In this document: one piece after another, positions 1-64,000 of the stretch | Position numbering within the stretch: the stretch's first letter is position 1 | Layout: every line of letters begins with the position of its first letter | From: Planctomycetota bacterium | GTDB lineage: Bacteria > Planctomycetota > JAJSAM01 > JAJVHW01 | Direction of reading: 5' to 3' | Assembly: GCA_024280885.1 (NCBI GenBank) | Contig: JAJRPF010000039.1 | Coordinates: 1 to 64,000, forward strand | Length of the DNA: 64,000 bases | Made by a program: the position numbers and the translations under genes | Notes under the pieces: generated by a model | Databases searched by the model: none | Told to the model about the DNA's origin: nothing | Seen by the model: the letters and a program-made list of their open reading frames with translations, nothing else

Positions 1-1501
1 AGAAGATCAGCGAGACGAGACCCATCAGCGGGAGGAGGATCGCCACGCTGTACTTCATGTAGCCGAAGAACGACGGCATCTTGACGCCGGACTGTTCGGC
101 GATCGCCTTGACGAGGAAGTTGGGTCCGTTGCCGATGTAGGTATTCGCACCCATGAAGACCGCGCCACACGAGATGGCCGCCAGGAATGCGCTGCAGATC
201 TGCCCGCCGTTGTTCTCAAGGTCGAGCAGTTCGCCGACCGGCGGTACGCCCTTCGCCGTCTCGAAGAAGACGACGTACGTGGGCGCGTTGTCGAGGAACG
301 ACGAGAGGATGCCCGTCGCCCAGAAGAACTTCAGGGGCGTGTCCACGCCCAGGTTCGCGACGACCTGCGGGTTGTTGAGGATCTCAAGCGGCACCTGCAT
401 TGTGATGAAGATGCCGACGAAGAGGCACGCCACCTCGGTGATCGCGAAGAAATCGAAGCTGACGCGCTTGCGCAACCCCTTCGGAGTGAACGCTGGCACG
501 AAGTACGAGAGTCCGGCAAGAACGAGTTGCATCCCCTCACGCATGAACATCGGGGGCTGGAAGTCGGTGCCGGGGACCTTCTTGTTCGGGTCGAGCAGAG
601 CGACGCAGAAGATCACGCCGAGCAGCAGCACGAAGTTGAACTTCCCGTTGATGCTGAGCGGCTCGCCCTCCGTCTCGTCGCGCACGAGATCCTTCACGTC
701 TTCCTTGGCGTACGCGATCCGATCCCAGACGTAGTAGATGAGCAGCAGCGAGCCGTTGACGACCAGGAACTCGGGCCAGAGCTGCATCGTCCACATGAAC
801 GGCACGCCGCGCAGATAGCCGAGGAAGAGCGGCGGATCGCCGATCGGCAGCAGCAGGCCACCGCAGTTGCAAACCGCGAAGATGAAGAAGATGACGGTGT
901 GGACGACGTTGCGCCGTTCCTGATTCGTGCGCAGGAGCGGGCGGATCAGCAGCATCGCGGCACCGGTCGTGCCGACGAAGCTGGCGAGGGCGGCGCCGAC
1001 GCCGATGAAGATCGTATTCGTCAGCGGCCGGGCCTTGAGGTCGCCGCGCAATTCGATGCCGCCAGCAATCGTGTAGAGCGCCAAGAGGAGCACGATGAAT
1101 GGGATGAACTCGAGGACGATGGAGTGGTTGATCACACCCCAGACGGACGCGAGTCCGCCATCCGCCCCGTGGTACATCCGGACCGTGCCGTAGTAGACAA
1201 GGGTGATCCCGCCGAGAACGCAGGAGACCAGGAGCTTGTTCTTGTTCTGGTGCCACCAGTGCTCGGTCTTATGGATGAGAGGGAGGCCGGCAATGCAGAG
1301 CAAGATCAGGACGAAAGGGAGCGCGGCGAAGTAGCTCGGCATCGAGTGGTGTTCGCCCTCGGCAGCACCCTCCGCTCCCTCGGCGAGCGCAGGCGCCGCG
1401 AGTGCGAGCAGCATGAAGGCAGGCAGCACGGCCCGTCGTAGCGAGTTCGCGCAGCCCGCAATGCGGTCCGTCAGTGAGCCCAGGAGGGCGGCGGCGTTCA
1501 T
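1..1501 (-). CDS. Sodium:proton antiporter / citrate-transporter-like membrane protein, C-terminus truncated by window edge
   Basis: Manual reverse-strand translation from ATG at 1501 (MNAAALLGSLTDRIAGCANSLRRAV...; ...NCGGLLLPIGDPPLFLGYLRGVPFMW...; WATGILSSFLDNAPTYVVFFE...GANTYIGNGPNFLVKAIAEQSG) stays open to base 1. Missing from the ORF track because there is no stop inside the window. Motifs typical of the NhaD/CitM ion transporter superfamily. Confidence 0.8.
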   Translation of the reverse strand, partial: MNAAALLGSLTDRIAGCANSLRRAVLPAFMLLALAAPALAEGAEGAAEGEHHSMPSYFAALPFVLILLCIAGLPLIHKTEHWWHQNKNKLLVSCVLGGITLVYYGTVRMYHGADGGLASVWGVINHSIVLEFIPFIVLLLALYTIAGGIELRGDLKARPLTNTIFIGVGAALASFVGTTGAAMLLIRPLLRTNQERRNVVHTVIFFIFAVCNCGGLLLPIGDPPLFLGYLRGVPFMWTMQLWPEFLVVNGSLLLIYYVWDRIAYAKEDVKDLVRDETEGEPLSINGKFNFVLLLGVIFCVALLDPNKKVPGTDFQPPMFMREGMQLVLAGLSYFVPAFTPKGLRKRVSFDFFAITEVACLFVGIFITMQVPLEILNNPQVVANLGVDTPLKFFWATGILSSFLDNAPTYVVFFETAKGVPPVGELLDLENNGGQICSAFLAAISCGAVFMGANTYIGNGPNFLVKAIAEQSGVKMPSFFGYMKYSVAILLPLMGLVSLIF

Positions 1502-1642
1502 CTCGTCTCTCCGGTCTCGGGAGCGGCCCCCGTCGCGCACTTCGCGCCGGATCTGGGGGGGAAGAACCGCGGATTGTGGAGGCAAGACGCTCTCCCGCCA
1601 AGGAGACGTGGCGCGGGACCGGCACAGACGCACAATGCGTGC

Positions 1643-2395
1643 GTGAGTGCCCCACACCAGAACTCCGCCCCGTCACCTCGCCCGCACGCGGTCGCCCTTG
1701 TCTCGGGCGGCCTCGACTCGGCGGTCGCGGCAGCCTGCCTGGTCGCCGAAGGGGCCGTCCTGGACACCCTTGCGGTCAACTACGGGCAACGCTGTCAGGC
1801 CGAGCTCGACGCAGCGAGTGCAGTCGCGCGCCATCTCGGCGCCCGCTCGCACCGCGTCGTCGCTGTCGATCTCCGCGCGATCGGCGGGAGCTCACTCACG
1901 GCCGACGTCGACGTGCCGAAGGACCGCAGCGAGCACGAGATCGGCACCGGAGTCCCGAGCACATACGTTCCGGCCCGCAACACGATCCTGCTCTCACTCG
2001 CACTCGGACTGGCCGAGGTCCTCGGCGCTGACCAGCTCGTGATCGGCGCCAACGCACTCGACTACTCCGGATATCCGGATTGCCGCGGGCCCTTCCTCGA
2101 TGCGTTCGCGCGCCTCGCAAATGAGGCCACCGCGGCGGGCTCAGAAGGCCGCAGCCGTTTCCGCGTGCGGGCGCCGCTACTCACGATGTCGAAGGCCGAG
2201 ATTGTCAGGCGTGGGACGGAACTCGACGTGCCGTTCGGCCTGACGATGTCGTGCTACGACCCGTTCGAAGAGGCGCAGGGCTGGGCACATTGCGGTCGCT
2301 GCGACTCGTGCGCCTTGCGCCGGGCGGGATTCGCGACAGCCAGCATCCCCGATCCCACGCGCTACGCCGCGACATCCGGCGGGCCGCACTCATGA
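1643..2395 (+). CDS. queC: 7-cyano-7-deazaguanine synthase QueC
   Basis: ALVSGGLDSAVAAACL PP-loop motif and C-terminal CYDPF...CGRCDSCALRRAGF zinc-site motif; GTG start at 1643 proposed. Confidence 0.9.
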   Translation: MSAPHQNSAPSPRPHAVALVSGGLDSAVAAACLVAEGAVLDTLAVNYGQRCQAELDAASAVARHLGARSHRVVAVDLRAIGGSSLTADVDVPKDRSEHEIGTGVPSTYVPARNTILLSLALGLAEVLGADQLVIGANALDYSGYPDCRGPFLDAFARLANEATAAGSEGRSRFRVRAPLLTMSKAEIVRRGTELDVPFGLTMSCYDPFEEAQGWAHCGRCDSCALRRAGFATASIPDPTRYAATSGGPHS

Positions 2396-3081
2396 CCGAC
2401 GACGTCGCGGCGTTGCTCCCGAGCGCACGCACTGACTCGCTGCTCCTGACCGAGGTCTACGCGAGCGTGCAGGGCGAAAGCACGTTCACCGGCGTGCCGC
2501 TCGTACTCGTGCGGACGGCCCGCTGCAATCTCCGCTGCGCGTGGTGCGACTCCGCATTCACGTTCCGCGGCGGAGAGCGGCGCCCCGTCGCTGACGTCCT
2601 CGCCGAGGTCGCGGGCTTCGGTCTCACACATGTACTGGTGACCGGCGGAGAACCGTTGCTCCAGCCATCCGTCCTACCGTTCATGAGCGCACTCTGCGAC
2701 GCGGGGCAAACCGTGCTGCTTGAGACCGGTGGATCGCTCGATATCAGCGCCGTCGATGCCCGCGTCCATCGCATTGTCGATGTGAAGTGCCCTGGCAGCG
2801 GCGAACACGAACGCAACCACTGGGCAAACCTCGCCCGGTTGGGTGCCCGCGACGAGTTGAAACTCGTGGTGGCGGACCGCGCGGACTACGAGTGGGCGCG
2901 CGACGTCGTCCTCCGTGAGCGACCGACCGAGCGCGGCGTCACTGTGCTCTTCTCCCCCGTCTTTGGAGACGCGGCGCTTCCGGCCCAGATCGCCGAGTGG
3001 CTGGTGGAAGATCGCCTTCCGGCCCGGCTTCAAATCCAGATGCACAAGGTGCTCTGGCCGCCCGACGAGCGTCGCCGGTAG
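2392..3081 (+). CDS. queE: 7-carboxy-7-deazaguanine synthase QueE (radical SAM)
   Basis: EVYASVQGESTFTGVPLVLVRTARCNLRCAWCDSAFTF; ATG overlaps the queC stop (ATGA). Confidence 0.9.
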   Translation: MTDDVAALLPSARTDSLLLTEVYASVQGESTFTGVPLVLVRTARCNLRCAWCDSAFTFRGGERRPVADVLAEVAGFGLTHVLVTGGEPLLQPSVLPFMSALCDAGQTVLLETGGSLDISAVDARVHRIVDVKCPGSGEHERNHWANLARLGARDELKLVVADRADYEWARDVVLRERPTERGVTVLFSPVFGDAALPAQIAEWLVEDRLPARLQIQMHKVLWPPDERRR

Positions 3082-3128
3082 GGCGGTTCAAGCAGCGCCC
3101 AGGTGCGTTCGTACTCAGGTGCGGTCAC

Positions 3129-3656
3129 TCAAGTGCGTTGGTAGTGTACGAGTTCGACGCGGTCGATGGCCTCGCGCGCGCACTCCTGCCACGCGTTGGC
3201 GTCCCACTCCGGGAAGAACGTGTCGCCGCCGCCGTCCTCCGGGATGTACGTGACGAGCAGTTCTTCCGCACGCGCAAGAGCCAGCGCGTAGATCTCGCCG
3301 CCGCCGATCACCGACACGCGCGTCTCCCCGAGGCGCGCGGCGATCTGCAGCGCCTCGTCGAGTGACGCCGCGCCGTGGGCGCCCGGCCAGCGCGTCGCGA
3401 CGCCCGCCGGATCACGGCTGAGGACGATGCTCGCGCGCCCGGGGAGGAGCCGCCCGATCGACTCCATCGTCTTGCGCCCCATCACCAATGCGGAGCCCAG
3501 GGTGCGGCGCTTGAACGTGCGCAGGTCCTCGGTGTAATGCCACGGGATGCCGCCGTCCTTGCCGATCGTGCGATCCCGCGCCATCCCGACGACGAGCACG
3601 ATCCGCGGTATCGCGATCGGGCCGGTGTCGTCATTGGCACTCTTGTCAGCACTCAC
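3129..3656 (-). CDS. folA: Dihydrofolate reductase
   Basis: IVLVVGMARDRTIGKDGGIPWHYTEDLRTFKRRTLGSALVMGRKTMESIGRLLPGRASIVLSRDP. Confidence 0.93.
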   Translation of the reverse strand: MSADKSANDDTGPIAIPRIVLVVGMARDRTIGKDGGIPWHYTEDLRTFKRRTLGSALVMGRKTMESIGRLLPGRASIVLSRDPAGVATRWPGAHGAASLDEALQIAARLGETRVSVIGGGEIYALALARAEELLVTYIPEDGGGDTFFPEWDANAWQECAREAIDRVELVHYQRT

Positions 3657-3660
3657 GTCC

Positions 3661-4500
3661 TCAGACCGCCACCGCGAAACTCAGCTTCTCGGCCGGCGTG
3701 TAGCCGCGCAATTCGAAGTCCTCGAATTGCAGCTCCTCGAAGGGCTTGCGCGCGATATGCAGCGTCGGCAGTGGCTGCGGCTTGCGTTCGAGCTGAGCAA
3801 GGAGGCCTGGCACGTGATCGTACTCAGCCATCGAGCCATCGGCCTTCGCAGTGTAGATGTGCGCGTCGATGATGAAGTGGCTGAAGATGCCCGGCTCGAG
3901 TCCGACCTCCTGCGCGATCATTTGCGTGAGCGCCGCGTAGCACGCCACGTTGAAGGGTATCCCGAGCGCCACGTCGCCGGAGCGCTGGTTGAGGTGACAG
4001 CAGAGCCGGCCCTCCTGGACGTTGAACGTGAACGTGTAGTGGCAGGGCGGGAGCTTGCTGTCGAAGGCGTTGCCCGGCTCCCAGGCCGACACGACCATGC
4101 GACGGCTGTTCGGATTCGTCCGCAGCGTGTGGAGTACATTCGCGATCTGATCCACCTCGCGCACGCGCCACGCGCCGTCGGCATCGCGGCTCGCGCTCGG
4201 AAAGCGCCGCCAGTAGTAGCCATACGCGGTGTCGAGGTTGCCATCGTCGTCGGCCCACGCATCCCAGATCTTCGTCTGCGCGCGCAGATTGCGAATGTGG
4301 TCCTCGCCGGAGAGATACCACAGCAGTTCGCGTAGCATCGACTTGAAGTACATCCGCTTCGTCGTCAGTAACGGATAGCCGTCCGCAAGGTCCACCGTGT
4401 AGTGCGCGCCGAAGCACGAAATGGTGTCCACTCCGGTACGGTTCTCTTTCCGAGTGCCGTTCTCGAGGACGTGTCGAATGAGATCGTGGTATTGCTGCAT
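3661..4500 (-). CDS. thyA: Thymidylate synthase ThyA
   Basis: MQQYHDLIRHVLENGTRKENRTGVDTISCFG...; LPPCHYTFTFNVQEGRLCCHLNQRSGDVALGIPFNVACYA. Start set at MQQYHD; the longer 511 aa ORF is upstream open frame. Confidence 0.95.
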   Translation of the reverse strand: MQQYHDLIRHVLENGTRKENRTGVDTISCFGAHYTVDLADGYPLLTTKRMYFKSMLRELLWYLSGEDHIRNLRAQTKIWDAWADDDGNLDTAYGYYWRRFPSASRDADGAWRVREVDQIANVLHTLRTNPNSRRMVVSAWEPGNAFDSKLPPCHYTFTFNVQEGRLCCHLNQRSGDVALGIPFNVACYAALTQMIAQEVGLEPGIFSHFIIDAHIYTAKADGSMAEYDHVPGLLAQLERKPQPLPTLHIARKPFEELQFEDFELRGYTPAEKLSFAVAV

Positions 4501-4629
4501 GGTTGAGATCCGCTTCACAGTTGAGATCCGCTTCATCGCCGAGATCGAGGGAACCGGCGACTCTCTGAGACGCGGCTCCCTGAGACGCGGCCCCTTCGTG
4601 CCGGAGAATACCCCGCAGGGGCGACGCCC

Positions 4630-5211
4630 GTGATCGCCGGGCTGGTCCTCGCAGCAGGCGCGTCCGAGCGGATGGGCAGCCCGAAGGCGTTGCTCTCCGT
4701 GCGTGGTCGGCCTGCCGTCGAGGTCGTCGTCGGCAGTCTCGCTTCGGCGGGTTGCACGGATATCGTCCTGGTCGTCGGGCGGCATGCCGACGAGATCCGC
4801 GCCGGCGCGCACCTGGAGGCGTGCCGGATCATCGATCATCCGGGCTGGGCGGCGGGCCGGACATCGTCGATCCAGGCCGGGCTCGGCGCGTTCGGAGACG
4901 AGATCGAGGCTGTCGTCCTGGCACTCGTCGACATGCCGCTCGTCAACGCGCAGACGGTCGCGGCCACGATCGCGGCGTGGCAAACCGCTCGGCCGCGCCC
5001 CGAAATTGCCGTGCCGACCCTCGACGGGCACGGCGGACATCCCATCTTGCTCGGACGGCAGATCCTCCCCGCCGTCCGTGCGCTCGACCCCGACACCCCG
5101 CTCCGTGACCTCTTGCGGACGACAGTCCGGCTCGATGTGCCGGTGACCGACGCGGGCATCCGCATCGATCTCGACACGCCCGACGACTTGCGGCACCTAC
5201 GCGACGCCTGA
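4630..5211 (+). CDS. MobA/MocA-like nucleotidyltransferase
   Basis: MIAGLVLAAGASERMGSPKALLSVRGRPAVEVVV N-terminal NTP-transferase motif. Confidence 0.8.
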   Translation: MIAGLVLAAGASERMGSPKALLSVRGRPAVEVVVGSLASAGCTDIVLVVGRHADEIRAGAHLEACRIIDHPGWAAGRTSSIQAGLGAFGDEIEAVVLALVDMPLVNAQTVAATIAAWQTARPRPEIAVPTLDGHGGHPILLGRQILPAVRALDPDTPLRDLLRTTVRLDVPVTDAGIRIDLDTPDDLRHLRDA

Positions 5212-5294
5212 GAGTGCGAACGCGCAGCCGCACACCGAGCGCTCCGCTCGCGAAGTAGCGGATCGCGGGTACACAGGCCGGATACCCTCACGGC

Positions 5295-6239
5295 GTGAAG
5301 ATCTACCTCGCCTCCCCCCGCGGTTTCTGTGCCGGTGTGGAATACGCCATCGAGATCGTCGAGCGCGCGCTCGAGCGCTTCGACGGCAAGGTCTACGTGC
5401 GCCACGAGATCGTCCACAATCGCCACGTCGTCAGCCGCCTGGAGAAGATGGGCGCTGTGTTCGTCGAAGAACCGCGCGAGATCCCCGAGAACGAGGTCGT
5501 TGTGTACTCCGCGCACGGCGTCTCACCGCGAGTGCGCGCCGAGAGTCGCGAGAAGGGCCTGCGCGAAATCGACGCGACGTGCCCGCTCGTCCGCAAGGTG
5601 CATGACGAGGCCATTCGGCTGGCCGGCGAGGGCTACCAAATCCTGCTCATCGGCCACGAGGGCCACGTCGAGGTCGAGGGCACAAAGGGCGAGGCGCCGG
5701 ATCGGATTCGCGTGGTCGAGACCGTCGAGGCAGCCGCGGCGCTGGACGTCGCCGATGCCGAAAAAGTCGCCTACCTGACGCAGACAACACTGTCGGTGGA
5801 CGACACGGCGCAGATCGTTGCAAAGCTGCGGGAGCGCTTCCCCGCCATCGTCGGGCCCGCGAAGGACGACATTTGCTACGCGACGCAGAACAGGCAGAAC
5901 TCCGTCAAGGAGCTCTGCAAGCACGTCGAGGTGGTGCTGGTGGTCGGCGATCCGCACTCATCGAATAGCAACCGATTGGTGGACGTGGCGCAGGGACAGC
6001 AACGCGTCGCCTTCTTGCTCCAACACGCCGGACAGGTCGAAGAGCGGTTGGCGCTCGCCGAGAAGCGTCTCGGGCGCCCCATCGAAGCCATCGGTCTCAC
6101 CGCCGGCGCCTCCGCACCCACCGACCTCATCGATCGCGTCCTCGAGAAGTTGATCGCACTCGGCGGCGAACACGCGGACGAGATCGTCACCGCTCGTGAA
6201 CGCATCCACTTCGCATTGCCGCCCGCGCTTCGCGATTGA
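5295..6239 (+). CDS. ispH: 4-hydroxy-3-methylbut-2-enyl diphosphate reductase (IspH/LytB)
   Basis: MKIYLASPRGFCAGVEYAIEIVERAL; CYATQNRQNSVKEL; VVGDPHSSNSNRLVDVA; TAGASAPTDLIDRVLEKL. Confidence 0.95.
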   Translation: MKIYLASPRGFCAGVEYAIEIVERALERFDGKVYVRHEIVHNRHVVSRLEKMGAVFVEEPREIPENEVVVYSAHGVSPRVRAESREKGLREIDATCPLVRKVHDEAIRLAGEGYQILLIGHEGHVEVEGTKGEAPDRIRVVETVEAAAALDVADAEKVAYLTQTTLSVDDTAQIVAKLRERFPAIVGPAKDDICYATQNRQNSVKELCKHVEVVLVVGDPHSSNSNRLVDVAQGQQRVAFLLQHAGQVEERLALAEKRLGRPIEAIGLTAGASAPTDLIDRVLEKLIALGGEHADEIVTARERIHFALPPALRD

Positions 6240-6263
6240 GTTGCACGTGACTGAATTGGGCGT

Positions 6264-6353
6264 GGAATCAGGACACCTTCGGCAGAGTTCGGAGGTTGGC
6301 GTTGACTGTGCTGCCGCGTGCGCTCCGAACTCTGCCGAAGGTGTCCTGACTCC
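6264..6353. repeat. Long palindromic element, copy 1 (27 bp perfect arms, extendable to 31 bp with one mismatch; 28-nt loop)
   Basis: Arm TCAGGACACCTTCGGCAGAGTTCGGAG (6268-6294) is the exact reverse complement of CTCCGAACTCTGCCGAAGGTGTCCTGA (6323-6349). Confidence 0.95.
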
Positions 6354-6396
6354 GTATCGATGGGCCTCCCATCAGCCGTGCGGGTAGCTTGTCGGC

Positions 6397-7254
6397 ATGG
6401 ACCTGCGACTCGCTGACAAGACGGTTCTCGTGACGGGCGCATCGGGGGGGATCGGCCGCGCCCTTGCGGAGGCATTCGCCGCCGAGGGCGCGCGCGTCGC
6501 CTGCCACGGACACGCGCGCTTCGACGACATGCGCCGCTGGCTCGACGAGCAGCCGTGGAACGCGCGGGCGATCGCCGTGAACGGAAACGTCTGCGATCCC
6601 ACCGCCATGGACGCCGCCGTCGCAGCCGTGACAGCGGAGTGGGGCCGACTGGACATCTGCATCGCCAATGCAGGTGTCTGGCCGCCGGGGGATGTGCCGC
6701 TCGGGGCGATGGACCCGGAGCGTTTCCGACGCACCATCGAGATCAACCTGCTGGGCGCCGCCTGGACGGCCCGGTCGTACCTCGCAGCGCTCGCCAAGTC
6801 GGGGCCGCGCGCTGATGGCGATGGCGGAGCGCTCCTCTTCATCGGGTCCACGGCGGCCCGTTTCGGCGAGCGCGACCACGCCGACTACGCGGCGGCGAAG
6901 GCCGGGCTCGTTGGGCTCATGCTCTCGCTCAAGAACGAGATCGTCCGGACGGACCCCTTCGGCCGCGTGAACCTGATCGAGCCGGGCTGGACCGTGACGC
7001 GCATGGCGCGCCCGGCGCTCGACACGCCCGGCAATGTGACCCGCGCCGTGCGCACGATGTCGCTACGCCAACTGGCACGCGGGAAGGACATCGCGCGGGC
7101 GGCGATCAGCCTCGCCTCGCCCGCTCTGTCACGACATGTCACGGGGCAGACGATCACGGTCGCGGGGGGCATGGAGGGGCGCAGCCTCTGGGACGACGCA
7201 GCGATCGACGAGGAGTCGATCAAGGACCGCGCCGGTTACCGCGCCGACGATTGA
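6397..7254 (+). CDS. Short-chain dehydrogenase/reductase family oxidoreductase
   Basis: KTVLVTGASGGIGRALAEAF Rossmann motif; NAGVWPPGDVPL; DYAAAKAGLVGLMLSL catalytic YxxxK. Confidence 0.9.
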   Translation: MDLRLADKTVLVTGASGGIGRALAEAFAAEGARVACHGHARFDDMRRWLDEQPWNARAIAVNGNVCDPTAMDAAVAAVTAEWGRLDICIANAGVWPPGDVPLGAMDPERFRRTIEINLLGAAWTARSYLAALAKSGPRADGDGGALLFIGSTAARFGERDHADYAAAKAGLVGLMLSLKNEIVRTDPFGRVNLIEPGWTVTRMARPALDTPGNVTRAVRTMSLRQLARGKDIARAAISLASPALSRHVTGQTITVAGGMEGRSLWDDAAIDEESIKDRAGYRADD

Positions 7255-7267
7255 GGCACGCGGCCTC

Positions 7268-8083
7268 TCACGCGCTGCCGAGAAGAAACGTCGCCAGGTG
7301 GGCCGCCGTCCAGTCGGCCTGCTCGATCGCAACGGTGTGCGCGCAATCCGCGATCTCTTCGAAGTGCGCATCCGGCAGCAACGCAACCAACTCGTCGTTG
7401 AGAAAACGCGGGACAACGATGTCATCGGCACCGCGCAGGATCAGCGTCGGGTGTGGGATGCGCCCGAGTTCCGCCGGCGTGAAGTCGCCCCCCTCAAGGA
7501 GCGTGTCGGCGAGTAGGCGGCGCATGCTCTCGGGGTGGTTCCGGCGCACGAACGCGGCGAGCATGTTGGCATGCATCCACTCGTGCTTGGCGAGCCACGT
7601 CTCCCCGACGATCGACGGCGTCACGATGCGGAAACAGTGTTCGAGCCCGCCGATGTTGAGCGCGTCCAGCCAGCCCTGCACGATCCAGCGGCGCAGCACC
7701 GTCTCGCGATGCGCAGCCCCGATCAGGACCATACGCCGTACGCGGTCGGGAGCCAGCAGCGCAAGCCGCAGCGCGATGCGCGATCCGAACGAGAAGCCGC
7801 AGAGATCGACGCATGGCAGTTCCAGCACGTCGAGGAGGCCGAGCAGGTCGTACGCGTGATCGATCGGGCGGGAACCGGGCGGTGGTGGTGACGAGCGCCC
7901 TTGGCCGGACGCGTCGTAGACCAGCGTGCCCCGCCGTCCCTTCAGCCGATGAACCTGCTGCCCCCACGCCACTGTGGTCTGCGAGAGCCCGTTCAGAAAG
8001 ACGACCGGCGGCATCGCTGGTGGACCCTGCGGCCGCAGCATGTAGCGGATCTGCCGACCGTCCGGGAGGGTGTGCGCCTCCAT
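7268..8083 (-). CDS. Alpha/beta hydrolase
   Basis: PPVVFLNGLSQTTVAWGQQ; LCGFSFGSRIALRLAL nucleophile elbow (GFSFG); HPTLILRGADDIVVP; ADCAHTVAIEQ catalytic His. Confidence 0.85.
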   Translation of the reverse strand: MEAHTLPDGRQIRYMLRPQGPPAMPPVVFLNGLSQTTVAWGQQVHRLKGRRGTLVYDASGQGRSSPPPPGSRPIDHAYDLLGLLDVLELPCVDLCGFSFGSRIALRLALLAPDRVRRMVLIGAAHRETVLRRWIVQGWLDALNIGGLEHCFRIVTPSIVGETWLAKHEWMHANMLAAFVRRNHPESMRRLLADTLLEGGDFTPAELGRIPHPTLILRGADDIVVPRFLNDELVALLPDAHFEEIADCAHTVAIEQADWTAAHLATFLLGSA

Positions 8084-8230
8084 CAACGGCCTCCCCGCCC
8101 GGCATCGCGCTCTCCACCGGTGGCTCGCATGCGCTGAGCCTCGCACACCACGCAGAGCATGCCAAGCTGACGAGAACCGGAGCGACGCTTCTGCGGTTGG
8201 ACGCTACTCTTCCTCAGGAGGCTTCTCGAC

Positions 8231-8317
8231 ATGCCCATCTCATTCATCGCCATCGCAGCCGTCGTCGGCGTGGCCGTTCTGGCCCTGGTCATTGTGCTCA
8301 CGCGCAGCGGCGGCTGA
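8231..8317 (+). CDS. Candidate 28-aa single-transmembrane small protein
   Basis: ATG at 8231, translation MPISFIAIAAVVGVAVLALVIVLTRSGG*; AGGAGG Shine-Dalgarno about 9 nt upstream; hairpin shortly downstream. Below the ORF-track length cut-off. Confidence 0.55.
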   Translation: MPISFIAIAAVVGVAVLALVIVLTRSGG

Positions 8318-8330
8318 AGCTAGCCGCAGC

Positions 8331-8349
8331 GGTCGCCCGTCGGGCGACC
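8331..8349. terminator. Candidate hairpin between the small ORF and topA 3' ends
   Basis: GGTCGCCCG-T-CGGGCGACC inverted repeat located between convergent genes; no strong poly-T tract. Confidence 0.4.
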
Positions 8350-8432
8350 ATCTCATTCCCCGCGCGCTCCGCCACGGTCCGCGCCGCTGAGCGCCGATCG
8401 GACACAGCGACGGACTCTCGGCGGCGGCGTCG

Positions 8433-11144
8433 TCAGGCCTTCTTGGCTGTCTTCTTCGCCGTCTTCTTGGCCGACTTCTTCGTGGTCTTCTTCGACGCCT
8501 TCTTGGTCGTCTTCTTCGCTGTCTTCTTGCGGCGCTTGCTCGGGCCACGCGCCTTCGCCTTGGCGATCAGGTCGATGGCCTCATCCAGCGTCAACGCCAT
8601 CGGATCCGCGTAGTCGCGCGGCAGAGAGCCGTTGTGCGTGCCATCGGTCACGTAGGGGCCGTAGCGCCCCTTCAGCAGTTTGATGTCGGCTCCACCGAGC
8701 AACTCGACGTTCTCGAAGACCTTGATCGGCTCCGCTGTCGCACGCGCGCCGCGACCGCGCTTCTCCTGAGCCAGTAGAGCCAGCGCACGCTCAAGTCCGA
8801 CCGTCATCACGTCGTCGGTGGCCTCGAGGCTGCGGAAGTCGCTGCCGCGCTTGATATACGGGCCGTAGCGACCGATCCCGGCCTCGATCAGCTTGCCCTC
8901 GGCGTCGTTGCCGAGTGGGCGCGGGAGTTCGAGGAGCTTCAGCGCCATCTCGAACGAGACGTCCGCCGGCTGCATGTCCTTCAGCAGAGAGACCATCTTG
9001 GGCTTCTCGGCGCCCTTCTCCTTGCTGCCCTTGCCCAGTTGCACGTACGGCCCGTAGCGGCCTGACTTCACGAAGACAGGCTTCCCCGACTCGGGATCCA
9101 TGCCGATCGGCTCGGCGGCCTTCTTGGCCGCATCGATCATCTCGCTCGCGCGAACCACCGAGAGCTCGTCCGGGCAGGTCTCGGAGGGCACGTTGCCGTT
9201 GTCCTCGCCACGCTGCAGGTAGGGACCAAAGCGGCCGACACGAACGACCACCTCGCGCCCATCGCCGTCCTCGCCGAGCGGGATCGTGCAGACCGTCCGA
9301 GGATCGATGTGCTCCATGCTCTTGTCGAGCATCGGGCGCAGCCCCGGGGTGGCGTCGCCGTAGTAGAACTCCTTGAGGTACGGCAGCGACTCGCGCTCGC
9401 CGCGGGCGATGGAGTCGAGGCGATCTTCCATCCGGGCCGTGAACGCATAGTCCACGAGTTCCGGCAGGTGGTCGCTCATGAGTCGGACGACCGCGAACGC
9501 CGTGAACGTGGGGACGAGCGCGTTGCCCTTCCGGAACGAATACGACTGGCTCAGGATCTTCTCGATGATCGACGCGTACGTCGAGGGGCGGCCGATGCCC
9601 GACTCCTCGAGCGTCTTGACCAGCGTGGCCTCGGTGAGCCGCGCCGGCGGCAGCGTGACGTGCGACTCGGCCTCGATGCTGCGGAGATCGAGCACGTCCC
9701 CCACCGCGACCGGCGGCAGGATGACGTCCTTGTCGGCGAGCGCCGCGCCCGGGTCGTCGCTGCCCTCGACGTACGCCCGCAGGAAGCCAGGGAAGTCGAT
9801 GACCTTGCCGCTCGCCCGGAAGACAACCTTGCGCCCCACCGGCGTCTCCGCCCCGGTCACCGTCCCGGCGATGTCGATGACCATCCGCCGACCGCGCGCA
9901 TCCGCCATCTGACAGGCGAGCGTGCGCTTCCAGATCAGCTCGTAGGCGCGAGCCTCGTCCGGGCCGAGCTTCTGCGCGACCTCCGCGACGGTCCGCACGC
10001 GATCGCCCGCAGGCCGGATCGCCTCGTGGGCCTCCTGGGCGTTCTTCACCTTGCTCTTGAACGTGCGCGGCTGCGGCGAGAGGTAACTCTCGCCGTAGGC
10101 ATCCACGACCGCCTTGCGCGCCAGGGCGATCGCCTCGGACGATAGATTGACGGAGTCGGTTCGCATGTACGTGATGAAGCCGCTCTCGTAGAGCCGCTGC
10201 GCTGCACGCATGGTGCGGCGCGCATCGAAGCGCAGCTTGCGGTTGCACTCCTGCTGCAGCGTCGAGGTGGTAAAGGGCGCGGCCGGTTTGCGTGCGTAGG
10301 GCTTCTCCTCGGCCTTCACGACCGAGAACGACGTGGCGCCGCACTGGCTGCGGAGCGACGCAGCGGCGGCGGCGTCGAGCAACTCGACGCCCTCGCGCTT
10401 CAGCTTGCCGCTGTCAGGGTCGAAGTCACGTCCCTGTGCGACGGGGCGACCGTCGATCGTCCGGAGTGCGGCCTTGAATTCGCGGTCCTTGGCAGCACCG
10501 GCCTCCTGCGCGCCGAAGAGACCGGTCAGATCCCAGTATTCGGCCTCGGTGAAGCGCATCCGGGCCCGTTCGCGCTCGACGAGCATCTTGATGGCGACGC
10601 TCTGCACGCGCCCCGCCGAGAGGCGCGGCGCGATCTTGCGCCAGAGCATCTGCGAGACCTCGAAGCCGTAGAGGCGATCGATGATGCGGCGCGCCTCCTG
10701 CGCCTCGACCATGTCCGCGTCAATGTCGCGGGTGTCCTCGAGCGCGGCGGCGATCGCCGTCCGCGTGATCTCGTGGAAGACCATCCGCTTGACGGGGATC
10801 TTGGGCTTCAGAAGCTCCAGCAGATGCCACGAGATGGCCTCGCCCTCGCGGTCTTCATCGGTCGCGAGATAGAGGATCTCACAACCCTTCATGAGCTTCT
10901 TGAGCTCGGTGATCTTCGCCTTCTTGTCTGCCTGCACGATGTAGATCGGCTGGAACTTATCCTCGACGTTCACGCCGAGATGCGCCCACTTCTCAGCCTT
11001 GTAGATGGCCGGAACATCGGACTTCTTGGTCGGGAGATCGCGCACGTGGCCGACGCTCGACTCGACGATGAAGTCATCTCCGAGAAAACGACGCAGGGTC
11101 TTCGCCTTGGTGGGCGACTCGACAATGACGAGGTACTTCGGCAT
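8433..11144 (-). CDS. topA: DNA topoisomerase I with Lys/Ala-rich C-terminal tail
   Basis: MPKYLVIVESPTKAKTLRRFLGDDFIVESSVGHVRDLP; GFITYMRTDSVNLS active-site motif; repeated GRYGPYVQ modules; tail KKTAKKTTKKASKKTTKKSAKKTAKKTAKKA. Confidence 0.96.
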   Translation of the reverse strand: MPKYLVIVESPTKAKTLRRFLGDDFIVESSVGHVRDLPTKKSDVPAIYKAEKWAHLGVNVEDKFQPIYIVQADKKAKITELKKLMKGCEILYLATDEDREGEAISWHLLELLKPKIPVKRMVFHEITRTAIAAALEDTRDIDADMVEAQEARRIIDRLYGFEVSQMLWRKIAPRLSAGRVQSVAIKMLVERERARMRFTEAEYWDLTGLFGAQEAGAAKDREFKAALRTIDGRPVAQGRDFDPDSGKLKREGVELLDAAAAASLRSQCGATSFSVVKAEEKPYARKPAAPFTTSTLQQECNRKLRFDARRTMRAAQRLYESGFITYMRTDSVNLSSEAIALARKAVVDAYGESYLSPQPRTFKSKVKNAQEAHEAIRPAGDRVRTVAEVAQKLGPDEARAYELIWKRTLACQMADARGRRMVIDIAGTVTGAETPVGRKVVFRASGKVIDFPGFLRAYVEGSDDPGAALADKDVILPPVAVGDVLDLRSIEAESHVTLPPARLTEATLVKTLEESGIGRPSTYASIIEKILSQSYSFRKGNALVPTFTAFAVVRLMSDHLPELVDYAFTARMEDRLDSIARGERESLPYLKEFYYGDATPGLRPMLDKSMEHIDPRTVCTIPLGEDGDGREVVVRVGRFGPYLQRGEDNGNVPSETCPDELSVVRASEMIDAAKKAAEPIGMDPESGKPVFVKSGRYGPYVQLGKGSKEKGAEKPKMVSLLKDMQPADVSFEMALKLLELPRPLGNDAEGKLIEAGIGRYGPYIKRGSDFRSLEATDDVMTVGLERALALLAQEKRGRGARATAEPIKVFENVELLGGADIKLLKGRYGPYVTDGTHNGSLPRDYADPMALTLDEAIDLIAKAKARGPSKRRKKTAKKTTKKASKKTTKKSAKKTAKKTAKKA

Positions 11145-11412
11145 GGGCTCTTTTCGCTCTCGTTGGTGCGGTATTGGGCGGGGCGCCTGGAAACGCGCCT
11201 TCACTCCGCTCGCCCCGAGAATGGAAGCGGGACGTGCCCCTATTCTCGGTCCGTGCGGGCCAAAGGGTTAACCGACGGATCGACAGTGCCCGGTCGTTTT
11301 CTCCACCCGATTCCAGAAGGATCATCTTGCCCGCACCCTTCCACACGGGTCCTCGCGACGTGCTGGTAGCATGCGCACCGCCCCCAGAACCGACCTGGAT
11401 CGGAGACGTGAC

Positions 11413-11640
11413 ATGACCATCGAGAAGGACCTGCTGGAGATCCTCGCGTGCCCGGAGAGCCACGCGCGCTTGGTCTCGTTCGATGACACCGCGGGAAGCT
11501 GGCTCGTCTCCACCGATGCCGCCACGCGACGGCGCTACCGGATCAGCGACGACGGTATTCCGATCATGCTCGTGGACGAGAGCGAGGTCCTCGCCGAGGA
11601 CACGTGGCGCTCGATCATGAGTTCCTGCGGCGTCGAGTAG
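11413..11640 (+). CDS. Trm112-family small protein
   Basis: MTIEKDLLEILACPESHARLVSFDDTAGSWLVSTDAATRRRYRISDDGIPIMLVDESEVL: Trm112/YcaR-like pattern. Confidence 0.75.
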   Translation: MTIEKDLLEILACPESHARLVSFDDTAGSWLVSTDAATRRRYRISDDGIPIMLVDESEVLAEDTWRSIMSSCGVE

Positions 11641-11717
11641 CAAGCCGGGCGGCAACCAAGAGGGCGCGGCAACGCGGGCTGGCAACGAAGAGGCCCGACA
11701 ACGAAGAGGACCCCACG

Positions 11718-12395
11718 ATGCAGGCCTACAAGCGCGAGTTCATCGAGTTCATGCTAGAGAGCGGCGTGCTGCTCTTCGGCGATTTCACGACCAAGAGCGG
11801 CCGCAAGACGCCGTATTTCGTCAATACCGGCCTCTACCGCACAGGCGCTCAGCTCGCGCAACTCGGGCGCTTCTACGCAGCGGCGGCCACCGAGCACTTC
11901 GGTGACTCGTTCGATGTCATGTTCGGCCCCGCCTACAAGGGGATCCCGCTCGTGGCGACCACATCGATCGCGCTGGCCGCCGAGGGGCGCGACGTGGCGT
12001 GGTGCTTCGACCGGAAAGAGGCGAAGACCCACGGCGAAGGCGGCAGCCTCGTCGGGCACAAGCTGGCCGACGGAGATCGCGTTCTCATCGTCGAGGACGT
12101 GACGACCGCGGGCACGTCGATCCGCGAGACGGTCCCGAAGATGCGCGCGGCCGCCGATATCCGCCTGGCCGGCCTGCTCGTCTCGTGCGATCGGCGCGAA
12201 CGCGGCACGGGTGACCGCGCCGGTCTCGACCAGATCGCCGATGAGTTCGACATGCCGACGCATGCCATCGTCACGATCCACGAGGTCATCGAACACCTGC
12301 ACGGTCGCGAGATCAACGGCAGTGTCGTCCTCGACGACGAGATGAAGGCCTGCATGGAGGCCTATCTGGCCGAATACGGCCCGCGCGCCGCCTGA
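11718..12395 (+). CDS. pyrE: Orotate phosphoribosyltransferase
   Basis: MQAYKREFIEFMLESGVLLFGDFTTKSGRKTPYFVNTGLYRTG; DRVLIVEDVTTAGTSIRETV PRPP-binding motif. Confidence 0.93.
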   Translation: MQAYKREFIEFMLESGVLLFGDFTTKSGRKTPYFVNTGLYRTGAQLAQLGRFYAAAATEHFGDSFDVMFGPAYKGIPLVATTSIALAAEGRDVAWCFDRKEAKTHGEGGSLVGHKLADGDRVLIVEDVTTAGTSIRETVPKMRAAADIRLAGLLVSCDRRERGTGDRAGLDQIADEFDMPTHAIVTIHEVIEHLHGREINGSVVLDDEMKACMEAYLAEYGPRAA

Positions 12396-12450
12396 AGCGC
12401 TGCCCCAGAAACGCCGGTGCCGGAAGTGCGGTTTCCAGTACGTGCCGCGC

Positions 12451-14682
12451 TCAGTACGTGAATGAAGCGTCACTCGCAACGGCCGGCAGCACGCGCATTG
12501 CCTCGTAGTACTTGCCCACCCAGAGCGAGACGTCGAGGTTGCCCTCGGCGTCGATGCCCGTGTGGTCGCCGACGGCGCGGATGCTGAATTTCCCCGTCCG
12601 CACGTCGAGTGTGAACTTCTTGATCGCCCCCGCGGGGCCGTACGTCACGCGCGTCCCCTGCACGTCGATCGGACCGTCGCGCCAGAGCCCCGCCGCGTCG
12701 CCGACACGCACCTCGACGATGCTCGGAATACCGGGCAGGTTGGATTGCAGAAAGCGCCCACGGACGTCGGTGCGGCGGCCGCCTAGATGGGATCGGCTCT
12801 TGACGCGTTCGATGCGCAGCGCGCCACCACGCGGCGCGGTGCGACGCCCGGAAAAGCGTCCCTTCGAGAGTCGCACGTCCTCGGAGACGAGCAGATCGCC
12901 AAGGGCGAGTTCGAGTCGCACATCGCGCGGCAACTCGGGCAGATCCACGTCACGCAGATCCAGGGTGATCCGGGCGCGTGACGTTCCGCGCCGGGTCGGC
13001 ACGAAGGTCACGTTCGTGGACCCGGTGAGCGCCACCGACGTCGCTCCCACGGGGCCTGCAAACGCAACGCGCATGCGCTCCGTATACGGGGCCTCGGTCT
13101 CGCGCACGATGAGCGACAAACGCTCCGCATCGGCCTCGACCAGCCGCACGCCCACGTCGATGTCGGCCTTCAGCGTCAATCGATCCCCGAGCGGCTTGCG
13201 CGAGTCCTTGAGCTTCAGTTTGGACACGAAGAGGTGCGGAGCGCGCGCGTGTAGGGGCCCCTCGAAGCGCGGACGGAGGCGCAAGCGCCACGCCTCGACC
13301 GTCGCGGGCACGCCCGCCGCATCCTCGACGTGGAGTCGCCAGACGCCCTCGTAGGGCCGATCCACGAACCGCGCGAGCGGCTCTCGCGCCCGTAGAGTGC
13401 GATCGAACGAACCGACGAGATCCGCGCCGCCGGCGCCGCCCTCCCAGAGCGTCACGAGCGTGCCGTCCGGCGCCTCCAAGGCGACGCGGAGCCGACTGCG
13501 GTCGGCATGCCGCACCGTGAGATCCAGATCCAGATCGCCGATCGTCGGACGTGCGGGATCGATCGCCGGCACGGCGACGTCGAAGGTCGTCGCGGTCTGC
13601 GCCACGGCAACGCCGGTCGCACCGTCGAAGCCCACCTCGGGCGGTGGTGCGCTCCGGGGCGGCAGCACGAAGTCTGCTTTCACATTCTCTGGACGGCCGA
13701 AAGCGAGCGTGTCGCCGGTGGTCGTCCGGTTGCCGAAGATCGCGGACGCCTTCCCGGGCACGCCGCGCGCGGTGATCGTCACGGGCCCCGTGGAACCGCT
13801 CAACGGGATCGCGTAGCCGCCTGACGTGGACGTGATGGCGAAGAAATCGGAGCGATCCACGTCGACACGAACGCCAGCGAGGCCCTCGCCCGTGTCGTAT
13901 CGGCCGTTGCGGTCGCGATCCTCGTAGCAGACGCCCGTCACGAAGCGTGTGTTCGCAGCTGTCGAGGCCCCCAGACTGACCGTCACGATCTTCGGTCCGA
14001 GCCCGCCCGGCGGCGGGTTGTTGCGCACCACGATCCCCACGCCGATCTCCACCATCTGCAAGAACGGCAGATCGCTCGGATTGATGATCGCCTCGCGGTT
14101 GAGTAGCGTCGTCCGTCCCGTCGCGGGATCGCGCGTGAGGCTCCAATCGATCGTCCACGAGGCATGCGCGAAGAGGACGTCCGGGGCAAAACCCTGCAGT
14201 AGCTGGGCAATCCAGAACGGCTGATAGCCCTGCTGCCGGGCGCGCGAGAGCAAGCCGGGCGCCGTGGGGAAGCTCTGCGCGACAGCATCCTGTGTGCGCA
14301 TGATCACGCTCCACTGGCGTGAGGCAGCGGCCAGGTCGCGGTTGAAAGCGAGTGCCGGACGCGGGGCGTACGACTTCCAGAGGTCGCGGTTCTCCGCGCG
14401 CTTCCAATGCAGTGGATCGTTGGCCTCGAACGCGGACGTAGTGGTCGCGATCGCAGCCGCCCCGTAGTCAGCGAAGAGACGTTCGCCCTCGCCCGCGGGG
14501 TCGAGGCGCGCTCGATTGATCAACTCGACGAGGTATTGGATCTCCCCGCTCGGGTCGCCATGGACATACTCCGTCTTCTGCTCCTGCGCGATGGCAACCG
14601 CGAGCGGCCGCGGGCTCCCCACGCCGATGCCAAGGGCCAGCGTGGCGAGCGCCACGCGCGCGAACAAGTCTCGTCGTTGCAT
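12451..14682 (-). CDS. Secreted multidomain protein: CAP-like N-terminus, SdrD/Cna-B-like segment, P-domain-like segment
   Basis: Signal-peptide-like N-terminus; EIQYLVELINRARLDPAGEGERL (CAP-like); GVCYEDRDRNGRYDTGEGLAGVRVDVD (SdrD/Cna-B-like); LDLDLTVRHADRSRLRVALEAPDGTLVTLWEG...YEGVWRLHVEDAAG (proprotein convertase P-domain-like). Confidence 0.65.
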   Translation of the reverse strand: MQRRDLFARVALATLALGIGVGSPRPLAVAIAQEQKTEYVHGDPSGEIQYLVELINRARLDPAGEGERLFADYGAAAIATTTSAFEANDPLHWKRAENRDLWKSYAPRPALAFNRDLAAASRQWSVIMRTQDAVAQSFPTAPGLLSRARQQGYQPFWIAQLLQGFAPDVLFAHASWTIDWSLTRDPATGRTTLLNREAIINPSDLPFLQMVEIGVGIVVRNNPPPGGLGPKIVTVSLGASTAANTRFVTGVCYEDRDRNGRYDTGEGLAGVRVDVDRSDFFAITSTSGGYAIPLSGSTGPVTITARGVPGKASAIFGNRTTTGDTLAFGRPENVKADFVLPPRSAPPPEVGFDGATGVAVAQTATTFDVAVPAIDPARPTIGDLDLDLTVRHADRSRLRVALEAPDGTLVTLWEGGAGGADLVGSFDRTLRAREPLARFVDRPYEGVWRLHVEDAAGVPATVEAWRLRLRPRFEGPLHARAPHLFVSKLKLKDSRKPLGDRLTLKADIDVGVRLVEADAERLSLIVRETEAPYTERMRVAFAGPVGATSVALTGSTNVTFVPTRRGTSRARITLDLRDVDLPELPRDVRLELALGDLLVSEDVRLSKGRFSGRRTAPRGGALRIERVKSRSHLGGRRTDVRGRFLQSNLPGIPSIVEVRVGDAAGLWRDGPIDVQGTRVTYGPAGAIKKFTLDVRTGKFSIRAVGDHTGIDAEGNLDVSLWVGKYYEAMRVLPAVASDASFTY

Positions 14683-14824
14683 CGGTCGGTCGTCTCCAGG
14701 TCGGGCCCCGGGGCCAGTCTATCCCGGACTGCACGCGGCGGGAGCGCGGGCATGCGGTAGCCTCCCGACGTCGTCTGCCCGGGCCGCGACGCGGCGTCCT
14801 TGACCGACGGTAGGAGAACACGGA

Positions 14825-15796
<972 letters not shown>

Positions 15797-15869
15797 GTCG
15801 GGGTTCCGCCCGACGGCCGTCTCAGATTACCCTCGCCGAAAGCCCTGGCGGCGCTGGGGTCGGTCGCCG

Positions 15870-17105
15870 CTACTTCGACAGCACGAAATCCTGCGGCCCC
15901 GCGCCCGCCTCGACTGTGAGGACTTCTGGTGCGGCCCCCGGGTGATCGCGGCGCATGACCCAGATCCCGAACGGTAGTTCGAAACGGGCCACTCCGCGCT
16001 CGACCACGCCAAGCCAGAAGACGGTCTTCCCGCCCTCTGCGCGGATGACAATGCCGTCAGCAGGTCCGGTCACCAGGACGGTCCGGCGGTCGGTGCCGGG
16101 ACGATCGGGAAGTGGCGCGTCCGGCTTGTCGGACACGAGATCCGCGACGCCCTCGCCCCCCTCAGGCACGGTCGCCTCCACCCACGGTTCACGGCCACGC
16201 GTCCGGACCAGCTTCACGCGCCAGCGCCCCGCCCGGAGCCCATCGATCCGGTAACGCCCGGCGGCGTCGCTCCACGTGAAGGCCGAGAAGCGGTCGCCGA
16301 GTTCGCCGCGCAGATCGACGATGAGCATCCCCGAGAGTGGTGCGTTCTCTTCGTCGTGAGCACGGCCACGCAGGGAGCCGCGACTGTTGCCGGTGCTACG
16401 CCGGAGACGCCACGTCGACGGAGCACCGGCGTACGCGCGACGCACCGATCGGTAGCCCGCCGCACGGACCGCGATCTGGGTCACTTCATCGCGCCGCTGT
16501 GTCACGCGCACGCGGTACGAGCCATCCTCGCCGACCACAACGCTCGTCCAGCGCCGCCCAAACCCGTCGGCGGGAACGAGCAGGCTGATGACCTCGGCGC
16601 CCGGAATCGACTCGCCGGTGATCGCATCGACGACACGCCCGACGTGGCTCGTCGCCCCGGTGCCGACCCGCCCCCCAGCACTCCCGCCAATCCCGAGAGT
16701 TCCGACCCTGCTCTTCAGTCCGGCGAGATCTGCGTCTGCGCGCATGCGCCGCAGAGTCTCGGCCTCGGCCCGATTGGTCGCACCCGCCTCCGGCGACGGC
16801 AAGAACTTGGCCCGACGGCCCACAAAGCGCGACGCCGAGATGAATGCGTCCGGCTGCGTCGGAACGTCCCCTCCGCCGGGCGCGGCGACACGGAGGTCAC
16901 GCTCCGTCGCTGGCTCGCGAGCGTCATCGCTCTCGCTGGCGGCTCCGGCAGCGATCCGATCCGAAGGTGCCGGGGGGCGATCGGGAGGACTCCGAGGCCG
17001 AGACTCGTGCAGCACGAAGACAGCGAGCAGCGCGCTGCCGAGGAGCCCGGTCAGACACGCTGGCAGCCACAACCAACGCCACTTGGATTGTCGCCCTCGC
17101 ACCAT
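15870..17105 (-). CDS. Membrane-anchored protein with carboxypeptidase-regulatory-like segments
   Basis: N-terminal TM (WLPACLTGLLGSALLAVFVLHE); VVDAITGESIPGAEVISLLVPADG...DGSYRVRVTQR and DEENAPLSGMLIVDLRG...DAAGRYRIDGLRAGRWRVKLV. Confidence 0.6.
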   Translation of the reverse strand: MVRGRQSKWRWLWLPACLTGLLGSALLAVFVLHESRPRSPPDRPPAPSDRIAAGAASESDDAREPATERDLRVAAPGGGDVPTQPDAFISASRFVGRRAKFLPSPEAGATNRAEAETLRRMRADADLAGLKSRVGTLGIGGSAGGRVGTGATSHVGRVVDAITGESIPGAEVISLLVPADGFGRRWTSVVVGEDGSYRVRVTQRRDEVTQIAVRAAGYRSVRRAYAGAPSTWRLRRSTGNSRGSLRGRAHDEENAPLSGMLIVDLRGELGDRFSAFTWSDAAGRYRIDGLRAGRWRVKLVRTRGREPWVEATVPEGGEGVADLVSDKPDAPLPDRPGTDRRTVLVTGPADGIVIRAEGGKTVFWLGVVERGVARFELPFGIWVMRRDHPGAAPEVLTVEAGAGPQDFVLSK

Positions 17106-17145
17106 GTCGCCAGTCTACGCGATCCGCGATCGCCGTGCGACCGGT

Positions 17146-17919
17146 TCAACGGGCGGGTGTGACCTCGCCCATTCCGTCGATCACGCTCTCGACGGTCGGA
17201 TCGCCGGAGTAGATGATGTCGCCCATCCCCTCGACACGGGCGTCGAGGGTGTCCGTCACGTGCACGGTCGCATCGCCCATTCCCCGCACGTGCACGTTGC
17301 CCGTCTTCGCGATCAGGCCGGAAAGGCGTGCGTCGCCCATGCCTGTGATCGTGACGGTCAGTGCGTCGACGGTGCCGTCCGCGACGATGCTGCCAGTCCC
17401 GCCGACCTCGACGGTCAACACCGCTGCACGGACGCCGACAATCGTGATGTCGCCGAGCCCGGACGCTTGCACGTGGTCGATCGCAGGCATCACGACGGAT
17501 GCGTGGAGCGCAGTTTTTGCGTCGAACGAACCGCGCGTGGAGAAGACGAGCGTGCCGTCGCTCACGTCGGTGGAGATGAGCGGCAGGATGTTGTCGTCCG
17601 CCCGGAGCATCACAGACCAGTCGTCGCCGATCGTCACATCGACGTCGATCAGCCCGTCGGTCTCGATCCCCGTGAAGTCACGCAGCATGCGTTCTTGCAC
17701 CGTTGGGACGCCGGACCCCTCGACGCCGCCGCCAGCGAGTCGGATTTCGCTGATCGCGCGGTCGCCGAGGAAGGCCGCGCCGCCGCAGCAGACGAATGCC
17801 AGAGCCATGAGCGAAGCAGCCACGATGCCGGCGATCTTGAGCGCGCTCTTCCCGCTGTTCGACTGTCCCCCGCTCTCCGACTGTGACCCGCTCTCCGACT
17901 GTGAGTAGTCCCCGTCCAT
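17146..17919 (-). CDS. DUF2807/GIN-domain protein with TM segment and Ser/Gln/Gly-rich N-terminus
   Basis: Repetitive beta-helix-like pattern (GLGDITIVGVRAAVLTVEVGGTGSIVADG...GMGDARLSGL...GMGDATVHV...GMGDIIYSG); N-terminal QSESGSQSESGGQSNSG then hydrophobic segment. Confidence 0.7.
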   Translation of the reverse strand: MDGDYSQSESGSQSESGGQSNSGKSALKIAGIVAASLMALAFVCCGGAAFLGDRAISEIRLAGGGVEGSGVPTVQERMLRDFTGIETDGLIDVDVTIGDDWSVMLRADDNILPLISTDVSDGTLVFSTRGSFDAKTALHASVVMPAIDHVQASGLGDITIVGVRAAVLTVEVGGTGSIVADGTVDALTVTITGMGDARLSGLIAKTGNVHVRGMGDATVHVTDTLDARVEGMGDIIYSGDPTVESVIDGMGEVTPAR

Positions 17920-18038
17920 CGCACGCTCCTCTCGCCGGTCGTTCGTCTGGATCGACCCGCAGGCACGAGACGATCACGTCGCTTCAGGAAACCGCCGGAG
18001 GGCGTCGGCGGTTCGGGCTCCGCTCCGCCGTGGTGCGC

Positions 18039-19676
18039 TCAGGACCAAAACGGCTTCGCGCGCAGGAACGAACGCACGCTCGCTGCTATCCGCGGCTCCT
18101 CGATCGCGAGGGCATGCTGGTGCCACCCGAGAACGACACCGCACACATAGCGGAGATCATGCCCGCCCTCGCGCTCGGAGCGCGCGATCAGGTGCGCGAT
18201 GTATTCCTCGGCGACGGCCACGTCATTCAGATAGCCGAGCACATCCTGCAACCCCGCGAGGCGCGTCCCGTACGCCTTCGCAGCCTTCGCCGGGTAGAGC
18301 GTGCGGAAGAACTCGCACGCGTAGCGCAGCCGCTTCACGTCCTTGCGCAGTTCGTGCTTCTCGGCGATCGGCAGATCCATGTAGCGGCGGGCCCGGCCGA
18401 CGACCTTCTTGTGGCGCTGCGCGAGAAGCCGGCACGCGAGCTCGGGGACCGGGCGAAAGAGGAGCGCCGAGTCCTGGCTGAGCGGCTGCTTGCGAACGTC
18501 CTTGTTCGCGAGCCACGCGGAGAGATCGAGCACGAGAGCGGTGAACCGACGCGAGGCGACAGCAGCGCGCGCGGCCGCGCGACCGATCTTGCGTTCATCC
18601 GCGATCAGCGCCATCAATTGTGCAAACTCCTCGGCAGTCCCCATTCCCGCCGCACCCATGTGCGCGGCCACTGGCCCGATGATCTCCTCGGCCTGCACAT
18701 CCGCGTCGCGCGCGCCCCCGAGTTCGCCGGTCAGCCAGCGCACCTCGTCGTTGAGAGCGCTGCGCTGCACGTCCGGGATGACGCGCTTGAAGAGAGTGAG
18801 CGCCGAACGGAGCCGCCGCAGCCCCACGCGCATCTGGTGCACCCCCTCCGGATCGTCGTTGACCAGCACCGGCCGTTCGTTGGAGAGGACCTGATCCAGG
18901 CAGCCCTGGACAACCTGTGCGAGCGAAGTCTCGACGGATGCGCTCGGCTTGAGCGCCAGCCCCTTCGCCTTCACCGGCTGTGGGAGAAGCCCGTCCAGCA
19001 GGCGAAATCCGCGTGCAGCCTTCGTGTCCGTCGAGACGCGCACGGCCACCGTCTCGGCGATCGCGCGCGCGACTTCGAAGAGCTTCGCGGGATTGCCGGT
19101 CTTCAACTCCAGTTCCAATTCGCAGACGTGATCGACGGGACGCGTGGCGTCCACCGAGGTTTCTGCGGTGTTCGCGGCATGCGGGTCCCCCGCGGCATCG
19201 GTGACACCACCCTGGTCGTGCAGCCCCTCGACCGTGCCCAGATCGACGTCCATCACCGCGGTGGCGCCATCTCCCAGATCGAGGTCGCGCGACACCCGTG
19301 TCATCGTCGTGACGAACACCGGGCGCAGATCGGAGCCGATCAGCTTCTCGACCATGGCGCGCAAGTCGGCAGCGCCGATATCCGCCGTGGTCGGAACGTC
19401 CGTCTGCACGGGCCCCTCCCACTCGCGCCGGACGAGCACGCCGCCGAGCGTGGTCTGGCCCGCCTTCACGCAGAGGAGGCGGGTGCGCCCGACCCGGCGG
19501 ATACGGACGGCGACACCCGCGCTCCGGAGACGCTGATCCGGCGTGTCGAAATACGTACTGACCAGCTTCCGGCGCCGGGCTCGGCCACGCACGCGCGAGC
19601 GGACCGCCTCGAGACGCCCCAAGCGGCGCGCGTCAGCCTCGGAGAGGGTCAGTTTCAGCTCGATCTCGTGCGACAC
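18039..19676 (-). CDS. CYTH-CHAD domain protein (putative polyphosphate-related)
   Basis: MSHEIELKLTLSEADARRLGRLEAV...VSTYFDTPDQRLRSAGVAVRIRR (CYTH); VHQMRVGLRRLRSALTLFKRVIPD...KDVKRLRYACEFFRTLYPAKA (CHAD). Confidence 0.9.
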   Translation of the reverse strand: MSHEIELKLTLSEADARRLGRLEAVRSRVRGRARRRKLVSTYFDTPDQRLRSAGVAVRIRRVGRTRLLCVKAGQTTLGGVLVRREWEGPVQTDVPTTADIGAADLRAMVEKLIGSDLRPVFVTTMTRVSRDLDLGDGATAVMDVDLGTVEGLHDQGGVTDAAGDPHAANTAETSVDATRPVDHVCELELELKTGNPAKLFEVARAIAETVAVRVSTDTKAARGFRLLDGLLPQPVKAKGLALKPSASVETSLAQVVQGCLDQVLSNERPVLVNDDPEGVHQMRVGLRRLRSALTLFKRVIPDVQRSALNDEVRWLTGELGGARDADVQAEEIIGPVAAHMGAAGMGTAEEFAQLMALIADERKIGRAAARAAVASRRFTALVLDLSAWLANKDVRKQPLSQDSALLFRPVPELACRLLAQRHKKVVGRARRYMDLPIAEKHELRKDVKRLRYACEFFRTLYPAKAAKAYGTRLAGLQDVLGYLNDVAVAEEYIAHLIARSEREGGHDLRYVCGVVLGWHQHALAIEEPRIAASVRSFLRAKPFWS

Positions 19677-19845
19677 GCGTCCCCCTGGTTGACGATTGGC
19701 GTCCCATGATACGAAGCGCGACGGCGCGCGTCACAAAGGCGCTGCCCCGGAGTCGCGAAACAATTCGAGACTCTGCCCGCGCTCGGCAGCGTTCGGCGCA
19801 CGAGGAGACTGGCAGCGGCCGTCCGGTGGCACAGGAGGCGACACC

Positions 19846-19905
19846 GATTCGGACGGCACTGATCCGGACGACGACGATCCGGGCGACGACGATCTGCGCG
19901 CGACC
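19846..19905. repeat. Imperfect tandem repeat, four 15-bp units
   Basis: gattcggacggcact / gatccggacgacgac / gatccgggcgacgac / gatctgcgcgcgacc. Confidence 0.75.
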
Positions 19906-19988
19906 GAGTCCGTCACTTGCGTCCGCTGAGCGCCCGCTCGCGGCGCGTCCAAGGAGATTGTACGTCGGCGAGGCGCGGACGGACCGGC

Positions 19989-21062
19989 TCAGGCAGGTGC
20001 GCGGCGGGCGGTCCACAGACGGGCCGAGCGGGCCCGCGGGTTGCGGCGCGTCTCGTCGCGCGTCGGGCGTTGCGGCGTCTCGGACCATGTGCTCCAAAGC
20101 CCCTGCGCGGCGCCCGTGCGCAGCGCCTCGACGACCGGTCGTTCCTCGCCCTCGTGAAACGTCAGGAACGCGACGCGAGCGCCCGGTCGCACGATCCACG
20201 GCAGGTCCCTCAGCAGCGCGGCGAGGTGTTCGGTCTCGCGATTGATGACCATGCGCAGTGCCTGGAACGTGCGCGCCGCAGGATGCGGCGTGTAGGGATC
20301 GGGCCGTCGGAAGCGAGGTCCGGATAGCCCCTTCGCGGCAAGCACGAGCGCGACGAGGTCGGCGGTCGTCGCGAGTGCGGCGCCCGCTGCGCAGCGCGCG
20401 ATGATCGCGGCTGCAATCGCTGCGGCATCCGGCTCGTCGCCGTGAATGCGCAGTGTCTCTCTGAGTTTCTGCTCGTCAGCGGAAGCGAGCCACGCCTCCG
20501 CTGTCTCGCCACGCGACCGGTCCATGCGCAGGTCAAGTGGTCCGTCGCGCTTGAACGAGAAACCGCGCTCGGCGCGATCCAACTGCATCGACGAGCAACC
20601 CAGATCGGCGAGTACGCCATCGACGGCTTCGACGCCGAGTTCGCGCAGTGCTCCCGCGGCACCGGAGTAATTGGTGTGCCGCGTCACGATCGGTAGCCCG
20701 AGACTGGCAAGCCGTTCGGTGGTCCGCGCCAGTTCCTCCGCGTCGCGGTCGAGACCAATCACCCGCCCGTCGGGAAGGACGCTCCGCGCGAGGATCTCCG
20801 CATGGCCGCCGTGACCCAGAGTGCAGTCGAGCAGGACGGCTCCGGGGGCAGCGTCGAGCGCCGCCGCGATCTCGTCCGGCATGACCGGAATGTGGCTGCC
20901 GGCCGGTGTTCCACCACGCTCCACGGCCTTCTCGATCTCGTCCGGGAAGCGGCCCGGGTCGAGTTCCTTGTACTTCTCTTCGAAGCGCCGCGGGTGCGTC
21001 CCCCGATAGCGTGGCCGTCTTCGGTGTCGTGGAGGGTCAGCGGGACTCGGGTCGTCACTCAC
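19989..21062 (-). CDS. rsmH: 16S rRNA (cytosine(1402)-N(4))-methyltransferase RsmH (MraW) with basic N-terminal extension
   Basis: HIPVMPDEIAAALDAAPGAVLLDCTLGHGGHAEILARSVLPDGRVIGLDRD; VLADLGCSSMQLDRAERGFSF; TFQALRMVINRETEHLAALL; FHEGEERPVVEAL. Confidence 0.93.
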   Translation of the reverse strand: MSDDPSPADPPRHRRRPRYRGTHPRRFEEKYKELDPGRFPDEIEKAVERGGTPAGSHIPVMPDEIAAALDAAPGAVLLDCTLGHGGHAEILARSVLPDGRVIGLDRDAEELARTTERLASLGLPIVTRHTNYSGAAGALRELGVEAVDGVLADLGCSSMQLDRAERGFSFKRDGPLDLRMDRSRGETAEAWLASADEQKLRETLRIHGDEPDAAAIAAAIIARCAAGAALATTADLVALVLAAKGLSGPRFRRPDPYTPHPAARTFQALRMVINRETEHLAALLRDLPWIVRPGARVAFLTFHEGEERPVVEALRTGAAQGLWSTWSETPQRPTRDETRRNPRARSARLWTARRAPA

Positions 21063-21440
21063 GCACCAAGTGTGCTGCTCACCACGTGTGAAGCAGAGAC
21101 TTCCCGAGGCGTTCGTCCGCTCCGGTGCGTGCCTCTCGTGAGTGGCCCCGGCCGGGCTCCTCCGATGCGAGGGGGACGATCCGGCGCGTACGTGATCGAC
21201 CGCGAGCTTGGGTCGCGCGGGATGGGAAACGTCGACGTGGCGTCGGAGGCGGAGGGGGGCGGCGGATCGTGCGCCGGGGCTCGACGTCCGCGATCGTTGC
21301 GTGGAAGGTCGTCTATCCGTGTAGAGATCACGAAGACGTGTTCTCCTTGACAGCGTGCAGAGGCGAGCCGCGTCGTGTCGTTGCGATCAGCCCATTTCTT
21401 CGAGCGACGCGCGGGCCGCGCGCGGTGGAGGGCCCGAGTC

Positions 21441-22124
21441 ATGAGTGATGAATGCAATTCCTCCGGTGCCGCGGGGGCTTCTGGCCAGGCCCCTGATCCG
21501 CACATGCACGCCGGTGAGCGCCCCTATCTGACCGTTGTGAGTGGCGCGCCGCGTTCGGGTACATCGCTCATGATGCGCATGCTCGCCGCTGGCGGGATGC
21601 CAGCGTTGCAGGACCATGTGCGCGGCGCGGACACGGACAATCCGAACGGGTACTTCGAGTTCGAGCTGGTCAAGACGCTCGCCGAGGACTCGTCGTGGGT
21701 TGCCGGCGCGACGGGCAAGGCTGTCAAGATGGTCTACGTTCTGCTGCGGCACTTGCCTGCCGACGTCACGTATCGCGTGCTGGTCATGCGCCGCAACCTC
21801 GACGAGGTGGTCCGCTCGCAGAACAAGATGCTCGCGCGCCTCGGACGGCCGCCGCGCGGCATCCCCGACGCGCGGGTCGTGGAGATGTTCGAGAAGCACC
21901 TGGCCGACACCGAGACGTGGCTCGCCGCACAGCCGAATCTCGCGGCGCTCTCGGTGGACTACAACCAGCTCGTTGCGGATCCGCGCCCGGGCGCAGAGGC
22001 GGTCGCTCGTTTTCTGAGCGACGGAGGTGCCGAGGGTCGTTCGGAGGCCGTCGCACTCGGCGCGCTGGACATCGACGCCATGTGCGCCGTCGTTGACTCC
22101 TCACTTTATCGCAATCGCGTGTGA
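21441..22124 (+). CDS. Sulfotransferase family protein
   Basis: YLTVVSGAPRSGTSLMMRML 5'-PSB-like loop; RVLVMRRNLDEVVRSQNKML 3'-PB-like motif. Confidence 0.75.
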   Translation: MSDECNSSGAAGASGQAPDPHMHAGERPYLTVVSGAPRSGTSLMMRMLAAGGMPALQDHVRGADTDNPNGYFEFELVKTLAEDSSWVAGATGKAVKMVYVLLRHLPADVTYRVLVMRRNLDEVVRSQNKMLARLGRPPRGIPDARVVEMFEKHLADTETWLAAQPNLAALSVDYNQLVADPRPGAEAVARFLSDGGAEGRSEAVALGALDIDAMCAVVDSSLYRNRV

Positions 22125-22328
22125 TTTGAGTCATTGACGGGGCGGCGTGAGACTTTCGTCACACCCTGATCGACCTATCGCGCCGAGCCTCGTTTCCGGC
22201 CTCGCAGCGACCCAGAGACGCGTGTAGAGCGGGACGTATGGAGGCGGAGAGGTCCGGCGTGCGCGCCGGCCATCGGACGTGTCGCGGGCGGGGGCCCCGA
22301 TGCTGCTCCCCTCGTAGGGAGGACACGC

Positions 22329-23381
22329 ATGAGGCCCAAACTCACTCGCTGGACACACGTCTCGATCACCATGGCGGTCATGTCGCTCGCGACCGCTGCG
22401 CTCGCCGCAGATTGTCGTCCGGGTCACGCGAAGCCGGGCGCGAAGACGACTACCGATACGGCCACCGATCTTGGCGCCGCGGCGGCGCCGCTCATCAAGG
22501 AGAGCGACATGGCGCCGCCGGAACGCGCGATGGAATTCGGACTCCGCAAGGCATTCGGCTTCGCCCCACGCAAGGCGGACCCCTTCGACAGCTTCGCGCG
22601 CCCCGTGACGAACGTGAGCTTCCATCATCCGTTCATCTGGAGTGAGTTGCGCCCACTCTTCATCTACAACTGGTTTCCGGAGACCGGCATCCTGCAGGGC
22701 GGGCGCGTGAAGGTCTACGCGATGCAGATTCACGTCGCGCTGACCGAGACGCTCCAGCTCACAGCGTACAAGGACGGCTACGCGGACTTCGAGTCGGGCG
22801 TCTTCGACAACGAAAGCGGCTTCGTCGATCTTGCCGTCGGCCTGAAGTACAACGTCTGGAAGGACATCGAGAAGCTCCGGACGCTCTCGTTCGGGCTCAC
22901 CTACGAGTTCACCGAACCGGGCGACAAGGACGTGCTCGAGGGCCAGGGCGATGGTTTCTTCGACCTCTTCGGCTCGTATGCGCAGACCTTCGGTGACGTG
23001 AACTTCATCGGGACGGCGGGGGTCTTCATTCCGCGCGACTCCGACCAGGACAACCGTGCGTTCCACTGGCACCTGCACGCCGACTTGCCGGTCTCCGACG
23101 ACTTCGCCCCCCTCGTCGAGGTCAACGGTTTCTCGTACCGAGGCAACGGCAAGCGCAACGCCGGTCTCGGAGAGAACGTGCCGCTCGGGATCGAGGCCGC
23201 CGACTACACGACGCTCGGCGCGGGGAACGTCGACGGGCATGACCTGGTCACGGGCGCGATCGGCTTCCGCTACAAGATCTCGGAGGACGTCAGCATCGGC
23301 GCCGCGTGGGAGATTCCGCTGACAAGCCGCAAGGACACGATGCAGAAGCGCCTGACGATGGACCTCGTCCTGCGGTTCTGA
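22329..23381 (+). CDS. Predicted exported outer-membrane beta-barrel-like protein
   Basis: Signal peptide VSITMAVMSLATAALAADC; alternating hydrophobic/aromatic strands to the C-terminus ending in ...MDLVLRF (terminal Phe). Confidence 0.5.
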   Translation: MRPKLTRWTHVSITMAVMSLATAALAADCRPGHAKPGAKTTTDTATDLGAAAAPLIKESDMAPPERAMEFGLRKAFGFAPRKADPFDSFARPVTNVSFHHPFIWSELRPLFIYNWFPETGILQGGRVKVYAMQIHVALTETLQLTAYKDGYADFESGVFDNESGFVDLAVGLKYNVWKDIEKLRTLSFGLTYEFTEPGDKDVLEGQGDGFFDLFGSYAQTFGDVNFIGTAGVFIPRDSDQDNRAFHWHLHADLPVSDDFAPLVEVNGFSYRGNGKRNAGLGENVPLGIEAADYTTLGAGNVDGHDLVTGAIGFRYKISEDVSIGAAWEIPLTSRKDTMQKRLTMDLVLRF

Positions 23382-23465
23382 TCTGGAGTCTCGCAGTTCG
23401 TCGCGATCCGGACTCTGGCGGTCTGGACTCGGGCCTGAGGGCTCGCGTCCGATAGCCTTCCGCAC

Positions 23466-24218
23466 ATGCCTGCACTCCCCCACGTTGCAACACCCGATGC
23501 CCGGCGCGTTCCGACGCAGCGGCTACTGGCTGTCTTTCCCCACCCGGACGATGAGTCGTATGGCTGCGCCGGGGTGCTCGCCCGACTCGGGGCGGACCCC
23601 GACGCAGCCACCGCGCTGCTCTGCCTGACGCGCGGTGAGGCATCGAAGATGGGGCGCGAGCGCGGGCTCTCGTCGGACGAGGTCGGCGCGTTGCGCACCG
23701 AGCGCCTCCAGCGCGTGCAGGCGATCGTCGGCCTCGACCTGCTTGACGTACGCGACCTGCCCGACGGAGGGCTTGCGCGGATGCGCCTCGCTGACGTGGC
23801 CCGTGTGGTCGGCGAGGTCATCGACGAATTCCGGCCGCAGGTCGTCATTGCCCACTGTCCGCGCGGGGTCAACGGCCACGTGGATCACGTGGCAACACAT
23901 TGGGCCGTGCGCCGCGCCCTGGAAGAGCGTCCGGGCATTCGACTCGCGATGGTCGCGTATCGCAAGGACGTCTGCGAGAGCCTCGCGCCGCGGCTGCTCT
24001 TCCCCACCAAGGACGAGCAAATCAACGTGACGGTGCACCTTGATGAGCGCGAGACCGCCGCGAAGGAGGCGTGTCTGCGGGTCCACAACGGGATCGTCAC
24101 GCTGATCCCGGAGCGAGCGCGCGATGGCGGTCCACTGCTCCGCCCCGCGATCGAGGACTTCGACGTGTTGCGAGGCGACTTCGCGACGCTGACAGAGGAT
24201 CTCTTCGCCGGGCTCTGA
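23466..24218 (+). CDS. PIG-L/LmbE family deacetylase
   Basis: RLLAVFPHPDDESYGCAGVLARL (PHPDDE motif); HCPRGVNGHVDHVATHWAVRRAL. Confidence 0.88.
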   Translation: MPALPHVATPDARRVPTQRLLAVFPHPDDESYGCAGVLARLGADPDAATALLCLTRGEASKMGRERGLSSDEVGALRTERLQRVQAIVGLDLLDVRDLPDGGLARMRLADVARVVGEVIDEFRPQVVIAHCPRGVNGHVDHVATHWAVRRALEERPGIRLAMVAYRKDVCESLAPRLLFPTKDEQINVTVHLDERETAAKEACLRVHNGIVTLIPERARDGGPLLRPAIEDFDVLRGDFATLTEDLFAGL

Positions 24219-24301
24219 TCCGCACCGCCCACATGCAGGACGCAGCGTGGGCTCCGGACGCAGCCTCCGGACGCGGCTCCGGACGCAAGGGAGTCAGCCG
24301 C

Positions 24302-25978
24302 TCACTTCCGACCGACGAGATGCGCCCAGCGGCGACAACGCACCGCATTCACTCCATCGCCACGCGCCGCATACGCGTCGGACATCGCGCCGTAGAGTTC
24401 GGCGCTCCATGGCTGCAAGAGAATGGCACCTCGGAGACCCGCCAAGTCGTCGTTCTTCGCCGAGTCGGGCAGCGCCGCCAGCGCCGCCAGCGCCGCGCTA
24501 CGGGCGTCCGCGGCGGTAGGAAACCACGCGCGAGCCTGAGGCAGGTACACGGACTGCAACCACGCTCGCCATTGCCGATCCGCGGCCTCGGGACCCAGGT
24601 CGTAGCGAAAGAGCGTCGCGACGTCGTCCCACTTCGCTGGCGCGGCTCGGCCATCGATGAAGAGTCCGAGTACGAGCACGCGGGTCGGCGCAGACGATGT
24701 GCGCAGCAGCCAGCCGTCGGGCGCGAACTCCGCCTGCACCGACGCGACACTCTCGTCCCCCTCGAGCATGCGCCGGTAGCCGGCGAGAAACTCCGGTGGA
24801 TAACCCTCCGTGTTGCCGTCGATGAACGCCTCGCCGCGCCGGCGCACCAGCCATGAGCCGAGGGAGAAATCGTTGATGTAGTGCTCGCTCGTCCACGCGG
24901 TGGGGAGCGACTCCAGCAGCGTGACGGGGAAGCGCCCCGCGTGCTCGCCCATGCCGAAACTGCGGTCGCGAGCGACGGAAGGCGCGCCCATCGCGAGTCC
25001 GGCGAGGCCCGCAACCCAGACGACGTCGGCGTAGACGAGACCGCGAGCCAGGCGGCCGCCGGCGCCGACGGCCAACGGGAGTGTCAGACCGAGGAGCGCC
25101 AAGTTGCGGTCGAGTCGCCACGCCACGGCGATAAGGAGCAGCAACACGAGAGCGTCGCCGATCCGACGCGCGCGGAAGTGAACGACGGCGGCGAAGAGTG
25201 CGACGTACGAGAGCAAGACCGCGAGCGCGTGGAAGAACGTGAACGGCGCGCCGCCAGAGAAGGGGGTCCGCAGCTCCGTGACGGCTGTCGCGAGCGGGCC
25301 ACTCAATTGGCCCAGGACGCCAAATGGGTGCAGCACGTTGTCCACGCCGAAGGGCGAGATCGCCGCCGCGGCGACGCAGGCCAGGCCGGTCGCGGCGACG
25401 CGTACCGAACGATCTCCGACCGCCCACGCAAGAAGCACGAGCGGCCCGAGGACCCAGTAGCCGTGCATGGCGGCCCAGATCGGCATCAGCGCGATCTGTG
25501 CGATCGTGGCGCGGCGTTCACCGGCCGCGACCCGGGGCAGCAGCAGCAACGTAGTGGCGGTGAAGACGTACGAGAGCCACTCGGCGCGCAGGTGGAGACG
25601 ATACGAGAGCATCGTCACCGCGAGACACGCCGCCGTGGCCGCCGCCCGCCGATCGAGGCTGCGGCGCGCGAGGAGGTAGAGCAGCGATCCCATGAGGCCA
25701 CCGAGCGCCATCTTCAACGATGCGAGCGCCGCCGTACCACCGATGCGCTCGGCCGCCGCAACGAGAACCATGAAGCCCCATTTGTCGTTCAGGTAGGCGT
25801 AGTCGGCGTTCACCCACGAAAAGACGTTGGTCCGGGGAATGGCGCCGTCGGTGAGAATCCGCTCGCCGCTCGAGAGCATGAGTGGCAGATCGAGCGATCC
25901 CAGTCGCGTGCAGCCGAGAAGCAGCCCGAGAGCGATCGGGACTCCGACCGCGATCCATTTCCGCGCGCGCTCGCTCAT
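24302..25978 (-). CDS. Polytopic membrane protein, possibly glycosyltransferase-like
   Basis: Many hydrophobic segments and TNVFSWVNADYAYLNDKWGFMVLVAAAERI; C-terminal soluble part. Confidence 0.5.
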   Translation of the reverse strand: MSERARKWIAVGVPIALGLLLGCTRLGSLDLPLMLSSGERILTDGAIPRTNVFSWVNADYAYLNDKWGFMVLVAAAERIGGTAALASLKMALGGLMGSLLYLLARRSLDRRAAATAACLAVTMLSYRLHLRAEWLSYVFTATTLLLLPRVAAGERRATIAQIALMPIWAAMHGYWVLGPLVLLAWAVGDRSVRVAATGLACVAAAAISPFGVDNVLHPFGVLGQLSGPLATAVTELRTPFSGGAPFTFFHALAVLLSYVALFAAVVHFRARRIGDALVLLLLIAVAWRLDRNLALLGLTLPLAVGAGGRLARGLVYADVVWVAGLAGLAMGAPSVARDRSFGMGEHAGRFPVTLLESLPTAWTSEHYINDFSLGSWLVRRRGEAFIDGNTEGYPPEFLAGYRRMLEGDESVASVQAEFAPDGWLLRTSSAPTRVLVLGLFIDGRAAPAKWDDVATLFRYDLGPEAADRQWRAWLQSVYLPQARAWFPTAADARSAALAALAALPDSAKNDDLAGLRGAILLQPWSAELYGAMSDAYAARGDGVNAVRCRRWAHLVGRK

Positions 25979-26038
25979 GGACTACCCTGCGCGCGTCCCG
26001 GGAACGGGTGTTCGGGGACAGAGGGAGAACAACAGATC

Positions 26039-26905
26039 ATGAGCACATTCATTCTGGCCCAAGAGTCGGGCTCGACCACGAACACCGTCCAGGAGAAGGC
26101 CGACTGGGTGATGAGCCTTGCGGAGAAGCACGGACCCGGCGTGCTCGGCGCGCTCGCCTTCCTGATCGCCGCGTGGATCGTCTCCGCGTGGGTGGCGGGC
26201 CTCGTCCGGCGTGGTATGAATAAGGCCAGCATCGACGCGACGCTGACGAAGTTCGTCGCCAAACTCGCCGGATGGATGGTCAAGATCATCGCGCTCGTCT
26301 CTGCGCTCTCCATGTTCGGCGTGGGGACTGCGAGCTTCGCCGCGCTACTCGGTGGCGCCGGTCTCGCCGTCGGCCTGGCCTTCCAGGGCACGCTCGGGAG
26401 TTTCGCTGCGGGCGTGATGCTCTTGATCTTCCGTCCCTTCAAGGTCGGTGACGTCGTGACGACCGCTGGGATCACGGCGAAGGTCTTCGAGGTCGGCATC
26501 TTCTCGACGATCTTTGACACCCCCGACAACCGGCGCTTCATCGTGCCGAACGGGGCGATTTTCGGCTCCACGATCGAGAACATCTCGTTCCACGGGCAAC
26601 GGCGCGTCGATGTCGCGGTCGGGGTGGACTACTCCGCCGACATCGACCGCACGCGCGAAGTTCTGGCCGACGCGATCACGGGCATCGAGGGCGTCCTCGA
26701 CGACCCCGAGTCGGCCGTCATCCTGACCGGTCTCGGAGGTTCGTCGGTGGATTGGGTCGTGCGCGTGTGGGTGAACGCGGCGGACTTCTTCGCCGTGAAG
26801 GAGCGCGTCACGCGCTCGCTCAAGTACAAGCTCGACGCGGCCGGGATCGGCATTCCGTATCCGCAGATGGACATCCACCTGGACCACCGTCCGAACGACG
26901 GCTGA
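26039..26905 (+). CDS. Small-conductance mechanosensitive channel, MscS family (copy 1)
   Basis: GVGTASFAALLGGAGLAVGLAFQGTLGSFAAGVMLLIFRPFKVGDVV...DTPDNRRFIVPNGAIFGSTIENIS. Start moved from 24881 to ATG 26039. Confidence 0.92.
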   Translation: MSTFILAQESGSTTNTVQEKADWVMSLAEKHGPGVLGALAFLIAAWIVSAWVAGLVRRGMNKASIDATLTKFVAKLAGWMVKIIALVSALSMFGVGTASFAALLGGAGLAVGLAFQGTLGSFAAGVMLLIFRPFKVGDVVTTAGITAKVFEVGIFSTIFDTPDNRRFIVPNGAIFGSTIENISFHGQRRVDVAVGVDYSADIDRTREVLADAITGIEGVLDDPESAVILTGLGGSSVDWVVRVWVNAADFFAVKERVTRSLKYKLDAAGIGIPYPQMDIHLDHRPNDG

Positions 26906-26938
26906 CACAGCGCACAGGCACTCCGAAGCGGAGACTTT

Positions 26939-26971
26939 GAAGCCCCGTGGGCCCCCGGCCAGCGGGGCTTC
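26939..26971 (+). terminator. Candidate hairpin terminator after mscS copy 1
   Basis: GAAGCCCCG (26939-26947) / CGGGGCTTC (26963-26971), 9 bp perfect stem; weak U-tract. Confidence 0.5.
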
Positions 26972-27027
26972 TCCACGTTGAAACCCCCGCATCGCGGTGC
27001 CAGCGTGGAGCGGGCGCACACCGGCCC

Positions 27028-27043
27028 TGTGACGTAGGTCACG
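27028..27043. promoter_or_regulatory. Candidate CRP/FNR-superfamily site 1
   Basis: TGTGA-CGTAGG-TCACG, close to TGTGA-N6-TCACA. Confidence 0.45.
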
Positions 27044-27100
27044 GGCGCTGATCTCTCTCAATACGAGTGCGGGCTCGCTGCTTCGCAGCCATCCGAGACG

Positions 27101-27116
27101 TGTGACACAGGTCATC
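27101..27116. promoter_or_regulatory. Candidate CRP/FNR-superfamily site 2
   Basis: TGTGA-CACAGG-TCATC; 73 bp downstream of site 1 with the same orientation. Confidence 0.4.
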
Positions 27117-27222
27117 TGCCGAACACGCTCCGCGACTGACAATCCTGACTCAAAGCGGGCTCCCGATCCGCCGCGGGAGACTCCCGGAAGTCACCAGGAA
27201 CGGCGGCGTGAGGAGGCAGTTG

Positions 27223-30200
27223 ATGTCCACGCGGTTGAAGGTCAGCAAACCCCCGTGGAGAGCCCGGCTCTTCCTGATGCCAGCGGCTCTGCTCGCGCTC
27301 GGAGCAGCCGTCGCGGTCGCCGGGGACTGGACAGGCCGATCCGAGATCGGTCTTGGCGACACCGCCACGAGTACGTTCCAAGATCGTGCGCTCGGTGGAC
27401 CCGGCGAGATGCACGCCTATCGATTCTTCGCACCGGCCGGCACCAAGATCGAGGCCACGCTCGCACCGAACAAGGGGAGCAGCGTCGAGGTCCTGCTCCA
27501 GATCACGCGCAACGGGAAAGTCGTGCCGATCGCCGACCGGATCAAGGTCAAGAAGCTCAAGGTAACGTTGAAGAAGCTCACTCTCGAAGAGAGCGGCTTC
27601 TACGAGTACCGCGTCACGGCGATCCGCGGCACCGGCGCGTACACGCTCAAGACCAAGGGCAAGCTTCCGAAGAAGGCGAAGGCGGTCGTCAAGGAACTGA
27701 CGTACGCATTCGATGTCGTCGGCCCCACACAACTGAAGCTCGCAACCGTCAAGGGTGCGAAGGGCACAAAGCCTGTCTTCACGCTGCTGACCGGGCCGTC
27801 CGGCGAGATCGCGATCGGTGAGCCCTCGAAGAAGCTCAAGAAGATCGATCTGCCGGAGACCGGCACGTACACGCTGACCTACGCCGACACCGCTGCAGCA
27901 CGCAAGAAGCTCCAGCCCGATGAGTGGGCCGTGCAGATCACGCTGAAGCCCCCGAAGAGCAAGAACCTCCTTGAGCAGCCGACCGGCCAGAACTTCCTGC
28001 CCCTAGCGGTGATGGACGTGGGGGACCCCGCTGCCGGCGCCGCTGCACCTGGCTACAAGGGGACCGAGGCCTGCCGCACGTGCCACGCGGAGTACGTGGA
28101 GAAGGTCCTCAACAGCTTCCACAACTCGAAGATGCGCACGTCGTTCCGTCAAGGCGCGGCCGAGTACAACGTCCCGCCGACGATCGACGCGAAGTTCCGC
28201 GCGGCCGGTGGCACGGATCTGCGTACCGACGCGGACACGGCCGACAAATTCGGCAGCCTCGACTATGCCGTCCGCCTGAGCTACGTCGCGAGTGACGACC
28301 TGCCCTACAAGGTCACGATCGGCAACAACACATACGACATCATGTACATGATGGGCGGTAACGGTCCCTGGAAGCAGCGCTACGTGATGAAGATCGGCGC
28401 CAGCCACTACATCTCGCCTGTGCAGTACAACGAAAAGACCGGGACCTGGGCGGTCTATCACGGCGGAGACTGGAACGCCGACGGCCCAACCGCGCTCAAG
28501 AACTCGTGGGAGCGCCGCTGCGGCGCCTGCCATGCGACTGGCGTTCTGACCACGTTCAACCAGGCGACCGGTGAATACCTGACCGGGTACGCGCAGATGA
28601 ACGTCGGCTGCGAAGGCTGCCACGGCGCGGGCGAAGCCCACATCGCCAGCCAGGACCCGGCCGACATCCTCAACCCCCGCGATCTGATCGATGGCAGCGC
28701 CGACGGCAACGAGCGGGCGGACATGACGTGTGGTCAATGCCACAACCGTGGTAGCGGCGGACTGCCGACCGGCGCCCCGAGCAACACGGGCTATCCCTGG
28801 AAGCTCGGAGTCGGGATCTTCATTCCTGGCGGTAACCAGGCCGACTACGACACGTTCTACACGGAGACGACGGGCCAGTACTGGGGCGAGAAGTCCCTGG
28901 ACTCGCACAACGCGTCCAAGAAACACCACCAGCAGATGCTGGATCTGGCCAATGGCCCCCACGCTCCTGACAAGCCCTGGGACGGCGTCTGCTTCGACTG
29001 CCACAACCCGCACGCCGATCAGGACGTCAAGCACATGATGGCGACCGAGTTGACTCACAGCGGCCTCACGTATGACGTCGACAACGACAACAACTCGCTC
29101 TGCTTCTCATGCCACAACGGACACGGCGACTACGAGAACGTGTCGCCGACTGACGTGGGCATGATCACGAACGACTTCGCCCCGGCCTCGGTCGTGGACG
29201 CGGTCCTCTTCCACATGAAAGACAAGGCGGCGATGCCGATCGACGCCGAGGACTACGATCCGGCCGGAGCCGGTACGGGGCGCTGCTCAAAGTGCCACAT
29301 GCCGAAGATGGCAAAGTCGGCTGACTACGTCTCCGACAAGGCTGGCAACCCGGTCGGCGATATCCACTCGCACACGATGGAACCGGTCTGGCCGAACCTG
29401 ACCGTGCTGGAGGACGGCGCGATCACGAACTCGTGCGCGACCTGTCACCCGATCGATCCGGACGACGAAGTCGGACCGATCATCGCTCAGTGGTCCAAGG
29501 GAACGGACGCCGAAGACACGACGTTCCACGCGGATACTCCGCGCAGTTTCCAGAATGGCGTCGCGAACGAGCACGGTGCCAGTGGTGGAATGGCCTGCGC
29601 TGGCTGCCACACGACTGAAGGCTTCCTCGAGGCCCAGGTCAACGGGACACAGGCAGATCTGATCGAAGACGAGGATCGTCGTAACGACATCGTCAGCCAC
29701 TCGATCGCCTTCGATGTCGGCATCACCTGCCGCGCCTGCCACGGTGCGCAGCCCGATGGGACGTTCGCTGAGGGCCACAACCCGCTGCGCTTCCCGGCCG
29801 AAGAACTCTGTGGCAAATGCCACATGAACGAGACGGTCATGTACGACGACTACGTCGCCGACGGCGAGATCGTACGTCACCCGCAGAACCAGATGCTCCT
29901 CGGCACCGAGGCAGGGCAAGTCGCAGGCGAGTCCTACGGGAACTCGTTCCACTCCAGCCTGAACTGCATCGACTGCCACATGGACGAAGAGACCGGCGGC
30001 GACCACACGTTCATGCCGCAGGTCACGACGTGCAACAAGTCCGGTTGCCACTCCGCTGACAACCTGACCGATTTCGATCGACTCGCGCTCGCCGACTACG
30101 ACGGCAACGGCACGGTCGAGGGAATGCAGACCGAGGTGACTGGTGCCCTCCAGGTCCTCCAGGACGCGATCCTGGCGACCGACACCAGCACAGGCGCCGA

Positions 30201-30423
30201 GGTCACGTACGCGGCGCCCTACTACCTGATCGATGGCGACCGTGCGAATACGGGCGCGCTCGATCCAGAGGCCGACGCGGCGCTGATGCGCGCCATGTTC
30301 AACGCCTACTGGGTGCCGTTCGACGGGTCGACGGGAATTCACAACTCCCGCTATGCCCTGCAACTCCTCCAGAAGTCCTACACCGAACTCACGGGCGCGG
30401 AGTGGCCCGGCGTTCTGAAGTAG
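27223..30423 (+). CDS. Exported multihaem c-type cytochrome (12 CXXCH + 1 CX4CH) with two Lys-rich beta-domain-like N-terminal segments
   Basis: Motifs: CRTCH, CGACH, CEGCH, CGQCH, CFDCH, CFSCH, CSKCH, CATCH, CAGCH, CRACH, CGKCH, CIDCH, CNKSGCH. AGGAGG at 27211-27216 before ATG 27223; hydrophobic signal LFLMPAALLALGAAVAVAG. Confidence 0.9.
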   Translation: MSTRLKVSKPPWRARLFLMPAALLALGAAVAVAGDWTGRSEIGLGDTATSTFQDRALGGPGEMHAYRFFAPAGTKIEATLAPNKGSSVEVLLQITRNGKVVPIADRIKVKKLKVTLKKLTLEESGFYEYRVTAIRGTGAYTLKTKGKLPKKAKAVVKELTYAFDVVGPTQLKLATVKGAKGTKPVFTLLTGPSGEIAIGEPSKKLKKIDLPETGTYTLTYADTAAARKKLQPDEWAVQITLKPPKSKNLLEQPTGQNFLPLAVMDVGDPAAGAAAPGYKGTEACRTCHAEYVEKVLNSFHNSKMRTSFRQGAAEYNVPPTIDAKFRAAGGTDLRTDADTADKFGSLDYAVRLSYVASDDLPYKVTIGNNTYDIMYMMGGNGPWKQRYVMKIGASHYISPVQYNEKTGTWAVYHGGDWNADGPTALKNSWERRCGACHATGVLTTFNQATGEYLTGYAQMNVGCEGCHGAGEAHIASQDPADILNPRDLIDGSADGNERADMTCGQCHNRGSGGLPTGAPSNTGYPWKLGVGIFIPGGNQADYDTFYTETTGQYWGEKSLDSHNASKKHHQQMLDLANGPHAPDKPWDGVCFDCHNPHADQDVKHMMATELTHSGLTYDVDNDNNSLCFSCHNGHGDYENVSPTDVGMITNDFAPASVVDAVLFHMKDKAAMPIDAEDYDPAGAGTGRCSKCHMPKMAKSADYVSDKAGNPVGDIHSHTMEPVWPNLTVLEDGAITNSCATCHPIDPDDEVGPIIAQWSKGTDAEDTTFHADTPRSFQNGVANEHGASGGMACAGCHTTEGFLEAQVNGTQADLIEDEDRRNDIVSHSIAFDVGITCRACHGAQPDGTFAEGHNPLRFPAEELCGKCHMNETVMYDDYVADGEIVRHPQNQMLLGTEAGQVAGESYGNSFHSSLNCIDCHMDEETGGDHTFMPQVTTCNKSGCHSADNLTDFDRLALADYDGNGTVEGMQTEVTGALQVLQDAILATDTSTGAEVTYAAPYYLIDGDRANTGALDPEADAALMRAMFNAYWVPFDGSTGIHNSRYALQLLQKSYTELTGAEWPGVLK

Positions 30424-30488
30424 CGATCACAACTTGTTGATCGGGTCGCCCTCGCCGCAGGGCGCCCCACTCCGTCCAAGACCGCGGG

Positions 30489-30512
30489 GGCGGTGGGCCT
30501 CGGCCCACCGCC
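30489..30512 (+). terminator. Hairpin terminator after the multihaem cytochrome gene
   Basis: GGCGGTGGGC-CTCG-GCCCACCGCC, 10 bp perfect stem, tetraloop. Confidence 0.65.
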
Positions 30513-30585
30513 CTCTCGATTCCCTTTCCCGCCTGTGCGGTGGGAACGCGATCATCCGAACCCATTCGCAAGCAGTGGAGCAGCC

Positions 30586-31869
30586 ATGCCCCAGTCACGA
30601 CTCCGACTCCTCGCCTTCGCTCTCGCCCTCGCAGGCATTGCGGCATCCTGTGGAGACGCAACGGACACCGTGCCCCCGCAGGACGGGCCGTGGACCGACG
30701 TCGCCGTCGCGACCGGTATGTCCGCGGTCGCGCACGGCCAACTGATCCAGATCGGCCTGGAATGGACGCAAGAGTCGTGGGAAGAAGACGTCCACAGCGA
30801 GGGCGACGAGCCACACGAGACCTCGGCGCCACGGCGCGAGGAGTACACGCTCGACCTCTCCGGCGGTCACGTCCGGCGCTGGACCGAGGACGGCATCCCC
30901 GCAGTGCGCGTGGTGCGCGGCGAAGCCGGCTGGCTGCGCGTGGGCGCGGCGGTCGTGGACCTCACCGACGCCGAGGTGCGTGCGGCGACTGCCGAGGTCG
31001 AGGATTGGGTCACGCTGCTCGGGGCCACGGACTCGTGGTCGGATCTCCAGCCCTCCACGGACCCAGGGCTCGATCAGGGCGTCTACATCGTCGGCGGCGA
31101 AGGTCGTCCGGACCGGCGCGTGCATGTGAACGCGGACAGCGGACTGGTTGCGCGCATCGAGTATCTTCCTCTCGGGGTGGTCGTCACCGCGCCCGCCGCA
31201 GCCGGAACGCTCGTCCCGGGCGATTGGCAGGAGTGGAGCACAGCCGCTGGCATGCGATTTCCGAAGACGCTCGTGCGCTCGCTCTCGCGGGGTGCACGGC
31301 AGATCATCGAACGCACGACGATCCACGCGCTCACGCTCGCGGACGACGACGCTGGCACGTTCCCAGCGCGTCCGGACGACGGGGGCCCGGGAGAACTCGG
31401 CAATCCCGAGCGTCGCACCGTCAAGAGCCAAACGGTGTTCCGGGCCCAGCGCGAAGCGCGCCTGACGGCGATCCCCGCGCTCCAATTGCGCGTGCGCAGC
31501 GCACTCGACGTGACGCTGGCCGATCGACGCGGGCCGGATGTCCTCGAGTTCGAGAGCTACCCGAAAGCAGCTGGAATTGCGGTGTTCTCGGTGTACTGCC
31601 CAGTCGCGCTCTCGCACGATGCGGGTGCGGGGAACCTGCCTTCCGACGTGGTGTCGGGCACACAACGCGGCAGCGAGGTTCTCGCATTTCCGTATCGCGG
31701 GGCGTATCCGAGCGATGAGTCGCTCCGGACCCGCGTCACGGAGGTCGCTCGCTCGCTCGGACTCGAGCCGGCCGGTCCCCTGCGGTTCGCTGTGCTGAGC
31801 GACCCCGTGGAGACTCCTCCGGGTGAGCTAGAGATGGAGATCCTGCTACCCGTGCGCAGCCAGGACTGA
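30586..31869 (+). CDS. Predicted lipoprotein of unknown function
   Basis: MPQSRLRLLAFALALAGIAASCGDATD: lipobox-like GIAASC; no recognised domain. Confidence 0.6.
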   Translation: MPQSRLRLLAFALALAGIAASCGDATDTVPPQDGPWTDVAVATGMSAVAHGQLIQIGLEWTQESWEEDVHSEGDEPHETSAPRREEYTLDLSGGHVRRWTEDGIPAVRVVRGEAGWLRVGAAVVDLTDAEVRAATAEVEDWVTLLGATDSWSDLQPSTDPGLDQGVYIVGGEGRPDRRVHVNADSGLVARIEYLPLGVVVTAPAAAGTLVPGDWQEWSTAAGMRFPKTLVRSLSRGARQIIERTTIHALTLADDDAGTFPARPDDGGPGELGNPERRTVKSQTVFRAQREARLTAIPALQLRVRSALDVTLADRRGPDVLEFESYPKAAGIAVFSVYCPVALSHDAGAGNLPSDVVSGTQRGSEVLAFPYRGAYPSDESLRTRVTEVARSLGLEPAGPLRFAVLSDPVETPPGELEMEILLPVRSQD

Positions 31870-31965
31870 GCAACCGGCGGCCGCGAGCACTCCTCGGCGT
31901 ACGATGTCGCGTCATGCCTGGACAGGCCGATGGTCGGCTGCCGGCGGAACGCGGAGGAGCGCTGC

Positions 31966-32886
31966 ATGCCGGTAGTATTCGGTCAGGGGATGCGACGCAG
32001 CGGGACCACGATCCTCTTCGACCTCTTCTGGGGCGACGGGCGCTTCGACTGCTGGTACGAGCCTCTGAACCGCGCCAAGGCCAAGAAGGGCGGCGGGTCG
32101 CGGGCGCGCGATGAGGACTACTCCGCTGCCGTGCGCGCCCTGCGCGAACGGCTGGTCGTCACGCGCGACGACGTCACCGATGTGCAAGACTTCAACTGGG
32201 GTGCGCCGGACCACTCCGAGGAGGAATTGGTCCCCGGTTGGCCTCCGCATGTGATGCAGTACGTCGGCGAGATGGCGGACGCGAGCGGGGATGTCTTCGT
32301 CAAGTTCACGCGTGCGTCGCACAAGCTTGCGGAACTGGCCGCGATCCGTACGGATGCGTACCTGGTGCACCTCGTCCGGGATCCGCGCTCTGTCGCCACA
32401 TCACATCTCTTCCGCAGTCATCCGAAGTTCAAGGAACGGATTCTGGCCGAGGGTTGCTTCTTCACGATGACGTCGGACTTCAATCAGTGGAAGACCGAGG
32501 CAATGGCTCGACATCTTGTCGCGACGCGTGACGAGTACCGCCGCTTCGCCGATGAGCCCGCGTTCGTCCAGATCATGATGGTCTGGAAGGAGCTCTACAT
32601 CCGGACGCGGGACGACGCGGCGGAGCACTTCGCGGGTCGCCGTGTGCTCGCATGGCACGACGACCTGTGTGCGGACCCGTGGGGCACGTTGCGGGGGATC
32701 TACGCGACTTGGGACTGGAGACCGCGGCTGCGGCAGCGGTTCTGGGCCTCGAAGCACGTGCGTCCGGCGCGTCCCTGGCACGATGCGGACAACCCGGAGT
32801 GGGAACGCGCGATGGACCTGCTCGATTTGCATGCGCTCGTCGCGGAAGCGCGCGCCGCGTCGCCGCTGGCAGGGGCAGACCGGTGA
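31966..32886 (+). CDS. Sulfotransferase family protein
   Basis: MPVVFGQGMRRSGTTILFDLFW 5'-PSB-like loop; YLVHLVRDPRSVATSHLFR 3'-PB-like motif. Confidence 0.8.
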   Translation: MPVVFGQGMRRSGTTILFDLFWGDGRFDCWYEPLNRAKAKKGGGSRARDEDYSAAVRALRERLVVTRDDVTDVQDFNWGAPDHSEEELVPGWPPHVMQYVGEMADASGDVFVKFTRASHKLAELAAIRTDAYLVHLVRDPRSVATSHLFRSHPKFKERILAEGCFFTMTSDFNQWKTEAMARHLVATRDEYRRFADEPAFVQIMMVWKELYIRTRDDAAEHFAGRRVLAWHDDLCADPWGTLRGIYATWDWRPRLRQRFWASKHVRPARPWHDADNPEWERAMDLLDLHALVAEARAASPLAGADR

Positions 32887-33959
32887 GGATCGGATTCGTC
32901 TCGTTCTGGTTCACGCGCGGGCAGGCGTTCTGCACGCGCGCAATTCGGCAGATCTTCCGCAATGCCGGGCACGAGACGTTCGTTCTTGCACGTCCCGACA
33001 AGCTGAAGAAACGGTATCGGGACGACGGGATCTGGGCAGAAGACGGCGTCGAGGTAGCGAGCGACAACGCCATACCGCTCGCCGAGTATGTGTCGTGGGC
33101 TGAGCGCAATCGGATCGACGTCTGCTTCTTCGATCAGAACGATCAATTCGCGGAGATCACCGCGCTGCGCAAGGCGGGAGTGATCACGGTCGGTCGCTTC
33201 GTCTGGGAGAAGTTCCTCGCGTCGGACGTGGGGCGTGCGCGGGAAGCGTTCGACGTTCTCTATTCGCTGACGGCGGCCGAGCATGCTCGCTACGCATCAC
33301 TCGGGCTGCTGACGCCGAAGCTCCGCTGGGGCTGCTGGCCGGAACTGCTCGGCCGCGAGGTCGAGCCGCGGTCGGCAGATCAGCCGGTGCTCTTCCACTA
33401 CCCCGCCGGCTACCTCGAGATCCGACGCGCCATCGAGCCGACTGTGAAGGCGTTTGTGAAGGCGAAGGCCCCGAACGCGCGGCTCGTCGTGAAATCGACA
33501 AAGCCGGTCCCCGAGAGGGACCAGATCTCCCATCCTCACGTGACGTATGAACACGGCGACGTGGAGCGCGAGGCGTATCTCACGCACATGCGCTCGGTCG
33601 ATGTGGTGCTCTCGAACACGCGCTGGGAAGGGCTGGGTCTCCTCTTCTACGAGGCGATCGCCATGGGCCTGCCGCTCATCTGCCCGGACTTCCCGCCAAT
33701 GAACGAGTCCGTCCGCGATGGGCTCACGGGTCTGACGGTCGAGTGCTCGACGCGCAAGCTGGCGCCCTCGGGTATCCCGGCGGCGGACGCCAACGTGCGC
33801 GATCTGGCGCGGAAGATCCGGCTGCTCTCGGATCGAAAACTCGTCGAGAAGATGTCACGCAACACGCTCCTGATGCGCGACCAGGACTTCGACTGGGAGC
33901 GCACACGCACTGACTATTTGTGGTTGCTCGAGCATGCAGTCAGTCGCGCGCGACGCTGA
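32883..33959 (+). CDS. Glycosyltransferase, GT4-like
   Basis: VRIGFVSFWFTRGQAFCTRAIRQIFRNAGHETFVLARP; C-terminal GLGLLFYEAIAMGLPLICPDFPPMNESVRDGLTGL (EAIAxGxP motif). GTG start overlaps upstream TGA. Confidence 0.75.
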   Translation: MRIGFVSFWFTRGQAFCTRAIRQIFRNAGHETFVLARPDKLKKRYRDDGIWAEDGVEVASDNAIPLAEYVSWAERNRIDVCFFDQNDQFAEITALRKAGVITVGRFVWEKFLASDVGRAREAFDVLYSLTAAEHARYASLGLLTPKLRWGCWPELLGREVEPRSADQPVLFHYPAGYLEIRRAIEPTVKAFVKAKAPNARLVVKSTKPVPERDQISHPHVTYEHGDVEREAYLTHMRSVDVVLSNTRWEGLGLLFYEAIAMGLPLICPDFPPMNESVRDGLTGLTVECSTRKLAPSGIPAADANVRDLARKIRLLSDRKLVEKMSRNTLLMRDQDFDWERTRTDYLWLLEHAVSRARR

Positions 33960-33979
33960 TACTGCGGCGACGCGATGGA

Positions 33980-34834
33980 TCAATCGTCGAACGAGTAGTC
34001 GGCGAGGAAGGGCACGTCGGCGGCGCGCTCGGCGATACGCTGGATCAGACCGTCGGGCCATTGCGTTTCGTTGCGGCTCTTGCGTGGTGAGGGGTAGACG
34101 ATCTCCGCGGCAGCGCTCACGTACTCGTCCGGTGCAGCGAGTCCCAGGAACGTGCAGACCCGGCGAAGGGTCGTCGCTGCGTCGGTGATGAGATCCTCGT
34201 GGCGGACATCCAGCACCGACTCGGAACCGACGCGCTGTTTCAGTTTCACTACGCGACGGACGAGCGCGAAGTGGCGATCCGCGAGCGTCTCGATGTCGCG
34301 CTGCGGCTTGCGTCGCTTGCGCGTCGCGATGTTGTCCCACGGGTTGCGCACGACGTGCACGAATCGGAGCGGCACGCGTACGAGTTCACGCAGCTCGTCG
34401 ATGAGGCCTGGCTCGTCGTGGAGCCGCCGGATCGAGCGACCGCCCTTCTTGTCCCCCACCACGTGCACGCCCTCGTGGCGTCCCTGCCATTGCCCGGGCA
34501 CCGAGTAGTCGTAGCCCGTCCACTCGCGGCCGCGCTCGGAGAACCGCCGGGCATTCTCGAGGATGACGTGGAATAGCTGCGCGCGCGAGAACCCGTGGTC
34601 GAGGAAGTCGAGGGCGTCCAACTCGTGCGCCATGGCTGCGTGTGGGTGGGCGTCAATTAGCGAGCCGACCAGGCTGTGACCGCTACGCGGGTAGCCGATG
34701 AAGAGGCAGAACGCACGAACGTCACTCAGAGCGCTCGGCGCGGCGGTTGCGAGTGCGGTCGCCGCGTCACGCAGTGCGTCGAACTGCGCGGGGGTGCGCT
34801 CCTTCGCGCCGATCCAGAGACGATCGTCGGCCAT
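33980..34834 (-). CDS. Sulfotransferase family protein
   Basis: AFCLFIGYPRSGHSLVGSLIDAHPHAAMAHELDALDFL; VPLRFVHVVRNPWDNIATRKRRK. Confidence 0.8.
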   Translation of the reverse strand: MADDRLWIGAKERTPAQFDALRDAATALATAAPSALSDVRAFCLFIGYPRSGHSLVGSLIDAHPHAAMAHELDALDFLDHGFSRAQLFHVILENARRFSERGREWTGYDYSVPGQWQGRHEGVHVVGDKKGGRSIRRLHDEPGLIDELRELVRVPLRFVHVVRNPWDNIATRKRRKPQRDIETLADRHFALVRRVVKLKQRVGSESVLDVRHEDLITDAATTLRRVCTFLGLAAPDEYVSAAAEIVYPSPRKSRNETQWPDGLIQRIAERAADVPFLADYSFDD

Positions 34835-34924
34835 CCATGCAGACTATCGCCGGCGCGACCGCGCGCGTCGATCGTTGTCGGCCCTTTCGTTGTGGCGACT
34901 CGTCGGTCGAGATACCGTTGGCGC

Positions 34925-35797
34925 ATGCTCGGATTCGGGAAATCGAAGGAACGCCACGCATCGCTGCCGCCGGATGTACGGCTCGCAGCAGTCGACATCC
35001 CGCGCGTGGACTTCCAGATCGTCGGCGCGATGAAGTGTGGGACGACGACTCTCCGCCGCGCTCTCGGTGCGCATCCCGACATCCATATGCCTCCGGGCGA
35101 AGAGCACTTCTTCGGCAACCATCGCCGCTATCGGTCTGTGTGGAAGAACGGCGTCCTCGACGGAGCCGAATTCGAGAAGACCTACGCCGCGCAGTTCCGA
35201 TCCGACAAGCCGGTGATCGGCGGCAAGACGCCGAACTACGTAATCTCGACTCTCACGCTCGAGCGCATCCAGCGCTTCCATCCCGAGACAAGAATTGTCC
35301 TGATGGTCCGCTGCCCCATCGACCGCGCCCAATCGCATTGGAACCACATGCTCCGCCAGCGTAACAAGGGCCAGCGCCCTGCCTACCTCGTCGGCGAGAC
35401 GTTCGAGAAGCACGTCGAGCGCGATCAACTCGATCTCGCCCAGGCCCGCGAGCCGGCCGCGGAGATCCGCGGAGCCAATCTACTCTGGCGCGGCATGTAC
35501 GCGCCGCAGCTCGAGACCCTCCGCCACTTCTTCCCCCCGGAGCAGGTGTTCGTCGGGGCCGTCGAGGACCTCCGCGCCGATAGCACCGCATTCCTGACGC
35601 GCCTCTGCGACTTCCTCGGCGTCGACTTCACTCCCGCGATGGCAGAATCCGCAAGCACCGGCGAATCGCGCGCCCCCGGTCACACCGAAAAGCTCACGCC
35701 GGCGCAGCGCGCGTTGTTGCGCGACATCTACACGCGGAGCGTCGCGGACCTGGAATCGATGCTTGGCCGCAAGATGCCCAACTGGCTTCGCGCGTAG
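34925..35797 (+). CDS. Sulfotransferase (heparan-sulfate-sulfotransferase-like)
   Basis: DFQIVGAMKCGTTTLRRALGAHPDIHMPPGEEHFFGNHRRY; TRIVLMVRCPIDRAQSHWNHMLR. Confidence 0.85.
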   Translation: MLGFGKSKERHASLPPDVRLAAVDIPRVDFQIVGAMKCGTTTLRRALGAHPDIHMPPGEEHFFGNHRRYRSVWKNGVLDGAEFEKTYAAQFRSDKPVIGGKTPNYVISTLTLERIQRFHPETRIVLMVRCPIDRAQSHWNHMLRQRNKGQRPAYLVGETFEKHVERDQLDLAQAREPAAEIRGANLLWRGMYAPQLETLRHFFPPEQVFVGAVEDLRADSTAFLTRLCDFLGVDFTPAMAESASTGESRAPGHTEKLTPAQRALLRDIYTRSVADLESMLGRKMPNWLRA

Positions 35798-35836
35798 CGA
35801 CTCTCGACACCAACAACGGTACGGCTGCTCCACCCG

Positions 35837-37201
35837 TCATGTGAACACGGTCGTCGGAGGCGCCCGCCAGCGCGCGGCGACGAATTCACGCTCGTCAGAT
35901 GCGTTCCAGCGAGGTGGGGTCTCCGAGACCTGATCGCCACTCGCCGGCTCGCCAGCCCCCTCCGGCGCATCGGTCGCCGCGCCATCGTCCGCGTCGTCGT
36001 CCGCGTCGTCCAGCGCCTGCCGCCCTTCAGGAGCCGGAGCGACAGAAAGTGACGACGCCGTTGCGCCATCCGATTCATGCGGCAAGACGTCGGCAGCATT
36101 CCGGGAAGCGCACGGCTCGAAGATCTCGCCCGTCTCGACGTTCTCAAACGTCACACCGCCATCGGTACGGATCACAAAGCGCAGGCAGCCACGATCGAAT
36201 TGCACATGATGATGCCAGCAGAGCACAACCAGGTTCGCAGCCTCGCGATCACCCCGCTGCGCATGTGGGCGGATGTGGCAGAGTTGCACGAACGTCCCGT
36301 TCGGACATCCGGGAAACTCGCAGTGTCCGTGAGCGCGCTGCATGACCTGGCGGTGGACCTCGGCCGGAACGGTCTGGTCATCAGGTCGCTCGGAGGTCGG
36401 TCCCATGCGACGAGATCCCGTCTTGCGCTGCCCGGAGAGCCCGTCCTTGTCGTGGCGCTTCAGGAAGTCGTCGATGACGAACGAGAACGCCTCCCCGTCA
36501 GAGAGAGAACGCCGCGCGTGCCGACGGGCGATCTTGCGCGCCAGGGCCCAATTGTCTTTCGTGCTCTGTTTGACGTGGAACGTCAGGGGCACAACCCGCT
36601 CGCCCTGTTTGATGCGTTCGCGCTCTTCGTGGACCAGGCGCTCAAGGCGATGCTTCGAGAGCGTCTTGGCATACCCGGAGAAGCGCCGAGCGCGCTCGAG
36701 TTCGGAGGCGTCGCGCGCAGCAGTCTCGGCTGGGTCCGGCTCCTCCTTCGGCGCAAGTGTCGGGGTCGGTTCAATCAGGCGCCCGACCACCGCGGCGCTC
36801 TGCGGAGTCGTCTCTCCGTCGAGGACGCTCTGTTCCATCTCCGGCAACACGTGCACCAAGCGTCCGAGGTTGAGGAGTTCATTCGCGCGTCCCCGCTCGA
36901 GCCCCACATGGACCGCCCAGTGCGCCGCCGACGCATGCCCGAACGGAACGAACGCGCGCTCGCGCTCCACTTTCGCCAGTGCTTTCCCGAGGACCACGTC
37001 GTGCTCGTTCGCAACGCGGATCTCGCGCCGGGCAACCTCGATCGTCTCAGTCTCGATCGTCTCAGCCTCGATCGCGGCAGTCGCCGTCCCGGTGGGCAAC
37101 CTGCGGATGTCACCCCCGGGACCGCGTCCGCCCGGTTCACGCGCGCCCGCACGGCCGCTCCAGTCGGTTGGGTTGCTGTCGAAAGTCGGCTGTTCACTCA
37201 T
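35837..37201 (-). CDS. DUF222-like HNH endonuclease domain protein
   Basis: QRAHGHCEFPGCPNGTFVQLCHIRPHAQRGDREAANLVVLCWHHHVQFD HNH motif; acidic low-complexity C-terminus. Confidence 0.8.
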   Translation of the reverse strand: MSEQPTFDSNPTDWSGRAGAREPGGRGPGGDIRRLPTGTATAAIEAETIETETIEVARREIRVANEHDVVLGKALAKVERERAFVPFGHASAAHWAVHVGLERGRANELLNLGRLVHVLPEMEQSVLDGETTPQSAAVVGRLIEPTPTLAPKEEPDPAETAARDASELERARRFSGYAKTLSKHRLERLVHEERERIKQGERVVPLTFHVKQSTKDNWALARKIARRHARRSLSDGEAFSFVIDDFLKRHDKDGLSGQRKTGSRRMGPTSERPDDQTVPAEVHRQVMQRAHGHCEFPGCPNGTFVQLCHIRPHAQRGDREAANLVVLCWHHHVQFDRGCLRFVIRTDGGVTFENVETGEIFEPCASRNAADVLPHESDGATASSLSVAPAPEGRQALDDADDDADDGAATDAPEGAGEPASGDQVSETPPRWNASDEREFVAARWRAPPTTVFT

Positions 37202-37303
37202 AACAACAAAACAATAACACGAGGCCCGGACAGCGATCCGATGCGCGAACCGTTCGGGATCCCTCGTCCGTCCCAGCCCGCCGAAACGGGCTCAGGGACC
37301 GCC

Positions 37304-38605
37304 CTACCGAATACGGACCGTGCCGCCACGCGTGACGGTCAGCGTCTCGCCGTCGGCGAGGTAGTACCACGCCGCGTCGATGAGTTCCGGCTCGGTCTGA
37401 CCGGGCAGACCGAGCCGCCCGCTCGGATCGATCCCGATCAGTGCGACCTGGTGGCGGTCGGCGCTCACCATGAGTGGCTTGAGCATCGTGGGAACGGGCC
37501 AGTTGGGCCTCGGGATAGACACGCGCTGCTTCGGAGAGGTTGCGGCCATCACGTTGGTCTGCGCTGGCTTCTGCTTGAACGTGACGATCGTCGATGACGA
37601 GCGCAAGCGATCCCACCACTTCTCGCCATCTGACGGGCCCGCGCCGGCGACCTGGCCGACGCCCGCGACGCCGCCGCCGCCGGTCTTGATGGACCCGCGG
37701 CCTGGCCGTTCCCGCGGTGGCGCGTCCGACGTTCGGGTGCCGGAACCCTCCCCCGGCGTTGTCGGGCGATCGAGGCGTTCCAGAAGCTTCGAAGCACCCG
37801 GCACGTCACGAAAACGCCGGGCTCGCGCGACCGCCCACTTGGTGTGCAGACGCCGCTCCATAGCCCGAGGGTCCGCGCAATGGCACGCCTGGTGCCTCGC
37901 CGTCGTGGCGTCGAACGCGTCCGTCAACGCTCCGAGGGTTCTCTTCGGATCTCCCCGGTCCAACCACATCGCCGCGATCTCGATCCGGATGACGACCTCG
38001 AGATCGCAGAACCCCGCTTCGCCCGCCAACTGCAGCGCCTCCGAATAGAGTTTCTCGACCGCGCGCCAGTCATCGTTCGTCGAGGCATCTTGATGCAGGC
38101 TCACGGCGCCGGAGAAACGGAGCAGGATCTCGCCTCCGCGCCCAACGCGTCCTCCCGAACTCGCAATCCGGAAGATCCCGTGCACAAGATCGATATGACG
38201 GTGATCCCCATCGTCGGTGCCGTCGATGAGGAGTTTCGTCGCGAGGTGGTGCGCCGACACGAACACTCCCAGACGCTTCGCGTCGAGATGCCCCGCAAGG
38301 CGGGCAATCGCGTCCGCCACGCGCGAGCCCGGGCCCGTGGCGGACGCGCCCGCGACCAGAGAGAACTTATGGAGGTCTCGCACGCCACGCGCGACCTTCT
38401 GCTCGGCAAGCAGGTCATCCCGCACGTGCGCACCCGCCGCCGCACGTCCCAACGCATCCGCGGCGGCATCGAAACGCCGCGCGGCGATATGTACGCGCGC
38501 CGCTGCAATCGCCGCATCCGGTGCCGCCTCCTCAGCTCTCGCACCAACTGAGCCGACCGCAACTGCCAACCCAGCGACCAGCCCGAGCACGCGTCCAATC
38601 CTCAC
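37304..38605 (-). CDS. Exported protein of unknown function
   Basis: Signal peptide MRIGRVLGLVAGLAVAVGSVGARAEEA; Ala-rich helical N-terminal region. Confidence 0.55.
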   Translation of the reverse strand: MRIGRVLGLVAGLAVAVGSVGARAEEAAPDAAIAAARVHIAARRFDAAADALGRAAAGAHVRDDLLAEQKVARGVRDLHKFSLVAGASATGPGSRVADAIARLAGHLDAKRLGVFVSAHHLATKLLIDGTDDGDHRHIDLVHGIFRIASSGGRVGRGGEILLRFSGAVSLHQDASTNDDWRAVEKLYSEALQLAGEAGFCDLEVVIRIEIAAMWLDRGDPKRTLGALTDAFDATTARHQACHCADPRAMERRLHTKWAVARARRFRDVPGASKLLERLDRPTTPGEGSGTRTSDAPPRERPGRGSIKTGGGGVAGVGQVAGAGPSDGEKWWDRLRSSSTIVTFKQKPAQTNVMAATSPKQRVSIPRPNWPVPTMLKPLMVSADRHQVALIGIDPSGRLGLPGQTEPELIDAAWYYLADGETLTVTRGGTVRIR

Positions 38606-38832
38606 GCCAATACCTCCCCCGCGATCCTCTCCGACTCAGCCGTCGCGACCATCATGCGCTCCCCACTCTATCGCGTCACGGCATCTGCGAACGATGCGCA
38701 GCGCGGGAGATCCTCCGGAGTCACAGCGTGATCCCGCGCGTCGGCACGGTGATCGCGACGATCCACACATCCTGTCGGAGTCTCTCCTCGACGGGCACCG
38801 ATCATTCACCGTGACACGTGTAGGGTGGCGCG

Positions 38833-39630
38833 GTGCCCGAGACGACTCCGTCCCCCGCCGCGTTCGTGATCCGCAAGCGACTCATCGCCATCGCGGCCCT
38901 CACGGTCGCCGCGCTGATCGGACTCGCCGCCGCCGGGCCGATCCCGCAGGACCAGGCGTACCACCTCTTCGCAGACCGGCGGCGAGCCCTCGGCATCCCC
39001 AACGCCGGAGACGTCCTCTCGAATCTCGCGTTCCTCTTCACGGGGGCGTTCGGCCTGTGGAGTATCGGATCCCGACGCGCCGTCATCACGCAGCCGTGGG
39101 AGACGGGCGCCTGGTCGATCGTGTTCTTCGGCGTCGTCGCGACATCGGTCGGCTCCGCCTGGTACCACGCTGCCCCCACCGACGCATCGCTCGCGTGGGA
39201 TCGCCTGCCGATGACGATCGTCTTCGCGGGGATCACCGCGATCATGCTTGGCGAACGAGTGTCGAACCGCCTGGGTCGCGCCGCCCTCGCACCGGCTCTC
39301 TTCCTGGGTCTGACGAGCATCGCCGTCTGGCGCTGGACCGGCGACTTGCGGCTCTACGCCGCCGTGCAATTCGCCCCGATGCTCGCCATCACGCTGCTCC
39401 TGATCTTCGTCCCGAGCCGCTACGACCGATCGCGCGAACTGTGGATCGCGTTCGCCTGGTACGGGGCCGCCAAGGCCCTCGAAGCCGCGGATCACGGGGT
39501 CTGCAACGTCACCGGAGTGGTCAGCGGACACACGCTGAAGCACCTGGCGGCGGCCGCGGCGCCAATCTGGCTCGGGCTCTACCTGATCCGGCGGCAACCC
39601 GCCCCCGGCAGGCCCAAGTCCGGCCGCTGA
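38833..39630 (+). CDS. Ceramidase-like / CREST-superfamily membrane protein
   Basis: GDVLSNLAFLFTGAFGLWSI; VATSVGSAWYHAAPTDASLAWDRLPMTIVFAGITAIML; GHTLKHLAAAAAPIWLGLYLI: conserved Ser, His, Asp, HxxxH arrangement with about 7 TM. Confidence 0.65.
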   Translation: MPETTPSPAAFVIRKRLIAIAALTVAALIGLAAAGPIPQDQAYHLFADRRRALGIPNAGDVLSNLAFLFTGAFGLWSIGSRRAVITQPWETGAWSIVFFGVVATSVGSAWYHAAPTDASLAWDRLPMTIVFAGITAIMLGERVSNRLGRAALAPALFLGLTSIAVWRWTGDLRLYAAVQFAPMLAITLLLIFVPSRYDRSRELWIAFAWYGAAKALEAADHGVCNVTGVVSGHTLKHLAAAAAPIWLGLYLIRRQPAPGRPKSGR

Positions 39631-39741
39631 CCGCTGTCGGGAAGACCAACCCCGGTCAACGTGCCGAGAAAATGACTTTTCCCGAACTGAACCTCCGCCT
39701 CATGCGTCCATTTCATGTGGAGGGTGCGCGCGCCATCCGGC

Positions 39742-39806
39742 GCGGTACAGGTCAGCGGTACAGGTCAGCGGTACAGGTCAGCGGTGCGGGTCAGCAGTGC
39801 AGATCA
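39742..39806. repeat. Tandem repeat, five 13-bp units (three identical)
   Basis: gcggtacaggtca x3, then gcggtgcgggtca, gcagtgcagatca. Confidence 0.9.
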
Positions 39807-39858
39807 GTGCAATGGTCGTTCTGCGATCACCGGCGTCGAGCGGCAGAGGAGTGCGGAC

Positions 39859-41499
39859 ATGTGGGGAAGAGGGACCTCGAGGATGGCTGCGCACGTCGCA
39901 TCCGTCGCGGTATTCGCTGTTGCGCTCTCGATCAGCGCGACCCCGGCCGACGCCGGGACGCACAAGGACGAGAAGCTCGGCTACTCGGTGATCTACCCCA
40001 AGAAGTGGGAGATCATGCCGGTCGCCAAGGGTAAGAACCACCTCGTCGCGCGCTTTCAGTGCAACCGTGAGTTCCAGAACACCGACGTGAACACGAGCTT
40101 CTGGACAACACACCGCCCACGACTCGACGTCGTCGTGATCCCGCTGACCGACAAGGACACGCGCGGCGCGAAGGTGAAGAAGACCGACAAGGGTGTCGAG
40201 GTCGTCAACGACAAGCTCTATCGCGATCTCAAGGAGTACCTCGACGCCACGTGGCGCCGCGAGGGCGGCTTCCACTTCTCCGAGGAAAAGGACCTCACGA
40301 TTAACGGCGTCGAGGTCGTTGCCTACGAACTCACGATCGACAAGAACATCACCATCCCAAAGCGGGTCTGGGCCTATGCGTACTACGCCGACGACGCGAT
40401 TTACGGGTTCATCGGCGACGCCCTCATCCCTCACGAGGACAAGGTCAAGAAGAGTATTCTGTCGGCGCTCAAGTCCGTGAAGCTCTTCCCACGCACCGGC
40501 ACACTCGAGGGTGTTGAGCGCACCGGCGCCGACGTCATGATCGACGACGAGAACGAGACGAAGGACATGACGTCCGAGGAGATCGCCGAGCGCCGCGACG
40601 AGTAGTTCGACCGGCAACGCCGACGGATCGTTGACGCACTCGCGAAGGATTGGACCGTCAAGGACACGCCCCAGTTCACGATCGTCTCGCACGCCGACTC
40701 GCGCTACACGAAGGACGTGCTCCGCCACTGTCAGGTGTTCCGAAAGTGGCTCGACGCCCGGCTCGGCTACATCGGCACCGGCCACATCGGCAAGGTGCTG
40801 ATCAGGATCTGCGCCAGTCGCGATGAGTACAGCGCCTATCAGGACTCCCGCGGTTGGTTCGGGCGGGGGTTCGAGATCGTCACATACAAGGACAACGAGG
40901 GCTGGCTTGACTCGAATTGGTCGACACTGAACCGCGGCATCTACGACCAGTGGATGGACGACAAGAACAAGAGTCTGCGACAGGCCGCGCCGCGCTGGAT
41001 CAGCAGCGGTCTTCCGAACTTCCTCGCGAACGCCCGCAGCAAGGGCAAGAAGATCGAGTTCAAGGCAGACCTCTGGGACAAGTCCCAGGTCAGCACACTG
41101 CGTCGTGAAGACAAGCTGCTGCCGGCCGACGCGTTCTTCGGCCTGACGTCCGACGAGATCTTCGCCGACTGGAACAACATGACGCAGGCGCAGTTCTTCA
41201 TCCACTATCTGCTCGTCGGTCCCGGTTCGAAGTCGGGGAAGTACAAGAACGTGTTCGGCAACTACCTCAAGAACATGATCTTCCTGCTCGACGAAGCCGA
41301 AGACGACGACGAGTACGCGAAGCTTCTCGAGGAGACGCCGAAGACCGAGGAGGAGGAGAGTGCACTCTTCCGCAAACGCCAGGAGTTCTGGAAGAACCGT
41401 GAGCAGCAGTTTCTCGAATCGCTGCAAGAGCGCACGTTCGAGGGCTGGTCGGACAAGGATTGGAGACGCTTCAACGCATCGTACTGGAAGGAACTGTAG
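39859..41499 (+). pseudogene. Exported protein interrupted by in-frame TAG at 40603-40605; C-terminal half resembles a degenerate gluzincin-like domain
   Basis: ORFs 39715..40605 and 40717..41499 share a frame, and 40606-40716 is open (FDRQRRRIVDALAKDWTVKDTPQFTIVSHADSRYTKD) with no in-frame ATG. Signal peptide only in the first half. Confidence 0.65.
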
Positions 41500-41503
41500 C
41501 GCC

Positions 41504-43063
41504 GTGCGCGGGACGACCTCCCTCGCCCTGGCGGCGACGCTTCTCCTGACCGCGACCGCGACGGCGCGGGCGGGCGACATCCTGCAGCTCAGGGACGGAC
41601 GCTTCGTCGAAGGCGTTCCGCTCGAGATCGATGGCGATCACATCGTGCTGAAGTACGAGAGCGTACCCGTGCGCATTCCGCTCGATCGCGTCGAGGACTA
41701 CTCCATCGAGGGCGCGGAACCACCCGAGGCGAAGACGGACGAGGAGCGCGAGAAGCGCGCGTCGGGTCTGGTCCGGTTCAACCGTCGCTGGGTCACGGCG
41801 AAGCAGCGCCTGGCCCTGATCAAGAAGAAGCGCGACGCGCATCGCGCCGAGATGGAAGACCTACGCGCGCATCAAGAGTGGCGCAATCGCTATCGGTTCT
41901 CGACCAAGCACTTCGAATTCGAGTCCACTCTCCCGCCGTCATTGAACGAGAAGTACTCGAAGCTCCTCGAGGCGTACTTCGCGAAGTTCAAGAAGGTGTG
42001 GAAGACGAAGGTCCCGAAGGAATGGGGCAAGCTGAAGGTCTGCTTTTATCACGACCGCGACACGTTCGAGCGGACGGCGGGTGTCTCCGGCGGCGTCCAG
42101 GCGTACTACCGGTTCGTCGAGCCGCGCGAGTTGAACTTCTTCTACGACGTGCTTGCGCCCGACGACACGATCGGAGCGATGCTGCACGAGGCGAACCACT
42201 ACCTCACCGACCTCCTCAGCGACGACTTCCAGTACCCGCACTGGATCAACGAGGCGATGGCCGAGTATTGGGCATCAGCGCGCTGGGACCCCGACACGAA
42301 GAAGTGGCAGATCGGCGGCGTTCAGGAAGGCCGCCTGGTCGAGCTGAAATCGGATCTCGACAAGCAGGAGTGGTACGGGCTCCGGTACCTACTCAGCAAC
42401 GAATCGAATAACTACAAGCACTACTACTGGGGCTGGTCGTTCGTGCATTTCATGCTCGAGACGAAGAAGTACGAGAAGCGTTTCCGGGACTTCTTCACGG
42501 CTCTCTCGCGCGCGAAGGGCGTGGAGCGCAAGCGCGGTAGTAACAACTTCAAGCGCGTGTCCGGCGAAGAGAGCCTGCGCCTCTTTCTCCAGCGGATGAA
42601 GCTGAAGGAGTCCGATCTTCCGGCGCTGGAAGACGAGTGGCGCGCGTACATCGACGGCCAGAAATCCACGGGCCCGCGCGGGCTCGGCAAGGCCGGGATC
42701 TCGGCATTTCGGAGCAATCGCCGACTGCGCGCGAAGCGGCTGCTCGGCGAGGCAATCGCCGCGGGCAGTGACGACGTGGTCGTACATCTTCGCTATGCAC
42801 AGCTCCTGCGCGCTGATCCGGGCGGACTCGCCGAGTCCGAGAAGCTACTTCGACGAGCGTCCGAGTTGGCACCGCTCACCGCACGCGTCTGGGCCGAACT
42901 CGGCTACACGATCTATCTGCAGAAGCGCGTGGAGGAGGGGAAGAAGTACGTGGCGCTCGCGCGCGAGATGGACCCGGACGATCCGTACCTGCTCATCGAG
43001 ATCCACGATGCACTCGTGGAGCACGCGGAAGAGCGAGCGAAGAAGAAGGCCGGTGGCGAGTGA
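41504..43063 (+). CDS. Exported gluzincin/DUF1570-like metallopeptidase with C-terminal TPR-like region
   Basis: GAMLHEANHYLTDLL (HExxH) followed by YPHWINEAMAEYWA (NExxAE); C-terminal helical repeats. GTG start proposed. Confidence 0.7.
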   Translation: MRGTTSLALAATLLLTATATARAGDILQLRDGRFVEGVPLEIDGDHIVLKYESVPVRIPLDRVEDYSIEGAEPPEAKTDEEREKRASGLVRFNRRWVTAKQRLALIKKKRDAHRAEMEDLRAHQEWRNRYRFSTKHFEFESTLPPSLNEKYSKLLEAYFAKFKKVWKTKVPKEWGKLKVCFYHDRDTFERTAGVSGGVQAYYRFVEPRELNFFYDVLAPDDTIGAMLHEANHYLTDLLSDDFQYPHWINEAMAEYWASARWDPDTKKWQIGGVQEGRLVELKSDLDKQEWYGLRYLLSNESNNYKHYYWGWSFVHFMLETKKYEKRFRDFFTALSRAKGVERKRGSNNFKRVSGEESLRLFLQRMKLKESDLPALEDEWRAYIDGQKSTGPRGLGKAGISAFRSNRRLRAKRLLGEAIAAGSDDVVVHLRYAQLLRADPGGLAESEKLLRRASELAPLTARVWAELGYTIYLQKRVEEGKKYVALAREMDPDDPYLLIEIHDALVEHAEERAKKKAGGE

Positions 43064-44595
43064 GAGCCGCGGCGCTCAGCCTGGTCGCCCTCGCGGCTCT
43101 CTTCGTCACACCGACGCCGCGCATCCTCACAACGACGGCTCTCGCCGCTGACGACGCGCTCGCGGAGATCGAACGTCTTGCCGACGAGGGCGAGAAGTGG
43201 TTCCGCGAGGCCGGCGACACCGACGCACCCAATGCCGATCGCAAGAAGGCCCGCAAGGAGGCGTACGCCCGACTCAAGAAGGCGCGCACGCTGCTCGACG
43301 ATCTTCTCGACGCGGATCAGAGCCGCGTCGAGGAACTCGACTCGCTCTACTCGCGCATCACGATGATGCTCTTCTGGGTGAAGAAGGAAGCGGCGATCGG
43401 GGAGCTCGAGGGCGGCGGCCCCGTCATCCGTTCGGGACCGTCCGGCAAATCACCATCCGGGAAGTCCACCGGCGGAGAGAAGAAGAGCGGCATCGGCGGC
43501 GCCACGCGCGCTTCTGGTGACTCAGGAGCGAAGCCCGCGGAGAACGGCGGTGGCACAGGTGCGGGAGAGAGCGCGGCGCCTCCCGAGAACGCAGCGCCCG
43601 CGGCTCCGGCTGGCCCGACGCCCGCGGAAGAACTCGCGGAGATCACGTCCTACGAGTCCGCTCATCCCGGCGACGTCCCCGGGTTGCACGATCTGTACAC
43701 GGCCTTCCTCGCAGCGCATCCGGACCCTGCCTTGGCGGAGTACGGCACCGCGCTCACGAAACGCGAGGCGCTCGACCGCAAGCTGAAGGACGTCTACCGC
43801 ACGCTGCGCGACGACGATCCCGCAGAGCTCGCGGAGCAGGGCGACGCCGCGATCGGCCCCCTCGTCGCGCAACTCGTCGAGGACTTGCAGCCGGGTCACG
43901 ATCAGGCGGTGCGCATCCGCGCCGCGGACTACCTGGGTTCGCTCGGATCGACGATCGCGGTCAAGCCGTTGCTCGCGATCCTCCGCGAAGAGAAGGGCGG
44001 CGTGATCGCCGACAGCTGTGCCGAGGCGCTGGCAGCCATCGGCGGCCGCGTCACGTGCAATCGCTTGATCCGCATGCGGGCGGACGAGTTCATGCAGGGC
44101 TACGTCGTCGAGATCCTCGGGACCGTGGTGCGGCGGGGCGGCCCGGAAGGGCGCATCGCGGGCGAGAACCTCGCCGAGTATGTATTGACGCGCGACGCAT
44201 CACTGCAGGCGGGCGCCGTCGAGTCGCTGCACGAAGCCGGCAGTGCCGGTGCGCTCGGCCTGGCGATGCTCGTGCACACGGCACCGGCAGCAACACGCGC
44301 AGACCTGATCCTGCATCTCGGCAAGCAGGGCGATCCACGTACCGCCGGCTATCTCGCACACTTCATGAAAGCCGGCGTGAGCGGCGTCGAGAAGAAGCAC
44401 GCGCGCGCCGCCCGCCGCGCCATCGAGTCATTCGGCAAGCCCTGCGTGAAGTACCTGATCCCGGCGCTCGACGAAGAGGACTCGGCCGTGTGGACCGCCG
44501 AGATGCTGCGTCGCCTTACGGGCGCGAAGCCGAAGAACGACAAGCGCAAGACCTGGGCGCGCTGGTACGGCAAGCATCGCCGCGAGTTCAAGTAG
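43060..44595 (+). CDS. Exported HEAT-repeat-like protein
   Basis: LGSLGSTIAVKPLLAILREEKGGVIADSCAEALAAIGG repeats; GTGA overlap with the upstream gene. Confidence 0.6.
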   Translation: MRAAALSLVALAALFVTPTPRILTTTALAADDALAEIERLADEGEKWFREAGDTDAPNADRKKARKEAYARLKKARTLLDDLLDADQSRVEELDSLYSRITMMLFWVKKEAAIGELEGGGPVIRSGPSGKSPSGKSTGGEKKSGIGGATRASGDSGAKPAENGGGTGAGESAAPPENAAPAAPAGPTPAEELAEITSYESAHPGDVPGLHDLYTAFLAAHPDPALAEYGTALTKREALDRKLKDVYRTLRDDDPAELAEQGDAAIGPLVAQLVEDLQPGHDQAVRIRAADYLGSLGSTIAVKPLLAILREEKGGVIADSCAEALAAIGGRVTCNRLIRMRADEFMQGYVVEILGTVVRRGGPEGRIAGENLAEYVLTRDASLQAGAVESLHEAGSAGALGLAMLVHTAPAATRADLILHLGKQGDPRTAGYLAHFMKAGVSGVEKKHARAARRAIESFGKPCVKYLIPALDEEDSAVWTAEMLRRLTGAKPKNDKRKTWARWYGKHRREFK

Positions 44596-44700
44596 GGGAC
44601 GCACGGGCGATCGCTGGCGCGGAATGCGGAGACCGTCCCGCACAGCGTGCGATCGCGACCCGGCACACCGTAGCCTCGCGCCACGAACGGAGACGCCACG

Positions 44701-45555
44701 ATGCCGAACGCGTTGATCGACGTGCTGGAGAACCCCTGGGTCGCGAGCGTATTGATCGTCGTACTCGCATTCTCGCTGGTCGCCGTTGTGCGCGGCGTGG
44801 TGCTCGCGCGACTGGAACGGCTGGCGGACAAGACGGACAACGACCTCGATGATCGTCTCGTCCACCTCGCGAAGTCGCTCCTCGGCGTGGTCGTCTTCTT
44901 CTCGGCGTCGCTGCTGATCCTGGATCTCCATCAGGTCAAATTGACGCCCTTCCTCGCGGGCGCGGGGATCATCGGGATTGCGATCGGCTTCGCAGCCAAG
45001 GAGACGCTCGCCGACATCCTGGCCGGCATCTTCCTGATCACCGACCGCCCGATGCGGGTCGGGGATCGCGTGAAGCTCGAGTTCATCGGACGTGATTGGG
45101 GCGGCTGGGGCGACGTCCTGGATGTGGGGCTACGCCGGACGAAGGTGCGCAACACAGACGGCGTCGTCGTGAACTACCCGAACTCCATCCTCGCGACGTC
45201 GGTCATCACGAACTTCACGGAAGAGCGCGGGCCGATACGCGTACGCGTCCGATTTCAAGTGGACTACGACGCCGACGTGACGCACGCCATGTCCGTTTCG
45301 GCGGCGGCAATCGCGGGCGTCGAGGGCGTGCTCCCCGATACGACACAAGTTGTGGCGCGCTCGATCTGGGACCCGTCGCGCGGACATACGACAGCCGGTG
45401 TCCTGCTCGAAGGCCGATATCGCATCACCGACGTCCGCAAGCGCACAGGCATTCGCTCCAACGTTCTCGTGGCAGTTCTTGCCGCGCTGAAGGCAGAGGG
45501 CGTGCCGTTCCCGGCTCCGCGTATCCAGATCGCCGGGGCGCCGTCGCCGGAGTAG
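44701..45555 (+). CDS. Small-conductance mechanosensitive channel, MscS family (copy 2)
   Basis: FLAGAGIIGIAIGFAAKETLADILAGIFLITDRPMRVGDRVKLE...VVNYPNSILATSVITNFTEE. Confidence 0.9.
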   Translation: MPNALIDVLENPWVASVLIVVLAFSLVAVVRGVVLARLERLADKTDNDLDDRLVHLAKSLLGVVVFFSASLLILDLHQVKLTPFLAGAGIIGIAIGFAAKETLADILAGIFLITDRPMRVGDRVKLEFIGRDWGGWGDVLDVGLRRTKVRNTDGVVVNYPNSILATSVITNFTEERGPIRVRVRFQVDYDADVTHAMSVSAAAIAGVEGVLPDTTQVVARSIWDPSRGHTTAGVLLEGRYRITDVRKRTGIRSNVLVAVLAALKAEGVPFPAPRIQIAGAPSPE

Positions 45556-45571
45556 CGCGTCAGACGCGGGC

Positions 45572-46078
45572 TCAGGCCGAGAGAGCCAGGAGTTGCGTCA
45601 CGACTGCCTGCGCCGATTCCGGGTTCAACGGCTTGCTGAAGTTCGTGAGGATCTGGCGGCCAATCACGTTCGCGCCGAGGAACGCGAGTTGGGCGCGCAT
45701 GGCCGAAAGTACGGACGCGCCGCCCCCACCGCTGAACGTCGCGATCGCCACGACCTTCGCGTTGAACGCCGCGCGCCAGTCGTCGTCCCCCGAGCGGCTG
45801 ACCCACGCGATCAGGTTGATGAGCGCGGGCGGCGCGGCACCGTTGTACTCGGGGGCCACGAAGATCAATGCCCGGCTCGTGGCCATCTTGTGCGCAATCT
45901 CGGGCGCGGAAGCCGGGATGCCGTCCTCCTCGGCCCGCGTCGAGTAGATCGGGAGATCGAGATCGACCACATTCGTGATCTCGACTTCGCCGCCCGCGGC
46001 CTCGACGACCGCGGCGAGTTCCTGCGCGAGCTCGACGTTCTTACCGAGGCTGGACACGAGAATGAGCACCTTGGACAT
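45572..46078 (-). CDS. NADPH-dependent FMN reductase family protein
   Basis: MSKVLILVSSLGKNVELAQELAAVV; ALIFVAPEYNGAAPPALINLIAWVSR (PEYNG motif). Confidence 0.88.
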   Translation of the reverse strand: MSKVLILVSSLGKNVELAQELAAVVEAAGGEVEITNVVDLDLPIYSTRAEEDGIPASAPEIAHKMATSRALIFVAPEYNGAAPPALINLIAWVSRSGDDDWRAAFNAKVVAIATFSGGGGASVLSAMRAQLAFLGANVIGRQILTNFSKPLNPESAQAVVTQLLALSA

Positions 46079-46328
46079 CACAGGCTCCCCAAATTGGCGA
46101 TCTCGCGACCTCTGCTTGCGTACCGAACGGGATCACACGCACCCGAGTGAGCGCACCAGTATGGACGCACGGCGCGAAGCCGACGAGATCGCGCTCTGCC
46201 GCCCCGAGCCTCGCTTCGAGGTAGCCCAGCACCCCCGAGTCGTTTCACATGGCGTTCACGTCCGCGATTCCGGCGCAGATCGGCCCCCCTCGGACAGAAT
46301 CCCCGCCGGATAGCATTCAGGAGACACG

Positions 46329-46937
46329 ATGACCGCCGAGCCAGCCGAGACGACACCTTCCCACGCACGCCCCACCGGTCCGCGCAACGCCCTGCTCGGA
46401 TGGCTCCGCGTCGGATTCGTGTGGGTTTTCGCCGCCGCGCTTGTCTGGTTCGCAGGGCCGACGCCGCTCGAATGGGGCATCGGCCTCGGGCTGGCGGCGA
46501 TCGGCGAGTGGATCCGCTGCTGGTCCGCGGGCTATCTCATCAAGTCGAAGAAGCTGATCACCGGCGGCCCGTACCAGTTCGTGCGCAACCCGCTCTATCT
46601 CGGGCGCTTCTTCATCCTGTCCGGAGTCTGCATCGCCGCCGCGTTCCCGCCGTACTACGTCAACCTCTACGTTCTGGCGGCGGCGCTACTCGTCTTCTTC
46701 TTCTACTACATCCCGCGCAAGGAGAAGGTCGAGCCGGCACGCCTGGAGCGCCTGCACGGCGAGCCCTACCGCGCCTATCGCGACGCGGTCCCGTCGCTCT
46801 TCCCGCGGCTCACCCCTTACGGCAACCCGCAAGGCAAGTGGCTCTGGTCCAACTTCACCGAGAACGAGGAGTACAACATGGTCGTTGCGCTCACCGTCTT
46901 CTTCGGTGTGGTGGCATTCCACGCGGGCGTGATCTGA
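46329..46937 (+). CDS. Isoprenylcysteine carboxyl methyltransferase-like (ICMT/PEMT) membrane protein
   Basis: LITGGPYQFVRNPLYLGRFFILSG; EKVEPARLERLHGEPYRAYRDAVPSLFP. Confidence 0.85.
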   Translation: MTAEPAETTPSHARPTGPRNALLGWLRVGFVWVFAAALVWFAGPTPLEWGIGLGLAAIGEWIRCWSAGYLIKSKKLITGGPYQFVRNPLYLGRFFILSGVCIAAAFPPYYVNLYVLAAALLVFFFYYIPRKEKVEPARLERLHGEPYRAYRDAVPSLFPRLTPYGNPQGKWLWSNFTENEEYNMVVALTVFFGVVAFHAGVI

Positions 46938-46953
46938 AACGAAGCCGCGTCTC

Positions 46954-47541
46954 TTGACTTCCGCGACGTCTCCTCGCCGCCCCGTTCCGCCAGTCGCCCG
47001 CTGTCTCGGCATTGCCCGTAACGCGACCAAGGCGACGGTCTTCGTCATCGAACGCGATTGCGGCACGGTCGTGCGCAAGCAACTGGTCGATCAAGGGCGC
47101 GGTCCGATGCCAGCCCTAGGCCGCTACCTGCTGCGGCGTGAAGTCGCCATCCTGCGCATGCTCGCGCCGACCGGACTCGTCCCACGCGTGCTAGCGAGCG
47201 GAGACGACTGGCTCGAGATGGAGTTCGTGCCGGGCGAGACGGTCTCATCGCGACGCAAGGACGGGATCTCGGGGGCCGAGGCCGATCGCCTGCGTGCCGC
47301 GGTCGAGAGCTTCCACGCGAGCGGCTACGCCCACGGGGATCTCGGGCGGCGCGACCTGCTGCTGACGCCGAGCGGAGGCGTTGTGATCCTGGACGTCGCC
47401 ACCACCGTCGGCCCCGGCTGGCCCGCATGTCTCGGCCCGCTTCTGCTGGCGTGGGCGCGCCGCCGCGATCGTTACCGTTTGGAGGAGACCATCCGCAAGG
47501 CGCAAGAACGTCGCCACGCGGGAAGAACGCACTTCGCCTGA
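46954..47541 (+). CDS. Small RIO1/LPS-kinase-like protein
   Basis: LRREVAILRML; WLEMEFVPGETV; FHASGYAHGDLGRRDLLLTPSGGVVILDVATTV (HGDLxxxDLL ... D). Confidence 0.65.
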   Translation: MTSATSPRRPVPPVARCLGIARNATKATVFVIERDCGTVVRKQLVDQGRGPMPALGRYLLRREVAILRMLAPTGLVPRVLASGDDWLEMEFVPGETVSSRRKDGISGAEADRLRAAVESFHASGYAHGDLGRRDLLLTPSGGVVILDVATTVGPGWPACLGPLLLAWARRRDRYRLEETIRKAQERRHAGRTHFA

Positions 47542-47577
47542 CGCGCGCCGTGCGCTTTCGCGTTGCGGCCGCCGCGA

Positions 47578-47994
47578 TCAAGAGCCATCGACCGCGCCGC
47601 GCACCATCAGCCGCATTCCGCTCACGTCGTCGGTGAACTCGAAGAGCTCATAGAACGGCACGTGCTCCGGCTTGCACCAGAGGGCGATTGACTCGACGCG
47701 GCAGAGTGTCGGGTCGGCCAAGAGCGCGTCCATGACCGCGCGGCCGAGTCCGTCGCGACGCTGGTCGGGCACCACGACGACGTCGAGGACGACGGCCCGG
47801 TGGGAGCCATCCGAGAGCGCGCGTGCGAACGCGACGAGCGTGCCGTCGTCGTCAACGATCCCCGCCGTCGCAGTGGAGTGCACAAGGTTCGACGCGACGT
47901 CAGCGTGCGTGCGCGCCTGCGCCCACCAAGCCGCCTGGAACAACGCACGGACGCCATCGATCCACTCGGGGCCGACGGCATGAAGAACGCGCAT
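47578..47994 (-). CDS. GNAT family N-acetyltransferase
   Basis: AVVLDVVVVPDQRRDGLGRAVMDALLADP acetyl-CoA-binding motif A. Confidence 0.82.
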   Translation of the reverse strand: MRVLHAVGPEWIDGVRALFQAAWWAQARTHADVASNLVHSTATAGIVDDDGTLVAFARALSDGSHRAVVLDVVVVPDQRRDGLGRAVMDALLADPTLCRVESIALWCKPEHVPFYELFEFTDDVSGMRLMVRGAVDGS

Positions 47995-48005
47995 CGAAGA
48001 CGGAG

Positions 48006-49013
48006 CTATGCGGCCTCGCCGGACTGCTTCTCGGTGACGACATCACCGCGGATCTCGCGCAGTGCGCGGGCCGTCATCACGCCGACCATCGCCTTGCGAT
48101 AGCCGGGCGGCAACAACGTCGCCTTGACCGGCTTCGCGGCCTTGCGCATGTCCTCGGCGATGGCGTCGATCGTCGCGTCGGAGAGCGTCTCACCGCGATA
48201 CTTCGCCGCGATCTCGTCCATCCAGAGTGGGATCGACGCAACCGCATTGGCGACGAGCGAGAGTTCCTCGATGCGGTCGCCATCCATGCGGGCCGACGCG
48301 GCGACGGCCAGCTCCGGGAAGTCCCACGCCTCGCGCACGCGGAACTTCTGGTACGAGGCGCGCAGTGTCTTCGCGTCGGAGGGGAGATCCAGCGACACGA
48401 TGATCTCCTCCTTCTGCTTGACGTTGCGACGGATGCCGTCGAGTGCGAAGAAGTCGCGCAGGAGCAGCGTACGCTCGCCATCGGGGCCGGCGAGTCGCAT
48501 GGTCCCACCGAGCACCATGAACACCGGTGCCATATCGCCCGAGTAGTTCGCGTAGCAACGGTCGATGGAGCCCTTGACGACGCGGCACTCCGGGCCGTCG
48601 GCCTTGAGGCACTTGCCGAGCGCCTTGCGCGCGAAGAGCGACTGGTTGAGCCAGATGCAGCGCGTGTCCACGAGGATGTTACCCGCCAACGTTCCGGTCT
48701 GTCGGATGAGGGGCGACGCGAGGCGATCCAGCGTGCGGCGGAAGACCGGGAAGTCGTGGAGGAAGTCCGCATCCTTCTCGATCGCGGCCAACGTGACGCC
48801 GCCTCCGACCGAGCCGTCGGCCATGCGCTGCAGCTCGCCGATGTGGCGCAGACTGATCACCGTCGGGTTGGTGTTCAGGCCCCATTTGTAGTTGCAGAGC
48901 AGATCGGTCCCGCCCCCCAGATAGTCGAAGCCATCGGTAGCCGCGCGGGCCACACCGATCGCCTCGTCCACACTCCGGGGGCGCGCCAACTCGAATTCGG
49001 GCAGGATCATCAT
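48006..49013 (-). CDS. Molybdenum hydroxylase FAD-binding subunit, 4-hydroxybenzoyl-CoA reductase beta-like
   Basis: FDYLGGGTDLLCNYKWG; LIRQTGTLAGNILVDTRC; four-Cys insert C118-x15-C134-x7-C142-x9-C152 (counted from the second Met). Confidence 0.8.
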   Translation of the reverse strand: MMILPEFELARPRSVDEAIGVARAATDGFDYLGGGTDLLCNYKWGLNTNPTVISLRHIGELQRMADGSVGGGVTLAAIEKDADFLHDFPVFRRTLDRLASPLIRQTGTLAGNILVDTRCIWLNQSLFARKALGKCLKADGPECRVVKGSIDRCYANYSGDMAPVFMVLGGTMRLAGPDGERTLLLRDFFALDGIRRNVKQKEEIIVSLDLPSDAKTLRASYQKFRVREAWDFPELAVAASARMDGDRIEELSLVANAVASIPLWMDEIAAKYRGETLSDATIDAIAEDMRKAAKPVKATLLPPGYRKAMVGVMTARALREIRGDVVTEKQSGEAA

Positions 49014-51337
49014 CGGACGTTCTGCTCCCACGTCTTGGTCAGTCCGGCGTCGGTCTTGCGCAATCGCCGGATGTGGTCGAAGACCTTCTCGGGGCGGATC
49101 GGCAGTTCCATCGAGCGATAGCCCACCGCGTTGTAGACCGCGTTGCCGAGTGCCGGCAGCACCGGGATGAGCGGACCCTCGCCCGCTTCCTTGGCGCCGA
49201 AGGGCCCTTCCTTGTCCTCCGACTCGACGATGATCACCTTCATCGCCGGCGTCTCGAAGGGCGAGAGGACCTTGTAGTCGAGCAGGTTCGGGTTGGTGAT
49301 CCGACCGCGGTCGTAGCGCATCTCCTCGAGCAACGCCTGCCCGAGTCCCATGTGCATGCAGCCCTCGATTTGACCCTCGACCGCGAGACGATTGAGCGCG
49401 CGCCCGCAGTCGTGGGCAAGCGCCATCGCCGTGCACTTGATGAGTCCGGTCTCGAGATCCACATCGACCTCGGCCACGCACGCGTTGAACGAATACGCCG
49501 GTGCCAGACCCGCGCCCGCACCCTTGAACGTGCCACCCATGCGCGGCGACTGATACCAGCCCTTCGCGATGAGTGCACCGTTGTCGGCGAGCGCCTCGGT
49601 CAGCGCCTCGAAGTACGAGACGTGCGTCGAGGGATCGCTCGCGCAGTTGAGCGTCGCGTCGGCGAACGTGAAGTCGTTCGGGTCCGCGCCTGTCAGCCGT
49701 CCCGCCGCGCGACTGAGCTTCTCGCGGATCACGAGCGCCGCCTCGCGCGCCGCGTTGCCGATCATGAAACAACCACGCGAGGAGTACGCGCCGAGATCGA
49801 GCGGCGCCGTGTCGGAGTCGGCGCTACGCACGCGGACGAAGTCCATCGGGACGCCGAGCACCTCGGCCACGGCGATCGCGATGACCGTGTCGGAGCCCTG
49901 CCCGATCTCGGCCCCCTGCGAGTGCGCCGTGATGCCGCCGTCCACGTCGATCTGCAGGTGCACCGTGCTCTGCGGCGTCCGCGTCTTGTGGATCGGAAGC
50001 GCCGATCCCGAGATGAAGAAACCACACGAGACGCCGATGCCCTTGCCGAAGGGAAGGTGGCCCTTCTTGCTGATCCAGTCCGTCTCGTCGCGCACGCGCT
50101 CCAGGCACTCGACGATGCCGTTCGACGTGATGCGGAACTCGTTCGTCGTCTTGCTGTACGGCTCGAGGACGTTCTTCAAGCGCAGCTCGATCGGGTCGAT
50201 GGCGAGTTCTTCGCACGCCATGTCGATGACGCTCTCGATGCCGTAGCGGGAGTTCACCGCGCCGTGTCCGCGCATCGCACCGCAGGGCGCCTTATTCGTG
50301 TAGACGCGGCGCCCCGAGTAGCGGAAGTTCGGGATCTTGTACGGCCCCTGACTGAGCACACCGTTGTAGTACGTGGTGACCACACCGAACGACGCGAACG
50401 CGCCGCCGTCGATGATCGCCGTCGTGTCGAGCCCGAGGATCTTGCCGTCCTTGTCGAACGCGATCTGCACGTCGACCGTCCCGGGATGCCGACCGCGGTT
50501 CGTGAGGAAGATCTCCTCGCGATCGAAGGTCAACCGCACCGGACGCTGCACCTTGCGCGCGAGCAGACACGTCGCCATTTCATGCGGGAAGGGGTCGCTC
50601 TTGCCGCCGAAACCGCCGCCGACTGCCGTGCGGAAGATTCGCACCCGGTGCATGGGCATGTCCATCACGCGGGCCAGCGCGCGATGGACGTAATGCGGGA
50701 CCTGCGTGGGTGTGTAGAGCGAGAGCCGTCCGTCGGACTCCGGCACCGCCGTCACCGCATGCGGCTCCGTGAATGCGTGCCCGACACCGATGAATTTGAA
50801 GAAGCCGCTCGGCGCGACCGCCGCGTCAGCGATCGCCTTGTCCATGTCGCCGAAATGCTGATCCACGCGCTTCTGCGTGTTCGAGCCATCGACCGTCCAC
50901 TCGTGGATCGGTTCTTCGACCGGGACCAGTCCCTCGTCCGTCGTGAAGTACTCGGGCAGCTTCTCGTAGACGACCTCGATCATCTCGATCGCCTTCGCCG
51001 CCGTCGCCTCGTCGTCGGCCGCGACCGCCGCGACGCAATCGCCGACGTAGCGCACCTTGTCGGTCGCCAGCGCCTCTTCGTCCTGGCTGATCGGCAGGAC
51101 GCCGAACTTCGCCGGCGCGTCGGCGCCCGTCACGACAGCGCGCACGCCCGGCAACGCCTCGGCGCGCGACGCGTCGATCCGGAGGATCTTCGCGTGCGGC
51201 AGCGTCGAACGCAGCAGGCGGGCGTAGAGCGTGTTCGGGAACCGAACGTCGTCGCCGTAGACAGCCTGGCCGGTGACCTTCTTCCAGCTATCGACCAGCG
51301 GTTGCCGGCTGCCGACGACCGTGAATTCCTGCGTCAT
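49010..51337 (-). CDS. Molybdenum hydroxylase large (molybdopterin) subunit, 4-hydroxybenzoyl-CoA reductase alpha-like
   Basis: TGQAVYGDDVRFPNTLYARLLRSTLPHAKI; TAVGGGFGGKSD; APCGAMRGHGAVNSRYGIES; HSQGAEIGQGSDTVI. Confidence 0.85.
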   Translation of the reverse strand: MTQEFTVVGSRQPLVDSWKKVTGQAVYGDDVRFPNTLYARLLRSTLPHAKILRIDASRAEALPGVRAVVTGADAPAKFGVLPISQDEEALATDKVRYVGDCVAAVAADDEATAAKAIEMIEVVYEKLPEYFTTDEGLVPVEEPIHEWTVDGSNTQKRVDQHFGDMDKAIADAAVAPSGFFKFIGVGHAFTEPHAVTAVPESDGRLSLYTPTQVPHYVHRALARVMDMPMHRVRIFRTAVGGGFGGKSDPFPHEMATCLLARKVQRPVRLTFDREEIFLTNRGRHPGTVDVQIAFDKDGKILGLDTTAIIDGGAFASFGVVTTYYNGVLSQGPYKIPNFRYSGRRVYTNKAPCGAMRGHGAVNSRYGIESVIDMACEELAIDPIELRLKNVLEPYSKTTNEFRITSNGIVECLERVRDETDWISKKGHLPFGKGIGVSCGFFISGSALPIHKTRTPQSTVHLQIDVDGGITAHSQGAEIGQGSDTVIAIAVAEVLGVPMDFVRVRSADSDTAPLDLGAYSSRGCFMIGNAAREAALVIREKLSRAAGRLTGADPNDFTFADATLNCASDPSTHVSYFEALTEALADNGALIAKGWYQSPRMGGTFKGAGAGLAPAYSFNACVAEVDVDLETGLIKCTAMALAHDCGRALNRLAVEGQIEGCMHMGLGQALLEEMRYDRGRITNPNLLDYKVLSPFETPAMKVIIVESEDKEGPFGAKEAGEGPLIPVLPALGNAVYNAVGYRSMELPIRPEKVFDHIRRLRKTDAGLTKTWEQNVR

Positions 51338-51875
51338 CCTTGTCTCCAGCCTGCGTCTCGGGCTTCTCGGACATCTCGTTCGGCGTCGGAACACTGTCAT
51401 CCTCATCGCGGATCTGCTCGGCGGCATGCTCGACCGCATCGACGATCTTCGCGTAGCCGGTGCAGCGGCAGAGATTGCCCGCGATGGCCGCCTTGATCTC
51501 GTCGCGACTCGGGGCCTTGTTGGTGCGCAGCAGCGCGACGGACGTCATCACAAAGCCGGGAGTGCAGAAACCGCACTGCGAGCCGCCGCACTCTGCGAAC
51601 GCCCGCTGCAGAGGGTGCAAGCGCTCGGCACCAGCGAGGCCCTCGATGGTCTGGATGCGCCGTCCCTCGACCTCTAGCGCGAGCGTGAGGCAGCCCAGCG
51701 CGGGCTCCCCGTCCACGAGCACCGTGCAACACCCGCACGTGCCCATGTCGCAGCCGATCTTGGTCCCCGTCAGTCCACACCCGTCCCTGAGAGCCAGGGC
51801 AAGCGTGTCCTGGGGCTTGATCGCCACCTCGTAGGTGGCATCGTTGACGTTGAGAGTGACCAGAGTCTTGGACAT
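51288..51875 (-). CDS. Molybdenum hydroxylase (2Fe-2S)2 subunit
   Basis: GCDMGTCGCCTVLVDGEPALGC; CGFCTPGFVMTSVALL; AGNLCRCTGYAKIVDAV; 3' end overlaps the large-subunit start by about 50 nt. Confidence 0.9.
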   Translation of the reverse strand: MSKTLVTLNVNDATYEVAIKPQDTLALALRDGCGLTGTKIGCDMGTCGCCTVLVDGEPALGCLTLALEVEGRRIQTIEGLAGAERLHPLQRAFAECGGSQCGFCTPGFVMTSVALLRTNKAPSRDEIKAAIAGNLCRCTGYAKIVDAVEHAAEQIRDEDDSVPTPNEMSEKPETQAGDKDDAGIHGRRQPATAGR

Positions 51876-51922
51876 TGTGCGCCTCCGCTGCGTAGCGTCC
51901 GGCGAGGGTAGCGTCGGAAACG

Positions 51923-51950
51923 GAGCCAGGACAGTTTCGGCAGAGTTCGG
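51923..51950. repeat. Solitary half copy (one arm) of the palindromic element
   Basis: gagccaggacagtttcggcagagttcgg matches the left arm of the 54495 copy except at one position (g to t); no complementary arm found nearby. Confidence 0.8.
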
Positions 51951-52003
51951 GGCGATCCGCTGGGAAGCGTGGAGACGGGGACGGAGGCCAGAGGGGAAGA
52001 GAT

Positions 52004-54421
52004 TCAGAGGTCGCCCCTGGCGCAACGGAAGCCATTGGGGGGGAACCGAGCACGAGGGTCGAACCCGTGGCGGAGCGCGCATCGCAGATTCGGTAGGACA
52101 CTGCCCCACGACCCGCCGCGCGACACGCGCTGCGAGCGACGCGCGTCGTACCAGGAGTCCGTCCAATCCCAGACGTTCCCGGCCGCATCGCCCATGCCAT
52201 AGACCGACGCTGCGGTCTCGAACGTTCCCACCGGCTCGGGCTGGGAGTCCTCGTCGCGCGAGTCGCGACACTTGCCCAGCGAAGCGTCGGCGATGTACCC
52301 CCAGGGGAACCGGCGCCCGTCCACGCCCCGTGCCGCCTTCTCCCGCTCCTCTTCGGTCGGCAGACGCCACTCCCGGCCTGTCGCACGGGCCTTCCACGCG
52401 CAGTAGGCCGCCGCGTCGTGCCATGTCACTGCCACGACCGGCAACCGCGCGAGGCACTCTGGGCCGTACTCGCGGTCGTAACGCTCACGGACTGGGCCGT
52501 CCACGAGCGCGTCGAGGACGCGGTAGCTGCCGTCGTTCAGTCGCCCCATCATCGGGCCTTCGGTCTGCGTACGCGGCAAGCGCTCGGCGGCGGCCTTCTC
52601 GCCCTCTTCGGCGTCGAGTGCCGCCAAGAACTCGGCGTACTCGCCGAACGTCACCGGGTAGCGCGCGATCGCGAAGTCCGGGAGTGTCCTCTCCGTCCGC
52701 TCCTTGCCGTCGCCGTACGTGAACGGGCCCGCCGGGACGAAGACGAAGTCGTCGCCGATCGCGTCGTCCGTGAGAAGCCGCACGCGGCCCTTCCAGGCCC
52801 GGTTGCGCGCGATGTGGATCGGATAGCGCACGTCGCGACAGCCCTCCTTGCGCAGGATGCAGAGGTACGAGCCCATCGCCAGGTCCACAGGGCCCACGGG
52901 GGTTACTCCGAGGCTGCGTTTGTCCACCGGTGTCAGCACGCCGTCTTGCTCCTCGAAGCGTGAGAGCAGAACGTCGGCGCCGGGCGGATCACTCGTCAAG
53001 GTGAGCGTTTCGGTGCCCTCCAAGAAGCGGGCCAACCGTCCGTCGTCGTGGCGGCGGAGGTTGCGCTCGGCGAAGACGGCGACACTGCGGTCGTTCTCCC
53101 GCTCGGCGGCTTCGAGACGCGCCCGCCATAGGCCGCAGAGCGCCTGACACGCTCTCTGGTGGCCCGCCTCGGCGGCAAGCGCCGCGTTCAAGAGGTTCGT
53201 CGCGTCGGCGAACGCCTCCACCACGTCGTCCTTCAACGCGGTGACACGTTTCTGCGTGTCGAGGGCGCTGCGCTTCTCGGAGATAGGCTGCCACGACTTG
53301 TACTTCGCCGCCTCCGTCTCCGCGTCGGCTTCGGCGACGCTCACCTCGGCGGTAAGCGTCTTCCAGCGATGCGCTTCCGCGATCCCCTCGTCGGCGAGTT
53401 GCTCGGCCTCGCGATGCTTGCGTGCGGCCTCCGCCCGACCGTCGAGCCAGGCGCGCAGCGCGTCGCCCAGACGCTGGACGGTCGCCGGCCGGTCCGCTGC
53501 ATCGCGCGCCATGGCCGACTCGCACAATTCCGCCAGCGCATCGGGCACGGCGCGCTTGGGGTTACGCGTTCGGACGGAGGGGTGCTCCGCCATCATCAGC
53601 CGCATGAGAAACGTCTGCCCCTCGCCCTCGTAGGCGCGCCGTAGCGTCAGAATCTCGTAGAGGATGCAGCCGAGCGCGTACACGTCACTGCGTCGGTCCA
53701 ACTCCTCGCCCGATGCCTGCTCCGGACTCATGTAGGGGAGCGTTCCCTGGATCGTTCCCGCGCGCGTCTGGAGGACGCCGTCGGTCGCGACGACTTCCTC
53801 CGCTCCGTCAAGCTCGTGGGCGCCGTCGGTCGCCACCTTGACCAGCCCCCAGTCCACCACATGCACCTCGCCGTACTCGCCGAGCATGATGTTATCGGGC
53901 TTGAGATCGCGGTGCAGAACGCCCTTCTCGTGAGCAAAGTGCATCGCCTCGCAGACGCGCTCCAGGGTTGAGACCAAGCGGTGCAGGTTGAAACTCGTCC
54001 GCACTTCTCGGGAGCCAATGACGAGCGCCTTCAGCACGTCGCCAAGACTGCGTCCGCGCACGAGCTTCATCGTGAAGTACATTTCGCCGGACGGCCTCAC
54101 ACCCATATCGTGGACCGGCGGGATCCCCGGGTGCTCGAGTTGGCTGGTCGCCTGTGCCTCGGCCACGACACGCTCACGGTGCTGGGGCGTCTGCGCGAGT
54201 TCGCGTCGCATGACCTTCATCGCGACCTCGCGCTTGAGGTCACGGTCCTCGACCAGCAGCACCTCTCCCATCCCGCCGCGGCCGATCGTCATCGTGACCA
54301 CGTACTTCTCGCGCGCGGGTTGGAAGAGCGTCTCCCCGGCGCCCGTAGCGTCGGCGATCTCCCGATGAGCCGCGACGCGCGTGACCACACTCTCTCGCCC
54401 GAATCCTCTGTCTTGGGACAT
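52004..54421 (-). CDS. Ser/Thr protein kinase - PEGA-like - SUMF1/FGE-sulfatase-domain fusion protein
   Basis: TIGRGGMGEVLLVEDRDLKREVAMKVM; VLHRDLKPDNIMLGEYGEVHVVDWGLVKV; LTLTSDPPGADVLLSRF...GSYLCILRKEGCRDVRYPI; FVPAGPFTYGDG...PVVAVTWHDAAAYCAW...WRLPTEEEREKAARG...GNVWDWTDSWYD...RGGSW...NGFRCAR. Confidence 0.92.
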   Translation of the reverse strand: MSQDRGFGRESVVTRVAAHREIADATGAGETLFQPAREKYVVTMTIGRGGMGEVLLVEDRDLKREVAMKVMRRELAQTPQHRERVVAEAQATSQLEHPGIPPVHDMGVRPSGEMYFTMKLVRGRSLGDVLKALVIGSREVRTSFNLHRLVSTLERVCEAMHFAHEKGVLHRDLKPDNIMLGEYGEVHVVDWGLVKVATDGAHELDGAEEVVATDGVLQTRAGTIQGTLPYMSPEQASGEELDRRSDVYALGCILYEILTLRRAYEGEGQTFLMRLMMAEHPSVRTRNPKRAVPDALAELCESAMARDAADRPATVQRLGDALRAWLDGRAEAARKHREAEQLADEGIAEAHRWKTLTAEVSVAEADAETEAAKYKSWQPISEKRSALDTQKRVTALKDDVVEAFADATNLLNAALAAEAGHQRACQALCGLWRARLEAAERENDRSVAVFAERNLRRHDDGRLARFLEGTETLTLTSDPPGADVLLSRFEEQDGVLTPVDKRSLGVTPVGPVDLAMGSYLCILRKEGCRDVRYPIHIARNRAWKGRVRLLTDDAIGDDFVFVPAGPFTYGDGKERTERTLPDFAIARYPVTFGEYAEFLAALDAEEGEKAAAERLPRTQTEGPMMGRLNDGSYRVLDALVDGPVRERYDREYGPECLARLPVVAVTWHDAAAYCAWKARATGREWRLPTEEEREKAARGVDGRRFPWGYIADASLGKCRDSRDEDSQPEPVGTFETAASVYGMGDAAGNVWDWTDSWYDARRSQRVSRGGSWGSVLPNLRCALRHGFDPRARFPPNGFRCARGDL

Positions 54422-54494
54422 GGCTGCCTCCGCCACCGTGACCGTGAGAGGGTACAGAGTCGAGCGCGGTTTTTCGAGATGGAGGTGCGATAGC

Positions 54495-54582
54495 GAGCCA
54501 GGACAGTTGCGGCAGAGTTCGGAGGTTGGCATTCGCTGAGCCGATGCCGCTGCTCCGAACTCTGCCGCAACTGTCCTGGCTC
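54495..54582. repeat. Long palindromic element, copy 2 (30 bp perfect arms, 28-nt loop)
   Basis: GAGCCAGGACAGTTGCGGCAGAGTTCGGAG (54495-54524) vs CTCCGAACTCTGCCGCAACTGTCCTGGCTC (54553-54582). Confidence 0.97.
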
Positions 54583-54592
54583 CGTATTGCCG

Positions 54593-56095
54593 CTATTTCG
54601 TGGCCGGTCGGACGCGCAGCAGAACCCGGCGGCCGTCGACCAACTCGATGGATTGGTCGAGGCTCTGCACCAGCTTCCCGTCCGCAACGCGAACGAAGTG
54701 GACCTCGACCGCGCGCACTCCGTTCACGGCCGGGTCCGCGACGATACGCAGCTTGAGACCGCTCTCCACCGGATCGCCTCCCACGAAGACGATCTCCACA
54801 GGGCGCACCGGAGCCGCGGTTCCCTTCGGGGGCGGAAGCAGGACGCGCGTCTCACCGACGAAGATCGTGGCCTCGTCTTCCTCGCGCGTGACGAGGCTGG
54901 GGCAGGTGATGATCCGGACGCGATTGTCCTCCTGGATGAGTTGCATCACGGCCTCGCCGCCGTCCTGGGCGACCGCCGGGACCAGCCAGTCCGCGGTCTC
55001 GTCGGTCGTCGCGATCACCTGTGTCTCGACGAGCACTTGCCCGGGCTCGGTGCCGTCGGCCCCCTCCGCTGCGACTCCTTGCGTGCGCAGGGAAAGCAGA
55101 ACGACATCGCCACCGGCGAGTTCGTAGGGCCCCTGCTCCGCTCCGAGGCCGGAGCACGCCGTCATGGCCGCCGCAGCCAGAAGCACGATCGCGCCCTGGA
55201 GGAAGCCCGGCAACGAGGTGGTTCGGCGCGCGTCGCGCACGCGCTCGACGAGCGAACCGCCACCGAAGCTGGGGGCGACATGGCGGAAGATGCGCGGAAC
55301 AACGCGGCGGGTGTTGGCGGATGCGAGCATGAGCAGGGTCTCCTGATACGAGCGTCGTTCGGACGGGAACGAGCCTTCGAGAGTGGTGCGGTCGCAGGCG
55401 AGTTCGATGAGGGCACGGACACGGCTTGCCGCGAACCAGACGGGCAGCAGCGGCCAGAGCACGAGTGTCGCCATCTGCACGACGGTCAGAACGACGTGGT
55501 CGTGGCGTCGAACATGAGCGCGCTCGTGACGGACCACCCACGCCAGCGCTTCCGGTGGCAAACTCTCCGCGAGCGCCCGCGGGATGGCGATCCGCGGACC
55601 GACGAGCCCCACGACCGCGGGGCCATAGCCATCGGTCGTCAGGATCGGCGGATCCTCGACGCCGGATCGGAGTGGCTCGCCGAGCGTCCGCTCGATCCGG
55701 GCGCGCGTGCGGAGCCAAAGTGCACAGAGAACGAATGCGACGAGTACGTAGAGAGGCACGATCAGCACCGGCCATGCGGACGCGAGCGTCGCCGCCGCAG
55801 GCGTGGCGGCGATCGACGCGGATGGCAGCGTCGCGGAGAGGAACGCAAGTGTCGGTGCAGACGCGTCGCCAGTGCCGACGATGGACGCCACGCCGAATGG
55901 GGCCGCCCACCTCACGGGGAGAAGCACGCGGACGAGCAGGACGCCGTAGAGAAGAGCGCGCCACCCTGGTGAGACGCGCTTCTGCGTCAGCGCATCGACC
56001 GCGCGTGCCGCGACGAAGAGAAGCGCCGTCCACACGCTCATCCAGAGCACCCAGTCGGCAACCACGCGGCCAAGCGCGGCAAGTTCCGCCGTCAT
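54593..56095 (-). CDS. M56 family (BlaR1/MecR1-like) membrane metallopeptidase
   Basis: ALAWVVRHERAHVRRHDHVV (HExxH-variant HERAH) with N-terminal TM segments; ELACDRTTLEG; overlaps the BlaI-like gene (ATGA). Confidence 0.85.
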   Translation of the reverse strand: MTAELAALGRVVADWVLWMSVWTALLFVAARAVDALTQKRVSPGWRALLYGVLLVRVLLPVRWAAPFGVASIVGTGDASAPTLAFLSATLPSASIAATPAAATLASAWPVLIVPLYVLVAFVLCALWLRTRARIERTLGEPLRSGVEDPPILTTDGYGPAVVGLVGPRIAIPRALAESLPPEALAWVVRHERAHVRRHDHVVLTVVQMATLVLWPLLPVWFAASRVRALIELACDRTTLEGSFPSERRSYQETLLMLASANTRRVVPRIFRHVAPSFGGGSLVERVRDARRTTSLPGFLQGAIVLLAAAAMTACSGLGAEQGPYELAGGDVVLLSLRTQGVAAEGADGTEPGQVLVETQVIATTDETADWLVPAVAQDGGEAVMQLIQEDNRVRIITCPSLVTREEDEATIFVGETRVLLPPPKGTAAPVRPVEIVFVGGDPVESGLKLRIVADPAVNGVRAVEVHFVRVADGKLVQSLDQSIELVDGRRVLLRVRPATK

Positions 56096-56469
56096 GACGG
56101 GTCCTCGAGCAGCGCGCGCAGTTTGGCCCGCTGCCGCTTCGTGAGCCGCGCGTCCTCGGCGATGAAGCGCAGCGCGGGTTCGAGGGAGTCGCTGAAGGCT
56201 GCGCGTACGAAACGCTTCCACGCCGAACGCTGCGCGTCGACCGCATCGACCGCCGGCTCGTATTCCCACACGTTGCCGACCCGACGCGCGCTGACCAGAC
56301 CCTTCCCCACCATGCGATCGAGGAGCGTCTTCACCGTCGAGTACGCCCAGCCACGGGAGTCAGTGAGCGCGCCCGCTACCTCACGAGCCGTCGCGCGCTT
56401 GCGCTCCCACAGAACCTCGAGGAGGTCCCATTCGGTCTCGTTGATAACGCGCGCGTCCGTCTCGCTCAT
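56092..56469 (-). CDS. BlaI/MecI/CopY family transcriptional repressor
   Basis: INETEWDLLEVLWERKRATAREVAGALTDSRGWAYSTVKTLLDRMVGKGLVSARRVGNVWEYEP winged helix. Confidence 0.92.
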   Translation of the reverse strand: MSETDARVINETEWDLLEVLWERKRATAREVAGALTDSRGWAYSTVKTLLDRMVGKGLVSARRVGNVWEYEPAVDAVDAQRSAWKRFVRAAFSDSLEPALRFIAEDARLTKRQRAKLRALLEDPS

Positions 56470-56528
56470 CGTGTCTCCGCTCTCGATTGCCGTGACAAGC
56501 GCAGACGTTACACGACACCCGTAGCGCC

Positions 56529-56548
56529 GTCACTACAATTGTAGTGAC
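56529..56548. promoter_or_regulatory. Candidate BlaI-type operator
   Basis: Perfect 20-bp palindrome GTCACTACAATTGTAGTGAC, 60-80 bp upstream of the BlaI-like start; core ACTACA-N2-TGTAGT matches the known BlaI/MecI operator pattern. Confidence 0.7.
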
Positions 56549-56573
56549 ATGCCGAGAACGCAGGACAATCCAG

Positions 56574-59500
56574 CTACTTCGGCGCTTTCGGGGCGCTCGG
56601 AACTCCGGGGGCGCCTGGGGCTCTCGGGGCGCCGCCGTTGGTCGGGGCCGACGTTGTCGCCTTCGGTGCCTTGAGCGTTTGCAGGGCCTCCGCGACGAGT
56701 TGCGCGCCGCGGGACTTCAGGTCGGCGTCGCTGATCTCGCCCTTCGCGTGCTGTGCGAGGACGGCGCGCTGGGCTTCGTACTCCATGTTGCGCTGACCGG
56801 CCTTGCTCTGCAGCATGCGCCACGCGCGGCGGCGCTCGACGCAGAAGAGAGCCATCTGGCGCGAAATCGCGTAGGTCGTGACCTTGCCGGAACCGCCCTC
56901 GGCTTCGATGAAGACACCGAAGTCGGTGACGTGGGCGCGATGCGTGGGATCGGCGAAGCGGCGGTGGATGACGTCCTGTTGCGTGACGCGGGCGAGGACG
57001 TTTTCGAGCGGCTCGAGGCCATCGGCGCTCTTGACCTTCTTCAGGTGCTTGCGGAAACGCGCCTCGGTCGTCGCCCAATGGGCCACGGTGTAGAGCGCGC
57101 CCTTGCCACGGGCCTTGCTGTTGACACGCGCCCAGTCGAGGTCGGCATTCGGGTTGCCCTTCAGGTCCATCACCTCTTGGTACGTCTCGCCGTTCTGCGG
57201 GTTGAAGACGAACTGCGGGACGCCGCGCGAGTCGCGCACGCGGCGCGCCTGCGTGGACGACATATCGTCGGCCACGCCGTGCTCGGGCTGGCAGGTGGTG
57301 AAGGTCTGGATGAAGCTCGTGCCGCGGTACGAGAGGCCGTCGAGGATCGCCTTGTAGAACGACGCGACGTCGGCCATCGAGACCTGCGCGACGAAGGGCG
57401 AACCGTGGCCCGACGTGAAGATCTCGGAGAGGCTTTTCTTCTCCGTGAACTTGCCCTGTGTGACCGAACCGAATTGGTTCATGTCGAAGCCGCCGAGCAT
57501 AAGCGACGAGTCGGAGTTCTGCCCACCGGTGTTGCTGTAGACCTGCGTGTCGAGCATCAGCATCTTGACGTTCGGGCGGTTCTGGAGAACGACCTTCGAG
57601 ACGTTCTGAAAACCGATGTCGCCCATGCCGCCGTCGCCGCCGACCGCCCACGCCTTCGGGAGTTCACGGATCTCTTGATCCGTCATTAACGCGTCCGACA
57701 TGTGTGTGAACTCGAAGTAGCCGGCGTCATCGATGACGTCTTCGTCGCGCTCGAGCAGCGCCGTCGCCAACCGCTCGGGGATCACCGAGCGGCGCGCGTG
57801 ATCCATCATCATGCTCTCGCCGAAGATCCACGTGATGGTCGAGCCATCCTGGAAGAGCGAGTTCATCCACGGATACGGGTGCGGGTTATTTGGCGGCGTC
57901 GATCCGTAGACCGTGTTGCAGCCCGTGTGGGCCCCCATCACCATGACGGCCATGCCGTCGGCGCGGCGCCCATCCACCGACTGCAAATCGACGTGGTTGA
58001 ACGCATCCTGGCGCATGACCTGCACGAGCGCATCGACGATGTCGGCGTCGCTCACGTCGGCTGCGGCAATGCGCTCTGCCGTGTCGGCATCGCTCTCGCC
58101 GCCATAGCCCATGATCACGTGCAGAACCGACTTGCGGAAGAGGGCGTGCTCCTCGGGGCTACGCTCGCGCATCTCGGACATGCGCTGCGCGCCGCCCGCC
58201 ACAAGGCGCGTGGCCTTCTCGCGCAGACGCTCGGCCTTCGCCCGGTAGATCGGGCGCATGTACGCTTCGGTCAGCGTCGTGATCGCGCGCAGGGCGCTCT
58301 TCTCGCCGCAACCGGCACACGCGCCATCGCCTGAGACAAGCGCCTCGTAGAGACTGCGCACCATCAGGTGGTTTTTCAGCGTAACGGCATGCGAGTCCTG
58401 CGGGTTCTCGGAGTCGAAACGCCCGAGGAACTCCGGCGTCGTATCCGGGAGCAGGTCCATGAAGTTGATGCCGGACATGTGGTCGGCGCCGATCTCTTCA
58501 GTCTCTGGACGCATGACCAGAGCGTCCTTGTCGCCGCATTCAGCGACGCATTCGCCACACCCCTTGCAGAGGTCGGAGACGAAGATCCCGAAGATGCCGC
58601 CGGTGCCGGGTGCGCGGCCTTCCTTCGCCCCGAAGACAAGCGGCGTCTTCTCGTACGCAAAGGGAATGCGATTGAAGACCTCAAGGAACTCGTCGCGCGC
58701 GGTGGCAGTCACGTGTTCCATCGAATGCGCCTCTTCGCGCACGATCGCGTTGAACGTCTCGGGACTCTTCTCGGCAAGCCCACCGTTCATCCGGGCGCGC
58801 ACGCGTTCTTCGAGCGACGGCAGCTCCTTCAGCAGGAGTCCACGCTGTACAAGATCGCCGACGTAACCCGCCGCGGCGGTCTGCAGCACCCGCCCGATCT
58901 CCTGTGCCGTATTCGGCAGCGCGGTATCCGGACAGGCCGTGATGCACTCCATGCACTGCGTGCAATTCTCAGGGATCCAGACCGGCTTCTCGCGACGCGC
59001 AACGTACTTGCTGGAGGACGACCCGGCTGCCGCGGCGACCACGCCGACGGCGGCGAGCGGCGAAGCGGGCTGGTGGTACCCGAGACCGGCGCGGTACTCC
59101 GACTCGAACATCGTGCGCGTGACCATCGGGGTGCGCGCGGGCTGCGCGGGCGGCGGATCACAGCTGACCGTGGACTCGACGCCACACGACGAACACGGTG
59201 TGAGCGCGGCCGCGCGCATGCTGGAGAGATCCGGTGCATCGAGCGGGCCGTAGGGGACTTCGGTGACGCGCTGGAACCCAGCAGTCATCACGGTCATATT
59301 GGACTCGACGACGCCCGCGCCGAAACGGCCGAACTTCTTCTCGTATTGCTTGCGCACGACCTCGCGGAAGCGTTCCTCGGAGATCGAGTAGTCATCGAGG
59401 AACCCGGAGACGCGGAAGAAGGCACCGAGGAATGAGTTGCCCTGCATGCGCAGTTGCAACTCGGCACGATCGGTGGCGTTGCGCGCGATCTCGAACCCGG

Positions 59501-61358
59501 GCAGAGTGCGGAGTTTGATCTTCTTCTCGATGATCTCGCGCCGCAGCGGCGGCGGAATGCGCTGCCAGGCGACATCCGGCGTGTCGTCCGACTCCCAGAC
59601 GAACGTGCCGCCCGCGGCCATGCCGTCGAGAGGGTTCATGTGGGTGAATGCCTTGGGATCACAGCAGAGCACCACGTTGACGTGGCGCAGATCGCAGTTC
59701 ACGCGAATACGCTCGGGGGCCGCAACCAGGAAGTACGACGTCGGCGAACCCTTCTTCTCTGACCCGTACTTCGGGTTGGAGCTGATGTGAATCTTCTCCT
59801 CGATGCGTCCGTAGGGGTCGTACGTCGGATCCGCGTGCGCGATGTCGTCAGCGAATGCGCCGATGATGCTGCCGAGGTTCTTGCCGGTCGTGATCATGCC
59901 CCAGCCGCCGATCGAGTGCAGTCGCACCGCGATCGCGCCATCGGGGAGGAGCGACGGCTTATGGTCGCTGATGACCGCGTACGGATGGTCGACGCCGAGC
60001 ACGAAGAAGCTCTCGCCGTCTGCCGCTGTCCTGCCGTCAGTGCGCGCCAAGCCGCCCGTCACGAATTCGTAGGCGCCGAAGACCGCCTCCGGGCGGAAGT
60101 CACGCGAACCGAGACCAAAGACGCCGCTGAACACGCGCGGCGACTGATCACGACGCATCGCGGGGATGCCCGCGTGGCTCATCTCGATCTCGTTCTCGCG
60201 CGCCTTCGCGATGGACGAGCGGATCTCGCGTGTGAGTGGGTTGTCAGGCGAGAGCGCTTCGTCCGTGCGCTCGAGAACGATGACGTTCTTCTTCCCCAAG
60301 AGCGCCTTCACAACGGCGGCCTCCGGGAACGGACGAAGGACATTGACGTGTACGCAACCGACCTTCGCGTCGCCCTCGGCGCGCAACGTGTCGATCGCCG
60401 CTTCGATGTTCTCGGCTGCGGAACCGAGGCAGACGAACACGGTGTCGGCGTCGTCGCATGCGTACTCGGTAACGAACCGGTAGCGCCGGCCCGTCAGACG
60501 ACCGAATTCCGCGTACGCCTCTTCGAGCATGTCGTGGATCGGCTCGGCGAAGTTGTTCCGGCGCGCCACGATCCCGTTCATGTAGTGGTCCTGGTTCTGC
60601 ACCGGACCGAGGAGCACGGGGTTCTTGATGTCGATGAGTTCCGGGATGCGCCGACGCTTCGGGCCGAAGAGCGTGCGCTGCGCCTCCGTCGGCGTGTCGA
60701 TGATGTCCTCTGGTGCACCGAGGAACTCGCGGATCAGGTCGGCTTCGGGCTTGAAGAACGTGCGCTCGAGGTGAGTTGTCAGGAACCCGTCCTGGCCGTT
60801 GATACCGGGCGTGAGTGCCCGCTCAGTGACACGGCGCAGGATGAGCGCCTGGTCGGCCGCCTGCTGCGCGTCCCTTGCGAAGAGCATGATCCAACCCGTG
60901 TCGAGCGCCGCGTAGAGGTCGTCGTGTGCGCAGTGGACGTTCAACGCGTGCTTCGTCAGCGCGCGCGCGCCGAGTTGCACGACCATCGACGAGAGCTTTC
61001 CAGGCGCGTGGTAGTACTGCTCGAGGCCGTAGACGAGGCCCTGCCCGGACGTGAAGTTGACGACTCGCTTGCCCGTCACGGAGAGCGCGATCGAACCACC
61101 TTGCGCGGCGTGTTCGCCCTCGGTCTCGATAGCGAGCTTCGGGCGCCCGAAGACGTTGAGCTTGCCCTCGGCATAGGCCGCCTGGAAGAGCTCGCCCATC
61201 TCGGTCGAGGGCGTGATCGGGTAGAAGACCCCGCCGTCGCAAACACGGGCTTCGACATGCGTCGCCACGAGGTGGTTGCCGGTGGACGTCACGCGGACAC
61301 CGGGGTACTTCGGCGTATCGTTCACCGAGTTGTTCACTGGCTTGTTGGTGGTGCTCAT
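56574..61358 (-). CDS. nifJ: Pyruvate:ferredoxin (flavodoxin) oxidoreductase-like, unusually large
   Basis: ATHVEARVCDGGVFYPITPSTEMGE; INGQDGFLTTHLERTF; CTQCMECITACPD and CKGCGECVAEC ferredoxin motifs; ACAGCGEKSALRA; WAVGGDGGMGDIGFQNVSKV...LDTQVYSNTGGQNS TPP domain; Ala/Pro-rich tail. Confidence 0.92.
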   Translation of the reverse strand: MSTTNKPVNNSVNDTPKYPGVRVTSTGNHLVATHVEARVCDGGVFYPITPSTEMGELFQAAYAEGKLNVFGRPKLAIETEGEHAAQGGSIALSVTGKRVVNFTSGQGLVYGLEQYYHAPGKLSSMVVQLGARALTKHALNVHCAHDDLYAALDTGWIMLFARDAQQAADQALILRRVTERALTPGINGQDGFLTTHLERTFFKPEADLIREFLGAPEDIIDTPTEAQRTLFGPKRRRIPELIDIKNPVLLGPVQNQDHYMNGIVARRNNFAEPIHDMLEEAYAEFGRLTGRRYRFVTEYACDDADTVFVCLGSAAENIEAAIDTLRAEGDAKVGCVHVNVLRPFPEAAVVKALLGKKNVIVLERTDEALSPDNPLTREIRSSIAKARENEIEMSHAGIPAMRRDQSPRVFSGVFGLGSRDFRPEAVFGAYEFVTGGLARTDGRTAADGESFFVLGVDHPYAVISDHKPSLLPDGAIAVRLHSIGGWGMITTGKNLGSIIGAFADDIAHADPTYDPYGRIEEKIHISSNPKYGSEKKGSPTSYFLVAAPERIRVNCDLRHVNVVLCCDPKAFTHMNPLDGMAAGGTFVWESDDTPDVAWQRIPPPLRREIIEKKIKLRTLPGFEIARNATDRAELQLRMQGNSFLGAFFRVSGFLDDYSISEERFREVVRKQYEKKFGRFGAGVVESNMTVMTAGFQRVTEVPYGPLDAPDLSSMRAAALTPCSSCGVESTVSCDPPPAQPARTPMVTRTMFESEYRAGLGYHQPASPLAAVGVVAAAAGSSSSKYVARREKPVWIPENCTQCMECITACPDTALPNTAQEIGRVLQTAAAGYVGDLVQRGLLLKELPSLEERVRARMNGGLAEKSPETFNAIVREEAHSMEHVTATARDEFLEVFNRIPFAYEKTPLVFGAKEGRAPGTGGIFGIFVSDLCKGCGECVAECGDKDALVMRPETEEIGADHMSGINFMDLLPDTTPEFLGRFDSENPQDSHAVTLKNHLMVRSLYEALVSGDGACAGCGEKSALRAITTLTEAYMRPIYRAKAERLREKATRLVAGGAQRMSEMRERSPEEHALFRKSVLHVIMGYGGESDADTAERIAAADVSDADIVDALVQVMRQDAFNHVDLQSVDGRRADGMAVMVMGAHTGCNTVYGSTPPNNPHPYPWMNSLFQDGSTITWIFGESMMMDHARRSVIPERLATALLERDEDVIDDAGYFEFTHMSDALMTDQEIRELPKAWAVGGDGGMGDIGFQNVSKVVLQNRPNVKMLMLDTQVYSNTGGQNSDSSLMLGGFDMNQFGSVTQGKFTEKKSLSEIFTSGHGSPFVAQVSMADVASFYKAILDGLSYRGTSFIQTFTTCQPEHGVADDMSSTQARRVRDSRGVPQFVFNPQNGETYQEVMDLKGNPNADLDWARVNSKARGKGALYTVAHWATTEARFRKHLKKVKSADGLEPLENVLARVTQQDVIHRRFADPTHRAHVTDFGVFIEAEGGSGKVTTYAISRQMALFCVERRRAWRMLQSKAGQRNMEYEAQRAVLAQHAKGEISDADLKSRGAQLVAEALQTLKAPKATTSAPTNGGAPRAPGAPGVPSAPKAPK

Positions 61359-61686
61359 CGTGGTACTCGTTGGTGCTCGTGTGTGTGGGGGGGGCAGGGC
61401 GTTTCCTCGCCGGACGTCCGCCGTCGAGCGGGCGACCGAGCGCGGGCAGTTCCGCCACCCGCTCGGCAATCCATCCGGTCATTCCGGCTCCGCGACCTCG
61501 GTGGGACGTTTGCACGTTCTCCGAAGGCGCATCCCGGCCACGATATTCGGTGCGCCGACGGTGGTACAGAGAACGCCGATCGGGCCCGTCCGGCCCGAGC
61601 CCGGATGGAGACTCCGGTGGCAGCGCGCGTTTCTTGGCCGCGAAGCCATCGATCCCGGGCTCAGGGGTGTGTGGAGGGCAGCGAGG

Positions 61687-64000
61687 TCACCGGAGCGAGA
61701 GCCCCTGTGCCCATGCCTCGACCTTCGCGCCAAGTTCCGCCGGCGTCATCCCGAAGTGCGCTTTCACGTCCGGCGGTCGGCCCGTGTACCGCAACCGGAC
61801 GAAGTCGAGGAGTTTGGGACGCAATGCGCCGCCCTCGGCCTCGAATAGATAGTGACAGAGCGCCGCGGACTGTGCGTAGAAGACGTTGGTCTCGCTCAGC
61901 CGCCCCCCACTGGCGAGTTCGCTCCCACCAGGGACCGAGTACTTGAACTCGTGGTCCAACTTCGCAAACACGTCGTACCCGATCGACATGTGCTGCTCCC
62001 ACGGGATCAAGAGCTTCTGCGGTCCGAGGGTCGCGACCGCCGTCAGGCTCTTCCCGCGCGGGTCGAACGTCCACGACCGCGCTCGCACATCGAGCGTGCG
62101 CTCCTCGACCATCTCGGCGAAGCCCTCGATGATCCAGTTCCCGGGAACATCACCTTCGCCCCTGTCCTCGGCGCCCGAGAAGAGCGGACAGCGCTCCGCG
62201 ATCCACTGGTGGGTCAATTCGTGCGCGAACGTCGGCATCATCGCCCGGAACGCATCCGGATCGTCGGGGAGGTACATGTGCGAGAGTTCCTCGCTGGGGG
62301 CGTAGTGCCCGACGCTGTATTCACTGACGTGCGCGCGGGCACCCTTCTCTCGCGTGCGCTCGCGGTACGAGTCCTCCGTCGGGTACACCAGGATCGTCAA
62401 CGGAAAGCGCGATGAGCGATCGCGTTCGCCGGCGGAGAATACCCCCTCCAGCAGATCGCAGACGACCTCTCCGACCGAAAGACAGCGCCCCAGAGAGCCG
62501 GGACTCTCAAGCGGCGCCACCACCATCAACTGCTTGCTCCGGACCGCGATCAGATCCTTGCGCCAGGTGTGGGTGAGTGCGCCCAGAACACGTTCTCCGG
62601 GCGTGAGCTCAGGCGTGTCCGCAGTCGGTGCCGGAACGATCTCGAACTGGGTCGTGCGCGCGGCCTCGGCAACTTCGAGCCATGCGCGCACGTCGAATTC
62701 ACCGGAGGGCCGGAGGGACTCGGGGATGAGCGCCCGGACGTCGTCGCGATACGCCTCGATCGCACCTCCCGACGCGAGAGCGAGTCGGAGAAGATCGATC
62801 CGCAGTTCGGAGTCTGCGCCCTCCGGCAACCGATCGTACGCGTCGGCAAGCGTCGCTTGGTCGCCCTGCAGTAGCGGCTCGGCCTGCGCACGGATCTGCG
62901 CGGCGATCTTCGGTACGAGCCGTGGGCTCTTCATGCGGCCGAGGCCCTTCAATTTGGTGCTCGCGCGCTTCAGATCCGCGGACGGCGCTTGGAGTGCGCG
63001 GGCATACGTGACGAGCAGAGCGAGCAGTCCGAGATCGCGCGAGCGTGCGGCGTCGATCGCCAGCTTCGCGAGCGCGGCGCCGCGCCGCCGTTGCGAGATC
63101 GTCAGCAGTGCATCCTCGACTTCAATCGCCGGACCGAGTGCGACCACTCCACCCGCTGCGTCCAGGACGAGCGACGTGGCGTCGAGCGCGAGCGTCGCCC
63201 CCCCCGAGACGGTCAAGCTCCAGGCCGCCGTATCGATGAGAAAACTCCCCTCGACGACGACTCCCTGGTCGGTGACGAGCGTCCCGCCGAACTCTCCGTC
63301 AGGTGGAGCGAGAAGGCGGGTGCGACGGCCCTCCCGAGCCTTCGTCCGCACGGCGACCACACGCTCCGGATACGCGTAGAGCACGCGTCCTCGGGCGGGC
63401 ACCACACGTGCGCCCCCACGTACCGGCGCCGTCCACCGGATCCCGAGTTCGTCACCGGCCGCGGCGAAGCGACCGAGCAACGTCGTCCCGACGGCGAGCG
63501 TCGGGTGAAGCGCGTCACTCAACATGCCGTCGCGCGCGGAGCGTGACAGGATGGAGAAGCGACCGTCGGCGCCGGCGCGACACAACCGTAGCCCACTCTT
63601 CTCCCTCTCGTCCAGCACGGCCAGCCACGTCTCACCGTTCGCCGCGAACGTTCCGGCGCCGTGCACGAGGCCGACCTCACCGAGTATCCCGCTCGCGAAG
63701 TCCCCACCGAGGATGTCGATGAGGTAGACGAGACGTTCTCCGGGATAGTGACGCTTCTCCGTGCGGACGTTCGAGACGACGACAGCCGTCGGGAACAGGC
63801 TCACGCGCGCTTCGCGGAAGTCGCTCTCGCCGCGCGTGGGGTCGTATCCGAGGTCCTGACGCGAGACGAAGTGTCCGGTCCACGCGTCGAGGACGCGAAC
63901 TCCCGTCGGCTCGTCGGCCTCGATGAAGCACACACGACGATCGCGGATCGCTATTCGTCCCTGCACGCGACCGCCCTTGCGACGCCAGAGAGACTTGCCG
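61687..64000 (-). CDS. Exported-type protein: beta-propeller/PQQ-like N-terminal region plus HExxH (gluzincin-like) peptidase domain; start lies beyond the window
   Basis: MMPTFAHELTHQWIAERC...GNWIIEGFAEMVEERTL; frame remains open to base 64000 (GKSLWRRKGGRVQGRIAIRD...). Confidence 0.65.
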   Translation of the reverse strand, partial: GKSLWRRKGGRVQGRIAIRDRRVCFIEADEPTGVRVLDAWTGHFVSRQDLGYDPTRGESDFREARVSLFPTAVVVSNVRTEKRHYPGERLVYLIDILGGDFASGILGEVGLVHGAGTFAANGETWLAVLDEREKSGLRLCRAGADGRFSILSRSARDGMLSDALHPTLAVGTTLLGRFAAAGDELGIRWTAPVRGGARVVPARGRVLYAYPERVVAVRTKAREGRRTRLLAPPDGEFGGTLVTDQGVVVEGSFLIDTAAWSLTVSGGATLALDATSLVLDAAGGVVALGPAIEVEDALLTISQRRRGAALAKLAIDAARSRDLGLLALLVTYARALQAPSADLKRASTKLKGLGRMKSPRLVPKIAAQIRAQAEPLLQGDQATLADAYDRLPEGADSELRIDLLRLALASGGAIEAYRDDVRALIPESLRPSGEFDVRAWLEVAEAARTTQFEIVPAPTADTPELTPGERVLGALTHTWRKDLIAVRSKQLMVVAPLESPGSLGRCLSVGEVVCDLLEGVFSAGERDRSSRFPLTILVYPTEDSYRERTREKGARAHVSEYSVGHYAPSEELSHMYLPDDPDAFRAMMPTFAHELTHQWIAERCPLFSGAEDRGEGDVPGNWIIEGFAEMVEERTLDVRARSWTFDPRGKSLTAVATLGPQKLLIPWEQHMSIGYDVFAKLDHEFKYSVPGGSELASGGRLSETNVFYAQSAALCHYLFEAEGGALRPKLLDFVRLRYTGRPPDVKAHFGMTPAELGAKVEAWAQGLSLR

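Follow-up and report, generated by a model that had tools for sequence, protein, structure and literature searches.

The palindrome located between positions 54488 and 54589 of the window (the whole stretch of 64,000 nucleotides from a Planctomycetota bacterium analysed here) is most probably a non-autonomous TIR dimer of the REPIN/MITE-like kind, moved in trans by a transposase of the TIRYT type. We assign to this reading, which is drawn from sequence comparison, a probability of about 0.8. The family to which the palindrome belongs appears to have expanded recently within a single planctomycete genome. We regard it as a novel offshoot of an already known type of selfish DNA, rather than as a new regulatory RNA. 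The sites of the family detected in the window are the following:

54488 to 54589, no strand assigned: complete palindromic element of 102 bp (tip, inner arms and loop), with a loop of subfamily A and NN = GT
54488 to 54522, plus strand: left arm CGATAGCGAGCCAGGACAGTTGCGGCAGAGTTCGG, 35 nt, obtained by palindrome extraction
54523 to 54554, plus strand: asymmetric loop of 32 nt with a small inner stem (AGGTTGGCATTCGCTGAGCCGATGCCGCTGCT), common to other copies
54555 to 54589, minus strand: right arm, repeating the left arm in inverted orientation, obtained by palindrome extraction
6258 to 6359, no strand assigned: second complete palindromic element, NN = CC, flanked by the LytB/IspH and short-chain dehydrogenase genes
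51916 to 51950, plus strand: solo arm (GGAAACGGAGCCAGGACAGTTTCGGCAGAGTTCGG) without partner arm, third site of the family in the window

The two palindromes exist as described in the initial annotation, and the inverted-repeat search recovers each of them with 28 nt between the arms: arms of 38 nt with 92% identity for the first (54487-54524/54553-54590) and of 31 nt with 97% identity for the second (6264-6294/6323-6353). The limits of the 102-bp element were set, for both copies, from the aligned copies. The initial coordinates (54495-54582 and 6268-6349) hold, except that the arms reach a few bases further, and the differences noted between the arms of the two copies (CAGTTGC versus CACCTTC) are exactly compensated. 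Only these two copies had been seen, the solo arm having been overlooked. The neighbours had been given as a BlaR1-like gene and a kinase gene, which can be specified further. The 3' end of a BlaR1-type Peptidase_M56 gene, past which BlaI is found, is 3 nt from the element, and on the other side the element precedes a Pkinase+FGE-sulfatase gene. Folded as single-stranded DNA, the window copy reaches -46 kcal/mol (z about -11) and the copy at 6258-6359 reaches -39 kcal/mol (z about -10), values equalled by none of 200 shuffles in either case. One arm by itself folds no better than shuffled sequences (z 0.02). The inner arm (54488-54522 and all other arms) also contains a direct repeat TTCGG-N5-TTCGG with a period of 10 bp, which reads TGCGG-N5-TTCGG in the window copy. 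This repeat could be a protein-binding site.

The family is dispersed in the genome of the window (G000, an assembly of 6.31 Mb in 74 contigs, 91.5% complete). The search with GGCAGAGTTCGGAGGTTGGC, allowing at most 3 mismatches, gave 25+31 matches against 1+0 for the reversed control, and the search with the arm gave 74 and 76 matches (about 150 arms) against none for the control, which excludes chance. The covariance-model search of the genome proposed in the initial annotation, built from 29 copies, displays 144 matches over both strands, that is about 72 places; this number is a minimum (150 candidates were scored) and the E-values of the model are rough. We extracted 70 full palindromes, a minimum for the genome, composed of a 35-nt arm, a loop of 30 to 33 nt and the inverted arm. 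Their loops fall into the subfamilies A (29 copies), C (22 copies) and B (19 copies). The asymmetric loop is common to the members of each subfamily, and hence whole elements have been copied. The arm ends read CGATACGG or AGATACGG, and the GTAG-type foot is absent. The boundary of the element is clean: outside it, only the first base is informative, and the flanks beyond contain no conserved pattern.

Additional GATACGG units, sometimes as 8-bp tandem repeats, directly adjoin the element ends in 17 of the 70 copies (L079, L273 and L081 among them). They concern 18 flanks, against about 0.5 hits predicted by base chance over 8.4 kb, and may be traces left where the tip was repeatedly cut and joined. 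In one variant (G000:C10:164347-164629; L110, L294), the arms are separated by some 210 additional bases that include a degenerate second inverted repeat. No transposase remnant was found inside the own palindromes, this 283-bp variant at G000:C10:164347 included.

The placement of the copies is almost always intergenic. According to our own gene calls, based on simple codon usage, 65 of the 70 copies lie clear of predicted genes, though coding regions make up 80% of the sequence retrieved. The 63 classifiable copies lie between tandem (37), convergent (19) or divergent (7) genes. Flanking gene 3' ends are at 25 nt or less in 50 of 75 cases versus 12 of 51 for the 5' ends (Fisher p = 2e-6). 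A T-run after the stem, the mark of an intrinsic terminator, was found in 0 of 70 copies; such a terminator was rejected on this ground, as the initial annotation had anticipated.

Close relatives nearly lack the family. In 60 relatives, the genome lists being drawn samples, the own-type arm is represented by a single weak match in a genome of the same genus. A few decayed own-type palindromes were detected in G004, which belongs to the same family as the genome of the window. In G005, from another family of the same order, the covariance model detects palindromes with the same outer tip and a different inner arm. The exact own-arm pattern gave 0 matches in the named genome collection. Of the 38 stretches that the paired tips TACGGAGCCAGG-N42-72-CCTGGCTCCGTA recovered there, 37 bear the label Planctomycetota or that of a group inside this phylum, and one has no label. 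The same tip pattern has 0 matches in viral contigs. Exact paired tips are present in 6 of 393 genomes of the phylum, G000 having the most (45) and G005 having 10. The tip is kept from genome to genome, and the inner arms differ by genome and change entirely between genera. The search of relatives for an empty site around the window copy gave matches to paralogous kinases and a BlaI/BlaR1 relative in G004, and no orthologous spacer.

The stem shows covariation in the larger alignment that the initial annotation had asked for. The alignment of 29 copies contains 97.5% of standard pairs and 39 double-change cells, a number reached by 0 of 500 shuffles but inflated by the relatedness of the copies. 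In an inverted repeat, pairing and two-ended identity give the same signal and are inseparable. The strongly polymorphic arm sites among the 70 copies are the positions 11, 19-20 and 27 (numbered from the first arm base, with the outermost bases set aside). The two arms are concordant in 67 of the 70 copies at position 11 (48.2 expected by shuffling), in 62 at positions 19-20 (22.9 expected) and in 39 at position 27 (38.7 expected); these permutation tests ignore the shared ancestry of the copies. The outer positions 1-6 are near independence. At position 27, the 31 mismatched copies have no overall strand preference for the wobble-type mismatches (16 versus 15 copies). Eight different concordant dinucleotides occur at positions 19-20, and subfamily A alone has seven of them, which requires repeated paired change. 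These positions lie where the tip shared by the phylum meets the inner arm proper to each lineage, and their neighbours are near-invariant. We tentatively raise the possibility, rather doubtful at present, that this dinucleotide is a fast-changing, symmetric specificity code that would have to be identical in both arms, unlike position 27.

The strong, covarying stem and the proximity of the copies to the preceding stop codons would suit a structured RNA, i.e. a hairpin kept for a role in the mRNA, for instance because it stabilises the 3' end, marks a processing site or terminates the gene before it. This explanation is nevertheless unlikely. In addition to the missing T-run, no match to Rfam 15 at the gathering score was found in the window, the sequence of the inner stem is replaced wholesale between genera, and 7 of the 63 classifiable copies lie between divergent genes. 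The mismatches at position 27, in 31 of 70 copies and without preferred strand, likewise argue against it. A structured RNA, one of the two possibilities put forward initially, is thus not needed as prime explanation, and a secondary effect of the copies on transcripts is possible.

The compensated differences could also be a mutational by-product, if quasi-palindrome correction by template switching homogenises the arms with no selection on pairing. The arms indeed differ less within elements (2.0 differences on average) than between elements (3.5). However, position 27 is fully independent only seven bases from the matching dinucleotide, and positions 1-6 are almost so. Homogenisation as a block would have equalised all these positions, which counts against this mechanism unless position 27 mutates unusually fast. 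Since position 27 is independent while positions 11 and 19-20 match strongly, the arms were not equalised as a block; whole-arm homogenisation during copying, also suggested in the initial annotation, was consequently rejected, and we hold quasi-palindrome correction in general to be quite improbable.

The interpretation as a TIR dimer is supported by the transposase genes of relatives. In this order, most Y1_Tnp genes have inverted arms on either side. In six genomes, arms sharing the tip flank, in inverted orientation, a Y1/HUH gene for a "REP-associated" transposase. In G005, the arm of the dispersed palindromes, TACGGAGCCAGGCTCCCTTTCTTCACC, is found on both sides of a Y1_Tnp gene (L098 445-1452) whose product matches the Pfam family Y1_Tnp above cut-off, with a weak HTH_23. 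In G396 (SJ175), the arm TACGGAGCCAGGCTCCACCCCCGC of its dispersed palindromes likewise borders a Y1/HUH gene on both sides, and related tips do so in G402, G004, G001 and G397. The tip-type transposase proteins contain the HUH and Y...NP motifs. Of three proteins scanned with Pfam Y1_Tnp, one is above cut-off and two are just under, two having a weak HTH_23; the NCBIfam model of REP-associated tyrosine transposases gave a below-cut-off match in the two of them scanned with it. Concerning the own arm type, G004 contains arms (TACGGAGTCAGGACAGGTTTTCCGGAGTTCG) very close to those of the window around a transposase remnant that has kept residues about 1-32 and 95-141 and lacks its middle. This remnant points to an origin by internal deletion. 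Many partial transposase copies were also observed in the G004 contigs C17, C24, C45, C84, C91 and C78, several reduced to N- and C-terminal ends and some near inverted arms.

Profile searches of the window's assembly, which is 91.5% complete, did not find a transposase gene with own-type arms; the active source may be lost or unassembled in this genome. Two Y1 genes were detected, both with other repeats, in addition to fragments. One (G000:C6:33920-34246; L094, L111) has an unrelated 38-bp inverted arm, CACAGACCGGGTCGGCCTTGGGGCC, and the other, in the region G000:C10:49000 (L112 4218-5709), adjoins direct repeats of 129-284 bp. The fragments of the tip-type gene adjoin arms of a related type, such as TACCGTGCCAGACTC. 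A second arm type (TACCGTGCCAG[AG]CTCnATT.TCGG-like) lies beside N-terminal transposase fragments at G000:C59:81727-81986 (L218 1928-2187) and at L219 1094-1309, and a type related to it flanks genes in G001 and G004. The link to a transposase suspected in the initial annotation thus exists, but with TIR-type (TIRYT) genes and not with classical GTAG-REP genes. The dispersed, non-coding and REP/MITE-like character that it had proposed for the family is borne out.

Domesticated protein-binding sites for chromosome organisation or replication, spread by selection and not by transposition, would account for the strong conservation of the arm from copy to copy and for its TTCGG-N5-TTCGG repeat, but they are hardly credible in view of the near-absence in relatives, the copying of the whole element with its loop and the arms flanking transposase genes.

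Under the TIR-dimer reading, a TIRYT-type element, in which a Y1/HUH gene lies between long inverted arms, would have lost its interior by deletion, so that its two terminal arms were joined; the resulting element would then have multiplied in this lineage. When single-stranded, for instance at the replication fork, the DNA of the element would fold into one long hairpin. A TIRYT-type transposase acting in trans would read the conserved tip (TACGGAGYCAGGACA), as recognition site, together with the paired arm, cut at the element ends and insert the strand at a new site, in most cases close behind a gene.

TIRtrons have been described together with their TIRYT proteins and with TIR repeats, which form moderate families and in many cases occur as dimers (PMC3733652, 2013). 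The planctomycete system resembles them by its Y1/HUH genes between long inverted arms in relatives and by arms also dispersed as dimers, and it differs by the absence of the matching gene from the window's assembly. The published common TIR motif is GGGGWSAS (PMC3733652), whereas here a TACGGAGYCAGG tip is conserved in Planctomycetota and the inner arms are exchangeable. The family fits the description of TIR dimers: its approximately 150 arms are largely arranged as inverted dimers (at least 70 palindromes), and tip-sharing arms flank Y1/HUH genes in relatives, with the same arms as the dispersed palindromes in G005 and G396 and related arms in the other four genomes. For the own arm type, this association is represented by the G004 remnant alone, and an intact transposase cognate to the arms, which the genomes of such families usually but not necessarily contain, was not found in the assembly. 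As in REPINs, in which compensatory changes are common (PMC3116915, 2011), an inverted doublet forms a hairpin, is intergenic and displays compensatory changes, and a transposase in trans is proposed, as for RAYTs. Unlike REPINs, the inverted repeat is continuous over 35 nt; the single arm does not fold and the GTAG foot is absent, so the family falls outside the definition of a REP.

Most TIRYTs belong to the TnpA-Y1 subclass 2.1, in which REP-like sequences were not found, and most have an HTH-like C-terminal region (PMC6006769). The planctomycete proteins resemble the subclasses 2.1 and 2.3 of the same survey by their length, their HUH and Y...NP motifs and the lack of a typical REP, and their weak HTH_23 recalls the HTH tails of subclass 2.1. 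However, their motifs T-H-[YF]-H and YIDxNP match no row of the published TnpA-Y1 motif table exactly (PMC6006769). A search of the literature on REPs in Planctomycetes yielded general surveys only (PMC3733652, PMC6006769, PMC3116915). The elements are also similar to generic MITEs derived from DDE transposons, being small, internally deleted and bordered by terminal inverted repeats. DDE-type MITEs derive from DDE transposons and have target-site duplications.

The reading as a mobile element explains a feature that could otherwise be mistaken for a new RNA. If the code at positions 19-20 is real, it could mark a step in which the transposase recognises both ends, or exchanges strands between them, and whose specificity turns over rapidly. 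The tip with its exchangeable inner arms and the site-specific matching of the arms suggest which bases are read by the enzyme. For the TIRYT class, one survey reported no REP-like repeats (PMC6006769) and another only moderate families (PMC3733652); the present family, naturally occurring, large in number and of recent expansion, offers data on this little-studied class of HUH transposases.
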